Part shown: positions 1 through 39,865 of the stretch, in pieces
Layout: every line of letters starts with the position of its first letter
How positions within the stretch are numbered: the first letter of the stretch is position 1
DNA from: Propionibacterium sp.
Lineage (GTDB): Bacteria; Actinomycetota; Actinomycetes; Propionibacteriales; Propionibacteriaceae
Reading direction: 5' to 3'
Length of the DNA stretch: 39,865 nucleotides
Assembly (NCBI GenBank): GCA_012517405.1
Contig: JAAYVB010000032.1
Coordinates: 1 to 39,865, forward strand
Program-made: the position numbers and the translations under genes
The notes under the pieces: model-generated
The model's database searches: none
Seen by the model: only the letters and a program-made list of their open reading frames with translations
Told to the model about the DNA's origin: nothing

Positions 1-177
1 GTCCGGGTCACGCTGCTCATCGCGCAAGTCTCGTTCTTTCTTCACCCATTTCCCTAACGTCTTCTCGAGGACGCCGATATTCCGTGCCGCCTCAGCGATC
101 GACCGCCCATCATCCAACACCAACGCCACCGCGTTAGCTTTGTACTCCGCCGTGAAATGCCTCCGCGTAGATCCCAT
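1..177 (-). CDS. IS3-family transposase OrfA, N-terminal part
   Basis: The first 59 residues of an IS3 OrfA-like protein, cut by the window edge. It begins MGSTRRHFTAEYKANAV, the classical start of the helix-turn-helix subunit that binds the element's ends. The segment SIAEAARNIGV followed by LGKWVKKER is the HTH_Tnp_1 helix pair. The full protein is normally about 90-110 residues and is followed by orfB, which carries the DDE catalytic domain and is made by frameshifting; orfB would lie left of position 1. Whether the element is intact cannot be judged here. Confidence 0.85.
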   Translation of the reverse strand, partial: MGSTRRHFTAEYKANAVALVLDDGRSIAEAARNIGVLEKTLGKWVKKERDLRDEQRDPD

Positions 178-246
178 AATCAGCTCCCCTTCACCCTATC
201 GGGAACCGCAAACCTCACCAGTGTCCACCAAACCGGGAACGGTCCA
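1..246 (-). mobile_element. End of an IS3-family insertion sequence
   Basis: The segment carries the 5' part of an IS3-type orfA and, beyond its start codon, a non-coding tip. Read on the minus strand the tip begins TGGACCGTTCCCGG, with the TG typical of IS3-family ends, so the outer boundary is placed near 246. The rest of the element lies left of the window. The tip stops 13 bp before the first CRISPR repeat, so the element sits in the CRISPR leader or in a former spacer. The exact boundary is inferred, because the other terminal repeat and the target duplication are not visible. Confidence 0.7.
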
Positions 247-259
247 TCGTGCGGCCTCC

Positions 260-651
260 GTGCTCCCCGCGCAGGCGGGGATGATCCCCTTCTCGGTCGT
301 GTCCGGGCAGCGTTCGTAGCGTGCTCCCCGCGCAGGCGGGGATGATCCTACTGGCGGCGGACCGGGGCCGAGCCCACCCCTGTGCTCCCCGCGCAGGCGG
401 GATGATCCTGGTCCTCACGAGGCAGCAGGAGCTTGCCGAGCGTCCTCCCCGCGCAGGCGGGGATGATCCGCTGATCAAGCGAAGTGGGACGCGGACTTGG
501 AGGTGCTCCCCGCGCAGGCGGGGATGATCCGTAGTGGCGTCGGGGTTCGAGGCTGGCGTCGGCGTGCTCCCCGCGCAGGCGGGGATGATCCCAGGCCGGC
601 GAGTACGGACAGCGTGAAGTTCCGTGCTCCCCGCGCCAGCGGGGGGCCGCG
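260..651 (+). CRISPR. Type I-E-like CRISPR array, 7 repeats
   Basis: Seven copies of a 28-base repeat begin at 260, 321, 382, 442, 503, 564 and 624, separated by spacers of 33, 33, 33, 33, 33 and 32 bases. The repeat starts GTGCTCCCCGC, ends ATGATCC and contains the short hairpin CCCCGC-GCAG-GCGGGG, as in actinobacterial type I-E repeats. Repeat 3 (382-408) lacks one G of the GGGG run, and repeat 4 (442-469) has C for G at its third base. Repeat 7 (624-651) is degenerate after its first 13 bases and reads GCGCCAGCGGGG in the loop region, as expected of the trailer end. Transcription is therefore inferred left to right, with the leader side at about 247-259, where an IS3 element abuts. No cas genes are present in the window. 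Confidence 0.95.
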
Positions 652-1743
652 TCAGATGCGATGAGGTTCGAGCAGACCGAAGTCGAAGTCAATGCCATGA
701 CCAGGACGATCCGGAGCCGTGACAAAGCCATCGCCGATCGGCATCGCCTCATCCATGTAGTCACCCATGGCGAACCCGTGCGCCTCCATGTAGGTGCGAG
801 TGGGTGCGGCGGCCAGCGAATGAACGGTCAAGTCATGGACGCCATGGCTTGTCAGGGGTAGGTTGTGAGCCTCGGCGATGGCCGCGATCTTGTTGAACAC
901 CGTGTAGCCGCCGACGTTACAGACGTCAGGTTCCACGAAAGTGACGGCACCCATGCTGATCGCGCGAGAGAACTCATAGATGGTGTGCCAGTTCTCGCCG
1001 GCCGCGATCGGGATGCCGCCGTCGCGGACCACCCGTGCCTGCCCCTCGAAGTCATCCGGAATGACGGGTTCTTCCAGCCACAGCAGATCGAAGGGCTGCA
1101 AAGAGCGGGCCATCTTGATGGCCTTGTCAGCGCTCCACCTCATGTTGGCATCGGCCATCAGTGGGAAGGTGTCGCCAAGATGCTCCCTCATGGCCTCGAC
1201 TCGCGCGACGTCCTCGCGTGAGTCGGGCCGGCCGACCTTCATCTTGATGGCCCGGAAACCCTCGGACTGAAAACGATCCGACTGAGCCAACAACTCCTCA
1301 GTGGACAGCCCCAAATCGATACCACCTGCATAAATCGGGACGACCGGATCGTAGCCGCCGAAAATCTTCCACAGCGGCTGACTTGCCCGTCGGCCGAACA
1401 GATCCCACAACGCGATGTCGACCGCCGAGATCGCGGACGTCACTGGGCCGCCGCGGCCGGCATAATGCAGACACCACCACATCCTCTGCCACAAGAACTC
1501 AATCCGGTCGGCATCCTCCCCGACCAGCACGTCGCGCAAGTACCGGTCGATCAGCGCCCAGATGCCCGCACCGCCAGCGCGCACACCATAGGTGTACCCG
1601 AGTCCTTGGGCACCGTCGCTGTCTACTATCCGCACTGTGATGAGCTCGAAGTCGCTCATGTCGCCGTGGGTGCTGTCCTTCATGGTGTGGCTGAGGGGCA
1701 CCTTGTACAAGCCCACGTCCACCTGTTCTATCCGCACAGTCAT
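652..1743 (-). CDS. Mandelate racemase/muconate lactonizing-type dehydratase (enolase superfamily)
   Basis: A 363-residue enolase-superfamily protein, probably a cytoplasmic sugar-acid dehydratase or racemase that abstracts the proton alpha to a carboxylate with Mg2+. The MR-subgroup catalytic set is visible: KxK at K167/K169, metal ligands D198 (MADAN), E224 (WLEEP) and E250 (AAGEN), the Asp-His dyad D273 (EPDVCNVGG) and H300 (TSHGVHD), and E320. The N-terminal capping domain spans residues 1-125. An ATG at 1743 fits the family start (MTVRIEQ); a TTG at 1767 would add eight residues and is less likely. The stop codon directly abuts the last CRISPR repeat. The substrate cannot be assigned. 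No pathway partner is adjacent, although a uxuA/GntR sugar-acid island lies about 18 kb away. Confidence 0.85.
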   Translation of the reverse strand: MTVRIEQVDVGLYKVPLSHTMKDSTHGDMSDFELITVRIVDSDGAQGLGYTYGVRAGGAGIWALIDRYLRDVLVGEDADRIEFLWQRMWWCLHYAGRGGPVTSAISAVDIALWDLFGRRASQPLWKIFGGYDPVVPIYAGGIDLGLSTEELLAQSDRFQSEGFRAIKMKVGRPDSREDVARVEAMREHLGDTFPLMADANMRWSADKAIKMARSLQPFDLLWLEEPVIPDDFEGQARVVRDGGIPIAAGENWHTIYEFSRAISMGAVTFVEPDVCNVGGYTVFNKIAAIAEAHNLPLTSHGVHDLTVHSLAAAPTRTYMEAHGFAMGDYMDEAMPIGDGFVTAPDRPGHGIDFDFGLLEPHRI

Positions 1744-1815
1744 GCTCCATCGCAGCTTGCCGACCAACCGGGGATACCGGTCTTCTGAAGAGTGTTGCGT
1801 GTCCTATTGAGTTGT

Positions 1816-1825
1816 CCAGATCTGG
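1816..1825. promoter_or_regulatory. Possible operator palindrome upstream of the dehydratase gene
   Basis: The perfect 10-bp palindrome CCAGATCTGG lies 73 bp before the start of the dehydratase gene, in the 173-bp gap after rarD. GntR-type regulators use palindromes of this size, but no regulator is adjacent and the match may be chance. The rest of the gap shows no other clear signal. Confidence 0.25.
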
Positions 1826-1916
1826 CCATGAGCCAATTCGCCATATCGGCGTCTGGCGAGGCGGGCATGTTGGACATCTGATGTATCCAGCATGCTCATG
1901 CGGCGGTCGAGATGCG

Positions 1917-2879
1917 CTAGCTGCTCACCAGCACAGGCTCGGCCTCCACACTCCCCTGCCGACTGTGATGCAAGGCGTCAATGATGAAGATCAGCACCGC
2001 CACCCAGATGATCCCGAAGCCGAGCCACCGGGCGGGCGGCATCTGCTCGCCGATGATCAGCCAGCCGGTCAAGAACTGCAGAATCGGCGCCACGTACTGC
2101 AGAATCCCCATCGTGCTCAGCGGAACCCGCACGGACGCCGACGCGAACAGCAGCAAGGGAATCGCCGTGACCGGCCCGGCCAGAGCCACTAGCAGCGCGT
2201 AGCCATCCAGGTGGACGGTGTTCAGCCCGCCAACGCCGAGCCAGATCAAGTAGCCGAGCGCGAACGGTGTCGCCGCGCTGGTCTCGATGGCCAGCCCCGG
2301 CAGCGCCGGCACACCCGCTCCTACCTGCTTTTTCATCAGGCCGTACAGGGCGAACGACGTCGCCAGCCCCAACGCAACCCACGGCACATTCCCGTAGCCG
2401 ACGATGAGCACGATCACCGCCACCGTGCTCACCCCGAACGCGACCCATTGCGCCCGGCGCATCCGCTCCCCGAGCACGATCACGCCCAGTGCCGCGCTCA
2501 TCAGCGGGTTGATGAAGTAACCGAGCGACGCATCGATGGCATGCCCGTTGTTGACGCCCCAGACATACAGCGTCCAGTTCGCCGAAACCAGCAGACCCGC
2601 CCCGGCCAGCACGACAACAGCGCGCCGGTTCGCCAGCACGTACTTCACCCCGCGCCAGTGCCGGGTCACGGTGATCGCCAGCACGCAGAACACCAGCGAA
2701 CAGACGATGCGGTACGCGACGATCTCGAAGGCGCTGGAGCGCGACAGCAGGCGGAAGTAGAGCGGAAACAGCCCCCACAGAAAGTACGAGCCGAAGCCGA
2801 ACAGCAGCCCTCGCCGGTCTATATCCTGTCGTTTCGCCACGGGAGTGATTCTTTCATGCCGACCCTGCAGGTTGGGCAT
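1917..2879 (-). CDS. rarD: RarD-type EamA/DMT family permease
   Basis: About 320 residues with ten predicted hydrophobic segments, the two-EamA-repeat layout of the drug/metabolite transporter superfamily. The opening of the membrane domain, GLLFGFGSYFLWGLFPLYF, is characteristic of RarD; Trp- and Gly-rich segments such as SANWTLYVWGVNNGHAI support this. RarD proteins were named in chloramphenicol-resistance studies, and their natural substrate is generally unknown. Three starts are possible: GTG 2891, ATG 2879 and GTG 2840. The ATG is chosen because GGGGTGG precedes it. Gene order with transketolase (upstream, same strand, separated by a terminator) suggests an independent unit. Confidence 0.85.
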   Translation of the reverse strand: MPNLQGRHERITPVAKRQDIDRRGLLFGFGSYFLWGLFPLYFRLLSRSSAFEIVAYRIVCSLVFCVLAITVTRHWRGVKYVLANRRAVVVLAGAGLLVSANWTLYVWGVNNGHAIDASLGYFINPLMSAALGVIVLGERMRRAQWVAFGVSTVAVIVLIVGYGNVPWVALGLATSFALYGLMKKQVGAGVPALPGLAIETSAATPFALGYLIWLGVGGLNTVHLDGYALLVALAGPVTAIPLLLFASASVRVPLSTMGILQYVAPILQFLTGWLIIGEQMPPARWLGFGIIWVAVLIFIIDALHHSRQGSVEAEPVLVSS

Positions 2880-2933
2880 CGTCCACCCCACTTGTTTTCT
2901 GCGCCGGTCCGCTCACGCCATCGGAAACCACAA

Positions 2934-2965
2934 AGGTGGGGCCGCCCCAACGGGCGACCCCACCT
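2934..2965 (-). terminator. Intrinsic terminator after transketolase
   Basis: A GC-rich hairpin lies 33 bp after the transketolase stop. AGGTGGGG and GCCC pair with GGGC and CCCCACCT across a CAAC loop and a 2-base internal mismatch. On the minus strand it is followed by TTGTGGTTT, a partial T-tract, so termination of tkt before rarD is likely. Confidence 0.75.
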
Positions 2966-2998
2966 CTGCCGTGTTTCACAGACAATCAGAACCGCGGG

Positions 2999-5062
2999 TC
3001 AGGCCTCCAGCGACTCCTTGGCCGCGGCGACGACCGCGTCCGAGGTCAGGCCGAACTCCTTGAACAACACGGTGCCCTTGCCGGACGCGCCGTAGTGCTC
3101 GATCGAGACCGAGCGTCCCTTGCAGCCGACGTACTTGGCCCAGCCCTGCGCGATGCCCGCCTCGACGCTCACGCGGGCGGTGACCTCGGGGGGCAACACC
3201 TCGTTGCGGTAGGCCTCCGGCTGCGCGTCGAACCACTCCTGGCACGGCATCGACACCACACGGGTCGGCACGCCTTCGGCCTCCAGCGCCGTCTGGGCGT
3301 CCAGGGCGACCTCAACCTCCGACCCGGTGCCGATCAGGATGACCTGCGGCGCAGCGCTGGCCTCCTTGAGCACGTACGCGCCCTTGGCCAGACCCTCCGC
3401 CGACGCGAACTCGCCGCTGGTGCGATCGACCACCCGAGTGTTCTGGCGGGTCAGGATCAGCCCGGCCGGCTGATCGGTCAGCTTGAGGATCTCGCGCCAC
3501 GCAATCGCGGTCTCGTTCGCGTCGGACGGACGCACGATCGCCAGCCCGGGAATCGCCCGGTAGGCGGCCAAATGCTCGATCGGCTGATGGGTCGGGCCGT
3601 CCTCCCCCACACCGATCGAGTCGTGGGTCCACACGAAGATGCTCGGAACGTGTGAGAGCGCGGCCAGCCGCACCGGCGGACGCATGTAGTCAGCGAAGAC
3701 GAAGAAGGTGCCGCCGTAGGCCCGGCTCAGGCCGCCCACATTGATGCCGTTGACGATGCCGCCCATGCCATGCTCGCGGACGCCGAAGTGCAGCGTGCGT
3801 CCGTACGGGCCGCCCGGCCACTCGTCGGTCGTCCGGTCGGCGGGCAGGAAGCTCGGCTCGCCCTTCATCGTGGTGTTGTTCGAGCCGGCCAGGTCGGCCG
3901 ACCCACCCCACAGCTCCGGCACCTGGGAGGCCAGCGCGCTCAGCACATCCGCCGACGCCGCCCTGGTGGCCTTCGAACCGGCTTCGAAGACCGGCAGGGT
4001 CAGATCGTCTGGCAGCTTCTTGGCCAGCACCCGATCCAGCAGCTTCACGCCCTCGGGGTTGGCCTGCTGCCACGCCGCGAACTCCTCGTCCCAGGCGGCA
4101 CGCAGTGCCTTGCCCCGCTCAGCAAGCTGAGTGCGGGTGTAGTCGACGACCGAGTCCTCGATCGCGAACGGCTCATCGGTGAATCCGAGAACCTTCTTGA
4201 GGGCGGTGATCTCGGGGGCGCCGAGCGCCGCGCCGTGCACCTTCTCCGAGCCCTGCATGTTCGGCAGCGGCCAGCCGATGATGGTCTTCAGATGAATCAG
4301 CGTCGGCTTGTTGGTCACCTGCTGAGCCGCGATAAGGGCGTCATAGAGCGCCTCGATGTCCTCGGCGTACTTCGTGCCGCCGTGGGTCCAGTCGATGGTG
4401 TGCACGTCCCAGCCGTAGGCCTCGTAGCGCTTCGACACGTCCTCGCCGAAGGCGATCTTGGTGTCGCCCTCGATCGTGATGCGGTTGTCGTCATAGATGA
4501 CGATCAGGTTGCCGAGCTCTTGCGTCCCCGCCAACGAAGCGGCCTCGGCCTGCACACCCTCTTGCATGCAGCCGTCGCCAAGAATCGAGTAGACGAAGTA
4601 GTCGAAAGGAGTCTCGCCCTCAGCACCGGGAGCGTAGATGCCGCGCTGGCGACGGGCCGCCATGGCCATGCCGACAGCGTTGCTGATCCCGGCGCCCAGC
4701 GGGCCGGTGGTGGTCTCCACGAACTTGGTGTGCCCGTACTCGGGATGCCCGGGGGTACGCGAGCCGAAGGTGCGCAGCGACTCGATGTCCTCCAGTTCGA
4801 GGCCGAGCCCGCCGAGGTACAGCTGCGAGTACTGCAGGATCGAGGCGTGCCCTGCCGAAAGGACGAAACGGTCGCGTCCGATCCACTTGTCGTCGGTCGG
4901 ATCGGTCTTCATAACCTTCTGGTACAGCAGGTAGGCGACCGGTGCGAGCGAGATCGCAGTACCCGGGTGGCCATTGCCGACCTTCTGCACGGCGTCCGCG
5001 GCCAGTACGCGCGCAGTGTCGACCGCCCGGCGGTCTTCGTCGGTCCAGGTGAAATTGCTCAC
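2999..5062 (-). CDS. tkt: Transketolase
   Basis: A 687-residue thiamine-diphosphate enzyme of the non-oxidative pentose phosphate pathway; it moves two-carbon ketol units between sugar phosphates in the cytoplasm. The ThDP/metal motif is GDGCMQEG followed by NLIVIYDDN. Substrate-site signatures include NGHPGTAISLAP near the N-terminus, GHPEYGHT, and the pyrimidine-domain segment FGVREHGMGGIVNG. The length is normal for the family. GTG 5062 is chosen because AAAGGA sits seven bases upstream and VSNFTWTDEDRRAVDTAR fits family starts; the upstream in-frame extension to 5125 has no ribosome site. A terminator follows at 2934-2965. The talA/zwf genes that often accompany tkt in actinobacteria are not next to it. 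Confidence 0.97.
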   Translation of the reverse strand: MSNFTWTDEDRRAVDTARVLAADAVQKVGNGHPGTAISLAPVAYLLYQKVMKTDPTDDKWIGRDRFVLSAGHASILQYSQLYLGGLGLELEDIESLRTFGSRTPGHPEYGHTKFVETTTGPLGAGISNAVGMAMAARRQRGIYAPGAEGETPFDYFVYSILGDGCMQEGVQAEAASLAGTQELGNLIVIYDDNRITIEGDTKIAFGEDVSKRYEAYGWDVHTIDWTHGGTKYAEDIEALYDALIAAQQVTNKPTLIHLKTIIGWPLPNMQGSEKVHGAALGAPEITALKKVLGFTDEPFAIEDSVVDYTRTQLAERGKALRAAWDEEFAAWQQANPEGVKLLDRVLAKKLPDDLTLPVFEAGSKATRAASADVLSALASQVPELWGGSADLAGSNNTTMKGEPSFLPADRTTDEWPGGPYGRTLHFGVREHGMGGIVNGINVGGLSRAYGGTFFVFADYMRPPVRLAALSHVPSIFVWTHDSIGVGEDGPTHQPIEHLAAYRAIPGLAIVRPSDANETAIAWREILKLTDQPAGLILTRQNTRVVDRTSGEFASAEGLAKGAYVLKEASAAPQVILIGTGSEVEVALDAQTALEAEGVPTRVVSMPCQEWFDAQPEAYRNEVLPPEVTARVSVEAGIAQGWAKYVGCKGRSVSIEHYGASGKGTVLFKEFGLTSDAVVAAAKESLEA

Positions 5063-5144
5063 AGTGTGTCCTTTGCAGTCAGATACGCTCAGCGTCTTGC
5101 CATAAGCGCGGAGAATCCATGTCACAGCCTAACGCAGGGCGCCC

Positions 5145-5150
5145 TACAAT
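5145..5150 (+). promoter_or_regulatory. -10 box of a leaderless promoter (GNAT gene)
   Basis: TACAAT matches the TANNNT -10 consensus and ends six bases before the ATG at 5157. This is the spacing at which transcription starts on the A of the start codon. There is no Shine-Dalgarno sequence, consistent with a leaderless mRNA. Confidence 0.65.
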
Positions 5151-5156
5151 GGCCGA

Positions 5157-5654
5157 ATGCCGGTTGCCATCCGCAATGCCCGCCCCGCCGATATGGCAGT
5201 GGTGAATGCGATCTACAACGCTCAGGGCATCGACACCACAGCCAGCTACGGCTACGAGCCGCTCGGCGAGGCCTACTGGCTCGGCTGGCTCGACGATCAG
5301 TATGCCGCCGGGCGGCCCTGCCTGGTGGCCGAAATCGACGGCCAGGTCGTGGGCTTCGCCTACTACACACCGTTCCGCGGCAAGCAGGGATGGGCGCTCA
5401 CCGTCGAGAACTCGGTCTATGTGGACGCACGTACGCAAGGCGGCGGCGTCGGGCGTGCGCTGATGGCTGCGCTGATCCAGCAGGCACGCGCCGATGGCAG
5501 GCATGTCATGGTCGCCTGCATCGACGCCGCGAATCAGATCTCCCAGGATTTCCATGCCCGTCTCGGATTCGAGTTGATGGGCGTGCTGCCCGAAGGCGGA
5601 CGCAAATTCGGCCGCTGGCTGAATGCCGCTTTCTGGATCAAGCAGCTGGATTGA
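5157..5654 (+). CDS. GNAT acetyltransferase, phosphinothricin/methionine-sulfoximine acetyltransferase-like
   Basis: A 165-residue single-domain GNAT protein that transfers acetyl from acetyl-CoA to an amine. The start IRNARPADMAVVNAIYN and the acetyl-CoA loop YVDARTQGGGVGRALM (Q-x-x-G-x-G/A type) place it in the Pat/Bar/YncA subgroup, which acetylates methionine sulfoximine-like amino acids and phosphinothricin. C-terminal DFHARLGFELMGVLPEGG is also typical (HxxLGF). The physiological substrate is not known from sequence; amino-acid analogue detoxification is an inference from the subgroup. It is divergent from tkt and has its own leaderless-type promoter. Confidence 0.88.
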   Translation: MPVAIRNARPADMAVVNAIYNAQGIDTTASYGYEPLGEAYWLGWLDDQYAAGRPCLVAEIDGQVVGFAYYTPFRGKQGWALTVENSVYVDARTQGGGVGRALMAALIQQARADGRHVMVACIDAANQISQDFHARLGFELMGVLPEGGRKFGRWLNAAFWIKQLD

Positions 5655-5713
5655 TTCCCCGACAATCGCGTTACAACCGGCCGAACGGACCGGGCAATCC
5701 CGAAGGCACTGGC

Positions 5714-5719
5714 TACTAT
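5714..5719 (+). promoter_or_regulatory. -10 box of a leaderless promoter (phosphoribosyltransferase gene)
   Basis: TACTAT ends exactly six bases before the ATG at 5726, the same geometry as at 5145. No ribosome-binding site separates them. The gene thus seems to have its own promoter although it lies only 71 bp after the GNAT gene. Confidence 0.65.
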
Positions 5720-5725
5720 GTGCCC

Positions 5726-6235
5726 ATGACGACGGCCTACCATGCGGACTCCAGCCAGCTCGAAGACAAGGAAATCCTCACCTGGGAGGGCTTCGGTGAA
5801 GGCACCAGACAACTCGCCCAGCGGATCACCGACTCGGGCTTCGAGCCGGAGGTCATCATCGCGGTGGCCCGCGGCGGGATGATCCCGGCCGGCGCCCTCA
5901 CCTACGCTCTGGGCGTCAAACTCACCGATGCCATCAACGTCGAGTTCTACACCGATGTCGCTGAGACCCTGCCGGACCCGATCCTGCTGGCCCCGATGCT
6001 CGACACGGACTCGATTCGTGGCCGCAAGCTCCTGTTGGTGGACGACGTCGTCGATTCCGGACGCACCCTCGCGCTCGTGCTGAAACTGCTGCGCGGGTTC
6101 GGCGCCGATGTGCGCAGCGCAGTCATCTACTCCAAGCCGACCACCATCGTCCAGCCCGACTTCGTCTGGAAGCACACCGACAACTGGATCGTCTTCCCGT
6201 GGTCGGCGCAACCCCCGGTTAACCCAGCCGCCTGA
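5726..6235 (+). CDS. Phosphoribosyltransferase-family protein
   Basis: A 169-residue type I phosphoribosyltransferase fold protein. The PRPP-binding signature LLLVDDVVDSGRTL is at about residues 102-115, and IIAVARGGMIPA near residue 45 is the PPi loop. The closest functional classes are xanthine/hypoxanthine-guanine salvage enzymes and the uncharacterised COG2236-type proteins; the sequence alone does not fix the base. The C-terminus (DNWIVFPWSAQP) is also usual in COG2236-type proteins. The start is set by the leaderless -10 box at 5714-5719. The gene converges on gltA with a 36-bp gap. Confidence 0.85.
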   Translation: MTTAYHADSSQLEDKEILTWEGFGEGTRQLAQRITDSGFEPEVIIAVARGGMIPAGALTYALGVKLTDAINVEFYTDVAETLPDPILLAPMLDTDSIRGRKLLLVDDVVDSGRTLALVLKLLRGFGADVRSAVIYSKPTTIVQPDFVWKHTDNWIVFPWSAQPPVNPAA

Positions 6236-6255
6236 CCAACGCTCTGGCCCACCTC

Positions 6256-6271
6256 GGGCTGCCGCCAGCCC
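6256..6271. terminator. Hairpin between convergent phosphoribosyltransferase and gltA
   Basis: GGGCTG-CCGC-CAGCCC forms a perfect 6-bp stem that abuts the gltA stop codon, in a 36-bp gap between converging genes. No T-tract follows on either strand, so it is a weak or factor-assisted bidirectional terminator at best. Confidence 0.45.
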
Positions 6272-7555
6272 TCAGCGGTCACCCAGCGGCACGTAGTCTC
6301 GCTCGCCCTCGCCGATGTAGATCTGGCGCGGACGACCGATCTTGCGCTTGGGGTTGGTCACCAGTTCACGCCATTGGGCGATCCAGCCGGGCAGCCGCCC
6401 GATCGCGAACAGCACGGTGAACATCTCCTTTGGGAAACCCATCGCCTCGTAGATGAGCCCCGAATAGAAATCGACATTCGGGTAGAGCTTGCGCTCGGTG
6501 AAATAGTCGTCCTCGAGGGCCGCGTGCTCCAGCTCCTGGGCGAGCTTCAGCAGGTCGCGACGTCCGGCTTTGAGGCTCATCACCTTGTCGGCATGCTCCT
6601 TGATGATCGCCGCGCGCGGATCGTAGTTCTTGTAGATGCGATGACCGAAGCCCATCAGCTTGATTCCGGCCTTCTTGTCCTTGACCTGCTGCACGTACTC
6701 CTTGACCGAGATCCCGGACTCCTTGATCGCCGAGAGCATCTCCACTACAGCCTGATTGGCGCCACCGTGCAGTGGCCCGGACAGCGCGTTCACGCCACCG
6801 GCCACCGAAGCATAGATGTTCGCGCCCGATGAACCGATCAGGCGAACCGTGGAGGTGGAGCAGTTCTGCTCATGATCGGCGTGCAGGATCAACAGCACAT
6901 CCAAAGCCCGGGTGATCTCGTCGTGGAACTCATAGGGTTCGGTCGGATAGGCGAAGCTCATTCGCAAGAAGTTCTCGATGTAGCTGAGCGAATTGTCCGG
7001 ATACAGCATGGCTTCGCCCCGCGAGTTTTTGTAGCCGTAGGCGGCCAGCGTCGGCACCTTGGCGATCAGCCTTTCGGTGGCCTTCTCGATCGCCTCCGGG
7101 GTGTAGGCGACCGAGTCGAAACTGTAGGTGGACAGCATCATCAGGCCGCTGGCCAGCACCGGCATCGGGTGCGAGCGGCGCGGGAACATCTTGAAGAACT
7201 CCCGCATCCGTTCGTCCACCATGGTCTTGCGGCGGATCCGGTCTTCCCAGGTGGCCAACTCGGCGGCGGTCGGCAACTCGCCATAGATCACCAGATAGGC
7301 GGTCTCCAAGAAGGTCGACTCCTTGGCCAGCTGCTCGATCGGATACCCGCGGTAGCGCAAGACTCCGGCGTCCCCGTCGATATAGGTGATGGCAGACATC
7401 GTCGAAGCGGTGTTCGCCAGCCCATCGTCATAGGTCGTATAGCCTGTTTCCGACAGCAGCTTGCTGATGTCGATACCCGAAGAACCCTCGGTCGGCACCA
7501 CGACAGGTGCCTCGAAATCGGTTTCCAGGCCGCTGATACGCACGGAATCGCTCAC
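6272..7555 (-). CDS. gltA: Citrate synthase
   Basis: A 427-residue type II-like (hexameric class length) citrate synthase that condenses acetyl-CoA and oxaloacetate at entry to the TCA cycle. The three catalytic residues are recognisable: His in LHADHEQNCSTSTVR, His in GPLHGGANQ (with GFGHRIYKNYDPRA binding oxaloacetate), and Asp in NVDFYSG. GTG 7555 is chosen because AAGGA precedes it and it gives the usual length; an in-frame ATG at 7588 lacks a ribosome site. It is a single-gene unit, as usual in actinobacteria. Confidence 0.97.
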   Translation of the reverse strand: MSDSVRISGLETDFEAPVVVPTEGSSGIDISKLLSETGYTTYDDGLANTASTMSAITYIDGDAGVLRYRGYPIEQLAKESTFLETAYLVIYGELPTAAELATWEDRIRRKTMVDERMREFFKMFPRRSHPMPVLASGLMMLSTYSFDSVAYTPEAIEKATERLIAKVPTLAAYGYKNSRGEAMLYPDNSLSYIENFLRMSFAYPTEPYEFHDEITRALDVLLILHADHEQNCSTSTVRLIGSSGANIYASVAGGVNALSGPLHGGANQAVVEMLSAIKESGISVKEYVQQVKDKKAGIKLMGFGHRIYKNYDPRAAIIKEHADKVMSLKAGRRDLLKLAQELEHAALEDDYFTERKLYPNVDFYSGLIYEAMGFPKEMFTVLFAIGRLPGWIAQWRELVTNPKRKIGRPRQIYIGEGERDYVPLGDR

Positions 7556-7633
7556 CTGAGACTGTTCCTTCCACTCGCCATTCGACAACGCTGTGTTGGC
7601 CCCTCCACCCTATTGCGCGGGCGGTAAACGCGC

Positions 7634-8620
7634 TCAGCTTTGGCCGGTGTTGGTGTGCGCCGACAGCGGAAGCTGCACCTGCACGCAACGCTTCCGGACG
7701 CTGACATCGAGTTCGGTGACGTCTTCCACGACGTCGCCGTCGACCTGAACCGGCAATGGCTGGTGCGGCCGGACGCGCAATCTCGAGACGCTCGAGTAGC
7801 GCAACGCGCCCACCGGATGATCGTGTCCGGTAAGTCCCTTCACCGCGACCGGCAGCCACTGATCGGGCCGCTTGAGCGGCACTTGGAGTACCTCGAGGAT
7901 GCCATCGTCGGCCAGCGCTCCCGGATAGACGAGCACTCCCCCAAGCACCGCGGGGGTGTTGCCGGCCAGCACCGTCCAGCACCGGGTCTTCACCGGATCG
8001 CAGTCGTCGAGCTGAACGTCCATGCCGATGGCCGGACGCAACGCCTCCACCATCCCGGTGAGCGCGTAGGCGGCCCAACCGGTGCGCTTCTTGGCAATGA
8101 TCCCGGTCTTCTGCACCGCCAAGGCGTCCCGCCCGATGCCGGCCATGGTCAGGAACGGCTCGGTGTACTCCTCGCCGCTGGTGGTGCGCATGTGCGCCTG
8201 CCCCAGATCGAGCGAGGTGTGCGGGCCGCGCAACGCCGTCGCGACCTGCTGTCCGACGCTCAGCTTGGTCAGCCCGAGATTGGACGCGAGCACATTGCCG
8301 GTGCCCAGAGCAATGATGCCGAGCCTCACATCGGTTCCGGCCAACGCCTCGGCGACCTCGCGGACGGTTCCGTCACCACCGATCGCGATGACCAGATCGG
8401 CGCCGTCGGCGACACACTGACGTGCCTGGCCCTCGCCGGGATCCTCGGCGCTGGTCGTGTAGGCGCGCGGGGTCTCGATATTCGAATCGCGGCACTGACG
8501 GACGATCTCCGAGATCGCGCTGCTCGCGTGATTGCTGAGCGGATTGACCACGATCCCGACGCGGATGGGCAGTGGGGCGTACTGGGGACTCGTGCGGCCC
8601 AGTACCGGAATGTGGTTCAT
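7634..8620 (-). CDS. Diacylglycerol kinase-family lipid kinase
   Basis: A 328-residue protein of the DAGK catalytic family (YegS/DgkB-like), which phosphorylates diacylglycerol or a related lipid with ATP at the inner membrane face. The ATP motif GGDGT is at residues 81-85, preceded by the N-terminal RVGIVVNPLSN strand; GTGNVLASNLG follows. The C-terminal half has the beta-sandwich with QVDGD. The ATG at 8620 is two bases after the stop of the ClC gene (TGA-GC-ATG), with AAAGAG upstream, so translation is coupled. In other actinobacteria such kinases recycle diacylglycerol or make phosphatidylinositol-mannoside precursors; the exact lipid is not assignable. Confidence 0.88.
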   Translation of the reverse strand: MNHIPVLGRTSPQYAPLPIRVGIVVNPLSNHASSAISEIVRQCRDSNIETPRAYTTSAEDPGEGQARQCVADGADLVIAIGGDGTVREVAEALAGTDVRLGIIALGTGNVLASNLGLTKLSVGQQVATALRGPHTSLDLGQAHMRTTSGEEYTEPFLTMAGIGRDALAVQKTGIIAKKRTGWAAYALTGMVEALRPAIGMDVQLDDCDPVKTRCWTVLAGNTPAVLGGVLVYPGALADDGILEVLQVPLKRPDQWLPVAVKGLTGHDHPVGALRYSSVSRLRVRPHQPLPVQVDGDVVEDVTELDVSVRKRCVQVQLPLSAHTNTGQS

Positions 8621-8622
8621 GC

Positions 8623-9858
8623 TCACTCTTTCATTGTGCCCGACGTCACCGCACAAGACCCGAAGGCCGCGACCAACAGCAGCGGCAGTATCCAAATCGG
8701 TGCACGAATCAGTTCCCAGGCCATCACCGCGGCGAAGAGCGGGGCCCGCTGGGTGACCGCAAGAACCCCGCCGGCGGCGATGATCGCAAACGGGACCGGA
8801 TCGGCCACAATGCCGAGCAAGGACAGCCCCCACGCTGCTGCCACGCCGAGGGCCGCCCCGGTGGAAAGCGCCGGCGTGAGCAGTCCACCGCGCGCACCAG
8901 CCGCCAGATACATGGCAGTAGCCGCCGGTTTGGCCACCAGCAGAACCACGAACAGCTCCATCGGAGCGCTGGCGTCGAATGCTGCTTGCAGAATGTCCTT
9001 GCCGTTGCCCGGCAGCACCGGCAGCCACATCGATGCCGCACCGGTGAGGGCTCCGGCCACCGCGATGGTCCAAGCCGGCCACAGTGGTGCACCGCGCAAT
9101 CGGGAGCGCAGCGCGAAGCTCGTCGCGTGAGCACTCAGCAGGTGGAAACCGATGCCGGTCAGTGCACACAGGGGAATCGCGAGCACTGCCCAGCCCGCGG
9201 TGACCAGATCGAAGGACGCCGGTGGGAGGAGATAGCTGGGCTCATTGCCGCTGATTGACCATACGACGAGGATCGCCATGAACGACATCGCCAGACAACT
9301 CGCCCACGTACGAGATGAGCGCCACTGTCTGGTCAAGGCAACCCCGAAGATGGCGCCGGCCAGGGGCACGTTGTAGACCGCGGCCAGGCCCGCGCCCGCG
9401 GCGCCGGCCACGATCACCTGGGCCGCGCTGGCGTCCAACCCCAGTCGGGTGGCAAGCCGTGCTGCCAGCGCCGCAGCCACCAGGCGAGGGGCGCCCTCGC
9501 GTCCGATCGAGGCGCCGGCTCCCACGACTGCGGTCTGCAACACGCCATCGGCCAGGGGACGCAGCAGTGGGGTCTTCGCCGGCATCACGGCCTGCAGGTC
9601 GTCCACGCTCAGTAGATCACCGCGCCGCGCCAACGCCCACCAACCGAGCCCGGCGAGCAGACCACCGATGGTCGGGGCCAGTACTCGTCGCACTGCGGAT
9701 GCCTGTTCGACGTCCAGCATCAGGCTGTCTGCGTCCACGCCGTAGGCGGCGAACTGCACGAGGTCCAGCAGCCAGATCAGCGCGCTGGCGGCGAGGCCTG
9801 CGAGCAGCCCCGCGGCGACAACCGCGACGCCAATCCGAAGCCAACCGTGTGCCGTCAT
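8623..9858 (-). CDS. ClC-family chloride channel or H+/Cl- exchanger
   Basis: A 411-residue membrane protein with about ten hydrophobic segments. Two of the three ClC selectivity signatures are clear: GASIGREGAPR (residues 115-125, with the gating Glu at 121; the usual Pro of GREGP is Ala here) and GARGGLLTPALSTGA near residue 325. The GSGIP signature near the N-terminus is not recognisable (the region reads LQAVMPAKTP). The retained Glu suggests an exchanger, but that is inference. There is no cytoplasmic CBS domain. It is translationally coupled to the lipid kinase downstream. Confidence 0.85.
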   Translation of the reverse strand: MTAHGWLRIGVAVVAAGLLAGLAASALIWLLDLVQFAAYGVDADSLMLDVEQASAVRRVLAPTIGGLLAGLGWWALARRGDLLSVDDLQAVMPAKTPLLRPLADGVLQTAVVGAGASIGREGAPRLVAAALAARLATRLGLDASAAQVIVAGAAGAGLAAVYNVPLAGAIFGVALTRQWRSSRTWASCLAMSFMAILVVWSISGNEPSYLLPPASFDLVTAGWAVLAIPLCALTGIGFHLLSAHATSFALRSRLRGAPLWPAWTIAVAGALTGAASMWLPVLPGNGKDILQAAFDASAPMELFVVLLVAKPAATAMYLAAGARGGLLTPALSTGAALGVAAAWGLSLLGIVADPVPFAIIAAGGVLAVTQRAPLFAAVMAWELIRAPIWILPLLLVAAFGSCAVTSGTMKE

Positions 9859-9907
9859 GACAATGAGTCTGCCGCGCGAATCAGGGCAAGATCACTCAAC
9901 GCCGTGG

Positions 9908-10924
9908 TCAGCTCTTGGGTTGTGCCCAATCCATCTGCGGAACCTCGGCGGCGAAGGCGCGCAACAGGTCGGCGGACGCGTCCATGGCATTCCGGTGTCC
10001 CGAACGCACCTGCGTCTCCAGCTCACGCGCCAGGGTGCGCATGGTATGCGTGCTGTGCAGCGTATCCATCACGGCAGCCTCGGTCTGGCTCCACATCCAC
10101 TCGACCTGCTGAGCGGCGCGGTAGTTGGCCAGCCCGTACTTGGACTCCAAGTACTCACGATGATCGAGCACTGCCTGCCAGACCTCGGTCAGCCCGACCT
10201 TGTGCAGCGCCGAGCACGTCAGCACTGGGACGCGGCGGTCTGCGTCGGTGGCGACGAGCTTCATCGCGATGGACAGCTCGCGGGCAGTGACCCGGGCCTC
10301 GCCGGCGTTGTCACCGTCGGCCTTGTTCACAGCGATCACATGGGCGAGTTCCAAGATGCCCTTCTTGATGCCCTGCAGCTGGTCACCCGAGCGGGCGAGC
10401 ATCAAGATCAGATAAGTGTCGACCATCCCTTGGACGGCGACTTCGGACTGGCCCACGCCGACGGTCTCGACTATGACGACGTCGTAGCCGGCGGCTTCCA
10501 CGAGCAACATGCCCTCGCGGGTGGCGCGGGCGACACCACCGAGATGCAGTCCGGTGGGTGAGGGACGGATGAACGCCGAGTCCGACTGGGCGAGCTCCCC
10601 CATCCGCGTCCGGTCACCGAGCACCGAGCCGCCCGAAACCGAACTGCTCGGGTCGACGGCCAGCACCGCGACCTTGTGTCCCTCATTGATCAGCTGGACG
10701 CCCAGTGCATCGATGAAGGTGGATTTTCCAGCGCCGGGGACACCGGAGAGTCCCAGGCGGATGGCATTGCCCGACAGTGGCGTGAGCTCACGCAGGAGTT
10801 CCCGCGCCAGCGCACGATGCGCTGGCTTGCGGGACTCCACGAGGGTGATGGCCCGGGCCAGTGCGGCCCGGTCACCACCCTTGACACCATCGATCAGTGT
10901 CGCGACATCGATTTTTCTAGGCAT
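9908..10924 (-). CDS. meaB: Methylmalonyl-CoA mutase-associated GTPase MeaB
   Basis: A 338-residue G3E-family P-loop GTPase (also annotated ArgK) that gates adenosylcobalamin loading onto methylmalonyl-CoA mutase and protects it from inactivation. The G1 loop GVPGAGKST is at residues 61-69, the switch region ETVGVGQSE follows, and NKAD is the G4 motif. The C-terminal helical dimerisation region ends at [13 protein letters not shown]. The ATG at 10924 lies inside the mutB end (8-base overlap), so expression is tied to the mutase; gene order mutA-mutB-meaB is that of propionibacteria. Confidence 0.97.
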
Positions 10925-13109
10925 TACCGTCCCGGGCCGTGGCCAACATCGCCTTCAGCAGATCCTTGGCAGCAGCGGGAATGTTGGTGCCCGGCGGGTA
11001 AATCGCCACCGCACCGTCATCACGCAGCTCCTGGAAGTCCTGTTCGGGGATGACGCCACCGACCACGATCATGATGTCTTGACGACCCTGCTTGTCGAGT
11101 TCCTTGCGCAATGCAGGAACCAGAGTCAGGTGACCGGCAGCCAGCGAGGACACGCCCACGACGTGCACGTCCCCATCAATCGCCTGACGAGCAGCCTCCT
11201 CAGGCGTCTGGAACAGCGGGCCTACGTCGACGTCGAAGCCGAGATCGGCGAAGGCTGTTGCGATCACCTTCTGGCCTCGGTCGTGACCGTCCTGACCCAT
11301 CTTGGCGATCAGGATACGCGGACGGCGTCCTTCGACCTCTTCGAACTCTTCGACGAGAGCGTGAGTCTCTTCCATGGCTGGAGTCTTTCCGGATTCCTTC
11401 GAGTACACACCGGAGATCGTGCGGATCTGAGCGGTGTAGCGTCCGAAGACGTCTTCCAGGGCGTCCGACATCTCACCCACCGAAGCACCGGCGCGACCTG
11501 CGTCGATGCACAGCTTCAGCAGGTTGCGATCGGGATCGGTCGGATCGGGATTCGCGGCCGCCCAGGTGATGGCCTCCAGGGCCTTCTTGCACGCCTCGGT
11601 GTCGCGTTCGGCGCGCAGCTTCTCGAGCTTGGCGATCTGCTGCGCCCGCACCTCACGGTTGTCGATCTTCAGCACGTCGAGCGGATCTTCTTGATCCAAG
11701 ACGTACTTGTTGACACCGATGATCGGCTGACGACCCGAATCGATACGTGCCTGAGTACGCGCGGCGGCTTCCTCGATACGCATCTTCGGGATGCCGGCTT
11801 CGATGGCCTTGGTCATGCCACCGGCCTGCTCGACCTCCTGGATCAGCGACCAGCCCTTGCGGGCCAGCTGCTGGGTCAGCGACTCGACATAGGCCGAACC
11901 TGCCCACAGATCGACGCTGCGGCAGGTGCCCGACTCCTGCTGCAAGAACAGCTGGGTGTTACGGGCGATGCGGGCCGAGAAGTCGGTCGGCAGTGCGATG
12001 GCCTCGTCCAGTGCGTTGGTGTGCAGCGACTGGGTGTGGCCCTGGGTGGCGGCCATGGCCTCCACGCAGGTACGCACCACGTTGTTGTAGACATCCTGGG
12101 CGGTCAGCGACCAACCGGAGGTCTGCGAGTGGGTGCGCAGGCTCATCGACTTCGGGTTCTGCGGGCCGAACTGGCGGACCAGGCGAGCCCACAGCATACG
12201 GGCCGCACGCATCTTCGCCACTTCCATGAAGAAGTTCGTGCCGATCGCCCAGAAGAACGACAGCCGCGGAGCGAACTGGTCGACCTTCAGGCCAACAGAC
12301 TCGCCGGCGCGGATGTACTCCACACCGTCGGCCAGCGTGTAGGCCATCTCGATGTCGGCGGTCGCACCGGCTTCCTGCATGTGGTAGCCGGAGATCGAAA
12401 TCGAGTTGAACTTCGGCATGTTTGCGCTGGTGAACGCGAAGATGTCCGAGATGATCCGCATCGACGGCGCCGGCGGGTAGATGTAGGTGTTACGAACCAT
12501 GAACTCTTTGAGAATGTCGTTCTGGATCGTACCGGCCAGTTGCGCGGGCTTGACGCCCTGCTCCTCGGCGGCCACCACATACAGCGCCAGAATCGGCAGC
12601 ACCGCGCCGTTCATGGTCATCGACACCGACATCTGGTCGAGCGGAATGCCGTCGAACAGCTGACGCATGTCGAGGATCGAGTCGACGGCCACGCCGGCCA
12701 TACCGACGTCACCGGCGACCCGCGGGTGATCCGAGTCGTAGCCGCGGTGGGTCGCCAGATCGAATGCGATCGACAGGCCCTTCTGGCCTGCGGCCAGGTT
12801 GCGGCGGTAGAAGGCATTGGACTCGGCGGCAGTGGAGAAACCGGCGTACTGACGGATCGTCCACGGACGCGAGGTGTACATGGTCGAATACGGACCACGC
12901 AGGAACGGCGGCATACCGGGGAAGGTATGCAGATGATCCATGCTTTCGTACACGTCACTGCCATAGAGATGCTTGACATCGATCTGTTCCGGCGTGGTCC
13001 AGTCGATGGGGCCCTCCGCGTTCAGGATCGCGTCGAAGGTAGTCTGAGCGTCCGCAGCTACTGCTGGGGTCCCCAGTTCGACCTGGTCGAAACGAGGCAA
13101 GGCGTTCAC
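10917..13109 (-). CDS. mutB: Methylmalonyl-CoA mutase large (catalytic) subunit
   Basis: 730 residues, the normal length of the cobalamin-binding subunit. It interconverts R-methylmalonyl-CoA and succinyl-CoA, the carbon rearrangement of the propionate pathway. The N-terminal TIM barrel holds the substrate-tunnel segment [19 protein letters not shown], and the C-terminal B12 domain (about residues 595-725) carries DGHDRG, whose His ligates cobalt, then SSLAAGH and VVGGVIP. It starts at GTG 13109, overlapping the mutA stop by four bases (GTGA), which implies translational coupling and 1:1 subunit production. Confidence 0.98.
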
Positions 13110-15010
13110 TTGTTCACCCCCAGAGTGTTCAGGACATCTTTCAAACCGGCGACGACATCCATGCCCAAGGCGATCGTGCCATCGATGAGTCCGGCGGTAT
13201 CAACGTTTCCGAGTTCCTTGATGTTGCCCGCGAGCAGCACCCTGGCCGCACCGGCGTCCTTCAAGGCCTTCGCGGCCTCAACTCCGATGGACCCGTAAAC
13301 CTTGGCCGACGAGCACAGGCACGCCACGGGAGTACCGGACGCCTGCCAGGCCTTGACGACCTCGTCGATATCGGCGCTTTCCACATTCGGGGTCGCCAGA
13401 CCGGCGATGTGGAAGTAGTTGGACGCGAAGCCTTCGCGTCCACCGAAGTCGCGGCGAGTTCCCAGGCAAGCCAGGAAGACCTTTGCGTCGGTGCCGGCGA
13501 CGGCATCGCGCAACTGCTCGAAGACCTCCGAATTGCGGGTCCAGGTCAGTCCGGCGTAGACCGGGGCTTCCGGACGAGCAGTGCGGTCGGTGACCGGAGC
13601 CTCCGTCGGGTTCGGGAACTCCGAAACACCGGTGACCGGGAGCTTACGAGAAGCCACCAGCTTGCTCCGCTTGGCGTTGAGATCGGCGAGCACCTCGGTG
13701 ACATGACCGGCGGCCAGCGCCGCCACCATGCCGCCTGCGGCCTCGACGGCCTGGAACTCCGCCCAGGCAGCTTCGGCGATCTCGTTGGTCAGTGATTCGA
13801 TGGCCCACGCGCCACCGGCAGGATCGTTGACCCGGCCGATATTGGACTCCTCCGCCAGCACCACCTGGGTGTTGCGGGCGAGGCGACGGCTGAAGTCGTT
13901 GGGCAGGCCCCAGACAGTGTCGAACGGCAGCACCGTGACCGCCTCGGCGCCACCGATGGCGGCGGAGAAGGTCGAGATGGTGCCACGCAGGATGTTCACA
14001 TAGGGATCGTCGCGAGTGATCTCACGCCACGAGGTGACCGCATGCTGACGGGCACCGCGCTTGGCGGGGTCGACACCGAAGACTTCACCGACGCGCGCCC
14101 ATGCGGTGCGCAGCGCGCGGATCCGAGAGATGGTCGCCAACTCGTCGACGGCAGCGGTGACGCGGAAGTTGATCGCGTCGAAGGCGTCGTCCACGCTGAC
14201 ACCCTGCTCGACCAGAGCCCGCACGTACTCGACGGCGCTGGCCAGCAGCCAGGCGACCTCGTGCACATCGCCCGCTCCAGCGTTGTGGTAGATGGTGCCG
14301 TCCACGACGATGGCTCGCGACTTCTTGTACTCGGCCAGCCGGTTCACGTAGCCGGCAAGCTGGGAGAGGTCGGGGGTCGTGCCGTTGAGAGCGGCCACGC
14401 CGATCGGGTCGAGGCCCAGGTTCAGCGAGAGCTCCGACTTGTCCTTGTCGGATGCCTCGAAGATGGCCAGCAGCGCGTCGGCTGCCGTCTGCTGATCGGT
14501 ACGGCTCGACACGTCGATCTTGGCCAGCTCGAGCAGCACATCAGCCAGATCGTCGGCGATGTCGGCAGCCGAAATGGCGTCCGGATCGACACGCAGCCAG
14601 ATGCTGTTGGCGCCGCGCTCCAGGTCGGTGCGGATGGCCGCGCGAGTGACGGCCGGATCAGGATCCTCATGCAGCGCCCGGACATCCCACGCGTCCATGT
14701 CGCCGTTGCGTACGGTTGTCCCACGCGTGAACGGCTCCGACGCGGGGGCTCCCAGCTCACCAATAGCATCATCGATGGTGTAAATAGGCTCAACCACGAT
14801 GCCGTCAACTGTCTTGAAACGTAGCCGCTCGACCGCCTGTTCGGCGCTCAGCTGCTTGCCCTCAGGACGTCCCTTGTTCAGTACCTTTGCAACTTCGGCA
14901 GCCCACTGATCATAGGTGGGTGCGGCGAAGTCACCGGCGAGAACGAGGTTGTCGGGGGTTTCGTCCGCGACATCCGTTGACGCGCCTGCTGGTGGAGTAG
15001 GTGTCGTCAT
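13106..15010 (-). CDS. mutA: Methylmalonyl-CoA mutase small subunit
   Basis: 634 residues, matching the non-catalytic subunit of the heterodimeric actinobacterial enzyme. It has the same two-domain plan as MutB, but the C-terminal B12-like domain reads [16 protein letters not shown] where MutB has DGHDRG, so the cobalt-binding His is absent, as expected of small subunits. The ATG at 15010 is preceded by GGGAGGAG eight bases upstream. First gene of mutA-mutB-meaB, with a 216-bp structured leader (see 15035-15221). Confidence 0.97.
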
Positions 15011-15034
15011 CGGTTCACTCCTCCCAGTGTGAAA

Positions 15035-15221
15035 GGCTTCTCACGAAGCCGGGGTTCAAACCTTCATGCGGCCGTCAGGGCCACATAAAGCTTCTGCGAT
15101 GGACGAGACCCGCTGGTCAGATCCACGGGACTAAGCAGGCGGAACAGTCCATCGCTCAGACCTGCAACAGCATACCAAGGCGGCTTCTCGCCCGGACGGC
15201 GCCCCGTGGCCTGACCAGCGG
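15035..15221 (-). promoter_or_regulatory. Structured leader of mutA, candidate cis-regulatory RNA
   Basis: Read toward mutA there are three local structures. The first is a 60-base element closed by the perfect 9-bp pair GCGATGGAC/GTCCATCGC (15096-15104 with 15147-15155), with an inner hairpin GACC-AGCG-GGTC. The second is an 8-bp stem ATGTGGCC/GGCCGCAT (15066-15086, one G-U pair). The third is GGCTTC-GTGA-GAAGCC (15035-15050), a GNRA-type tetraloop hairpin just before the ribosome site. In addition CCGCTGGTCAG (15110-15120) and CTGACCAGCGG (15211-15221) are perfect 11-base complements 90 bases apart. Pairing them would break both the inner hairpin and the hairpin at the upstream gene's stop. 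No canonical cobalamin-riboswitch core is seen. The structure is inferred by eye. Confidence 0.5.
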
Positions 15222-15233
15222 CCCGCTCAGGCC
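15208..15233 (-). terminator. Hairpin over the stop codon of the dehydrogenase gene
   Basis: GGCCTGA and TCAGGCC form a 7-bp stem that can continue with GCGG/CCGC inside. It spans the stop codon at 15227-15229. No T-tract follows, so it is a possible terminator of the upstream gene or one arm of the mutA leader switch. Its 15211-15221 part can instead pair with 15110-15120. Confidence 0.4.
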
Positions 15234-16132
15234 TGCCCGCCCGCCTGAATCGTGATGTTGTTCAGCTTGGCCTGCGACTTCGTGAGAGCCGCGCAGAACT
15301 CGCCACCGAAGCCTTGCGCGCTGGCGATCTCGAGAGCCTCGTGGACCCCGTCGCCCACCACGGTCGGCACGCACAGATCAGCAGCCAGCCGCGAGAAATA
15401 GCGGACGTCCTTGCGGGCGTTGTCCAGCTGGAACTTCAAGGTGTCGAAGTTGCCCTTCAGCGATTCGCCCATGATGTTCAGGGTGCCGCCGTTGGCGAAG
15501 CCACCGCCACCGAGTACCTCGATCAGCTTGGCCGGATCGACACCCGACTTCACGCAGACCGAGAAGCCCTCGGCCAAGATGGTCAGGGCAGCCTGGAAGG
15601 CAGTGTTGTTGGCGAGCTTGATGATGTGGCCGGCGCCTACCCCACCGCAGCGGTAGATGTTATCGGCGAAACAGGACACGATCGGCTCGACCTCAGCGAA
15701 GAGTTCGTCGTCGGCGCCGACGAGCACGTTGACGGTGCCCGCCTCTGCCTCGGCCGGCCCACGGGTCAGCGGGATGTCGGCGAACTTGGCGCCCTTGCCG
15801 GCAGCCAGTTCAGCCAGCCGGTAGGTGGTCGACGGCTCGGAGGTGGAGGCGTCCAGGATCAGCAGCCCCGGCTTCGGGTCAGTGAGGATCTGGGTGACCA
15901 CCTGCTCGACGTCGGCGGCGGACGTGACGCAGATCACGATTACGTCGCTGGTATGGCCCAATTCGGCATTGTCGGCCGCGCGGGTCGCGCCCAGTTCATC
16001 GAGCCCCTCGGGAGCCCGATTGCGCATGGTGTAGGCCAGCGGGTATCCCTTGAGCAGCAGATTCTTCGCCAGCCCATGGCCCATCAGGCCGGTAGCCCCC
16101 ACGAATCCGATCTGCTTGGTGCTATCGCTCAC
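15227..16132 (-). CDS. 3-hydroxyisobutyrate dehydrogenase-family oxidoreductase
   Basis: A 301-residue beta-hydroxyacid dehydrogenase that oxidises or reduces a 3-hydroxy acid with NAD(P). The Rossmann segment is GFVGATGLMGHGLAKNLL, one residue longer than the usual GLGxMG loop. The substrate motif DIPLTRGPAEAEAGT corresponds to the family's DAPVSGG segment, and HIIKLANNT holds the catalytic Lys. GTG 16132 is chosen, with GAGAGGA six bases upstream. It precedes mutA on the same strand. If it acts on 3-hydroxyisobutyrate it would feed valine carbon toward propionyl-CoA and the mutase, but a tartronate-semialdehyde reductase or related role is equally possible. Confidence 0.8.
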   Translation of the reverse strand: MSDSTKQIGFVGATGLMGHGLAKNLLLKGYPLAYTMRNRAPEGLDELGATRAADNAELGHTSDVIVICVTSAADVEQVVTQILTDPKPGLLILDASTSEPSTTYRLAELAAGKGAKFADIPLTRGPAEAEAGTVNVLVGADDELFAEVEPIVSCFADNIYRCGGVGAGHIIKLANNTAFQAALTILAEGFSVCVKSGVDPAKLIEVLGGGGFANGGTLNIMGESLKGNFDTLKFQLDNARKDVRYFSRLAADLCVPTVVGDGVHEALEIASAQGFGGEFCAALTKSQAKLNNITIQAGGQA

Positions 16133-16209
16133 GATTGTCCTCTCATCATTGTTCGGTCGCATTCGACACCGCCTATCTTGCCATCTGCGATCGGTGAGAA
16201 ACTGGGATC

Positions 16210-17118
16210 GTGCCACGTTCAACCACCTCCACCGCGCTGACCAGCAATGTCACCGATACCGCCTTGATCTTCGAAGGCGGCGGCATGCGAGCCAGCTACA
16301 CCGCCGCGGTCGTGGTCGCCCTGCTGCAGGCCGAGATCCATCTCGACTGGGTGGCCGGCATCTCAGCCGGGTCGTCCAATACGGCGAACTACCTGGCCAG
16401 GGATACTTGGCGTGCCAAGGAGTCCTTCGTCGGCTTCGCGGCGGACCCGCAGTTCGGCGACCTGCGCACCTTCCTGCGGGGGCAGGGCATGTTCAACGCC
16501 AACTACATCTACCAGCAGACCGGCCAGCCCGGCGGGGCACTCCCCTACGACTGGGCCACCTTCCAGGCCAACCCTGCCGCGATGAACCTCGGAGTCTTCG
16601 AAGCAGACACCGGCAAGGCGTTCTACTGGACGAGGGAGGACACCCCGACACCGGCGGATCTGATGGTGCGCGTGCAGTCGTCGTCCACACTGCCGTTCTT
16701 CATGCCCACCGTGCACATCGGCGAACACAGCTACGTGGACGGGGCACTCGGCCCCAGCGGCGGAATCGCGTTGGACGCGGCCAAGGCGGCCGGTTTCCAG
16801 AAGTTCCTCGTCGTGCTGACCCGGCCCCGTTCGTATGTGAAGGAACCGATGCGCGTCAGCAGGGTCGTGCGGCAGTACTTCCGGCGCTATCCGGCGGTTG
16901 TGGACGCGTTGATGGCTCGGCCCGACAACTACAACCGCACCCGGGCCGAACTGCTGGAACTGGAGCGCAGCGGAGACGCGATGGTCTTCTTCCCCGACGG
17001 ATACACCGTGAGCAACTCGGAGAGAAATGTCGCCAAGCTGGCGCGCAGCTATGCCGATGGGCAGGCGCAGATCAAGCGCGAACTGCCTGCCTGGAAGGAA
17101 TGGCTGGGCCTGGCGTAA
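16210..17118 (+). CDS. Patatin-like phospholipase
   Basis: A 302-residue patatin-family serine hydrolase of the YjjU type. It shows the oxyanion loop FEGGGMRASYT (residues about 21-31), the nucleophile elbow GISAGSS with Ser of the Ser-Asp dyad, and the Asp in DGALGPSGG. There is no signal peptide or membrane segment, so it is probably cytoplasmic and acts on membrane or storage lipids. It starts at GTG 16210, with GGGA just upstream. It is divergent from the dehydrogenase gene and convergent with the GH2 gene. Confidence 0.88.
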   Translation: MPRSTTSTALTSNVTDTALIFEGGGMRASYTAAVVVALLQAEIHLDWVAGISAGSSNTANYLARDTWRAKESFVGFAADPQFGDLRTFLRGQGMFNANYIYQQTGQPGGALPYDWATFQANPAAMNLGVFEADTGKAFYWTREDTPTPADLMVRVQSSSTLPFFMPTVHIGEHSYVDGALGPSGGIALDAAKAAGFQKFLVVLTRPRSYVKEPMRVSRVVRQYFRRYPAVVDALMARPDNYNRTRAELLELERSGDAMVFFPDGYTVSNSERNVAKLARSYADGQAQIKRELPAWKEWLGLA

Positions 17119-17151
17119 GCCGCGCTAGCGAGCCCGGCTCACCGACGCCGG

Positions 17152-18972
17152 CTACTTTCTGCGCGTGAGTGCGGCATCGAACGCCGCATCCAGCTCCGCG
17201 TTGAGGGATCGCAGCAGGTCGGCGTCCGGTTTGAGTACCTGCCGGTCGTAGCTGAACAGGCCGTTGGCCTCGATCTCCACGTCGCTCAACTGTGTGTAGA
17301 CACATGCCCGCAGGCCATGCCTGACCAGCGGTATCAACTGCTCGCGGTAGAGCTTGGCGAGCGCCTTGCCCAGGCTCGCTGAGTCGGCGCAGAAGCGGTA
17401 GCCGAACTTCCCGTCGCCTTCCCACTGATGGCCCTCGGTGGCGAGGCTGAAGCCGCCGAACTCCGAGAGGAAGAACGGACGCCGGTCTCTGCGCGGGGGG
17501 CGCTGCAGTTTCAGCACGTAACGATGCCGGCTGCGGAAATCGCCGCCGCGCTGGTCGAACCAACCGGACGCAGGATCGATCAGCCGGGTCGGATCCAGTC
17601 TGCGGACCCGCCGTTCCAGGCGGGCGGTGTGGTACTGGCCCCAGCCCTCGTTGAAGATGACCCACATGACGATGCTCGGGTGGCCACGCAGCAGCTTGAT
17701 CATGGCGGCCATATCGGCTTCGAACTCGTAGCGGTTCTGCTGAGAATCCCGGCCGGCGGCGGCCAGCCCGCGACGGGTCTTGTCGCGGGTCTGCCAATCC
17801 AACGCCATCACGATGCGCGATCGCGGAATGCCCACCCTCGGGCGTCCGCCGTTCACCACGTCTTGAAGGACCAGCATGCCCAGCCGGTCGGCGTGATGGT
17901 AGAAGCGCCGCGATTCGACCTTGATGTGCTTGCGGACCCCGTTGTAGCCCAGGTCCTTCAGCTGTTGCAGATCGAAGATCAGCGCCTCATCCGATGGTGC
18001 GGTCATGCCGGATTCGGGCCAGTAGCCCTGATCGAGCACCGCGTTGACGAACAGCGGCTTGCCGTTGAGCAGGATCGCCGGACGCTCGAATCGCCGGGCG
18101 CCCGGAATGCGTCCGATGGCGACGGTCCGGAGCCCCGCCCAGGAAATGACCCGGTCGGTGCCATTGCTGACCTCGAGTCGGTAGAGGTAGGGGTCGTCGG
18201 GCGTCCAAGGTCGGATGTATGGGGGCGCCACTTCGATCGGCTCACCGGGCTTTCCGGCCACGGTGATCTCGGACCCGTCCGGGCATTCGACTCGAACAGC
18301 GATCCGGCAATGCTGTTCGGTGTCAGCGATGATCGTGAACCCGTTGAGATCGGCGTAGCTGGTGGCGACGACCGAGGTGATGGCATTGGCTGGCACGGGC
18401 TCAGCCCATACCGTCTGCCAGATGCCGCTGGTCGGGGTGTACCAGATGTCTTTCGGAGCCTTCTCGGATTGTTTGCCGTACTGCTGGCGACCGGCCGGAC
18501 CCGGGTCACGAACCCCGACCACGATCTCCAGCCGCTCCGCCTTGGGGAGTTCGACGCTGAAGGGCAGATAGCCACCGCGGTGATCGCCGACGAGTTGGCC
18601 GTTCACCCAGACCGCGGCCAGGTAGTCCACCGCCTCGAAGTTCAGCGCTACGCGGCGTGCCCGCCAGGCCGGCGGCAGCTCGACGAATCGGCGATAGAAC
18701 AGGGTCTCATCCGGCAGGAGCTCACGGGTCACGCCCGAGGCGACGGTCTCGAGGGCGAACGGAACGCGGATCCGTCCGTCGTAGCTGTCGGGTGGGTATT
18801 CGTTCACGAGCCTGGCCGACGACGACGGACGGATCGCATAGTCCCAGGTGCCGTTGAGACACAGCCATTCGTCGCGCTCGCGTTGGGGACGCGGGTACTG
18901 CGCCAATGGGCTGTCGGCGTTCAGCGCTTCATCGGCCCAGGGGGTGCGCAGTTGCGTAGCCACGGGTTTCAC
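17152..18972 (-). CDS. Glycoside hydrolase family 2 protein
   Basis: 606 residues in the GH2 order: sugar-binding jelly roll (about 40-180), Ig-like domain (190-290), TIM barrel (300-600). Acid/base Glu is in VIFNEGWGQ and the nucleophile Glu is in FFLSEFGGFS. The beta-glucuronidase NxKG carboxylate-binding motif is not found; the corresponding stretch reads EANGLFSYDR, so a glucuronidase call is not supported and the sugar is open. No signal peptide is present, implying a cytoplasmic enzyme that works on imported oligosaccharides. GTG 18972 has GGAGGAG seven bases upstream. It is transcribed toward the patatin gene and lies just downstream of the GntR regulator on the same strand. Confidence 0.88.
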   Translation of the reverse strand: MKPVATQLRTPWADEALNADSPLAQYPRPQRERDEWLCLNGTWDYAIRPSSSARLVNEYPPDSYDGRIRVPFALETVASGVTRELLPDETLFYRRFVELPPAWRARRVALNFEAVDYLAAVWVNGQLVGDHRGGYLPFSVELPKAERLEIVVGVRDPGPAGRQQYGKQSEKAPKDIWYTPTSGIWQTVWAEPVPANAITSVVATSYADLNGFTIIADTEQHCRIAVRVECPDGSEITVAGKPGEPIEVAPPYIRPWTPDDPYLYRLEVSNGTDRVISWAGLRTVAIGRIPGARRFERPAILLNGKPLFVNAVLDQGYWPESGMTAPSDEALIFDLQQLKDLGYNGVRKHIKVESRRFYHHADRLGMLVLQDVVNGGRPRVGIPRSRIVMALDWQTRDKTRRGLAAAGRDSQQNRYEFEADMAAMIKLLRGHPSIVMWVIFNEGWGQYHTARLERRVRRLDPTRLIDPASGWFDQRGGDFRSRHRYVLKLQRPPRRDRRPFFLSEFGGFSLATEGHQWEGDGKFGYRFCADSASLGKALAKLYREQLIPLVRHGLRACVYTQLSDVEIEANGLFSYDRQVLKPDADLLRSLNAELDAAFDAALTRRK

Positions 18973-19034
18973 GGCGAATCTCCTCCGTCCGGAAAGTGCT
19001 GTCTCTCCTGCGAAGACTAGCGGCCCGGACGAAC

Positions 19035-19754
19035 TCAGCCCGGTTCGAGTGTGGTGACCAGACGCCGCACCGGCCGCAACGGCATCGAGTCGAAGATCTC
19101 GGGGCTTTGTTGCTGGACTTTGGCGAGGTCGATGAGGATTTCACGTAGATGCTCGCGCAGCACGGTCACGGCCGCGTCGAGATCATCCGCCTCTATGCCG
19201 TCCACGACCCGTTGGTGCTGGTCGATGAGAGCTGGCACGGGATGAATGACCAGGCCGAAGCGACGCGCCCGGTCGAGATGGGCTCTTTCCGAGGCCACGA
19301 TGGGCCAAGCCGATTCCCGTCCGCTCAGCTTGAGTAGTTCGAGGTGAAAGGCCTGGTCCAGCGTGAAGAACTCCGCAAGATCAGCTCCGGCGGCAGCGAC
19401 GGCGCGTTGGGCGTCGAGATTGTCGTGCAGGGCCTCGAGGTGGGCCCGGGACGATTCGCTGCGGACGAACCCGGCGAGCGCTGTGCATTCGATCGCCTCA
19501 CGCACGAACTGCGCAAGCCTCACCCGATCGATGTCCACGTGAGAGACGAAAGTCCCCATCTGCGGAAAGACCTGAACGAGTCCCTCCTCGCGGAGCATCA
19601 GCAGGCTCTCCCGCACCGGCGTGCGTGACACGCCGAGTTCTGCGGCGAGGTCCTTCTCCGAGATCGGCGAGCGGGGCGGGTACTGCAACGTGACGATGCG
19701 CTCCCGCAGCTCGTCGTAGACGCGCTGTCGGATACTCCCCCGCAGTTCACCCAT
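19035..19754 (-). CDS. GntR-family regulator, FadR (FCD) subgroup
   Basis: A 239-residue transcription factor with an N-terminal winged helix (residues about 8-75; EKDLAAELGVSRTPVRESLLMLREEGLV is split by the recognition helix) and a C-terminal all-helical FCD effector domain with metal-type residues (FFTLDQAFHLE, DQHQRVV, LREHLREI). FCD regulators of sugar-acid operons bind hexuronates or aldonates. The gene is divergent from the TRAP binding protein and uxuA and directly upstream of GH2, so it likely controls both sides. The start is set by a leaderless -10 box six bases before ATG 19754; longer upstream reading in the same frame lacks signals. Confidence 0.9.
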   Translation of the reverse strand: MGELRGSIRQRVYDELRERIVTLQYPPRSPISEKDLAAELGVSRTPVRESLLMLREEGLVQVFPQMGTFVSHVDIDRVRLAQFVREAIECTALAGFVRSESSRAHLEALHDNLDAQRAVAAAGADLAEFFTLDQAFHLELLKLSGRESAWPIVASERAHLDRARRFGLVIHPVPALIDQHQRVVDGIEADDLDAAVTVLREHLREILIDLAKVQQQSPEIFDSMPLRPVRRLVTTLEPG

Positions 19755-19760
19755 GGGGTC

Positions 19761-19766
19761 AGTGTA
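19761..19766 (-). promoter_or_regulatory. -10 box of a leaderless promoter (GntR gene)
   Basis: On the minus strand TACACT is followed by GACCCC and then the ATG. This is the same 6-base spacing seen at 5145 and 5714. The regulator therefore seems to be transcribed without a 5' leader. Confidence 0.6.
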
Positions 19767-20021
19767 ACGGTTCGGTCTCGATACCGGTTTTCGTCGTGGC
19801 TTCAGCTGACGCCGGTTCGACAGTTCTAATATATCAGTGCTAACATCTCTGTATGGGGTGAAGCTGGTCACAGCATCCCAACCAGCAAGAAGGCAAGAGC
19901 GTCCGAAAGGCCACGGCGACAAAGCCGTTGCGATGGCCGCACACCGGTCCTCATTTCTCGGCAGCAGAGAGATAGGGCTCCTGAAGACAACATCGTCCAT
20001 CAGAAGGAGGAGTTCTCCCCT

Positions 20022-21053
20022 ATGAAACAGTCAAAGCTCGCAGCATCCGCAATTGTCGGTTTGATCTCGTTGAGTCTGGCAGCCTGCGGGAGTGGTGGTG
20101 AAAGCGGGGGCAAGGCAGAACAGGTCGTTTTCAAGTTGGCTGTCAGCCAGCCTCAGGAACACCCCCAGTATCAGGCCGGCCTCGAATTGGGCAAGAGACT
20201 CGAAGAGGCCACCGATGGCCGCTACTCCGTGCAGGTCTACGGAAACGAAACGCTGGGCACCAGCGCCGAAGTAATCCAGAATCTGTCGAACGGCACCGTC
20301 GACTTCGCCTGGATCGGCGGAGCAAATGTGGAAAGCCTCAACCAGGACTTCGTCGTCTACAACCTGCCGTTCGTATTCGATTCCCGCGAAGCTCAGCTCG
20401 CAGTCCTCAATGACAACGAACTCAACACCGAACTGTTCACCTCTTTGGAAGACTCCAAATCGATCACCGTGCTCGGCGGCGCCAACGCCGGCCAACGCAG
20501 CATCTACAACGCGATCCGGCCGATCAGGACCCCTGATGACCTCAAAGGTCTCAAGATCCGGGTCCAGCAGTCCGATTCGCAGGTTCGCATGCTGCAGCTC
20601 CTCGGCGGGATTCCCTCACCGATGAGCTTCGGCGAGGTCTATTCCGCCTTGCAGACCGGAGTTCTTGACGGTGCCGAAAACAACGAACCGTCGTACAACG
20701 CGATGAAGCATGATGAGGTCGCCAAGTACTACTCCTATACGAGGCACCTGATGATTCCGGACTTCCTGTTGATGAGCACACAGACGCTCGACAAGATGGA
20801 CGAGACGGACCGCGACGCTCTGCTAGCGATCATTCCTGACATCACTCAGAAGGCAAGTGACGACTTCGTTCCCTACGTCAACGAATCGATCGAACGCAGC
20901 AAGGCGCTCGGCGCGCAGTTCAACGACGACGTCGATACGGCTGCTTTCAAGGCTCGGGTAGCCCCGATGGTCGAGGAGTACATGGGCGCAAATGACCTTC
21001 GGGCCAAGTACTACGAGGCAACCCAGCAAGCCAACCAGGACAACCCTGCATAG
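20022..21053 (+). CDS. TRAP transporter solute-binding lipoprotein (DctP family)
   Basis: A 343-residue DctP/TRAP periplasmic-type receptor. The signal peptide ends in the lipobox LAAC with Cys22, so it is a membrane-anchored lipoprotein outside the cell. Family features are the GNETLGTSAEVIQNLSNGTVDFA segment (split by the ligand cleft) and the conserved Arg in GLKIRVQQSD that salt-bridges a carboxylate ligand. The start is supported by AGAAGGAGGAG upstream. TRAP systems need DctQ and DctM membrane proteins; none follows, and the next gene is uxuA. Context (GntR, uxuA) suggests a uronic or aldonic acid ligand. The 267-bp region upstream holds an AT-rich stretch (about 19826-19850) that may be the promoter/operator. 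Confidence 0.92.
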   Translation: MKQSKLAASAIVGLISLSLAACGSGGESGGKAEQVVFKLAVSQPQEHPQYQAGLELGKRLEEATDGRYSVQVYGNETLGTSAEVIQNLSNGTVDFAWIGGANVESLNQDFVVYNLPFVFDSREAQLAVLNDNELNTELFTSLEDSKSITVLGGANAGQRSIYNAIRPIRTPDDLKGLKIRVQQSDSQVRMLQLLGGIPSPMSFGEVYSALQTGVLDGAENNEPSYNAMKHDEVAKYYSYTRHLMIPDFLLMSTQTLDKMDETDRDALLAIIPDITQKASDDFVPYVNESIERSKALGAQFNDDVDTAAFKARVAPMVEEYMGANDLRAKYYEATQQANQDNPA

Positions 21054-21086
21054 TAAGTTGCCCGGCTAATCTGACAAACGACTTCC

Positions 21087-21124
21087 GGATGGGGGGCCCT
21101 TCGATTCGAGAGGGCCTCCCATCC
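21087..21124 (+). terminator. Strong hairpin between the TRAP receptor gene and uxuA
   Basis: GGATGGGGGGCCCT pairs with AGGGCCTCCCATCC (14 bp with one G-U) around a 10-base loop. No T-tract follows, so partial termination or mRNA 3'-end stabilisation is more likely than full termination. That is the usual device for making more binding protein than enzyme. Confidence 0.6.
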
Positions 21125-21159
21125 GCAATGCGAGTAGCGAACAAGATGAAGGAGCCCAG

Positions 21160-22233
21160 GTGAAATTCGGAATGCGCTGGTTCGGCGCGCAAGACGACCC
21201 CATCCCCCTCGAGTACATCCGTCAGGTGCCCAACGTCACTCATGTGATCGGTGCCCTGTTCGATGTCCCGGTGGGCGAGGTCTGGCCGATGGACAAGATC
21301 ATCGCGCTGCGCGACCAGATCGAGGGCGTCGGTCTGAAGTTCGAGTTGGTCGAGAGCGTCAACATCCACGACGACATCAAGATCGGCGGTCCCAAGCGCG
21401 ACTGGGCCATTGACAACTACATCGCCACCATCAAGAACCTGTCGGCCGTCGGCATCAAGGTGATCTGCTACAACTTCATGCCGGTCTTCGACTGGGTGCG
21501 CACACAGTTGCGCCACCGGCTGCCCGACGGGTCCTACACGATGGCCTACCAGGACGCGCTGGTGCAAGGCACCGCGCAAGAGACCATGGAGCGGATGAAC
21601 GCCAACAACACCGGCGGTCATAAGCTGCCGGGTTGGGAGCCCGAACGACTCGTCCATCTGCAGGAGTTGCTCGAGGCCTATGCCCCACTGGGAGCCGAGG
21701 GACTCGCGGAGAACTTCAAGTACTTCATCCAGGCGATCATGCCCACCTGCGAGCAGTACGACGTCAAGATGGCGATGCATCCCGATGATCCGCCCAAGGC
21801 GCTGTTCGGTCTACCCCGCATCGCGACCGACGCCCAGGACCTGCGCCGCATCGAGTCGTTCTACGACTCCCCTTACAACGGCTTCACGTTGTGCACCGGA
21901 TCGCTGGGCGAGAATCGTGCCAACGACGTGCCCGCCCTGATCCGCGAGTTCGCCGGGCGCGACAAGGTTCCCTTCGCGCAGATCCGCAACATCAAGTTCA
22001 CCTCTGATGTCGACTTCCACGAATCCGCTCACCCGTCGGCCTACGGATCGCTCGACATGTACGAGATCATGCTCGCGTTCTACCAGGCCGGATTTGATGG
22101 TTATGCGCGCTCCGACCATGGCCGCGACATCTGGGGTGAACACGGACGCCCGGGCTACGGCCTGTACGACCGGGCGCTCGGAACCAGCTATCTGAGCGGC
22201 CTGTGGGAGGCCATCACCAAGGCCAACCGCTGA
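21160..22233 (+). CDS. uxuA: Mannonate dehydratase
   Basis: A 357-residue xylose-isomerase-like TIM-barrel enzyme that dehydrates D-mannonate to 2-keto-3-deoxygluconate in glucuronate catabolism, with Mn2+/Fe2+. Family signatures include the start MKFGMRWFG, CYNFMPVFDWVRT, MAMHPDDPP (metal His/Asp), GFTLCTGSLG, and DGYARSDHGRDIWGE near the C-terminus with metal ligands. GTG 21160 is preceded by AAGGAG six bases upstream. Its partners uxaC (isomerase), uxuB (mannonate oxidoreductase) and kdgK/kdgA are not in the window. Confidence 0.95.
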   Translation: MKFGMRWFGAQDDPIPLEYIRQVPNVTHVIGALFDVPVGEVWPMDKIIALRDQIEGVGLKFELVESVNIHDDIKIGGPKRDWAIDNYIATIKNLSAVGIKVICYNFMPVFDWVRTQLRHRLPDGSYTMAYQDALVQGTAQETMERMNANNTGGHKLPGWEPERLVHLQELLEAYAPLGAEGLAENFKYFIQAIMPTCEQYDVKMAMHPDDPPKALFGLPRIATDAQDLRRIESFYDSPYNGFTLCTGSLGENRANDVPALIREFAGRDKVPFAQIRNIKFTSDVDFHESAHPSAYGSLDMYEIMLAFYQAGFDGYARSDHGRDIWGEHGRPGYGLYDRALGTSYLSGLWEAITKANR

Positions 22234-22255
22234 CTGCCCGCTCCCTCGGCGGAAC

Positions 22256-23302
22256 TCAGTTCCAGCGCAGGGTGGCGTCCCAGGGGCGCTGCTTGATGGT
22301 CGCCTTCACCGCGTCCGCCGAGCAGCCGAGTGTGGTGAGGAAGATCGCCATCCGGATCAGCACACCGTTGTCGGTCTGGCGGAAGATCGACAGGCCGGGC
22401 AGATCGTCCACGTCGCTGGACAGATCGAACGAGTCCATCCGGGAGTCTCTCGGCAGCGGGTGCATGATGATGATGTCGCTGGCGTCTGCCTCGGCCAGCA
22501 GTCGCTTGTTCAGCAGGTTGCCGGACACGTTCGCCGTGACCAGCACCTCCTCGGTCATCCGCTCGCGCTGAACGCGGGTGGCGTACACCACGTCGGCACC
22601 GACCAGCGCCTCGGGCACAGCATCGCAGTCGATCACCCGGTGCCCGCGCTCGCGGGCGTATTTCTCCACCTCGACCGGCAGTTCGAGGCTGGGCGGGCTG
22701 AACATCTTGAAGGTGATGTTGTCGGCCAGTGAGAGCAGCTTCATCAGCGAGTGCACCGTGCGGCCGTACTTGAGATCACCGACGATCGCGATCGTGCAGC
22801 CGTCCACCGGCTTGCCGCGGCGATGCAGTTCTGACTCGAGGGTGTAGAAGTCGAGCAGTGCCTGGCTCGGGTGCTCGCCGGTGCCATCGCCGGCGTTGAC
22901 CACCGGCACCACCGACGCCGCCGCGAACTCGGCGACCGAGCCTTCGTCGGGATGACGCACCACCAGGACATCGGAGTATCCGGAGACCACCCGCGAGGTG
23001 TCGGCGATCGATTCGCCCTTGGCCATGGACGAGAAGGTGAAGCCGGTCGTCGTCGTCACCTCGCCGCCCAGCCGCAAGAACGCCGACTCGAAACTCAGCC
23101 GGGTCCGAGTGCTCGGTTCGAAGAACAGGCTGCCAAGAATGGCTCCATCCAGCACGGTGCACACGGCGCGGCGCTCAGCAATGGGGCGCACCAGATCTGC
23201 CAGATCAAACAACTGCTGCAACGACGTCCGGTCGAACTGCTGAACGCTCAGCAAGTGACGCCCGGGACCGAACGGAGGGAAACCATCGGAGGCAACCACC
23301 AT
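22256..23302 (-). CDS. pyrB: Aspartate carbamoyltransferase, catalytic chain
   Basis: 348 residues; condenses carbamoyl phosphate with aspartate in pyrimidine synthesis. The carbamoyl-phosphate loop FEPSTRTR is at residues 61-68, GEHPSQALLDFYTL and MHPLPRD are the aspartate-domain signatures. It is somewhat longer than the common 310-residue form, with a C-terminal extension after SIFRQTDNGVLIRMA. The ATG has AAGGAG five bases upstream. It is alone: no pyrR, pyrC, carA or pyrI is adjacent, unlike the pyrimidine operon common in actinobacteria. It is convergent with uxuA. Confidence 0.93.
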   Translation of the reverse strand: MVVASDGFPPFGPGRHLLSVQQFDRTSLQQLFDLADLVRPIAERRAVCTVLDGAILGSLFFEPSTRTRLSFESAFLRLGGEVTTTTGFTFSSMAKGESIADTSRVVSGYSDVLVVRHPDEGSVAEFAAASVVPVVNAGDGTGEHPSQALLDFYTLESELHRRGKPVDGCTIAIVGDLKYGRTVHSLMKLLSLADNITFKMFSPPSLELPVEVEKYARERGHRVIDCDAVPEALVGADVVYATRVQRERMTEEVLVTANVSGNLLNKRLLAEADASDIIIMHPLPRDSRMDSFDLSSDVDDLPGLSIFRQTDNGVLIRMAIFLTTLGCSADAVKATIKQRPWDATLRWN

Positions 23303-23323
23303 TTCACTCCTTCATCGACATAC

Positions 23324-23366
23324 CGAGGGCAACCTACCACGCGGCGTCCGTGGCAGGTTGCCCTCG
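23324..23366 (-). terminator. Long hairpin between the CotH gene and pyrB
   Basis: CGAGGGCAACCT (23324-23335) pairs perfectly with AGGTTGCCCTCG (23355-23366), with CCACG/CGTGG continuing the stem inside. It follows the CotH stop by 29 bp and ends 21 bp before the pyrB start. A terminator for the CotH gene is most likely, despite the lack of a T-tract; a structured pyrB leader is the alternative. Confidence 0.65.
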
Positions 23367-23395
23367 CCAGTTCCTGGTTTCACCGAGGTCGTCGG

Positions 23396-25768
23396 CTACC
23401 CGAGTTGGCCGTTCATCCACTCGATCCGGGCAGACAGCCAGCCACGCAGGTAGCTGACCTCACCTTCCCAGCTGCCCTGGATCACCTGCACATCCTCCAG
23501 ACGCTCGTTGATATCCCACCGTTCGAAGTTCACCTCGGACGATGTCGCGATCAGCTCGCTCTGATGCTGAACGAATGCATCGCTGCTGGTCAGAATGGGA
23601 TAAACCTGCTTCCAGCGGGCCTCTACCTGAGCCACGAACTGCGGATCCTCGAAAAGCCGGTTGATCCAGGTCTCGGCTGCCATCTTCGCCTCGATCTCGT
23701 CGTTCTGCTCACGCAAATACCAGCCAGTGGCATCTCCTTGCCCGGCCGGATACTGCGCCGCACCCATCGAGGTGTCGAAGTCCCAGATGGGACCGAAGTA
23801 CAGTTTGCCGTCAGCATCCGCGGTATCGCGAGTCTTGTACATATAGCAACTGGTGTAGAGATTCGCGTCCAGGTTCTTGGTCAATTCCTGGACGATGTAC
23901 CAGTCAACCAGCGAATCCTCATCGATGTAGTGCCGCCAACCGGTTACCGGATCATCGAAATCACTACTGAAGATGGCCTGGTCGGCCGCATTCAGGTAGG
24001 CGTCGATGTAGCTGATCTGCGCTTGTGTGATGCCGGAACCGTCATCTTCGTCCTCGGGCTCCGCGATCGCAACCGTGCCGGAGTCGCCGACCTCGATGTT
24101 GTGATCGCCACCAGCACGGAAATCCCATTCAAGCAGGTAGGTTCCGGTCACCTCCGGCGCCTGATCGTTGACACCACCTTGATTGTCCTTGAGCTCATTG
24201 TCCCCATCGGCCACACGTCCGCCGCCGATGTTGACCCGTTCCGCGAGGATATACGATCCCAGATACTCGCCGTTGACGATCACGTCGACCGGCACCGCAT
24301 CGGGAGTGAAAGCGAGGCCGTCGAACTGCTGCCCCAACCCCAGCGCGACCGTATTGCGAAGCAGCGAACGATCATAGTGATTCGCCACCAATGCCCACTT
24401 CTTACCGGAACCCATGCCGCACAGGTTGGCCTTCTTGTCGAGCCCGATCTTGTATGGCTTCTTATCGAGACCCCAGGTGTAACTGCCGCGACCGGCGATC
24501 TTTATCAACAGATCATCGGATCCTCCGCACGGAGTATCGGTGGTTCCCGCGGCCGCTGCCGCGGGAGTAATGGTCATTCGCGCTTCCCAATAGCGGTCCT
24601 TGCTCGAGACCGTATCGGCTTCGTTCGTGTCGATGTAAACCGTCGCCAGTCCGGTCGCAGAGTTCATCACCCGATGGGGCGCCGCATGTGACACGACATC
24701 GGTGACCAGTTGTTCTTCGGTATCAGGGCTTACCACCGCTCGATAGTCGTGAGAGATTCCCGGGGTATCCTCGACGGTGAGCCTGGCACGACCTGCTTCG
24801 TCGAGGGTTGTCGAAGCGACACCCACCCACTCCGGCGAGGTGACCTCGCTGGTCATGGTCGTCACGACGGTCTGTTTCTGCAAGACGATCGGACGCCCGG
24901 CCTGCGACTGCCCGAAATTGGCTGTCCACACCGCCGTGATGCCGCCGTCCGACACTACAAGCGGGGCCGCCGGTGACGAGTCGCGATTGTCCAGTCGGTA
25001 GATGAACGCGGCCATCGCATCACGATTTATCGCATCCAGATCACGGAACTCGGCGGTGCCATCACCCAGATCCCAACCAGTACTGATCTCCTCAGCGCTC
25101 AACCACGAGATCTGCAAGAAAAACTCGCTATCTGTCGGCACGTCAACAAACGGCGAAACCGCGGGCGCTACAAAGCTGGCGACATCCTCACCCAGAACCT
25201 TGTCCGCAAACCGGTACAAGAACGCAGCCATCGCATCACGAGAAATGCTGTCCAACGGGCGAAACTCGAATGTGCCATCACCAATATCCCAGCCAGTACT
25301 GATACCCGTAGACTCCAGCCACGAGATTTCCGTATAGAACTGGCTCGCAGATGGCACATCCGTGAACGACGACACCTCAGGGGCCGTGAACTCCGGGGAG
25401 CCCGCCAATCGATACAAGAATGCGGCCATCGCATCGCGAGCAATGGGCTGCAGCGGGCGGAACTCACGGGTATCGTCCGGCATCTGCCATCCCGTGCTCA
25501 GACCACTGTCCGTCAGCCACATAATGTCGTAATAGAACTGCATACCCTCGGGCACATCGACAAAACTGACCGGCACGTCCACCGCGGAGGGCGATGCCGA
25601 TGCCGACGATGTGAAGTCGGCGGGTGCGGCCATGGCCGGCACGCTCGAGGCGACGGGAAATATCGTCGCGATCATCATCGCTATCAGGCCAATGATCAAA
25701 GGCCTGCGCCGAGGGGTGGACCCGGAGGGTAAGGGATTTCTGCAATCATTAGTGCCATGGTCGCGCAT
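23396..25768 (-). CDS. Secreted CotH-kinase protein with three SLH-like repeats
   Basis: 790 residues. A Sec-type signal peptide follows PRRRP and probably cleaves at AMA|AP near residue 48. Three repeats of about 55 residues (68-122, 135-188, 207-260), each with F-x-DVP, F-Y/F, the STGW core and RDAMAAF-YR, match the actinobacterial SLH-like repeat and may anchor the protein to the wall. A beta-rich spacer follows, then a CotH domain (about 370-785): KIAGRGSYTWGLDKKPYK, WALVANHYDRSLLRN, DWYIVQELTKNLDANLY and GPIWDFDTSMG with the metal-binding Asp. CotH proteins are atypical kinases that phosphorylate extracellular proteins in spore formers. ATG 25768 has an AGAAAGAAA ribosome-site stretch. 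It is a single-gene unit; its substrate is unknown. Confidence 0.88.
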   Translation of the reverse strand: MRDHGTNDCRNPLPSGSTPRRRPLIIGLIAMMIATIFPVASSVPAMAAPADFTSSASASPSAVDVPVSFVDVPEGMQFYYDIMWLTDSGLSTGWQMPDDTREFRPLQPIARDAMAAFLYRLAGSPEFTAPEVSSFTDVPSASQFYTEISWLESTGISTGWDIGDGTFEFRPLDSISRDAMAAFLYRFADKVLGEDVASFVAPAVSPFVDVPTDSEFFLQISWLSAEEISTGWDLGDGTAEFRDLDAINRDAMAAFIYRLDNRDSSPAAPLVVSDGGITAVWTANFGQSQAGRPIVLQKQTVVTTMTSEVTSPEWVGVASTTLDEAGRARLTVEDTPGISHDYRAVVSPDTEEQLVTDVVSHAAPHRVMNSATGLATVYIDTNEADTVSSKDRYWEARMTITPAAAAAGTTDTPCGGSDDLLIKIAGRGSYTWGLDKKPYKIGLDKKANLCGMGSGKKWALVANHYDRSLLRNTVALGLGQQFDGLAFTPDAVPVDVIVNGEYLGSYILAERVNIGGGRVADGDNELKDNQGGVNDQAPEVTGTYLLEWDFRAGGDHNIEVGDSGTVAIAEPEDEDDGSGITQAQISYIDAYLNAADQAIFSSDFDDPVTGWRHYIDEDSLVDWYIVQELTKNLDANLYTSCYMYKTRDTADADGKLYFGPIWDFDTSMGAAQYPAGQGDATGWYLREQNDEIEAKMAAETWINRLFEDPQFVAQVEARWKQVYPILTSSDAFVQHQSELIATSSEVNFERWDINERLEDVQVIQGSWEGEVSYLRGWLSARIEWMNGQLG

Positions 25769-25808
25769 AGGATTTCTTTCTGTCTGGGATGTTAGGGGTG
25801 ATGCTTCG

Positions 25809-25824
25809 CCGGTGAAAGCACCGG
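25809..25824 (-). promoter_or_regulatory. Hairpin in the CotH gene leader
   Basis: CCGGTG-CTTT-CACCGG forms a perfect 6-bp stem about 40 bases before the CotH start. Just upstream, TGCTAGGCT fits an extended -10 box (TANNNT), so the hairpin would lie near the 5' end of the mRNA. An outer GCCGG/CCGGC pairing overlaps it. The 257-bp gap back to the HAD gene holds no other signal that I can name. Confidence 0.35.
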
Positions 25825-26025
25825 GGCTCCCGGCAAAAGCGAGCCTAGCATTCACACACAGGACGATCTCATGGGGGGGTACAGCCCCTGCACAGGTTGG
25901 TGTCGCCCACCCGGCCGAGTGACCACGGCACGCGCCTGACAGGCGAAAGCTGACTCCCCGTTTCGATGTCGCCCGCCGAGCGCATGATGTTGGGAGGTGA
26001 GAGCGGCCTTTGGGGATCTGGCGCC

Positions 26026-26862
26026 TTACAGACGTGAGGATTGGGAGCCGAGTTGCCAGATCCGATGGGGAATCAACTGATCGATCGTCTCCACGAGATA
26101 GTCCGGCCTTTGATCGGGAGCAGCCTCCGCGACATCCTCGCGGGTGCTGTCGCCAGTGAGGACCAATGCCGAGGCCATGCCGGCAGCCCGGCCCATCGCG
26201 ATGTCGGTGCCGAGCCGATCGCCGACCATGAGGACGTCCCTGGGGTCGACGTCCAGCCCGGCGATCGCCTCGTCGATCATGATGGCTCCTGGCTTGCCCA
26301 GATTGATCGAGCACTGCACGCCGGTGCAGGCCTCGATCGCAGCGGTGATCGCCGCGCAATCCGGTTCGCCGCGTCCGCCCGGGAAGGGGCAGTAGCGGTC
26401 CGGATTGGTCTGCACCAGGAATGCCCGCTTGTAGAACCAGAGGGCGTCGAACGCGATCTGGAGTTTGCGGTAGTCGAACGTCCGGTCGTAGGACGCCACC
26501 ACGATGTCGATCTGTTCGGGATCGTCGCTGAGCCGGATGCCGGCCTTCGTCATGGCTCGGATGAGTGGCTGCTCGGCGATCGGGAACACCACGGCATGAG
26601 GATGGTGTGCCAGCAGCCAGCGAACCGTGGTGACCACGGTGTTGGCGATGTCGTCCACAGGGGTGGGCAAGCCGAGCCGGCTGAGTTTCGCGGCGTACAG
26701 TTCCGGGTCCTTGGTGGGATTGTTCGACAAGAACCGCACTGGGATGTCCCGTTCGCGCAAAACCCGTAACCCCTCGTGGACGCCGGGCAGGACGTCATCG
26801 CCCAGGTAGATGGTGCCATCCATGTCGAACACGTAGGCGCTGTAGAGGCGTTCGGGACGCAT
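26026..26862 (-). CDS. HAD-IIA sugar/polyol phosphatase, AraL/NagD-like
   Basis: 278 residues of the HAD class IIA (NagD-type cap) family. The nucleophile motif is VFDMDGTIYLGD (Asp13/Asp15), motif II is FLSNNPTKDPELYAAKLSRLG, motif III Lys in NLGKPGAI, and the acidic motif is MVGDRLGTDIAMG. Such enzymes dephosphorylate small sugar or glycerol phosphates; Bacillus subtilis AraL belongs here and is encoded next to AraM, exactly as this gene follows an AraM homologue. ATG 26862 is chosen because GAGGAG lies six bases upstream; an in-frame extension to 26967 would read through an 18-bp tandem repeat. It is the last gene of the polyol PTS operon. Confidence 0.85.
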   Translation of the reverse strand: MRPERLYSAYVFDMDGTIYLGDDVLPGVHEGLRVLRERDIPVRFLSNNPTKDPELYAAKLSRLGLPTPVDDIANTVVTTVRWLLAHHPHAVVFPIAEQPLIRAMTKAGIRLSDDPEQIDIVVASYDRTFDYRKLQIAFDALWFYKRAFLVQTNPDRYCPFPGGRGEPDCAAITAAIEACTGVQCSINLGKPGAIMIDEAIAGLDVDPRDVLMVGDRLGTDIAMGRAAGMASALVLTGDSTREDVAEAAPDQRPDYLVETIDQLIPHRIWQLGSQSSRL

Positions 26863-26883
26863 CGTTTCTCCTCGCTCGTCGAT

Positions 26884-26953
26884 TGTCGCTGTCTGCTCAG
26901 GTGTCGCTGTCTGCTCAGCTGTCACGGTCTGCTCAGCTGTCACGGTCTGCTCA
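26884..26953 (-). repeat. Four 18-bp tandem repeats starting at the araM-like stop
   Basis: The unit TGAGCAGACCGTGACAGC, with variants, is repeated with period 18; TGA occurs at 26953, 26935, 26917 and 26899 (first base, minus strand). The first TGA is the stop codon of the AraM-like gene, and since 18 is a multiple of three the later ones are in-frame back-up stops. The array fills most of the gap before the HAD gene. Confidence 0.85.
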
Positions 26954-28297
26954 GGTCCACAGGCCACCGGGAGCGAACACCTCGTCGACCAGTTCTGCGA
27001 ACCATCCGATCTCGCGGCTCACATCGAGCACGGTGTAGCGCGAGCGGTAGTACATGGCGCGCGGAAAGGTGGCCTTCAGATCGGCGAGCGTCAGGCCGAT
27101 CTGCTCGGGATGAGTCGGGGTGCCCGCCGCAGCCAGCGAGCGCTGCAGAGTAGCTGCCGGCACCAGTTGGGCCTCCAGCCGGGGCCGCAGGGACGGCCAG
27201 TCGTCCACCAGCGTCTGGACGCGGACGCGTAGCCCGTCGGCGTCCACGTACTTCTCGCGGGTCTCCCGCACGCCCTTCTCGGCCAGCGCACCGGTGAGCT
27301 TCGAGCGGATGTCCGCCTCGAGTTCATCCCAGGTCGGCCAGGCGGCGACGACGGCGTCCACATCGATGGATGCCAGGTCGCGCTGCAAGAACCGCTCGTA
27401 GAAGGCAGTCATCGCCAAGGTGCCGATCGCGACCTTGAAACCGTGCGACAGCGGTGGGTCGAGCTCGGCGCCGAGATGATCGAGTTCCCACAGGTGGCTG
27501 AAATAGTGCTCGGCGCCGGAAGCCGGCCGCGTGCCCTTGTAGACCTGCATGGCCAAGCCGGACAGCAGCAGGCCCTTGACCAGGCCCTCATAGGCATCGG
27601 GGTCTCCGGCAGCCAGGGCCTCGGGCCGCGACAGCGCCTCGGAGACACCGCCCTGCACCAGGTTCCAGGCGAGCGGGTCGATGGGGTCGAGCCCGATCGC
27701 GTCCGACAGGATCCAGTCGGCGCCGGCGGGGATCTTGGCGGCGAGATCGCCGTAGCCGGATGCCACCATGGCCTTCGGCGCCGCAGCCGCGACGTCGAGG
27801 TCGAAGATCACGACGGCCGGGGCGGGGCACGGCATGGTGATCTTGATGCCGCCCTGACTCATCGGTGCACCGAAACCGGAGTATCCGTCCATGGATGCCG
27901 CTGTCCCGACGACCGCGTATGGCTGGCCGAGTTCCCCGGAGGCCAGTTTGACCAGATCGTTGAGCGTCCCGGAGCCGACCGCGACACCCAGTGCGTCCGT
28001 CTCGCGCAGGCGTTCGCGGACCTCTTCGGCGTGCTCGTAGGCGGCATACAGCGTCGGGGTGCCGGGGAAGATCAGCGGCTCGGCCTGCAGCAGACCCGCC
28101 TGCGCGATGGACTCTGCGACGGCCTTCCCGGCGGCCGTCCAGGTGCGCTCATCGGCCACGATGAGCAGCGGCCGCTCGGCCTGGACGAGTGACTGGGCGA
28201 GGATCTCACCGGAGCGCGGCAGGATGCCTCGTCCCACTTCGATGACTCGGGTGTCGCTCGCGTGTGTCAGGCCTTCGGCGATGGATTCCTTCTTCAT
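26951..28297 (-). CDS. AraM-like sn-glycerol-1-phosphate dehydrogenase family protein
   Basis: 448 residues of the iron-containing alcohol dehydrogenase superfamily, G1PDH/AraM branch, which reduces dihydroxyacetone phosphate to sn-glycerol-1-phosphate or the reverse with NAD(P)H. The dinucleotide loop GSGTLND is at residues 108-114, AASMDGYSGFGAP near 133-144. The metal ligands fit D184 (GYGDLAAK), H264 or H268 (GAEHYFSHLWE) and H285 (LSHGFKVAIG). Bacillus AraM is Ni2+-dependent. ATG 28297 has AAGGAG five bases upstream. It sits inside a glucitol-type PTS operon where sorbitol-6-phosphate dehydrogenase (an SDR) would be expected, so it probably oxidises the imported polyol phosphate; that is inference. 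Confidence 0.85.
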   Translation of the reverse strand: MKKESIAEGLTHASDTRVIEVGRGILPRSGEILAQSLVQAERPLLIVADERTWTAAGKAVAESIAQAGLLQAEPLIFPGTPTLYAAYEHAEEVRERLRETDALGVAVGSGTLNDLVKLASGELGQPYAVVGTAASMDGYSGFGAPMSQGGIKITMPCPAPAVVIFDLDVAAAAPKAMVASGYGDLAAKIPAGADWILSDAIGLDPIDPLAWNLVQGGVSEALSRPEALAAGDPDAYEGLVKGLLLSGLAMQVYKGTRPASGAEHYFSHLWELDHLGAELDPPLSHGFKVAIGTLAMTAFYERFLQRDLASIDVDAVVAAWPTWDELEADIRSKLTGALAEKGVRETREKYVDADGLRVRVQTLVDDWPSLRPRLEAQLVPAATLQRSLAAAGTPTHPEQIGLTLADLKATFPRAMYYRSRYTVLDVSREIGWFAELVDEVFAPGGLWT

Positions 28298-28348
28298 GGT
28301 TTCTCCTTCGATCGATGATCGGGGTGGTGGGGATGGGTCGTTCTGGGC

Positions 28349-28606
28349 TCATCGAGGTTCGGACAAGGCGTGAATCACGGCCTCCAGCGCCTCCTGCTCG
28401 TCGAGGCCATCCGCCCAGACGAGAACCTGATCTCCTTGCTCGAGCCCGAGCGCGAGCACGTTCACGACGTGCGCTACGCTCGCGCTGCGATCCGCGGAGC
28501 GCAGGAAGATGCTGCTGGAGTAGCGACCGGCGAGTTCGGCTAGGTTGTGGGCCACCAGGGCGTGCACGCCCTCGGGGTGGCCCACGACGACGTCTCGTCG
28601 GATCAC
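28349..28606 (-). CDS. Divergent HPr-family phosphocarrier of the polyol PTS operon
   Basis: 85 residues with the HPr length and fold pattern. His15 is present in HPEGVHALVAHNL, the active-site helix, but Arg17 and Pro18 of the classical HARPA motif are Leu and Val. The segment aligned with the regulatory Ser46 helix reads SVAHVVNVLALG, placing His at 46, so HPr-kinase-type regulation seems lost. It starts at GTG 28606, overlapping the srlB stop by four bases. A dedicated phosphate donor for this PTS, or a regulatory partner of the PRD protein, is plausible; a conventional general HPr is expected elsewhere in the genome. Confidence 0.8.
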   Translation of the reverse strand: MIRRDVVVGHPEGVHALVAHNLAELAGRYSSSIFLRSADRSASVAHVVNVLALGLEQGDQVLVWADGLDEQEALEAVIHALSEPR

Positions 28607-28971
28607 AACTGCTCGATCACGAACGTGCTGCCCACCTCGAGGCGTGGCACTTCCTCGCCCTCGACATGAATGGCCCCGTGCATATAGGCCGATTTCTGGC
28701 CGTCGACGATGACCGTGACGTGACCCAGGTTGTCCAGGTTCTGGCGGGCCACCGAGCCGACGGCGGTGATCGGGTACTGCTCGCCGTCCAGCACCAGCAC
28801 CTGACCCGCCTGAAGATCCGCGGTAGTGCGGGCCGATGCGTCGACGAGGAAGCAGAACTCACGCAGCGCGTCGGGAGCCTCCTCGCCGAAGGTGACGAGC
28901 ATGCCCTGGGCGATGAAGGAGCTGGCCTCGGGCCCGACCTCGGTAACGGTGGTGCGATAGATCTCGGTCAT
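28603..28971 (-). CDS. srlB: PTS glucitol/sorbitol-type IIA component
   Basis: 122 residues, the full length of the IIA-Gut family, which passes phosphate from HPr to IIB. It shows the family start MTEIYRTTVTEVG, FCFLVD, YPITAVGSVARQNLDNLGH with the conserved His84, and HVEGEEVP near the end. It is cytoplasmic. ATG 28971 follows AAAGGAAG about a dozen bases upstream. It overlaps the HPr-like gene. Confidence 0.93.
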   Translation of the reverse strand: MTEIYRTTVTEVGPEASSFIAQGMLVTFGEEAPDALREFCFLVDASARTTADLQAGQVLVLDGEQYPITAVGSVARQNLDNLGHVTVIVDGQKSAYMHGAIHVEGEEVPRLEVGSTFVIEQL

Positions 28972-28998
28972 GATGACTGACTTCCTTTCGTGTCGTGT

Positions 28999-30060
28999 CT
29001 AGGACGAGTAAAGGCCGATACTGGCAAGCCAGGCCACTGCAACACGCGGGACGCCGTTAAGGAATCGCGAGTAGAGCACAGACGGCACGCCCACCTCGAC
29101 GGTCTCCGGTCGGGCCTCCGCCAGACCCAGTCCGACAGGGATGAAGTCGGCGGCATTTTGGGTATTGATGGCGAACAGCGCCGGGAGCGCGAGGCTCGGC
29201 GGGATGTTGCCCTTGCCGATCTCGACACCGATGAGGGTCCCGATGATCTGGCCGATGACGGCGCCCGGCCCCAGCAGCGGCGACAGGAATGGCAGGGAGG
29301 CGATGAAGCCGAGAGCCATCAGTCCCCAGCCGGTGCCTGCCAGCGGGGTGAGCAGGCTGGAGAACCAGTTGCCGAAGCCCGAGGCGTTGATGATGCCGAT
29401 CAGCATCGCGACGAAGCCCATGAAGGGGATGACCGTGCCGAGCATGGTCTGCACGGCGTCGCGGGCGGCCTGGTAGAAGATCGACACGACCCGGCCTGCG
29501 CCCAGGCCGATCTTCTCGAGCAGGGACTTCTTCTTCTTCTCGGCAATGGTCTGCGAGATCTTCTTGTCGGTGCTCCAATCACCCTTGACGGTGAAGGCAG
29601 GTCCGCCGTCGGAACCGCCGGTGCCCTGGGCACCTTCGGAAGCGGTGGCGCTCGCGGCGCCGACGGAGACCAGGGCCTCCGCCTCATCGGCAAGACGCAC
29701 CTGCTCGGGACCGACCGCGGAGACGTAGAGCTCCTCGGTGATGAACTGGGCAAGAGGACCGGTCTTGCCGGTGGGCATCACGTTGACTGTGGAGATGCCC
29801 TTCTTCGGGTACAGGCCGCAGCGAAGCGTCCCGCCGCAGTCGATGACCGCGACGAAGATCTCGTCGTCGGGTACCGACGTCTTGAATCCGTTGACGGCTT
29901 CGGCGCCGGACAGTTCGCAGATCCGGTCGACGACCTCCGGCTTCATGCCGCCGCCGACGATGTAGACGACCTTGTTTCGCTGCTCGGTGGGAGTCAGTGT
30001 CAGGGGTCCTCCGAAGCCGCCGCCGCCGCGCTCAATGACAATGGTGTGGTAGTTGGACAT
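28999..30060 (-). CDS. srlE: PTS glucitol/sorbitol-type IIBC component
   Basis: 353 residues. The IIB domain (about 1-120) has the phosphorylated Cys75 in [16 protein letters not shown], after the family opening [15 protein letters not shown] Gly/Ala-rich linker leads to a membrane domain (about 175-350) with several hydrophobic helices, [14 protein letters not shown] and FINTQ-type [23 protein letters not shown] segments. IIBC phosphorylates the polyol during import. ATG 30060 lies eight bases after the srlA stop; the ribosome site overlaps the end of srlA. Confidence 0.95.
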
Positions 30061-30068
30061 GTGGAGCG

Positions 30069-30620
30069 TCACCCTTCCATGTGGGGTTCGAGGCTGAGTT
30101 CGACACCCTGCTGCTTGCTGACGTAGGCGGTGGTGAAGTCGGTCACCCAGCCGGAGACGAAGTTCATGACGAGGCCGACCAGCAGATACCGGATGGCCAG
30201 TGGCCCGGTGCTCAGGCCGAGCGTCATGACGCCCTGGGCGATGCCGAGCCAGATGAACAATTCGGCCGGGTTGATGTGCGGGAAGACGCCGTTGCTGGTG
30301 TGGCAGAACTGCGCGGCGCTGGCGAAATAGCTGGGCTTGTAGCGCTCGGGCATGAACCGCCCCAGCGAGTGCACCATCGGGTTGGCCAGCATGAACGCTC
30401 CGATGAACGGAAGCAGCATGTAACGGCTCACCGGGTTGTGGGACGCCTTGCCGGCGAAGCGGTTGACCCGGTTCTCGCCGACCAGTTGAATCAGTGAGTT
30501 CATTGCGATCAACAGCATGAGGACGAGAGGCACGATGCTGCCCATCCAGCTGATGAAGACATCGGCTCCGGCCTGGAATAGGCCGACGAACCACTCGGCG
30601 GCGCGCACGAGTATATCCAT
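30069..30620 (-). CDS. srlA: PTS glucitol/sorbitol-type IIC2 component
   Basis: 183 residues, the expected size of the GutA/SrlA membrane subunit that forms the translocation path with SrlE. Family blocks are [40 protein letters not shown], and [19 protein letters not shown]. Of two ATGs six bases apart, 30620 is chosen because AAGGA then has six-base spacing; 30626 would touch it. The strong conservation of these blocks indicates a real Gut-family porter, though not necessarily for sorbitol. Confidence 0.95.
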
Positions 30621-30674
30621 GATCATTCCTTCGTAGATGTAGTGGGTGGTGGGGCTTATGGGGTTACGGACAGG

Positions 30675-31133
30675 TCAGGCCGTGGCCACCGGACGGCGCC
30701 GAACAAGTCGGCCGGCAGCGAGGCTGATCTGGGCGAGCGGGCCGGGCGGATCCAGCGGTTTCTTACCGGCCAGCACGGTGCGGTAGTTGTCGCGGGCATT
30801 GGCCACCGCCGCGCGCACCGGCCTATTGAAGCGCCGGTCGGTTTCGGGTGTGAGTTCGGCGAGTTCGCAGCCGTCGAAGGCATCGAAGACGCGGAACCGA
30901 GACAGCACGGTGACCCCCGAGAGCTTGTGGCCCTCGACGATGCGTCCGTCGTCGTCGAGCAGGAACAGCACCAGCGCACCCGCGGAGAGCAGGCCCTGCT
31001 TCTTGCCGAGCGCGACCCGGCCGCGACGGCGCAGGCTCGTGAACGTGGCGGCGAAGTTCTTCGACTGCCTCAGCGCCAAGAACGTCTGGGTGAGGTAGAC
31101 GACCGCGAACGCGATCAGGACGGTCCAGAACAC
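30675..31133 (-). CDS. gutM: GutM-family operon protein
   Basis: 152 residues of the GutM/SrlM (glucitol operon activator) family. It opens with a hydrophobic helix (FWTVLIAFAVVYLTQTFLAL) and then a soluble part with FAATFTSLRRRGRVALGKKQG and GRIVEGHKLSGVTVLSRFR. In Escherichia coli GutM raises transcription of the glucitol operon, but the membrane helix suggests membrane-linked sensing. It starts at GTG 31133; its GAGGAG site overlaps the stop of the regulator gene. Confidence 0.88.
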   Translation of the reverse strand: MFWTVLIAFAVVYLTQTFLALRQSKNFAATFTSLRRRGRVALGKKQGLLSAGALVLFLLDDDGRIVEGHKLSGVTVLSRFRVFDAFDGCELAELTPETDRRFNRPVRAAVANARDNYRTVLAGKKPLDPPGPLAQISLAAGRLVRRRPVATA

Positions 31134-31142
31134 TGCTTCTCC

Positions 31143-33041
31143 TCAGGTGGTCGGGTTGGACTGCAGGTTCTCCATGAAGTAGAAGAACTGCTCGTAACTG
31201 GTCAGGCGGGAGATCTTCGCCACCGCGGCGGCGTTCCCGCCGAGCCGGATGATCTCGTCGTAGACACGGATGAGAACGGTGTCGTCGTAGGCGACCTTCT
31301 GCGGGACGGCCATCAGGAACACCACGCGGATGCCGGCCTCGGAGTCGGCTCGCGGCACCACGCCGAGCGCGCACACCGGGGTGACCAGCGTGGGATCGGT
31401 GGCGTGGGGAAAGGCGAGCCGGTCGTCTAGTTGCATGGTGGCCCGCGCCTCGCGGGCGGCAATGGCCGCCTCGAACCCCTCGCCGACCAGGCCGGCCTTC
31501 CGCAGCGCGTCGATGAGCAGCTGGGTCGCCTCCGGGTAACCGGCGTCGGTGGGGAGGCGGACGAACCGGTTCTCGTCGATCAGGGACACCAGCAGGGAGC
31601 CTGCCGCTGCCGGGGCGAGCGGGCCGAGGGTGGGTATCCGCAGCGCGTTCAGCCGGCGAGTCACTGCCTGCCGGTCGAACAGCTCCGACAGCTCGAGTGT
31701 GGGACGGTTGGTCGATACCCGGGCGCCGGGGGTGGTGACGACCAGGTCGCTGGCATCCAGGTCACCGGGTGCGCAGTCGGGGACGATCGTGTAGCGCGTA
31801 CCGGCGGGGAGCAGCGTCGCAAGGTGGGACCGAACCAGGCGCGCGGTGGCCGGGCCGTGCCCCGAGACGATGGTCACCGACATCTCATGCTGTTGCCGCG
31901 CGGCATAGTCGACCAGGAAGACCTGGAAGTAGGTGGTGAGCAGCGACAACTCGCCCGCTTCGACGACCAGCCCGGTCTCCTGCTGGATCTCTTCGGCGGC
32001 GATCGTCGCCATCCGGTGAGCCAGTGGGTATTCCTCCTCCAGCCGCCCGGGCTGTGCGTCGGTGGCCAGATGCAGCGAGTAGCGCAGCCTGTTCACAAGG
32101 AACGTGACGTGCTGGGTGAACTCGCGGACGAGCTCGGCGGTCGCGAGTCGCACGTCCATCTCATTGGCCACCCGGTCGAGGATCCGTTCCACGAGGGCAC
32201 CGGCCAGCTCGGCCGAGCGCCAGGTGCCGCCGGGGCCCTCCGAGCCAGTCATCCGCATCCCAGCAGCGGGCAGCGCCAAGAACAGCACCTCCTCGTCGGG
32301 CAGCCGTTCATTCAGCAACGGCTCGACGGCCGCAGTCAAGGCCCGGGCCAGGTCGTGAGCGGGAGAATCTGCCAGATCGGCGTAGAAGGCCGGGAGAGTT
32401 CCGAGCGGCTGGTTGTTCAGGTAGCGATCAAGCACGACCGTCAGCCAATCCCGCATGACCTCGCGATTGGCTGCAGTCAGTCCGTGCTCCTCAAGCACCT
32501 GTTCGACAGCGCCTTGGAGCTCACCGCCCAGCGGATAGCCACGGTAGGCGGCTGCGTAGGCGTGGTCGAGGATTGCCAGCCGAATGCCCAGCTCAGGACC
32601 CGCGAGCGTCAGGCCCACGCGGGTTCTGCCCTCGATCCTCACGCCGTACGGTGCCAGCAGCATCCGGACCTGGGCGATGTCCGCGACCACGCTGGTGCGG
32701 CCGAGCCGCATGTCTAGCGCGAGGTCCTCGATGCGCACCGGCCTCAGGCTGTGCAGCAGCCGGGCGAGGATATAGGCCGCGCGCCATTGCGGGTCGTTGA
32801 ACGACTCCTGCACGATCGTTAGCCGGTCACGGACCCGGCGATACGCATCGGCGTCGACGATCAGCAGACGGTAGCGTCCATCGCTGAACCGGATCGAGGC
32901 GGCGGTGCCGAGGCTGTTGTTGAGTTGAGCGACATCGGTGCTGATGGTGCGGGCTGCGACGCCGCAACGCATCGCCAGAGCATCCTTGGCGACGGAATCC
33001 GCCGACTCCAGCTGCAGCAGAATGCTGACTGCTCGGTTCAT
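31143..33041 (-). CDS. PRD-domain transcriptional regulator (BglG/MtlR type)
   Basis: 632 residues: N-terminal HTH (about 1-60, VAARTISTDVAQLNN), an Mga-like helix (85-150), two PTS regulation domains (about 165-400), an EIIB-like domain (about 400-490) whose usual Cys is missing (SVTIVSGHGPATARL), and an EIIA-Mtl/Fru-like C-terminus with FPHATDP as the phosphorylatable His. Such proteins activate sugar-alcohol PTS operons according to PTS phosphorylation. ATG 33041 has AGGAG six bases upstream; longer in-frame starts lack a site. It is the first gene of the polyol PTS operon, 9 bp before gutM. Confidence 0.92.
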   Translation of the reverse strand: MNRAVSILLQLESADSVAKDALAMRCGVAARTISTDVAQLNNSLGTAASIRFSDGRYRLLIVDADAYRRVRDRLTIVQESFNDPQWRAAYILARLLHSLRPVRIEDLALDMRLGRTSVVADIAQVRMLLAPYGVRIEGRTRVGLTLAGPELGIRLAILDHAYAAAYRGYPLGGELQGAVEQVLEEHGLTAANREVMRDWLTVVLDRYLNNQPLGTLPAFYADLADSPAHDLARALTAAVEPLLNERLPDEEVLFLALPAAGMRMTGSEGPGGTWRSAELAGALVERILDRVANEMDVRLATAELVREFTQHVTFLVNRLRYSLHLATDAQPGRLEEEYPLAHRMATIAAEEIQQETGLVVEAGELSLLTTYFQVFLVDYAARQQHEMSVTIVSGHGPATARLVRSHLATLLPAGTRYTIVPDCAPGDLDASDLVVTTPGARVSTNRPTLELSELFDRQAVTRRLNALRIPTLGPLAPAAAGSLLVSLIDENRFVRLPTDAGYPEATQLLIDALRKAGLVGEGFEAAIAAREARATMQLDDRLAFPHATDPTLVTPVCALGVVPRADSEAGIRVVFLMAVPQKVAYDDTVLIRVYDEIIRLGGNAAAVAKISRLTSYEQFFYFMENLQSNPTT

Positions 33042-33110
33042 CGTCGCTCCTCTCCGCCTCGCCATCGTGGCCAAGATGAACGTAACGTGAACGGAGCACT
33101 GAAAGCAGCC

Positions 33111-33140
33111 CCCAATAGACCGGGGTCTACGTCAATTGGG
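33111..33140. promoter_or_regulatory. Nested inverted repeat upstream of the PTS operon
   Basis: TAGACC-GG-GGTCTA (33116-33129) is flanked by CCCAA and TTGGG (33111-33115, 33136-33140), giving a nested dyad 70 bp before the regulator start. It may be the operator of the PTS operon or a terminator after recN; no T-tract supports the latter. The rest of the 161-bp gap shows no clear promoter. Confidence 0.45.
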
Positions 33141-33202
33141 CGCGCGACACTGACCGAATCCCCATGCCATGGGGCTGACAAGCCGAAATGCGGGTCGGGA
33201 GG

Positions 33203-34891
33203 TCACGGCCTGTGCGCGAGTTCGAGCAGATCGCGGGCATGCGCCAGCCCCGAGCTGCTGTCGTCCAGGCCACCCATCATGCGGGCCAGCTCGGCCTCGC
33301 GCTGCGCCCCGGTCACCAGCGTCAGATCGCTGGTGGTGACCTGACCGTCACTGGATTTCGAGACCACCCAGTGGGCGGACGCGAATGCCGCCACCTGAGC
33401 CAGATGCGTCACGACGATCACCTGCGAGTACTCGGCGAGCCGGGCCAGCCGGCGGCCGACCTCGATGGCCACGCTGCCGCCGATTCCGGCGTCCACCTCG
33501 TCGAAGACGAAGATGTGGCCGGGATCTCCGGCGGCGAGCACCACTTCCAGACCCAACCGGACGCGGGACAGTTCGCCGCCCGAGGCGACCTTCGCCAGCG
33601 GTCCGGGGGTGGCGCCGGGGTTCGCCGCGAACAGCAGGTGTACATGTTCCAGCCCGTGGGGACCCGGCTGCGGCAGCGGCTGTAGGTCGAAGCGCAGCCG
33701 GGCGTGCGGCATGGCCAACGCCGCCAGCTCGTCCTGCACGGCCGCAGCCAGCCGTGCGGCGGCCTGCTCGCGCAGCTCGGTGATGTGCCCGCCGAGTCTC
33801 AGCAGTGTGGCATCGAGCTCGGCGATCAGCGCATCCAGTTCGCTCAGCCGCTGGTCCCCGCGACTCAGGTTGGACAGCCGCATCGCTGCGTCCGCGGCCC
33901 AGGCGAGCACGTCGTCGATGGTCGAGCCGTACTTGCGCGTCAGCCCGGCCAGCTGCGCGCGCCGTGAGGTCACCGCTTCGAGCCGCACGGGGTCGGCATC
34001 CAGGTCGGCCAGATAGGACGCGACGCCGGCGGCCAATTCGTTGACCTGCCCGGTGATCGTCCGGGCGGCCAGGGCCAGCTCGCCGGCCTGCTCGTCCAGC
34101 CTGGCGATGCCGGCGAGTTCGTGGCGGGCGATACCGACCAGGCCGACCGCACCGGGATCGTCGAGGTCTCCCTCATCGGAGCCGGACAGCGCATGGCTGG
34201 CTCGGGCGGCGAGCAGCCTCAGGTCGTCCACAGCCTGCAGCCTGGACGCCTCGGCCGCCAGCTCGGCGTCCTCCCCCGGCCGGGGATCGGCCGCCGAGAT
34301 CTCTTCCAGTCCGAACTGCAGCAGATCGGCCTCGCGGGCGCGTTCTTGAGCGTGGTGCACCAGGTCGTCGCGCTCGGTACGCAGCTGGTCGCGACGGCGG
34401 TAGGCCCCTCGGTAGTCGTCGAGCAGCGCCGCCAGCTCGGGACCACCGGCATGGTCGAGAACCTCGCGCTGCCGATCCGGGTCGCCCAGCCGGATCTGCT
34501 CGGACTGACCATGAATGGTCGCGAGTTCTCCGGTCACTTCGGCCAGCTTCGATATCGGGGTCTGGACACCCCCGACGAAGACCCGTGAGCGGCCCTGCTT
34601 GCTGACCTGGCGGGAAACCAGCAGCTCGTCCGCTTCGGTCTCGGCGCCGATGTCGTCCAGCAGTGGCGTCACCGCGGAAAGATCGTTGAAACGTCCCTCG
34701 ACGATGACGCGCTGGGAGCCGCGCCGGACCACTGAGGCATCGGCCCGCTCGCCCAGCAGCAGGCCGAGTGAGCTGACGATCATCGTCTTGCCGGCACCGG
34801 TTTCACCGGTGATGACGGTCATGCCCGCGGTAGGTTCAATGGTCGCGTCCGCGATCACCCCGAGATTCGAGATGCGTAACTCGACCAGCAT
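33203..34891 (-). CDS. recN: DNA repair protein RecN
   Basis: 562 residues, the full SMC-like length. The Walker A GETGAGKT is at residues 29-36, long coiled-coil arms fill the middle (about 150-370), and the C-terminal half-site has the ABC signature ASGGELSRVRLGLE and Walker B IFVFDEVDAGIGG, then VTHLAQVAAFA. RecN holds DNA ends in double-strand break repair. The ATG overlaps the nadK stop by one base (TAATG), so the two are coupled. Confidence 0.96.
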   Translation of the reverse strand: MLVELRISNLGVIADATIEPTAGMTVITGETGAGKTMIVSSLGLLLGERADASVVRRGSQRVIVEGRFNDLSAVTPLLDDIGAETEADELLVSRQVSKQGRSRVFVGGVQTPISKLAEVTGELATIHGQSEQIRLGDPDRQREVLDHAGGPELAALLDDYRGAYRRRDQLRTERDDLVHHAQERAREADLLQFGLEEISAADPRPGEDAELAAEASRLQAVDDLRLLAARASHALSGSDEGDLDDPGAVGLVGIARHELAGIARLDEQAGELALAARTITGQVNELAAGVASYLADLDADPVRLEAVTSRRAQLAGLTRKYGSTIDDVLAWAADAAMRLSNLSRGDQRLSELDALIAELDATLLRLGGHITELREQAAARLAAAVQDELAALAMPHARLRFDLQPLPQPGPHGLEHVHLLFAANPGATPGPLAKVASGGELSRVRLGLEVVLAAGDPGHIFVFDEVDAGIGGSVAIEVGRRLARLAEYSQVIVVTHLAQVAAFASAHWVVSKSSDGQVTTSDLTLVTGAQREAELARMMGGLDDSSSGLAHARDLLELAHRP

Positions 34892-35817
34892 TAGGGCCGC
34901 CCTTTGCTCCGGAAGCCGTCGATGTTGAGGTCGAACTTCTTCACCAGGCGCGAGGTGAACGGCTGCTCCTGAAGCCGCGCAACCCGCAGTGGATGGCTGC
35001 CGCGCTCCACATGGATGCGGGTGCCGGGCAGGATGTCGACCGAACGACGGCCGTCGCACCACACGACGGACCGGGTCACATACTGGTCCGACAAGGTCAG
35101 ATCAACCAGCGAGTTGGGATCGAGTACCAGTGGACGCGCGAACAGCGCATGTGCGGCCATGGGCACGACCTGGAACGCCTGCACATCGGGCCAGATGACC
35201 GGACCGCCGAGAGAGAAGGCATAGGCGGTGGAGCCGGTCGGAGTGGAAACCAGCATGCCGTCGCAGCTCCAGCGCGACACGGGCAGATGATCGATCTCGA
35301 CCAGCACATCGAGCATCTTCTCGCGAGCCGCCTTCTCGAGGGAGACCTCGTTGACCGCGAACGACGACCAGATCTGATGGCCTTCGGGGTCGATCACCTC
35401 GACGTCGAGGGTGAGGCGTTCTTCAACGGTGTAGTGGCGTTCGACCACTTGCTGAACCAGCTTGTGAACGTCGTGCGATTCCAGCTCTGCGAGGAACCCG
35501 ACGTGCCCGAGGTTGACGCCCAGCAGCGGCACGCCGCGCGGCACCACGCCTTCGGCGGCCCACAGTATGGTGCCGTCGCCACCGAAGACGACCATGAGTT
35601 CGAGCGGCCCGGGATCGCCGAGGACACCCTGCTCGATCGTCACATCGCGGACTCGTTCGCGCAGTTCGGCGATCCGATCGCCGAAGCCCACGCAGGTGAT
35701 GCCGGTACCGATAGTGCCCTGGACGAACTTCTCCGCTACGTCGATGGCTTCTGGACGCGCCGGGTGCAACAGAATTCCCACTCGTCGGGGTTGCTGAGGC
35801 TGCGAACTGTTCGTCAC
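34891..35817 (-). CDS. nadK: NAD kinase
   Basis: 308 residues; makes NADP+ from NAD+ and ATP or polyphosphate. GGDGT is at residues 79-83, NEVSLEKAAR and DGMLVSTPTGSTAYAFSLGGP are the NAD-binding and catalytic segments, and HALFARPLVL is conserved. It starts at GTG 35817, 10 bp after the tlyA stop, with only a weak ribosome site (GGAAC). Its order with tlyA and recN is that of most actinobacteria. Confidence 0.96.
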   Translation of the reverse strand: MTNSSQPQQPRRVGILLHPARPEAIDVAEKFVQGTIGTGITCVGFGDRIAELRERVRDVTIEQGVLGDPGPLELMVVFGGDGTILWAAEGVVPRGVPLLGVNLGHVGFLAELESHDVHKLVQQVVERHYTVEERLTLDVEVIDPEGHQIWSSFAVNEVSLEKAAREKMLDVLVEIDHLPVSRWSCDGMLVSTPTGSTAYAFSLGGPVIWPDVQAFQVVPMAAHALFARPLVLDPNSLVDLTLSDQYVTRSVVWCDGRRSVDILPGTRIHVERGSHPLRVARLQEQPFTSRLVKKFDLNIDGFRSKGRP

Positions 35818-35827
35818 GTTCCGAAGC

Positions 35828-36592
35828 CTACCCAAGCCGGATGTCGTCCGGTTCCTCGTCTTCCGAGCGCACCGCGTGAAAGCAGACGAAGTGCTCCAGG
35901 TTGCCGGCCGGACCGGCCAACTGACTGTCGGCACGCCACTGGGGGATCCAGCCGAGTCCGGCGGCGTCTTCGACCACCGCATCGATGGCCTGCCGGCGGT
36001 CCGATGGTGAGCGGACCACTCCCCCCGCTCCGAGGCGTTCACGACCGACCTCGAACTGGGGTTTGATCATGAGCATTGCCCGGCCGTCCGGCCTGAGCAC
36101 GGCGAACAGCGGTTCCAGCAGCATTCGCAGCGAGATGAAGGAGACGTCTGCCACGACCAGGTCGACCGGCTCGTCATCGAGATCGGCGAGCGTGAGATCG
36201 CGCAGATTCAGGCCCTCCCGCACCCGTACCCGCGGATCAGCCCGCACCACGGGTGCCAGCTGACCGTGGCCCACATCGACCGCGTAGACCAATTGGGCTC
36301 TCCTGCTGAGCAGCACTTGCGTGAAGCCGCCGGTGGACGCACCCGCGTCGAGCACCCGGGCAGGAACCTGAAGCCCGCTGGAGTCGAGAGCCCCGATGAG
36401 TTTGTGTGCGGCACGCGAAACCCACGGGTCGATCGCGCACTCGATGGTGTCGGTGGCGTTCACACGGTGCGATGGCCGCACGACGACCCGGCCGTTGACC
36501 CGCACCGAACCGCCCTTGATCAACTCTGACGCCTGTGAGCGCGATCGGGCTCGGCCGGTCGTCACCAGCGTCTGGTCGAGCCGGTCATTCAC
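35828..36592 (-). CDS. tlyA: TlyA-family rRNA 2'-O-methyltransferase
   Basis: 254 residues: N-terminal S4 RNA-binding domain (about 1-60, RLDQTLVTTGRARSRSQASELI) and a C-terminal FtsJ-like domain with the SAM loop VLDAGASTGGF (80-90), then DVSFISL and KPQFEVGRE. In mycobacteria TlyA methylates C1409 of 16S and C1920 of 23S rRNA, which confers capreomycin sensitivity. It starts at GTG 36592, overlapping the upstream stop by four bases. Confidence 0.94.
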   Translation of the reverse strand: MNDRLDQTLVTTGRARSRSQASELIKGGSVRVNGRVVVRPSHRVNATDTIECAIDPWVSRAAHKLIGALDSSGLQVPARVLDAGASTGGFTQVLLSRRAQLVYAVDVGHGQLAPVVRADPRVRVREGLNLRDLTLADLDDEPVDLVVADVSFISLRMLLEPLFAVLRPDGRAMLMIKPQFEVGRERLGAGGVVRSPSDRRQAIDAVVEDAAGLGWIPQWRADSQLAGPAGNLEHFVCFHAVRSEDEEPDDIRLG

Positions 36593-36825
36593 GGTTGACG
36601 CGTCTGCGGCTTCGGCATCGGTATCGCCGCGCTGCGGGAGCTTTCCAGCACGTCTGCCAGCGTCTCGTGCGCGGCGCCCAACCGTTGGAGTTGCTCGGTC
36701 ACCGTCAGCTGTTGCGTGCCGGCAAGGGCAGCCAATGCCGAATCGATGATCCGGTTGCCGGTGACCGGAGGCTCGTCCGGGTTCGGTTCGTGGCTGTCCT
36801 GTGGGTCGTACCCGGTGGTGGTCAC
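36589..36825 (-). CDS. Small conserved actinobacterial protein of the tlyA operon
   Basis: 78 residues with no recognised domain: an acidic, Pro-rich start (DSHEPNPDEPPVTGN) followed by a helical segment (IIDSALAALAGTQQLTVTEQ) and a disordered end. Both ends use 4-base GTGA overlaps with the HAD gene and tlyA, which is strong evidence that it is a real gene. Its position corresponds to the small hypothetical gene Rv1693 between Rv1692 and tlyA in Mycobacterium tuberculosis. Function unknown. Confidence 0.8.
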   Translation of the reverse strand: MTTTGYDPQDSHEPNPDEPPVTGNRIIDSALAALAGTQQLTVTEQLQRLGAAHETLADVLESSRSAAIPMPKPQTRQP

Positions 36826-37817
36826 GGGAGCTGGTCCAGCACATCGAGGGCGTCCGCGGCATCCAAGGAGCCGTCCCGCCAGGTGAGTTGGACGATCGCC
36901 CACAGCGCGTCCAGCTGTTCGTCAACGGTTATCAGCGGACCGTCGAGGCGGACGACCCCACCGTAGACGTATGCCCGCGCGCCACGGCAGAGCACCTCGT
37001 CGTCGTGCCAGGACGCTTCGCGCCGCGGCGCGAGCAGGCCCCGCAGATTCCAGCCGATGGCCGTCGGATGCTGCTGAGGAATAGCGTTGACCAGGTCTGT
37101 CTTGCCATGCGCGCCGGTAAACACCATGAACGAGTCGATGCCGACATTGTGGGCACCCTCGATGTCGGTGTCCAGCCGATCGCCGACGAAAACCGGTCGG
37201 CGGGCCTGCATGCGGTTGATGGTCTCTTGCAGCAACGGCGGGTAGGGCTTCCCGGCGACCGTGATCGGGGTGTCTCCGACTGCGGTGCGCAGCGCCTCGA
37301 TCTGCGCGCCGGCGCCGGGCACCAGGCCCAGGTCGGTCGGCCGGTTGATGTCGGTATTGGTCCCGAACCAGCGGGCCCCGCGCTGGATCGCGAAGCAGGC
37401 GTTGTCCAGACTGGGCCAGGACAGATCCGGGTCATAGCCCTGAACCACCGCTGCCGGCTCCTCACGGAAATCCGTCACCACGGTGAAACCGGCCGCGGCG
37501 ATCTCGTCGGTAAGAGCCTGAGCGCCGCAGACCTGAACCTTCGCTCCCTCCGGCAACTCCCGGCGCATCAGCTGGGCGATGGCCTGCGGGCTGGTGACGA
37601 CATCGGCCCGATGGCACTCGATGCCCAGGACGTTCAGATGGTCCACCACCACGTCGGCGCTGCGTCCGGCGTTGTTGGTGACAAAGCCGACCTTCACGCC
37701 AAGCCTGCGGAGTTCTCCGAGACTCTCCGGAGATCCCTCGACCGCGCGCGGGCCGAGGTATACGACCCCATCGAGATCGAACATCGCGGCGTCATAGGCA
37801 TCGATGAACCGGGTCAC
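36822..37817 (-). CDS. HAD-IIA phosphatase, Rv1692-like
   Basis: 331 residues. DLDGVVYLG with Asp14/Asp16 is the nucleophile motif, FVTNNAGRSADVVVDHLNVLG motif II, Lys in VAGKPYPP motif III, and VFVGDRLDTDIEGA the acid motif. A C-terminal extension (about 270-331) follows the HAD fold, as in Rv1692, which was shown to be a glycerol-3-phosphate phosphatase recycling glycerophospholipid headgroups. Synteny supports this role, but substrate remains inferred. It starts at GTG 37817 overlapping the TPR gene stop by four bases. Confidence 0.88.
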   Translation of the reverse strand: MTRFIDAYDAAMFDLDGVVYLGPRAVEGSPESLGELRRLGVKVGFVTNNAGRSADVVVDHLNVLGIECHRADVVTSPQAIAQLMRRELPEGAKVQVCGAQALTDEIAAAGFTVVTDFREEPAAVVQGYDPDLSWPSLDNACFAIQRGARWFGTNTDINRPTDLGLVPGAGAQIEALRTAVGDTPITVAGKPYPPLLQETINRMQARRPVFVGDRLDTDIEGAHNVGIDSFMVFTGAHGKTDLVNAIPQQHPTAIGWNLRGLLAPRREASWHDDEVLCRGARAYVYGGVVRLDGPLITVDEQLDALWAIVQLTWRDGSLDAADALDVLDQLP

Positions 37818-39865
37818 TGCTCCTCCAGATCGTCTTTCGTCTTGTCGTCTACCGGCTCGGCGTCGTGCGGCTCCTCCGGCTGCTCGTCTTCCTCCGGCTG
37901 CTCGTCTTCGTCCGGCTCCGGAGTCTGCTCGTCCAACAGATCGTCAGGTTCATCGTGATCGGACTGGTCATCGTCCTCAGACTCATCGTCCCCAAAGTCA
38001 TCATCGTCGGACTCATCGTCCTCAGATCCGTCCACGGACTCCTGCGAATCGTCGGTCTCATCGGGCTCGTCGGCCTCAGCGGGCTCATCGTCGACGTCGT
38101 CGACCTCCTCGACGTCGAGCACCTCGAACTCGCCGAGGTCCGGCGCTTCTGCGACCGGTTCGCCCTTCAACTCGGCGATCCGATCGTCGATCTCCAACTC
38201 GTTGTTCTCGTCGTAGGTGCGCGCTGAGGTCAACCATTCGAGTGCGGCGTCCGGTCGGCCGTGCTCGGCGAGCAGATCGGCGTAGGCGAAACGCAACCGC
38301 GCCTGGCCCTGACGTCCACCTCGGCCACCACTGATCGCTTCCTTGAGCAACCGCGATGCTTCGTCGCGCTGACCCATGTCGTCGCGGACGCCGGCCTCGA
38401 CGAGGATGACTTCCACCTGCTGGGGCAGGCTGAGCTTGAGGTCTCGTGCCTCCCGGAGGGTTCGCAGCGCGGCCTGATGCTTGCCGACGGCCCGTTCGCA
38501 ATCGGCGATGATCGGCAGGTAGTCGTCGTCGCCGGTAATCCGGTGCAGCGCGCGGTATTCGGTGAGCGCCGTGTCGTAGTGCCCAGCCAGGTAGGCGGTC
38601 TCGGCCGCCGCCTCGCGAACAACCGGCAGTCTGGACGCAAGCCGCCTGGCGACCATGGCATGCGCGAGCGCCTGCTCGGGATCGACGTCGAGGAGTTCGG
38701 CCGCCGCCTGAAGATGGCCTCCGACCTTGTCGGCCAGCTGCTTGGTCAGCGAACGAAGCTCGGCACGAATGCTGCTGGGCAGACCGGTCTGGTCGTAGCC
38801 CTCGGGCAACTCGGGCTCGTTCTCGGCAGGCTCCAGCCCGGGTGGCAGCGGACGCTCGGTCCTCTCGAAGCGATCGTCGTCGCGGCGGTCGAAGCCGCGG
38901 GAATCTCTGCCTCGCGAGAAGCGGTCATCACGGCCGCGGGAATCGGAGTCACGCGAATCACGGTTCGGCCCACGGTCGTCATAGGAACGTGCTGGACGCG
39001 AGCTGCTCCGGTCGCCGTAGGGCTTACGATCCCGGTCACCCGACGACCTCTGATCACGATCACCATAAGGTTTGCGATCCCGATCACCATAAGGCTTACG
39101 ATCGCGGTCACCATAAGGCTTACGATCCCGATCACCGTAGGGTTTACGGTCACGGTCGCCCGACGACCTCTGATCCCGATCACCATAGGGCTTGCGATCC
39201 CGATCACCATAAGGCTTACGGTCACGGTCGCCCGACGACCTCTGATCCCGATCACCATAAGGCTTGCGATCCCGGTCACCGTAGGGCTTACGATCCCGAT
39301 CACCATAAGGCTTGCGATCGCGGTCGCCCGACGACCTCTGATCACGGTCGCCGTAAGGCTTGCGATCCCGGTCACCGTAGGAAGAACGGGCGCGATCGCC
39401 GTAAGGCTTGCGGTCGCCGCGCTCGTCACGTGAGCGATCATTCGGACGTCCCTGCCGCGCCGGCCGCCGATCATCGTCCGAGCGGTATCTGCGCTCGCCC
39501 TCCGGGCGCCGGGAGTATCCACGCTCGCGATCATCGTCGCGACGACGGTCCCGATCATCACGTGCCGGTCCTCGGCGCGCGTCGTTACCCCGCTCGCCGG
39601 CGTCCGAACGGCGATACCGGTCGTCACCGCCGCGTTCGCCTCGCCCGGCGCTTCCGTAGGAACGCCCAGAGCTCTGGTAGCCGCCGCGATTGCGCGAATC
39701 CTCACGACGTGAGTCATTGCCGCTGGAGTTACCGCCTCCGCGGTAACCGCCACTGCGAGGCTGGTCGTCCCGCGAGTAGCCACCCTCCCGCGAATCGCGT
39801 CCACGGAAGTCGCTGCTGCGTGAATAGCGCCCCTCGCTGCCTCGGGAATCGTCGCGGCGCGAGTA
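37814..39865 (-). CDS. TPR-like protein with 8-residue repeats and acidic tail, N-terminus missing
   Basis: 683 residues are visible; the frame is open to the window edge and the start lies outside. From the N-terminal side: a Gly/Arg/Asp/Ser-rich disordered region, seventeen 8-residue repeats (KPYGDRDR, with RSSGDRDR variants; 39008-39409), a short linker, a TPR-like helical core (about 37814+630 to 38810, e.g. ALAHAMVARRLASRLPVVREAA and LRFAYADLLAEHG), then a tail of about 95 residues that is mostly Asp and Glu. Position and core match the TPR gene Rv1691 of Mycobacterium tuberculosis; such proteins are often misnamed primosomal proteins in actinobacteria. The repeat region is open throughout, so a TTG at 38809 is not the start. 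Function unknown; opposite-charge ends suggest nucleic acid or ribosome contacts. Confidence 0.85.
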   Translation of the reverse strand, partial: YSRRDDSRGSEGRYSRSSDFRGRDSREGGYSRDDQPRSGGYRGGGNSSGNDSRREDSRNRGGYQSSGRSYGSAGRGERGGDDRYRRSDAGERGNDARRGPARDDRDRRRDDDRERGYSRRPEGERRYRSDDDRRPARQGRPNDRSRDERGDRKPYGDRARSSYGDRDRKPYGDRDQRSSGDRDRKPYGDRDRKPYGDRDRKPYGDRDQRSSGDRDRKPYGDRDRKPYGDRDQRSSGDRDRKPYGDRDRKPYGDRDRKPYGDRDRKPYGDRDQRSSGDRDRKPYGDRSSSRPARSYDDRGPNRDSRDSDSRGRDDRFSRGRDSRGFDRRDDDRFERTERPLPPGLEPAENEPELPEGYDQTGLPSSIRAELRSLTKQLADKVGGHLQAAAELLDVDPEQALAHAMVARRLASRLPVVREAAAETAYLAGHYDTALTEYRALHRITGDDDYLPIIADCERAVGKHQAALRTLREARDLKLSLPQQVEVILVEAGVRDDMGQRDEASRLLKEAISGGRGGRQGQARLRFAYADLLAEHGRPDAALEWLTSARTYDENNELEIDDRIAELKGEPVAEAPDLGEFEVLDVEEVDDVDDEPAEADEPDETDDSQESVDGSEDDESDDDDFGDDESEDDDQSDHDEPDDLLDEQTPEPDEDEQPEEDEQPEEPHDAEPVDDKTKDDLEEQ
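39008..39409 (-). repeat. Seventeen 24-bp coding repeats in the TPR-protein gene
   Basis: A 24-bp unit encodes KPYGDR plus DR, DQ or AR. Twelve units read KPYG, four RSSG and one SSYG. The RSSG units always follow a unit ending DQ, giving a higher-order pattern of two to four KPYG units and one RSSG unit. Synonymous differences between copies are few, which points to recent duplication or gene conversion. Confidence 0.92.

Follow-up and report, generated by a model that had tools for sequence, protein, structure and literature searches.

How is a sugar alcohol oxidised after uptake by a glucitol-type PTS when the operon encoding the transporter contains no SrlD? This question is raised by an operon on the minus strand (33041 to 26026) of the 39,865-nucleotide stretch of Propionibacteriaceae DNA analysed here (the window), in which genes for a PRD regulator, gutM, srlA, srlE, srlB, an HPr, araM and araL follow one another and no SrlD-type SDR was found. 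The reading we prefer, to which we assign a probability of roughly 46%, is that the PTS would import sorbitol, predicted to yield sorbitol 6-phosphate, and that AraM may oxidise this phosphate in the place of SrlD. Oxidation would take place at the carbon next to the phosphate and produce L-sorbose 1-phosphate, and AraL would remove the phosphate from the AraM product or relieve its accumulation.

Architecture of the glucitol PTS operon

All eight genes were confirmed with the content, strand, order and short gaps or overlaps that had originally been predicted (Table 1). The HPr had also been called divergent, which is correct for its degenerate sequence but not for its orientation, as it lies on the same strand as the rest of the operon. 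The intergenic gaps are 8 to 51 bases long and srlB overlaps the HPr gene by 4 bases. The ATG start of araL is preceded by GGAG, as judged by eye, and leaves a spacing of 88 bases to araM. From an alternative GTG at 26967 the reading frame is also open, in which case araM and araL would overlap; the 18-base tandem repeat between the two genes is in frame with araL, and the araL frame is open across it.

Table 1. Features of the operon in the window, with profile scores and identities.
Feature	Positions	Strand	Description
PRD-type regulator with C-terminal EIIA-like domain	31143..33041	-	632 aa from ATG; PF00874 38 bits and PF00359 31.8 bits, both above cut-off
gutM, glucitol operon activator-like	30675..31133	-	152 aa; PF06923 91.2 bits; 31% identity to E. 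coli GutM
srlA, glucitol-type PTS IIC	30069..30626	-	185 aa; NF049923 315 bits (cut-off 150); 55% identity to E. coli SrlA
srlE, glucitol-type PTS IIBC	28999..30060	-	353 aa; NF049924 504.7 bits (cut-off 400); 52% identity to E. coli SrlE
srlB, glucitol-type PTS IIA	28603..28971	-	122 aa; PF03829 126.4 bits (cut-off 25); 40% identity to E. coli SrlB
Degenerate HPr	28349..28606	-	85 aa; PF00381; TIGR01003 57.8 bits (cut-off 47.9)
araM, glycerol-1-phosphate-dehydrogenase family, proposed polyol-phosphate dehydrogenase	26951..28297	-	448 aa; PF13685 100.3 bits (cut-off 28)
araL, HAD-IIA (NagD-like) phosphatase family	26026..26862	-	278 aa from ATG; TIGR01460 100.6 bits (cut-off 100.15)
18-base tandem repeat, 3.6 copies	26891..26954	.	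between araM and the araL ATG; Tandem Repeats Finder

SrlA and SrlE both exceed the cut-offs of the glucitol/sorbitol equivalogs. The SrlB matches to TIGR00849 (126.6 bits; cut-off 189.55) and NF007696 (113 bits) lie below cut-off, as does the HTH_11 match of the PRD regulator in the profile search. A by-eye comparison showed that the operon HPr retains the active-site histidine and has HALV at the position of HARP, which we take to be the HPr active-site motif; the same genome encodes one EI scoring above cut-off and two further HPr matches. The best PDB relatives of AraL are HAD-IIA-type phosphatases.

The order of the IIC, IIBC and IIA genes is that of the E. coli srlAEBD-gutM-srlR-gutQ operon, which also shares GutM. 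Unlike the E. coli operon, however, the window lacks SrlD, SrlR and GutQ, and instead has the PRD regulator, the degenerate HPr, AraM and AraL, the last of which occurs at 12 of the 26 AraM-linked loci. The AraL and AraM families also stand side by side in the B. subtilis araABDLMNPQ-abfA operon, whose AraM is the closest by fold, but in the window they belong to a PTS operon rather than an arabinose operon, and no araABD was found at the locus.

Linkage of AraM to the PTS in Propionibacteriaceae

Loci whose EII-GUT scored at least 250 bits were taken to be of the window's type, and their gene content was called with a codon-usage gene caller. Among the 30 such loci in Propionibacteriaceae (group f1), 26 have AraM within 3,805 bases of the EII-GUT; the counts were 0 of 12 at lower-scoring loci of the same group and 0 of 9 at loci of group f3. 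The eight-gene operon is real, and because this linkage, which the original prediction expected in related genomes, is so kept within the family, its arrangement goes beyond chance. A class-wide scan of 296 genomes, including the window's own, found AraM at E<=1e-60 in 2 and EII-GUT in 4, numbers too few to judge the spread outside the family.

Three of the four loci without AraM (G245, G095 and G164) carry at the locus an SDR scoring above the NF004817 cut-off. These loci have the same PRD-gutM-srlA-srlE-srlB-HPr order as the window, but the SDR adjoins the regulator and no AraM is present at the locus. No other match above the NF004817 cut-off was found among the 35 genomes tested, in which weaker matches occur in G202 (183 bits) and G205 (141 bits). 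The SDR in the place of AraM at three loci, together with the linkage at 26 of 30, suggests from gene arrangement that AraM is likely to take the SrlD step.

AraL is present at 12 of the 26 AraM-linked loci, downstream at seven including the window and divergently upstream of the regulator at five; among the 14 loci without it, that of G119 ends near a contig end. The araM/araL pair had been expected to be conserved with the PTS, which holds for AraM but not for AraL, and the pair is therefore not obligatory. In the operons of A. acidipropionici (G092) and G062, AraM without AraL is the sole catabolic enzyme recognised. Such operons would need no further enzyme if AraM acted on C2 of sorbitol 6-phosphate and so made fructose 6-phosphate, the SrlD reaction, with AraL serving as an unspecific safety phosphatase. 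This variant of the preferred reading, with which its odds overlap, appears rather unlikely to us. It agrees with three genomes having an SDR where others have AraM, and B. subtilis AraL is described as a low-specificity sugar phosphatase (PMC3207120). On the other hand, AraM and an SrlD-like SDR coexist at the locus in three genomes, which would be redundant if both enzymes made fructose 6-phosphate. Moreover, the carbon oxidised by glycerol-1-phosphate (G1P) dehydrogenases is the one adjacent to the phosphate. We slightly favour this carbon over the fructose 6-phosphate route because its D-configured carbinol is presumably in line with the stereochemistry of sn-glycerol 1-phosphate in the AraM family. 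The AraM product could be either L-sorbose 1-phosphate or fructose 6-phosphate. No gene using L-sorbose 1-phosphate was recognised at the locus.

SrlD-like dehydrogenases in AraM-linked genomes

The noted lack of srlD in the operon was borne out and extends to the whole genome, in which neither SrlD family (NF009050 or NF004817) was matched at E<=1e-40. The same applies to the same-species genome G229 and to A. acidipropionici. The search was made with these two curated families in 35 genomes. At this threshold, 19 of the 35 genomes match NF009050, none above its cut-off, and 17 of the 19 belong to the 26 AraM-linked genomes; the remaining 9 of the 26, including the window's own and A. acidipropionici, have no SrlD-like SDR at this level. 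As to an srlD elsewhere under the same regulator, 3 of the 26 relatives, A. thoenii (G200), A. virtanenii (G039) and G205, have an SrlD-like SDR (217-228 bits; cut-off 307) at the PTS locus beside AraM, which counts in part against the original prediction, and the window's own genome has none at E<=1e-40. The named loci L149 and L150 likewise carry an SrlD-like SDR together with AraM. The presence of such SDRs below cut-off in 17 of the 26 AraM-linked genomes, in three of them at the locus, speaks against a strict replacement.

In the 14 further AraM-linked genomes the SrlD-like SDR lies elsewhere in the genome. No PTS genes were found in the 9 to 15 kb around each of 15 unlinked SDRs, namely those of the 14 genomes and of G056. 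Eleven of the SDRs (G221, G192, G036, G119, G080, G180, G059, G280, G292, G215 and G056) share one common cluster, which further encodes two proteins, 819-820 aa and 433-455 aa long. The SDR of G048, with 28% identity to E. coli SrlD, is in an unrelated cluster, and those of G098, G202 and G196 are open frames of 649-678 aa and therefore SDRs fused to another domain. We tentatively read the unlinked SDRs as belonging to other pathways, although 13 of 14 share 53-65% identity with the A. thoenii SDR, given which a part in sorbitol use is conceivable.

If such an SDR or another dehydrogenase handled sorbitol 6-phosphate, AraM and AraL could be accessory enzymes that clear by-products. The SrlD-like SDRs of the 17 genomes would fit this explanation, as would the role in sugar phosphate detoxification proposed for AraL (PMC3207120), and the search covered two SrlD families rather than every possible dehydrogenase. 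We nevertheless consider it quite improbable, as nine of the 26 genomes lack such an SDR at E<=1e-40, the linkage is kept at 26 of 30 loci with an SDR standing in AraM's place at three of the four exceptions, and no catabolic enzyme other than AraM was recognised in the operons of G092 and G062. The predicted oxidation of an imported polyol phosphate by AraM thus gains from the linkage and its exceptions and loses from the SrlD-like SDRs.

Relationships of AraM

AraM scores 130.3 bits against the G1P dehydrogenase equivalog NF002022, far below the cut-off of 413. All 101 AraM sequences have residues D137, H264, H268 and H285, and D184 is conserved in 100 of 101; we take these five to be the metal and substrate residues of the G1P dehydrogenase family. 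Among solved structures, B. subtilis AraM (9h4x), reported to be a G1P dehydrogenase (PMC13400652), ranks first in the sequence comparison and also in the fold comparison (E 1.1e-21), with 24% identity in the fold alignment. This closest structure would suit a true G1P dehydrogenase whose link to the PTS is limited to co-regulation and which does not contribute to polyol catabolism. Such a function is, however, very unlikely in view of the equivalog score, the association of AraM with one PTS type and with FGGY kinases, and the SDR found in its stead at three loci.

A quick tree places all 25 PTS-linked AraM sequences in one clade of 48 rows (SH-aLRT 100), eight of which adjoin an FGGY kinase and no PTS. 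The AraM set comprised 100 rows once near-copies had been removed; for the tree, also of 100 rows, one same-species copy was taken out and the AraM of the window put in. AraM pieces shorter than 380 aa were excluded from the tree and from the context table (117 rows), and G276, G150 and G215, in which AraM is split or short, are absent from the tree and counted in the 26 of 30. The two of these FGGY kinases that were scored fit best to ribulokinase and xylulokinase models, both below cut-off.

These kinases, which replace the PTS within the same clade, hint at a pentitol. The operon could accordingly take up ribitol, D-arabitol or xylitol, and AraM could produce a ketopentose 1-phosphate to be dephosphorylated by AraL, after which AraB or XylB encoded elsewhere would rephosphorylate the ketose. 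The window's own genome has genes for ribulokinase and L-ribulose-5-phosphate 4-epimerase and a xylulokinase-like gene beside a second AraM, and by derivation ribitol 5-phosphate and D-arabitol 5-phosphate fit the stereochemistry of AraM. Paralogous clusters also join AraL, an FGGY kinase, AraM and L-ribulokinase: the AraL-FGGY-AraM-AraB(-AraD)-transketolase cluster, known from Propionibacterium, Acidipropionibacterium and Cutibacterium, has an AraM paralogue (46-49%) and AraL in A. jensenii (L193), A. acidipropionici (L221) and P. freudenreichii (L120). Unlike the window, it has a kinase in the place of the PTS, along with L-ribulokinase, RpiB and transketolase. PMC4437456 classes the araB-araM-araL locus of P. 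freudenreichii under arabinose. We regard a pentitol as unlikely, since SrlA and SrlE exceed the glucitol/sorbitol cut-offs, a sorbitol-6-phosphate dehydrogenase SDR stands in the place of AraM at three loci, and the sugar tests described below point in part the other way.

Sugar use and presence of the PTS

In the small number of species for which sugar tests have been published, the window's own not among them, a glucitol PTS and sorbitol use coincide. A. acidipropionici uses sorbitol and has a single, AraM-linked EII-GUT and no detected SrlD. The locus is also present in A. virtanenii and A. thoenii, both sorbitol-positive, but A. acidipropionici is the only clean case because each of the other two has a second EII-GUT as well as an SrlD-like SDR next to the operon. 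Three A. jensenii strains are sorbitol-negative, and 0 of 21 P. freudenreichii strains ferment sorbitol; EII-GUT is absent from both the A. jensenii type strain (G239) and P. freudenreichii G113. From this comparison of gene presence with sugar tests in few species, we infer sorbitol as the substrate. Outside the comparison, C. acnes type IC strains are described as not fermenting sorbitol (PMC3772855), and PMC3408437 and PMC6560440 do not mention it. Sorbose is used by none of the three sorbitol users whose genomes were included in this study, a point against the preferred reading.

A short polyol had been proposed as the substrate rather than sorbitol. This is not favoured, as A. jensenii uses erythritol, adonitol and both arabitols without any EII-GUT; sorbitol use tracks the locus, whereas this polyol use does not. 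The use of adonitol and both arabitols, and of xylitol by two of the three A. jensenii strains, also argues against a pentitol. By contrast, the A. jensenii type strain is xylitol-negative and the locus-bearing A. virtanenii and A. acidipropionici are xylitol-positive, a difference that would agree with a pentitol, and xylitol could conceivably be a substrate of the PTS. Both the xylitol data and the similarity of the unlinked SDRs to that of A. thoenii make oxidation of sorbitol 6-phosphate by AraM less likely, and a pentitol substrate or an accessory role of AraM and AraL more so.

A possible wider route

AraM and AraL might be part of a general bacterial polyol route of oxidation, dephosphorylation and renewed phosphorylation. 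AraM would oxidise a D-configured polyol phosphate next to the phosphate to a ketose 1-phosphate, AraL would free the ketose, and a second kinase would phosphorylate it at the other end. Feeding by the PTS would correspond to sorbitol uptake and feeding by an FGGY kinase to the still missing propionibacterial route for ribitol and erythritol. Ribitol would be converted via ribitol 5-phosphate, L-ribulose 1-phosphate and L-ribulose, the last being used by AraB and AraD, and erythritol would pass through L-erythrulose 1-phosphate, reportedly described by Wawszkiewicz in 1968 in P. pentosaceum, which we take to be A. acidipropionici. Such a generalisation is unlikely. If true, it would explain why AraL and AraM occur in arabinose operons and provide candidate enzymes for erythritol and adonitol use by P. 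freudenreichii, the routes of which could not be reconstructed in a comparative study of that species (PMC4437456).

In the titles and abstract starts of the open-licence literature searched, no report linking a sorbitol PTS to AraM or to G1P dehydrogenase was found; the single paper in which both terms occurred deals, judging by its title and abstract start, with mouse diet. Automatic annotation may label such enzymes as G1P dehydrogenases or arabinose genes. If AraM does oxidise sorbitol 6-phosphate, an enzyme family of archaeal-type lipid synthesis would serve polyol catabolism in the place of SrlD in much of the Propionibacteriaceae, which are used in food and found on skin, and the unexplained AraM/AraL pair of arabinose operons would gain a concrete, assayable reaction.

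Organization of the operon and its genomic setting

All eight genes of the minus-strand operon were found as the original prediction had described them. SrlA and SrlE of the window score above the curated glucitol/sorbitol equivalog cut-offs, SrlB exceeds a cut-off in Pfam only, and the enzyme genes are those of AraM and AraL, with no SDR gene in the operon. The window corresponds to contig C10 in a draft genome of 3.17 Mb in 46 contigs, and the same locus is present in a single-contig genome of the same species (G229). Among named relatives, Propioniciclava soli is the nearest (87% for AraM), and in it we observed a second locus (L080 and L152) with srlB, araM and a divergent araL, and without IIC or IIBC.

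The HARP proline is replaced in all 19 operon HPr sequences compared, and the arginine is replaced by leucine in eight of them; HARP is kept in the 11 HPr sequences of the second type compared, ten of which adjoin an EI gene. The own genome encodes an EI above its cut-off and a further HPr (73 bits); its contig C11 additionally holds HPr and EI-like matches together. Its contig C40 carries a second AraM (46%) adjoining ribulokinase, L-ribulose-5-phosphate 4-epimerase and a xylulokinase-like gene. Split genes were observed for the PRD regulator of G229 (L121) and for araM of G276 (L088) and G150 (Cutibacterium modestum; L105).

Coordinates of features in the window and of one kinase-type cluster
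Feature	Position	Observation
Operon HPr gene	window 28349-28606	HARP motif absent
18-base tandem repeat	window 26891-26954	between araM and araL, in frame
Possible alternative araL start	window 26967	GTG; frame open across the repeat
Second HAD-IIA phosphatase gene	window 36822-37817	beyond recN and an NAD-kinase-like gene (both named by eye)
Gene matching CotH kinase and S-layer homology domains	window 23396-25760	downstream of the operon; start provisional
A. jensenii AraM cluster	L193:4492-16043	DeoR-RpiB-membrane protein-AraL-FGGY-AraM-AraB-(AraD)-transketolase

Conservation of the PTS-AraM linkage

Among 293 genomes of the order, EII-GUT occurs in 45 and an AraM match in 88. The 51 EII-GUT loci were divided into three sets, namely 30 of the window's family at 250 bits or more, 12 of the same family below 250 bits, and nine of another family (f3). 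The araM/araL pair had been expected to be conserved with the PTS genes. This holds for AraM, which lies at most 3,805 bases away in 26 of the 30 loci, although the counts are partly non-independent because the window's genome and G229 represent one species; AraM is within reach in none of the 12 or the nine. AraL, however, was found at only 12 of these 26 loci, adjacent downstream in seven and divergent upstream in five, and is absent from the fetched stretch for the other 14, one of which (G119) lies near a contig end. Three of the four exceptions without AraM have an SDR matching NF004817 at the locus, and the fourth (G056) has no more than a GpsA-like gene. The window operon is a conserved variant of the sorbitol-type PTS operon with AraM in the slot of SrlD, its function being predicted.

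Eleven of the 21 EII-GUT loci in the sets without AraM were fetched (L108-L118), and all 11 encode, in place of SrlD or AraM, a DRL-type oxidoreductase alongside a regulator with a sugar-binding domain; each of these two protein clusters is named from the single member tested. A GpsA-like gene of the glycerol-3-phosphate-dehydrogenase family, named from one tested member, adjoins the regulator in ten of the 26 AraM-linked loci and recurs next to AraM clusters in L095-L104 (ten genomes), L106, L126, L161, L164 and L172; its stereochemistry would be opposite to that of AraM. At L126 of G229, a sugar-binding-domain regulator and the GpsA-like gene accompany a C-terminal AraM fragment and AraL, perhaps the remnant of another locus of this kind.

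Distribution of SrlD-like SDRs

We searched 35 genomes with each of the curated SrlD families NF009050 and NF004817 (E<=1e-40). NF004817 matched in five genomes, three of them above its cut-off, and NF009050 in 19, none above its cut-off. The proposed absence of SrlD stands for the own genome (G000) and G229, which have no match to either family at this threshold, and seven other AraM-linked genomes likewise lack an NF009050 match (G092, G062, G071, G150, G225, G276 and G237, making nine of 26 with G000 and G229). It is weaker for the remaining 17, which carry an SrlD-like SDR below the cut-off, at the locus in three and elsewhere in 14. No PTS gene occurs in any of the 14 stretches around the non-locus SDRs, although 13 of these SDRs share 53-65% identity with the one found at the A. 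thoenii locus. The SDR stands alongside AraM in G200 (A. thoenii), G039 (A. virtanenii) and G205, with a transaldolase-like gene also present in G200 and G039; the named loci L149 and L150 combine SDR, transaldolase-like gene, PTS and AraM.

Sorbitol phenotypes and predicted AraM chemistry

According to the accessible part of PMC6920887, API tests for sorbitol are positive in A. virtanenii, A. acidipropionici, A. thoenii and A. microaerophilum and negative in three A. jensenii strains; the accessible part of PMC4437456 gives 21 of 21 P. freudenreichii strains as negative. The match with gene content covers five species of one family: EII-GUT is present once in A. acidipropionici (G092) and twice each in A. 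virtanenii and A. thoenii, and absent from the A. jensenii type strain (G239) and P. freudenreichii (G113). G092 alone among the five has neither a second EII-GUT nor an SrlD-like SDR. In the same part of PMC6920887, erythritol, adonitol, and D- and L-arabitol are positive in every strain tested, and xylitol is positive in A. virtanenii, A. acidipropionici and two A. jensenii strains and negative in the A. jensenii type strain, with no value given for A. thoenii.

The AlphaFold model of the window AraM (mean pLDDT 90) has B. subtilis AraM (9h4x) as its nearest structure. Asp137, His264, His268 and His285 are invariant in 101 of 101 AraM sequences, Asp184 is found in 100, and Lys152 and Lys188 are common to the window AraM and 9h4x in the sequence alignment. 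The phosphate of the substrate would lie near the reacting carbon. By our hand-derived stereochemistry, sorbitol 6-phosphate would present a D-carbinol beside CH2OP, as does sn-glycerol 1-phosphate, and this match predicts L-sorbose 1-phosphate as the AraM product. The preference over fructose 6-phosphate is slight, because we recognised no downstream gene using L-sorbose 1-phosphate and because the accessible part of PMC6920887 gives those sorbitol-positive species whose genomes we analysed as negative for sorbose.

AraM phylogeny and kinase-type clusters

A quick tree built from 100 AraM proteins places every one of the 25 PTS-linked sequences in a single 48-row clade (SH-aLRT 100), together with eight beside FGGY kinases, five with AraL only and ten without a recognised partner. 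AraM can thus be retained while its phosphorylating partner is exchanged between a PTS and a kinase. The eight loci with an FGGY kinase and no PTS (L069, L070, L071, L131, L138, L139, L142 and L147) belong to Nigerium, Peptidiphaga, Ancrocorticia, Tessaracoccus, a Brooklawnia MAG and others.

The kinase-type cluster of A. jensenii (see table) also occurs in A. acidipropionici (L221) and P. freudenreichii (L120), with families tested in L193 and L120 and the remainder assigned by similarity or by eye. The accessible part of PMC4437456 assigns the araM-araL locus of P. freudenreichii to arabinose and states that erythritol or adonitol use could not be reconstructed for this species. We regard the cluster as a candidate ribitol or erythritol route. 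If the AraM chemistry is the same, ribitol 5-phosphate would be converted into L-ribulose 1-phosphate, which AraL and AraB could hand to AraD.
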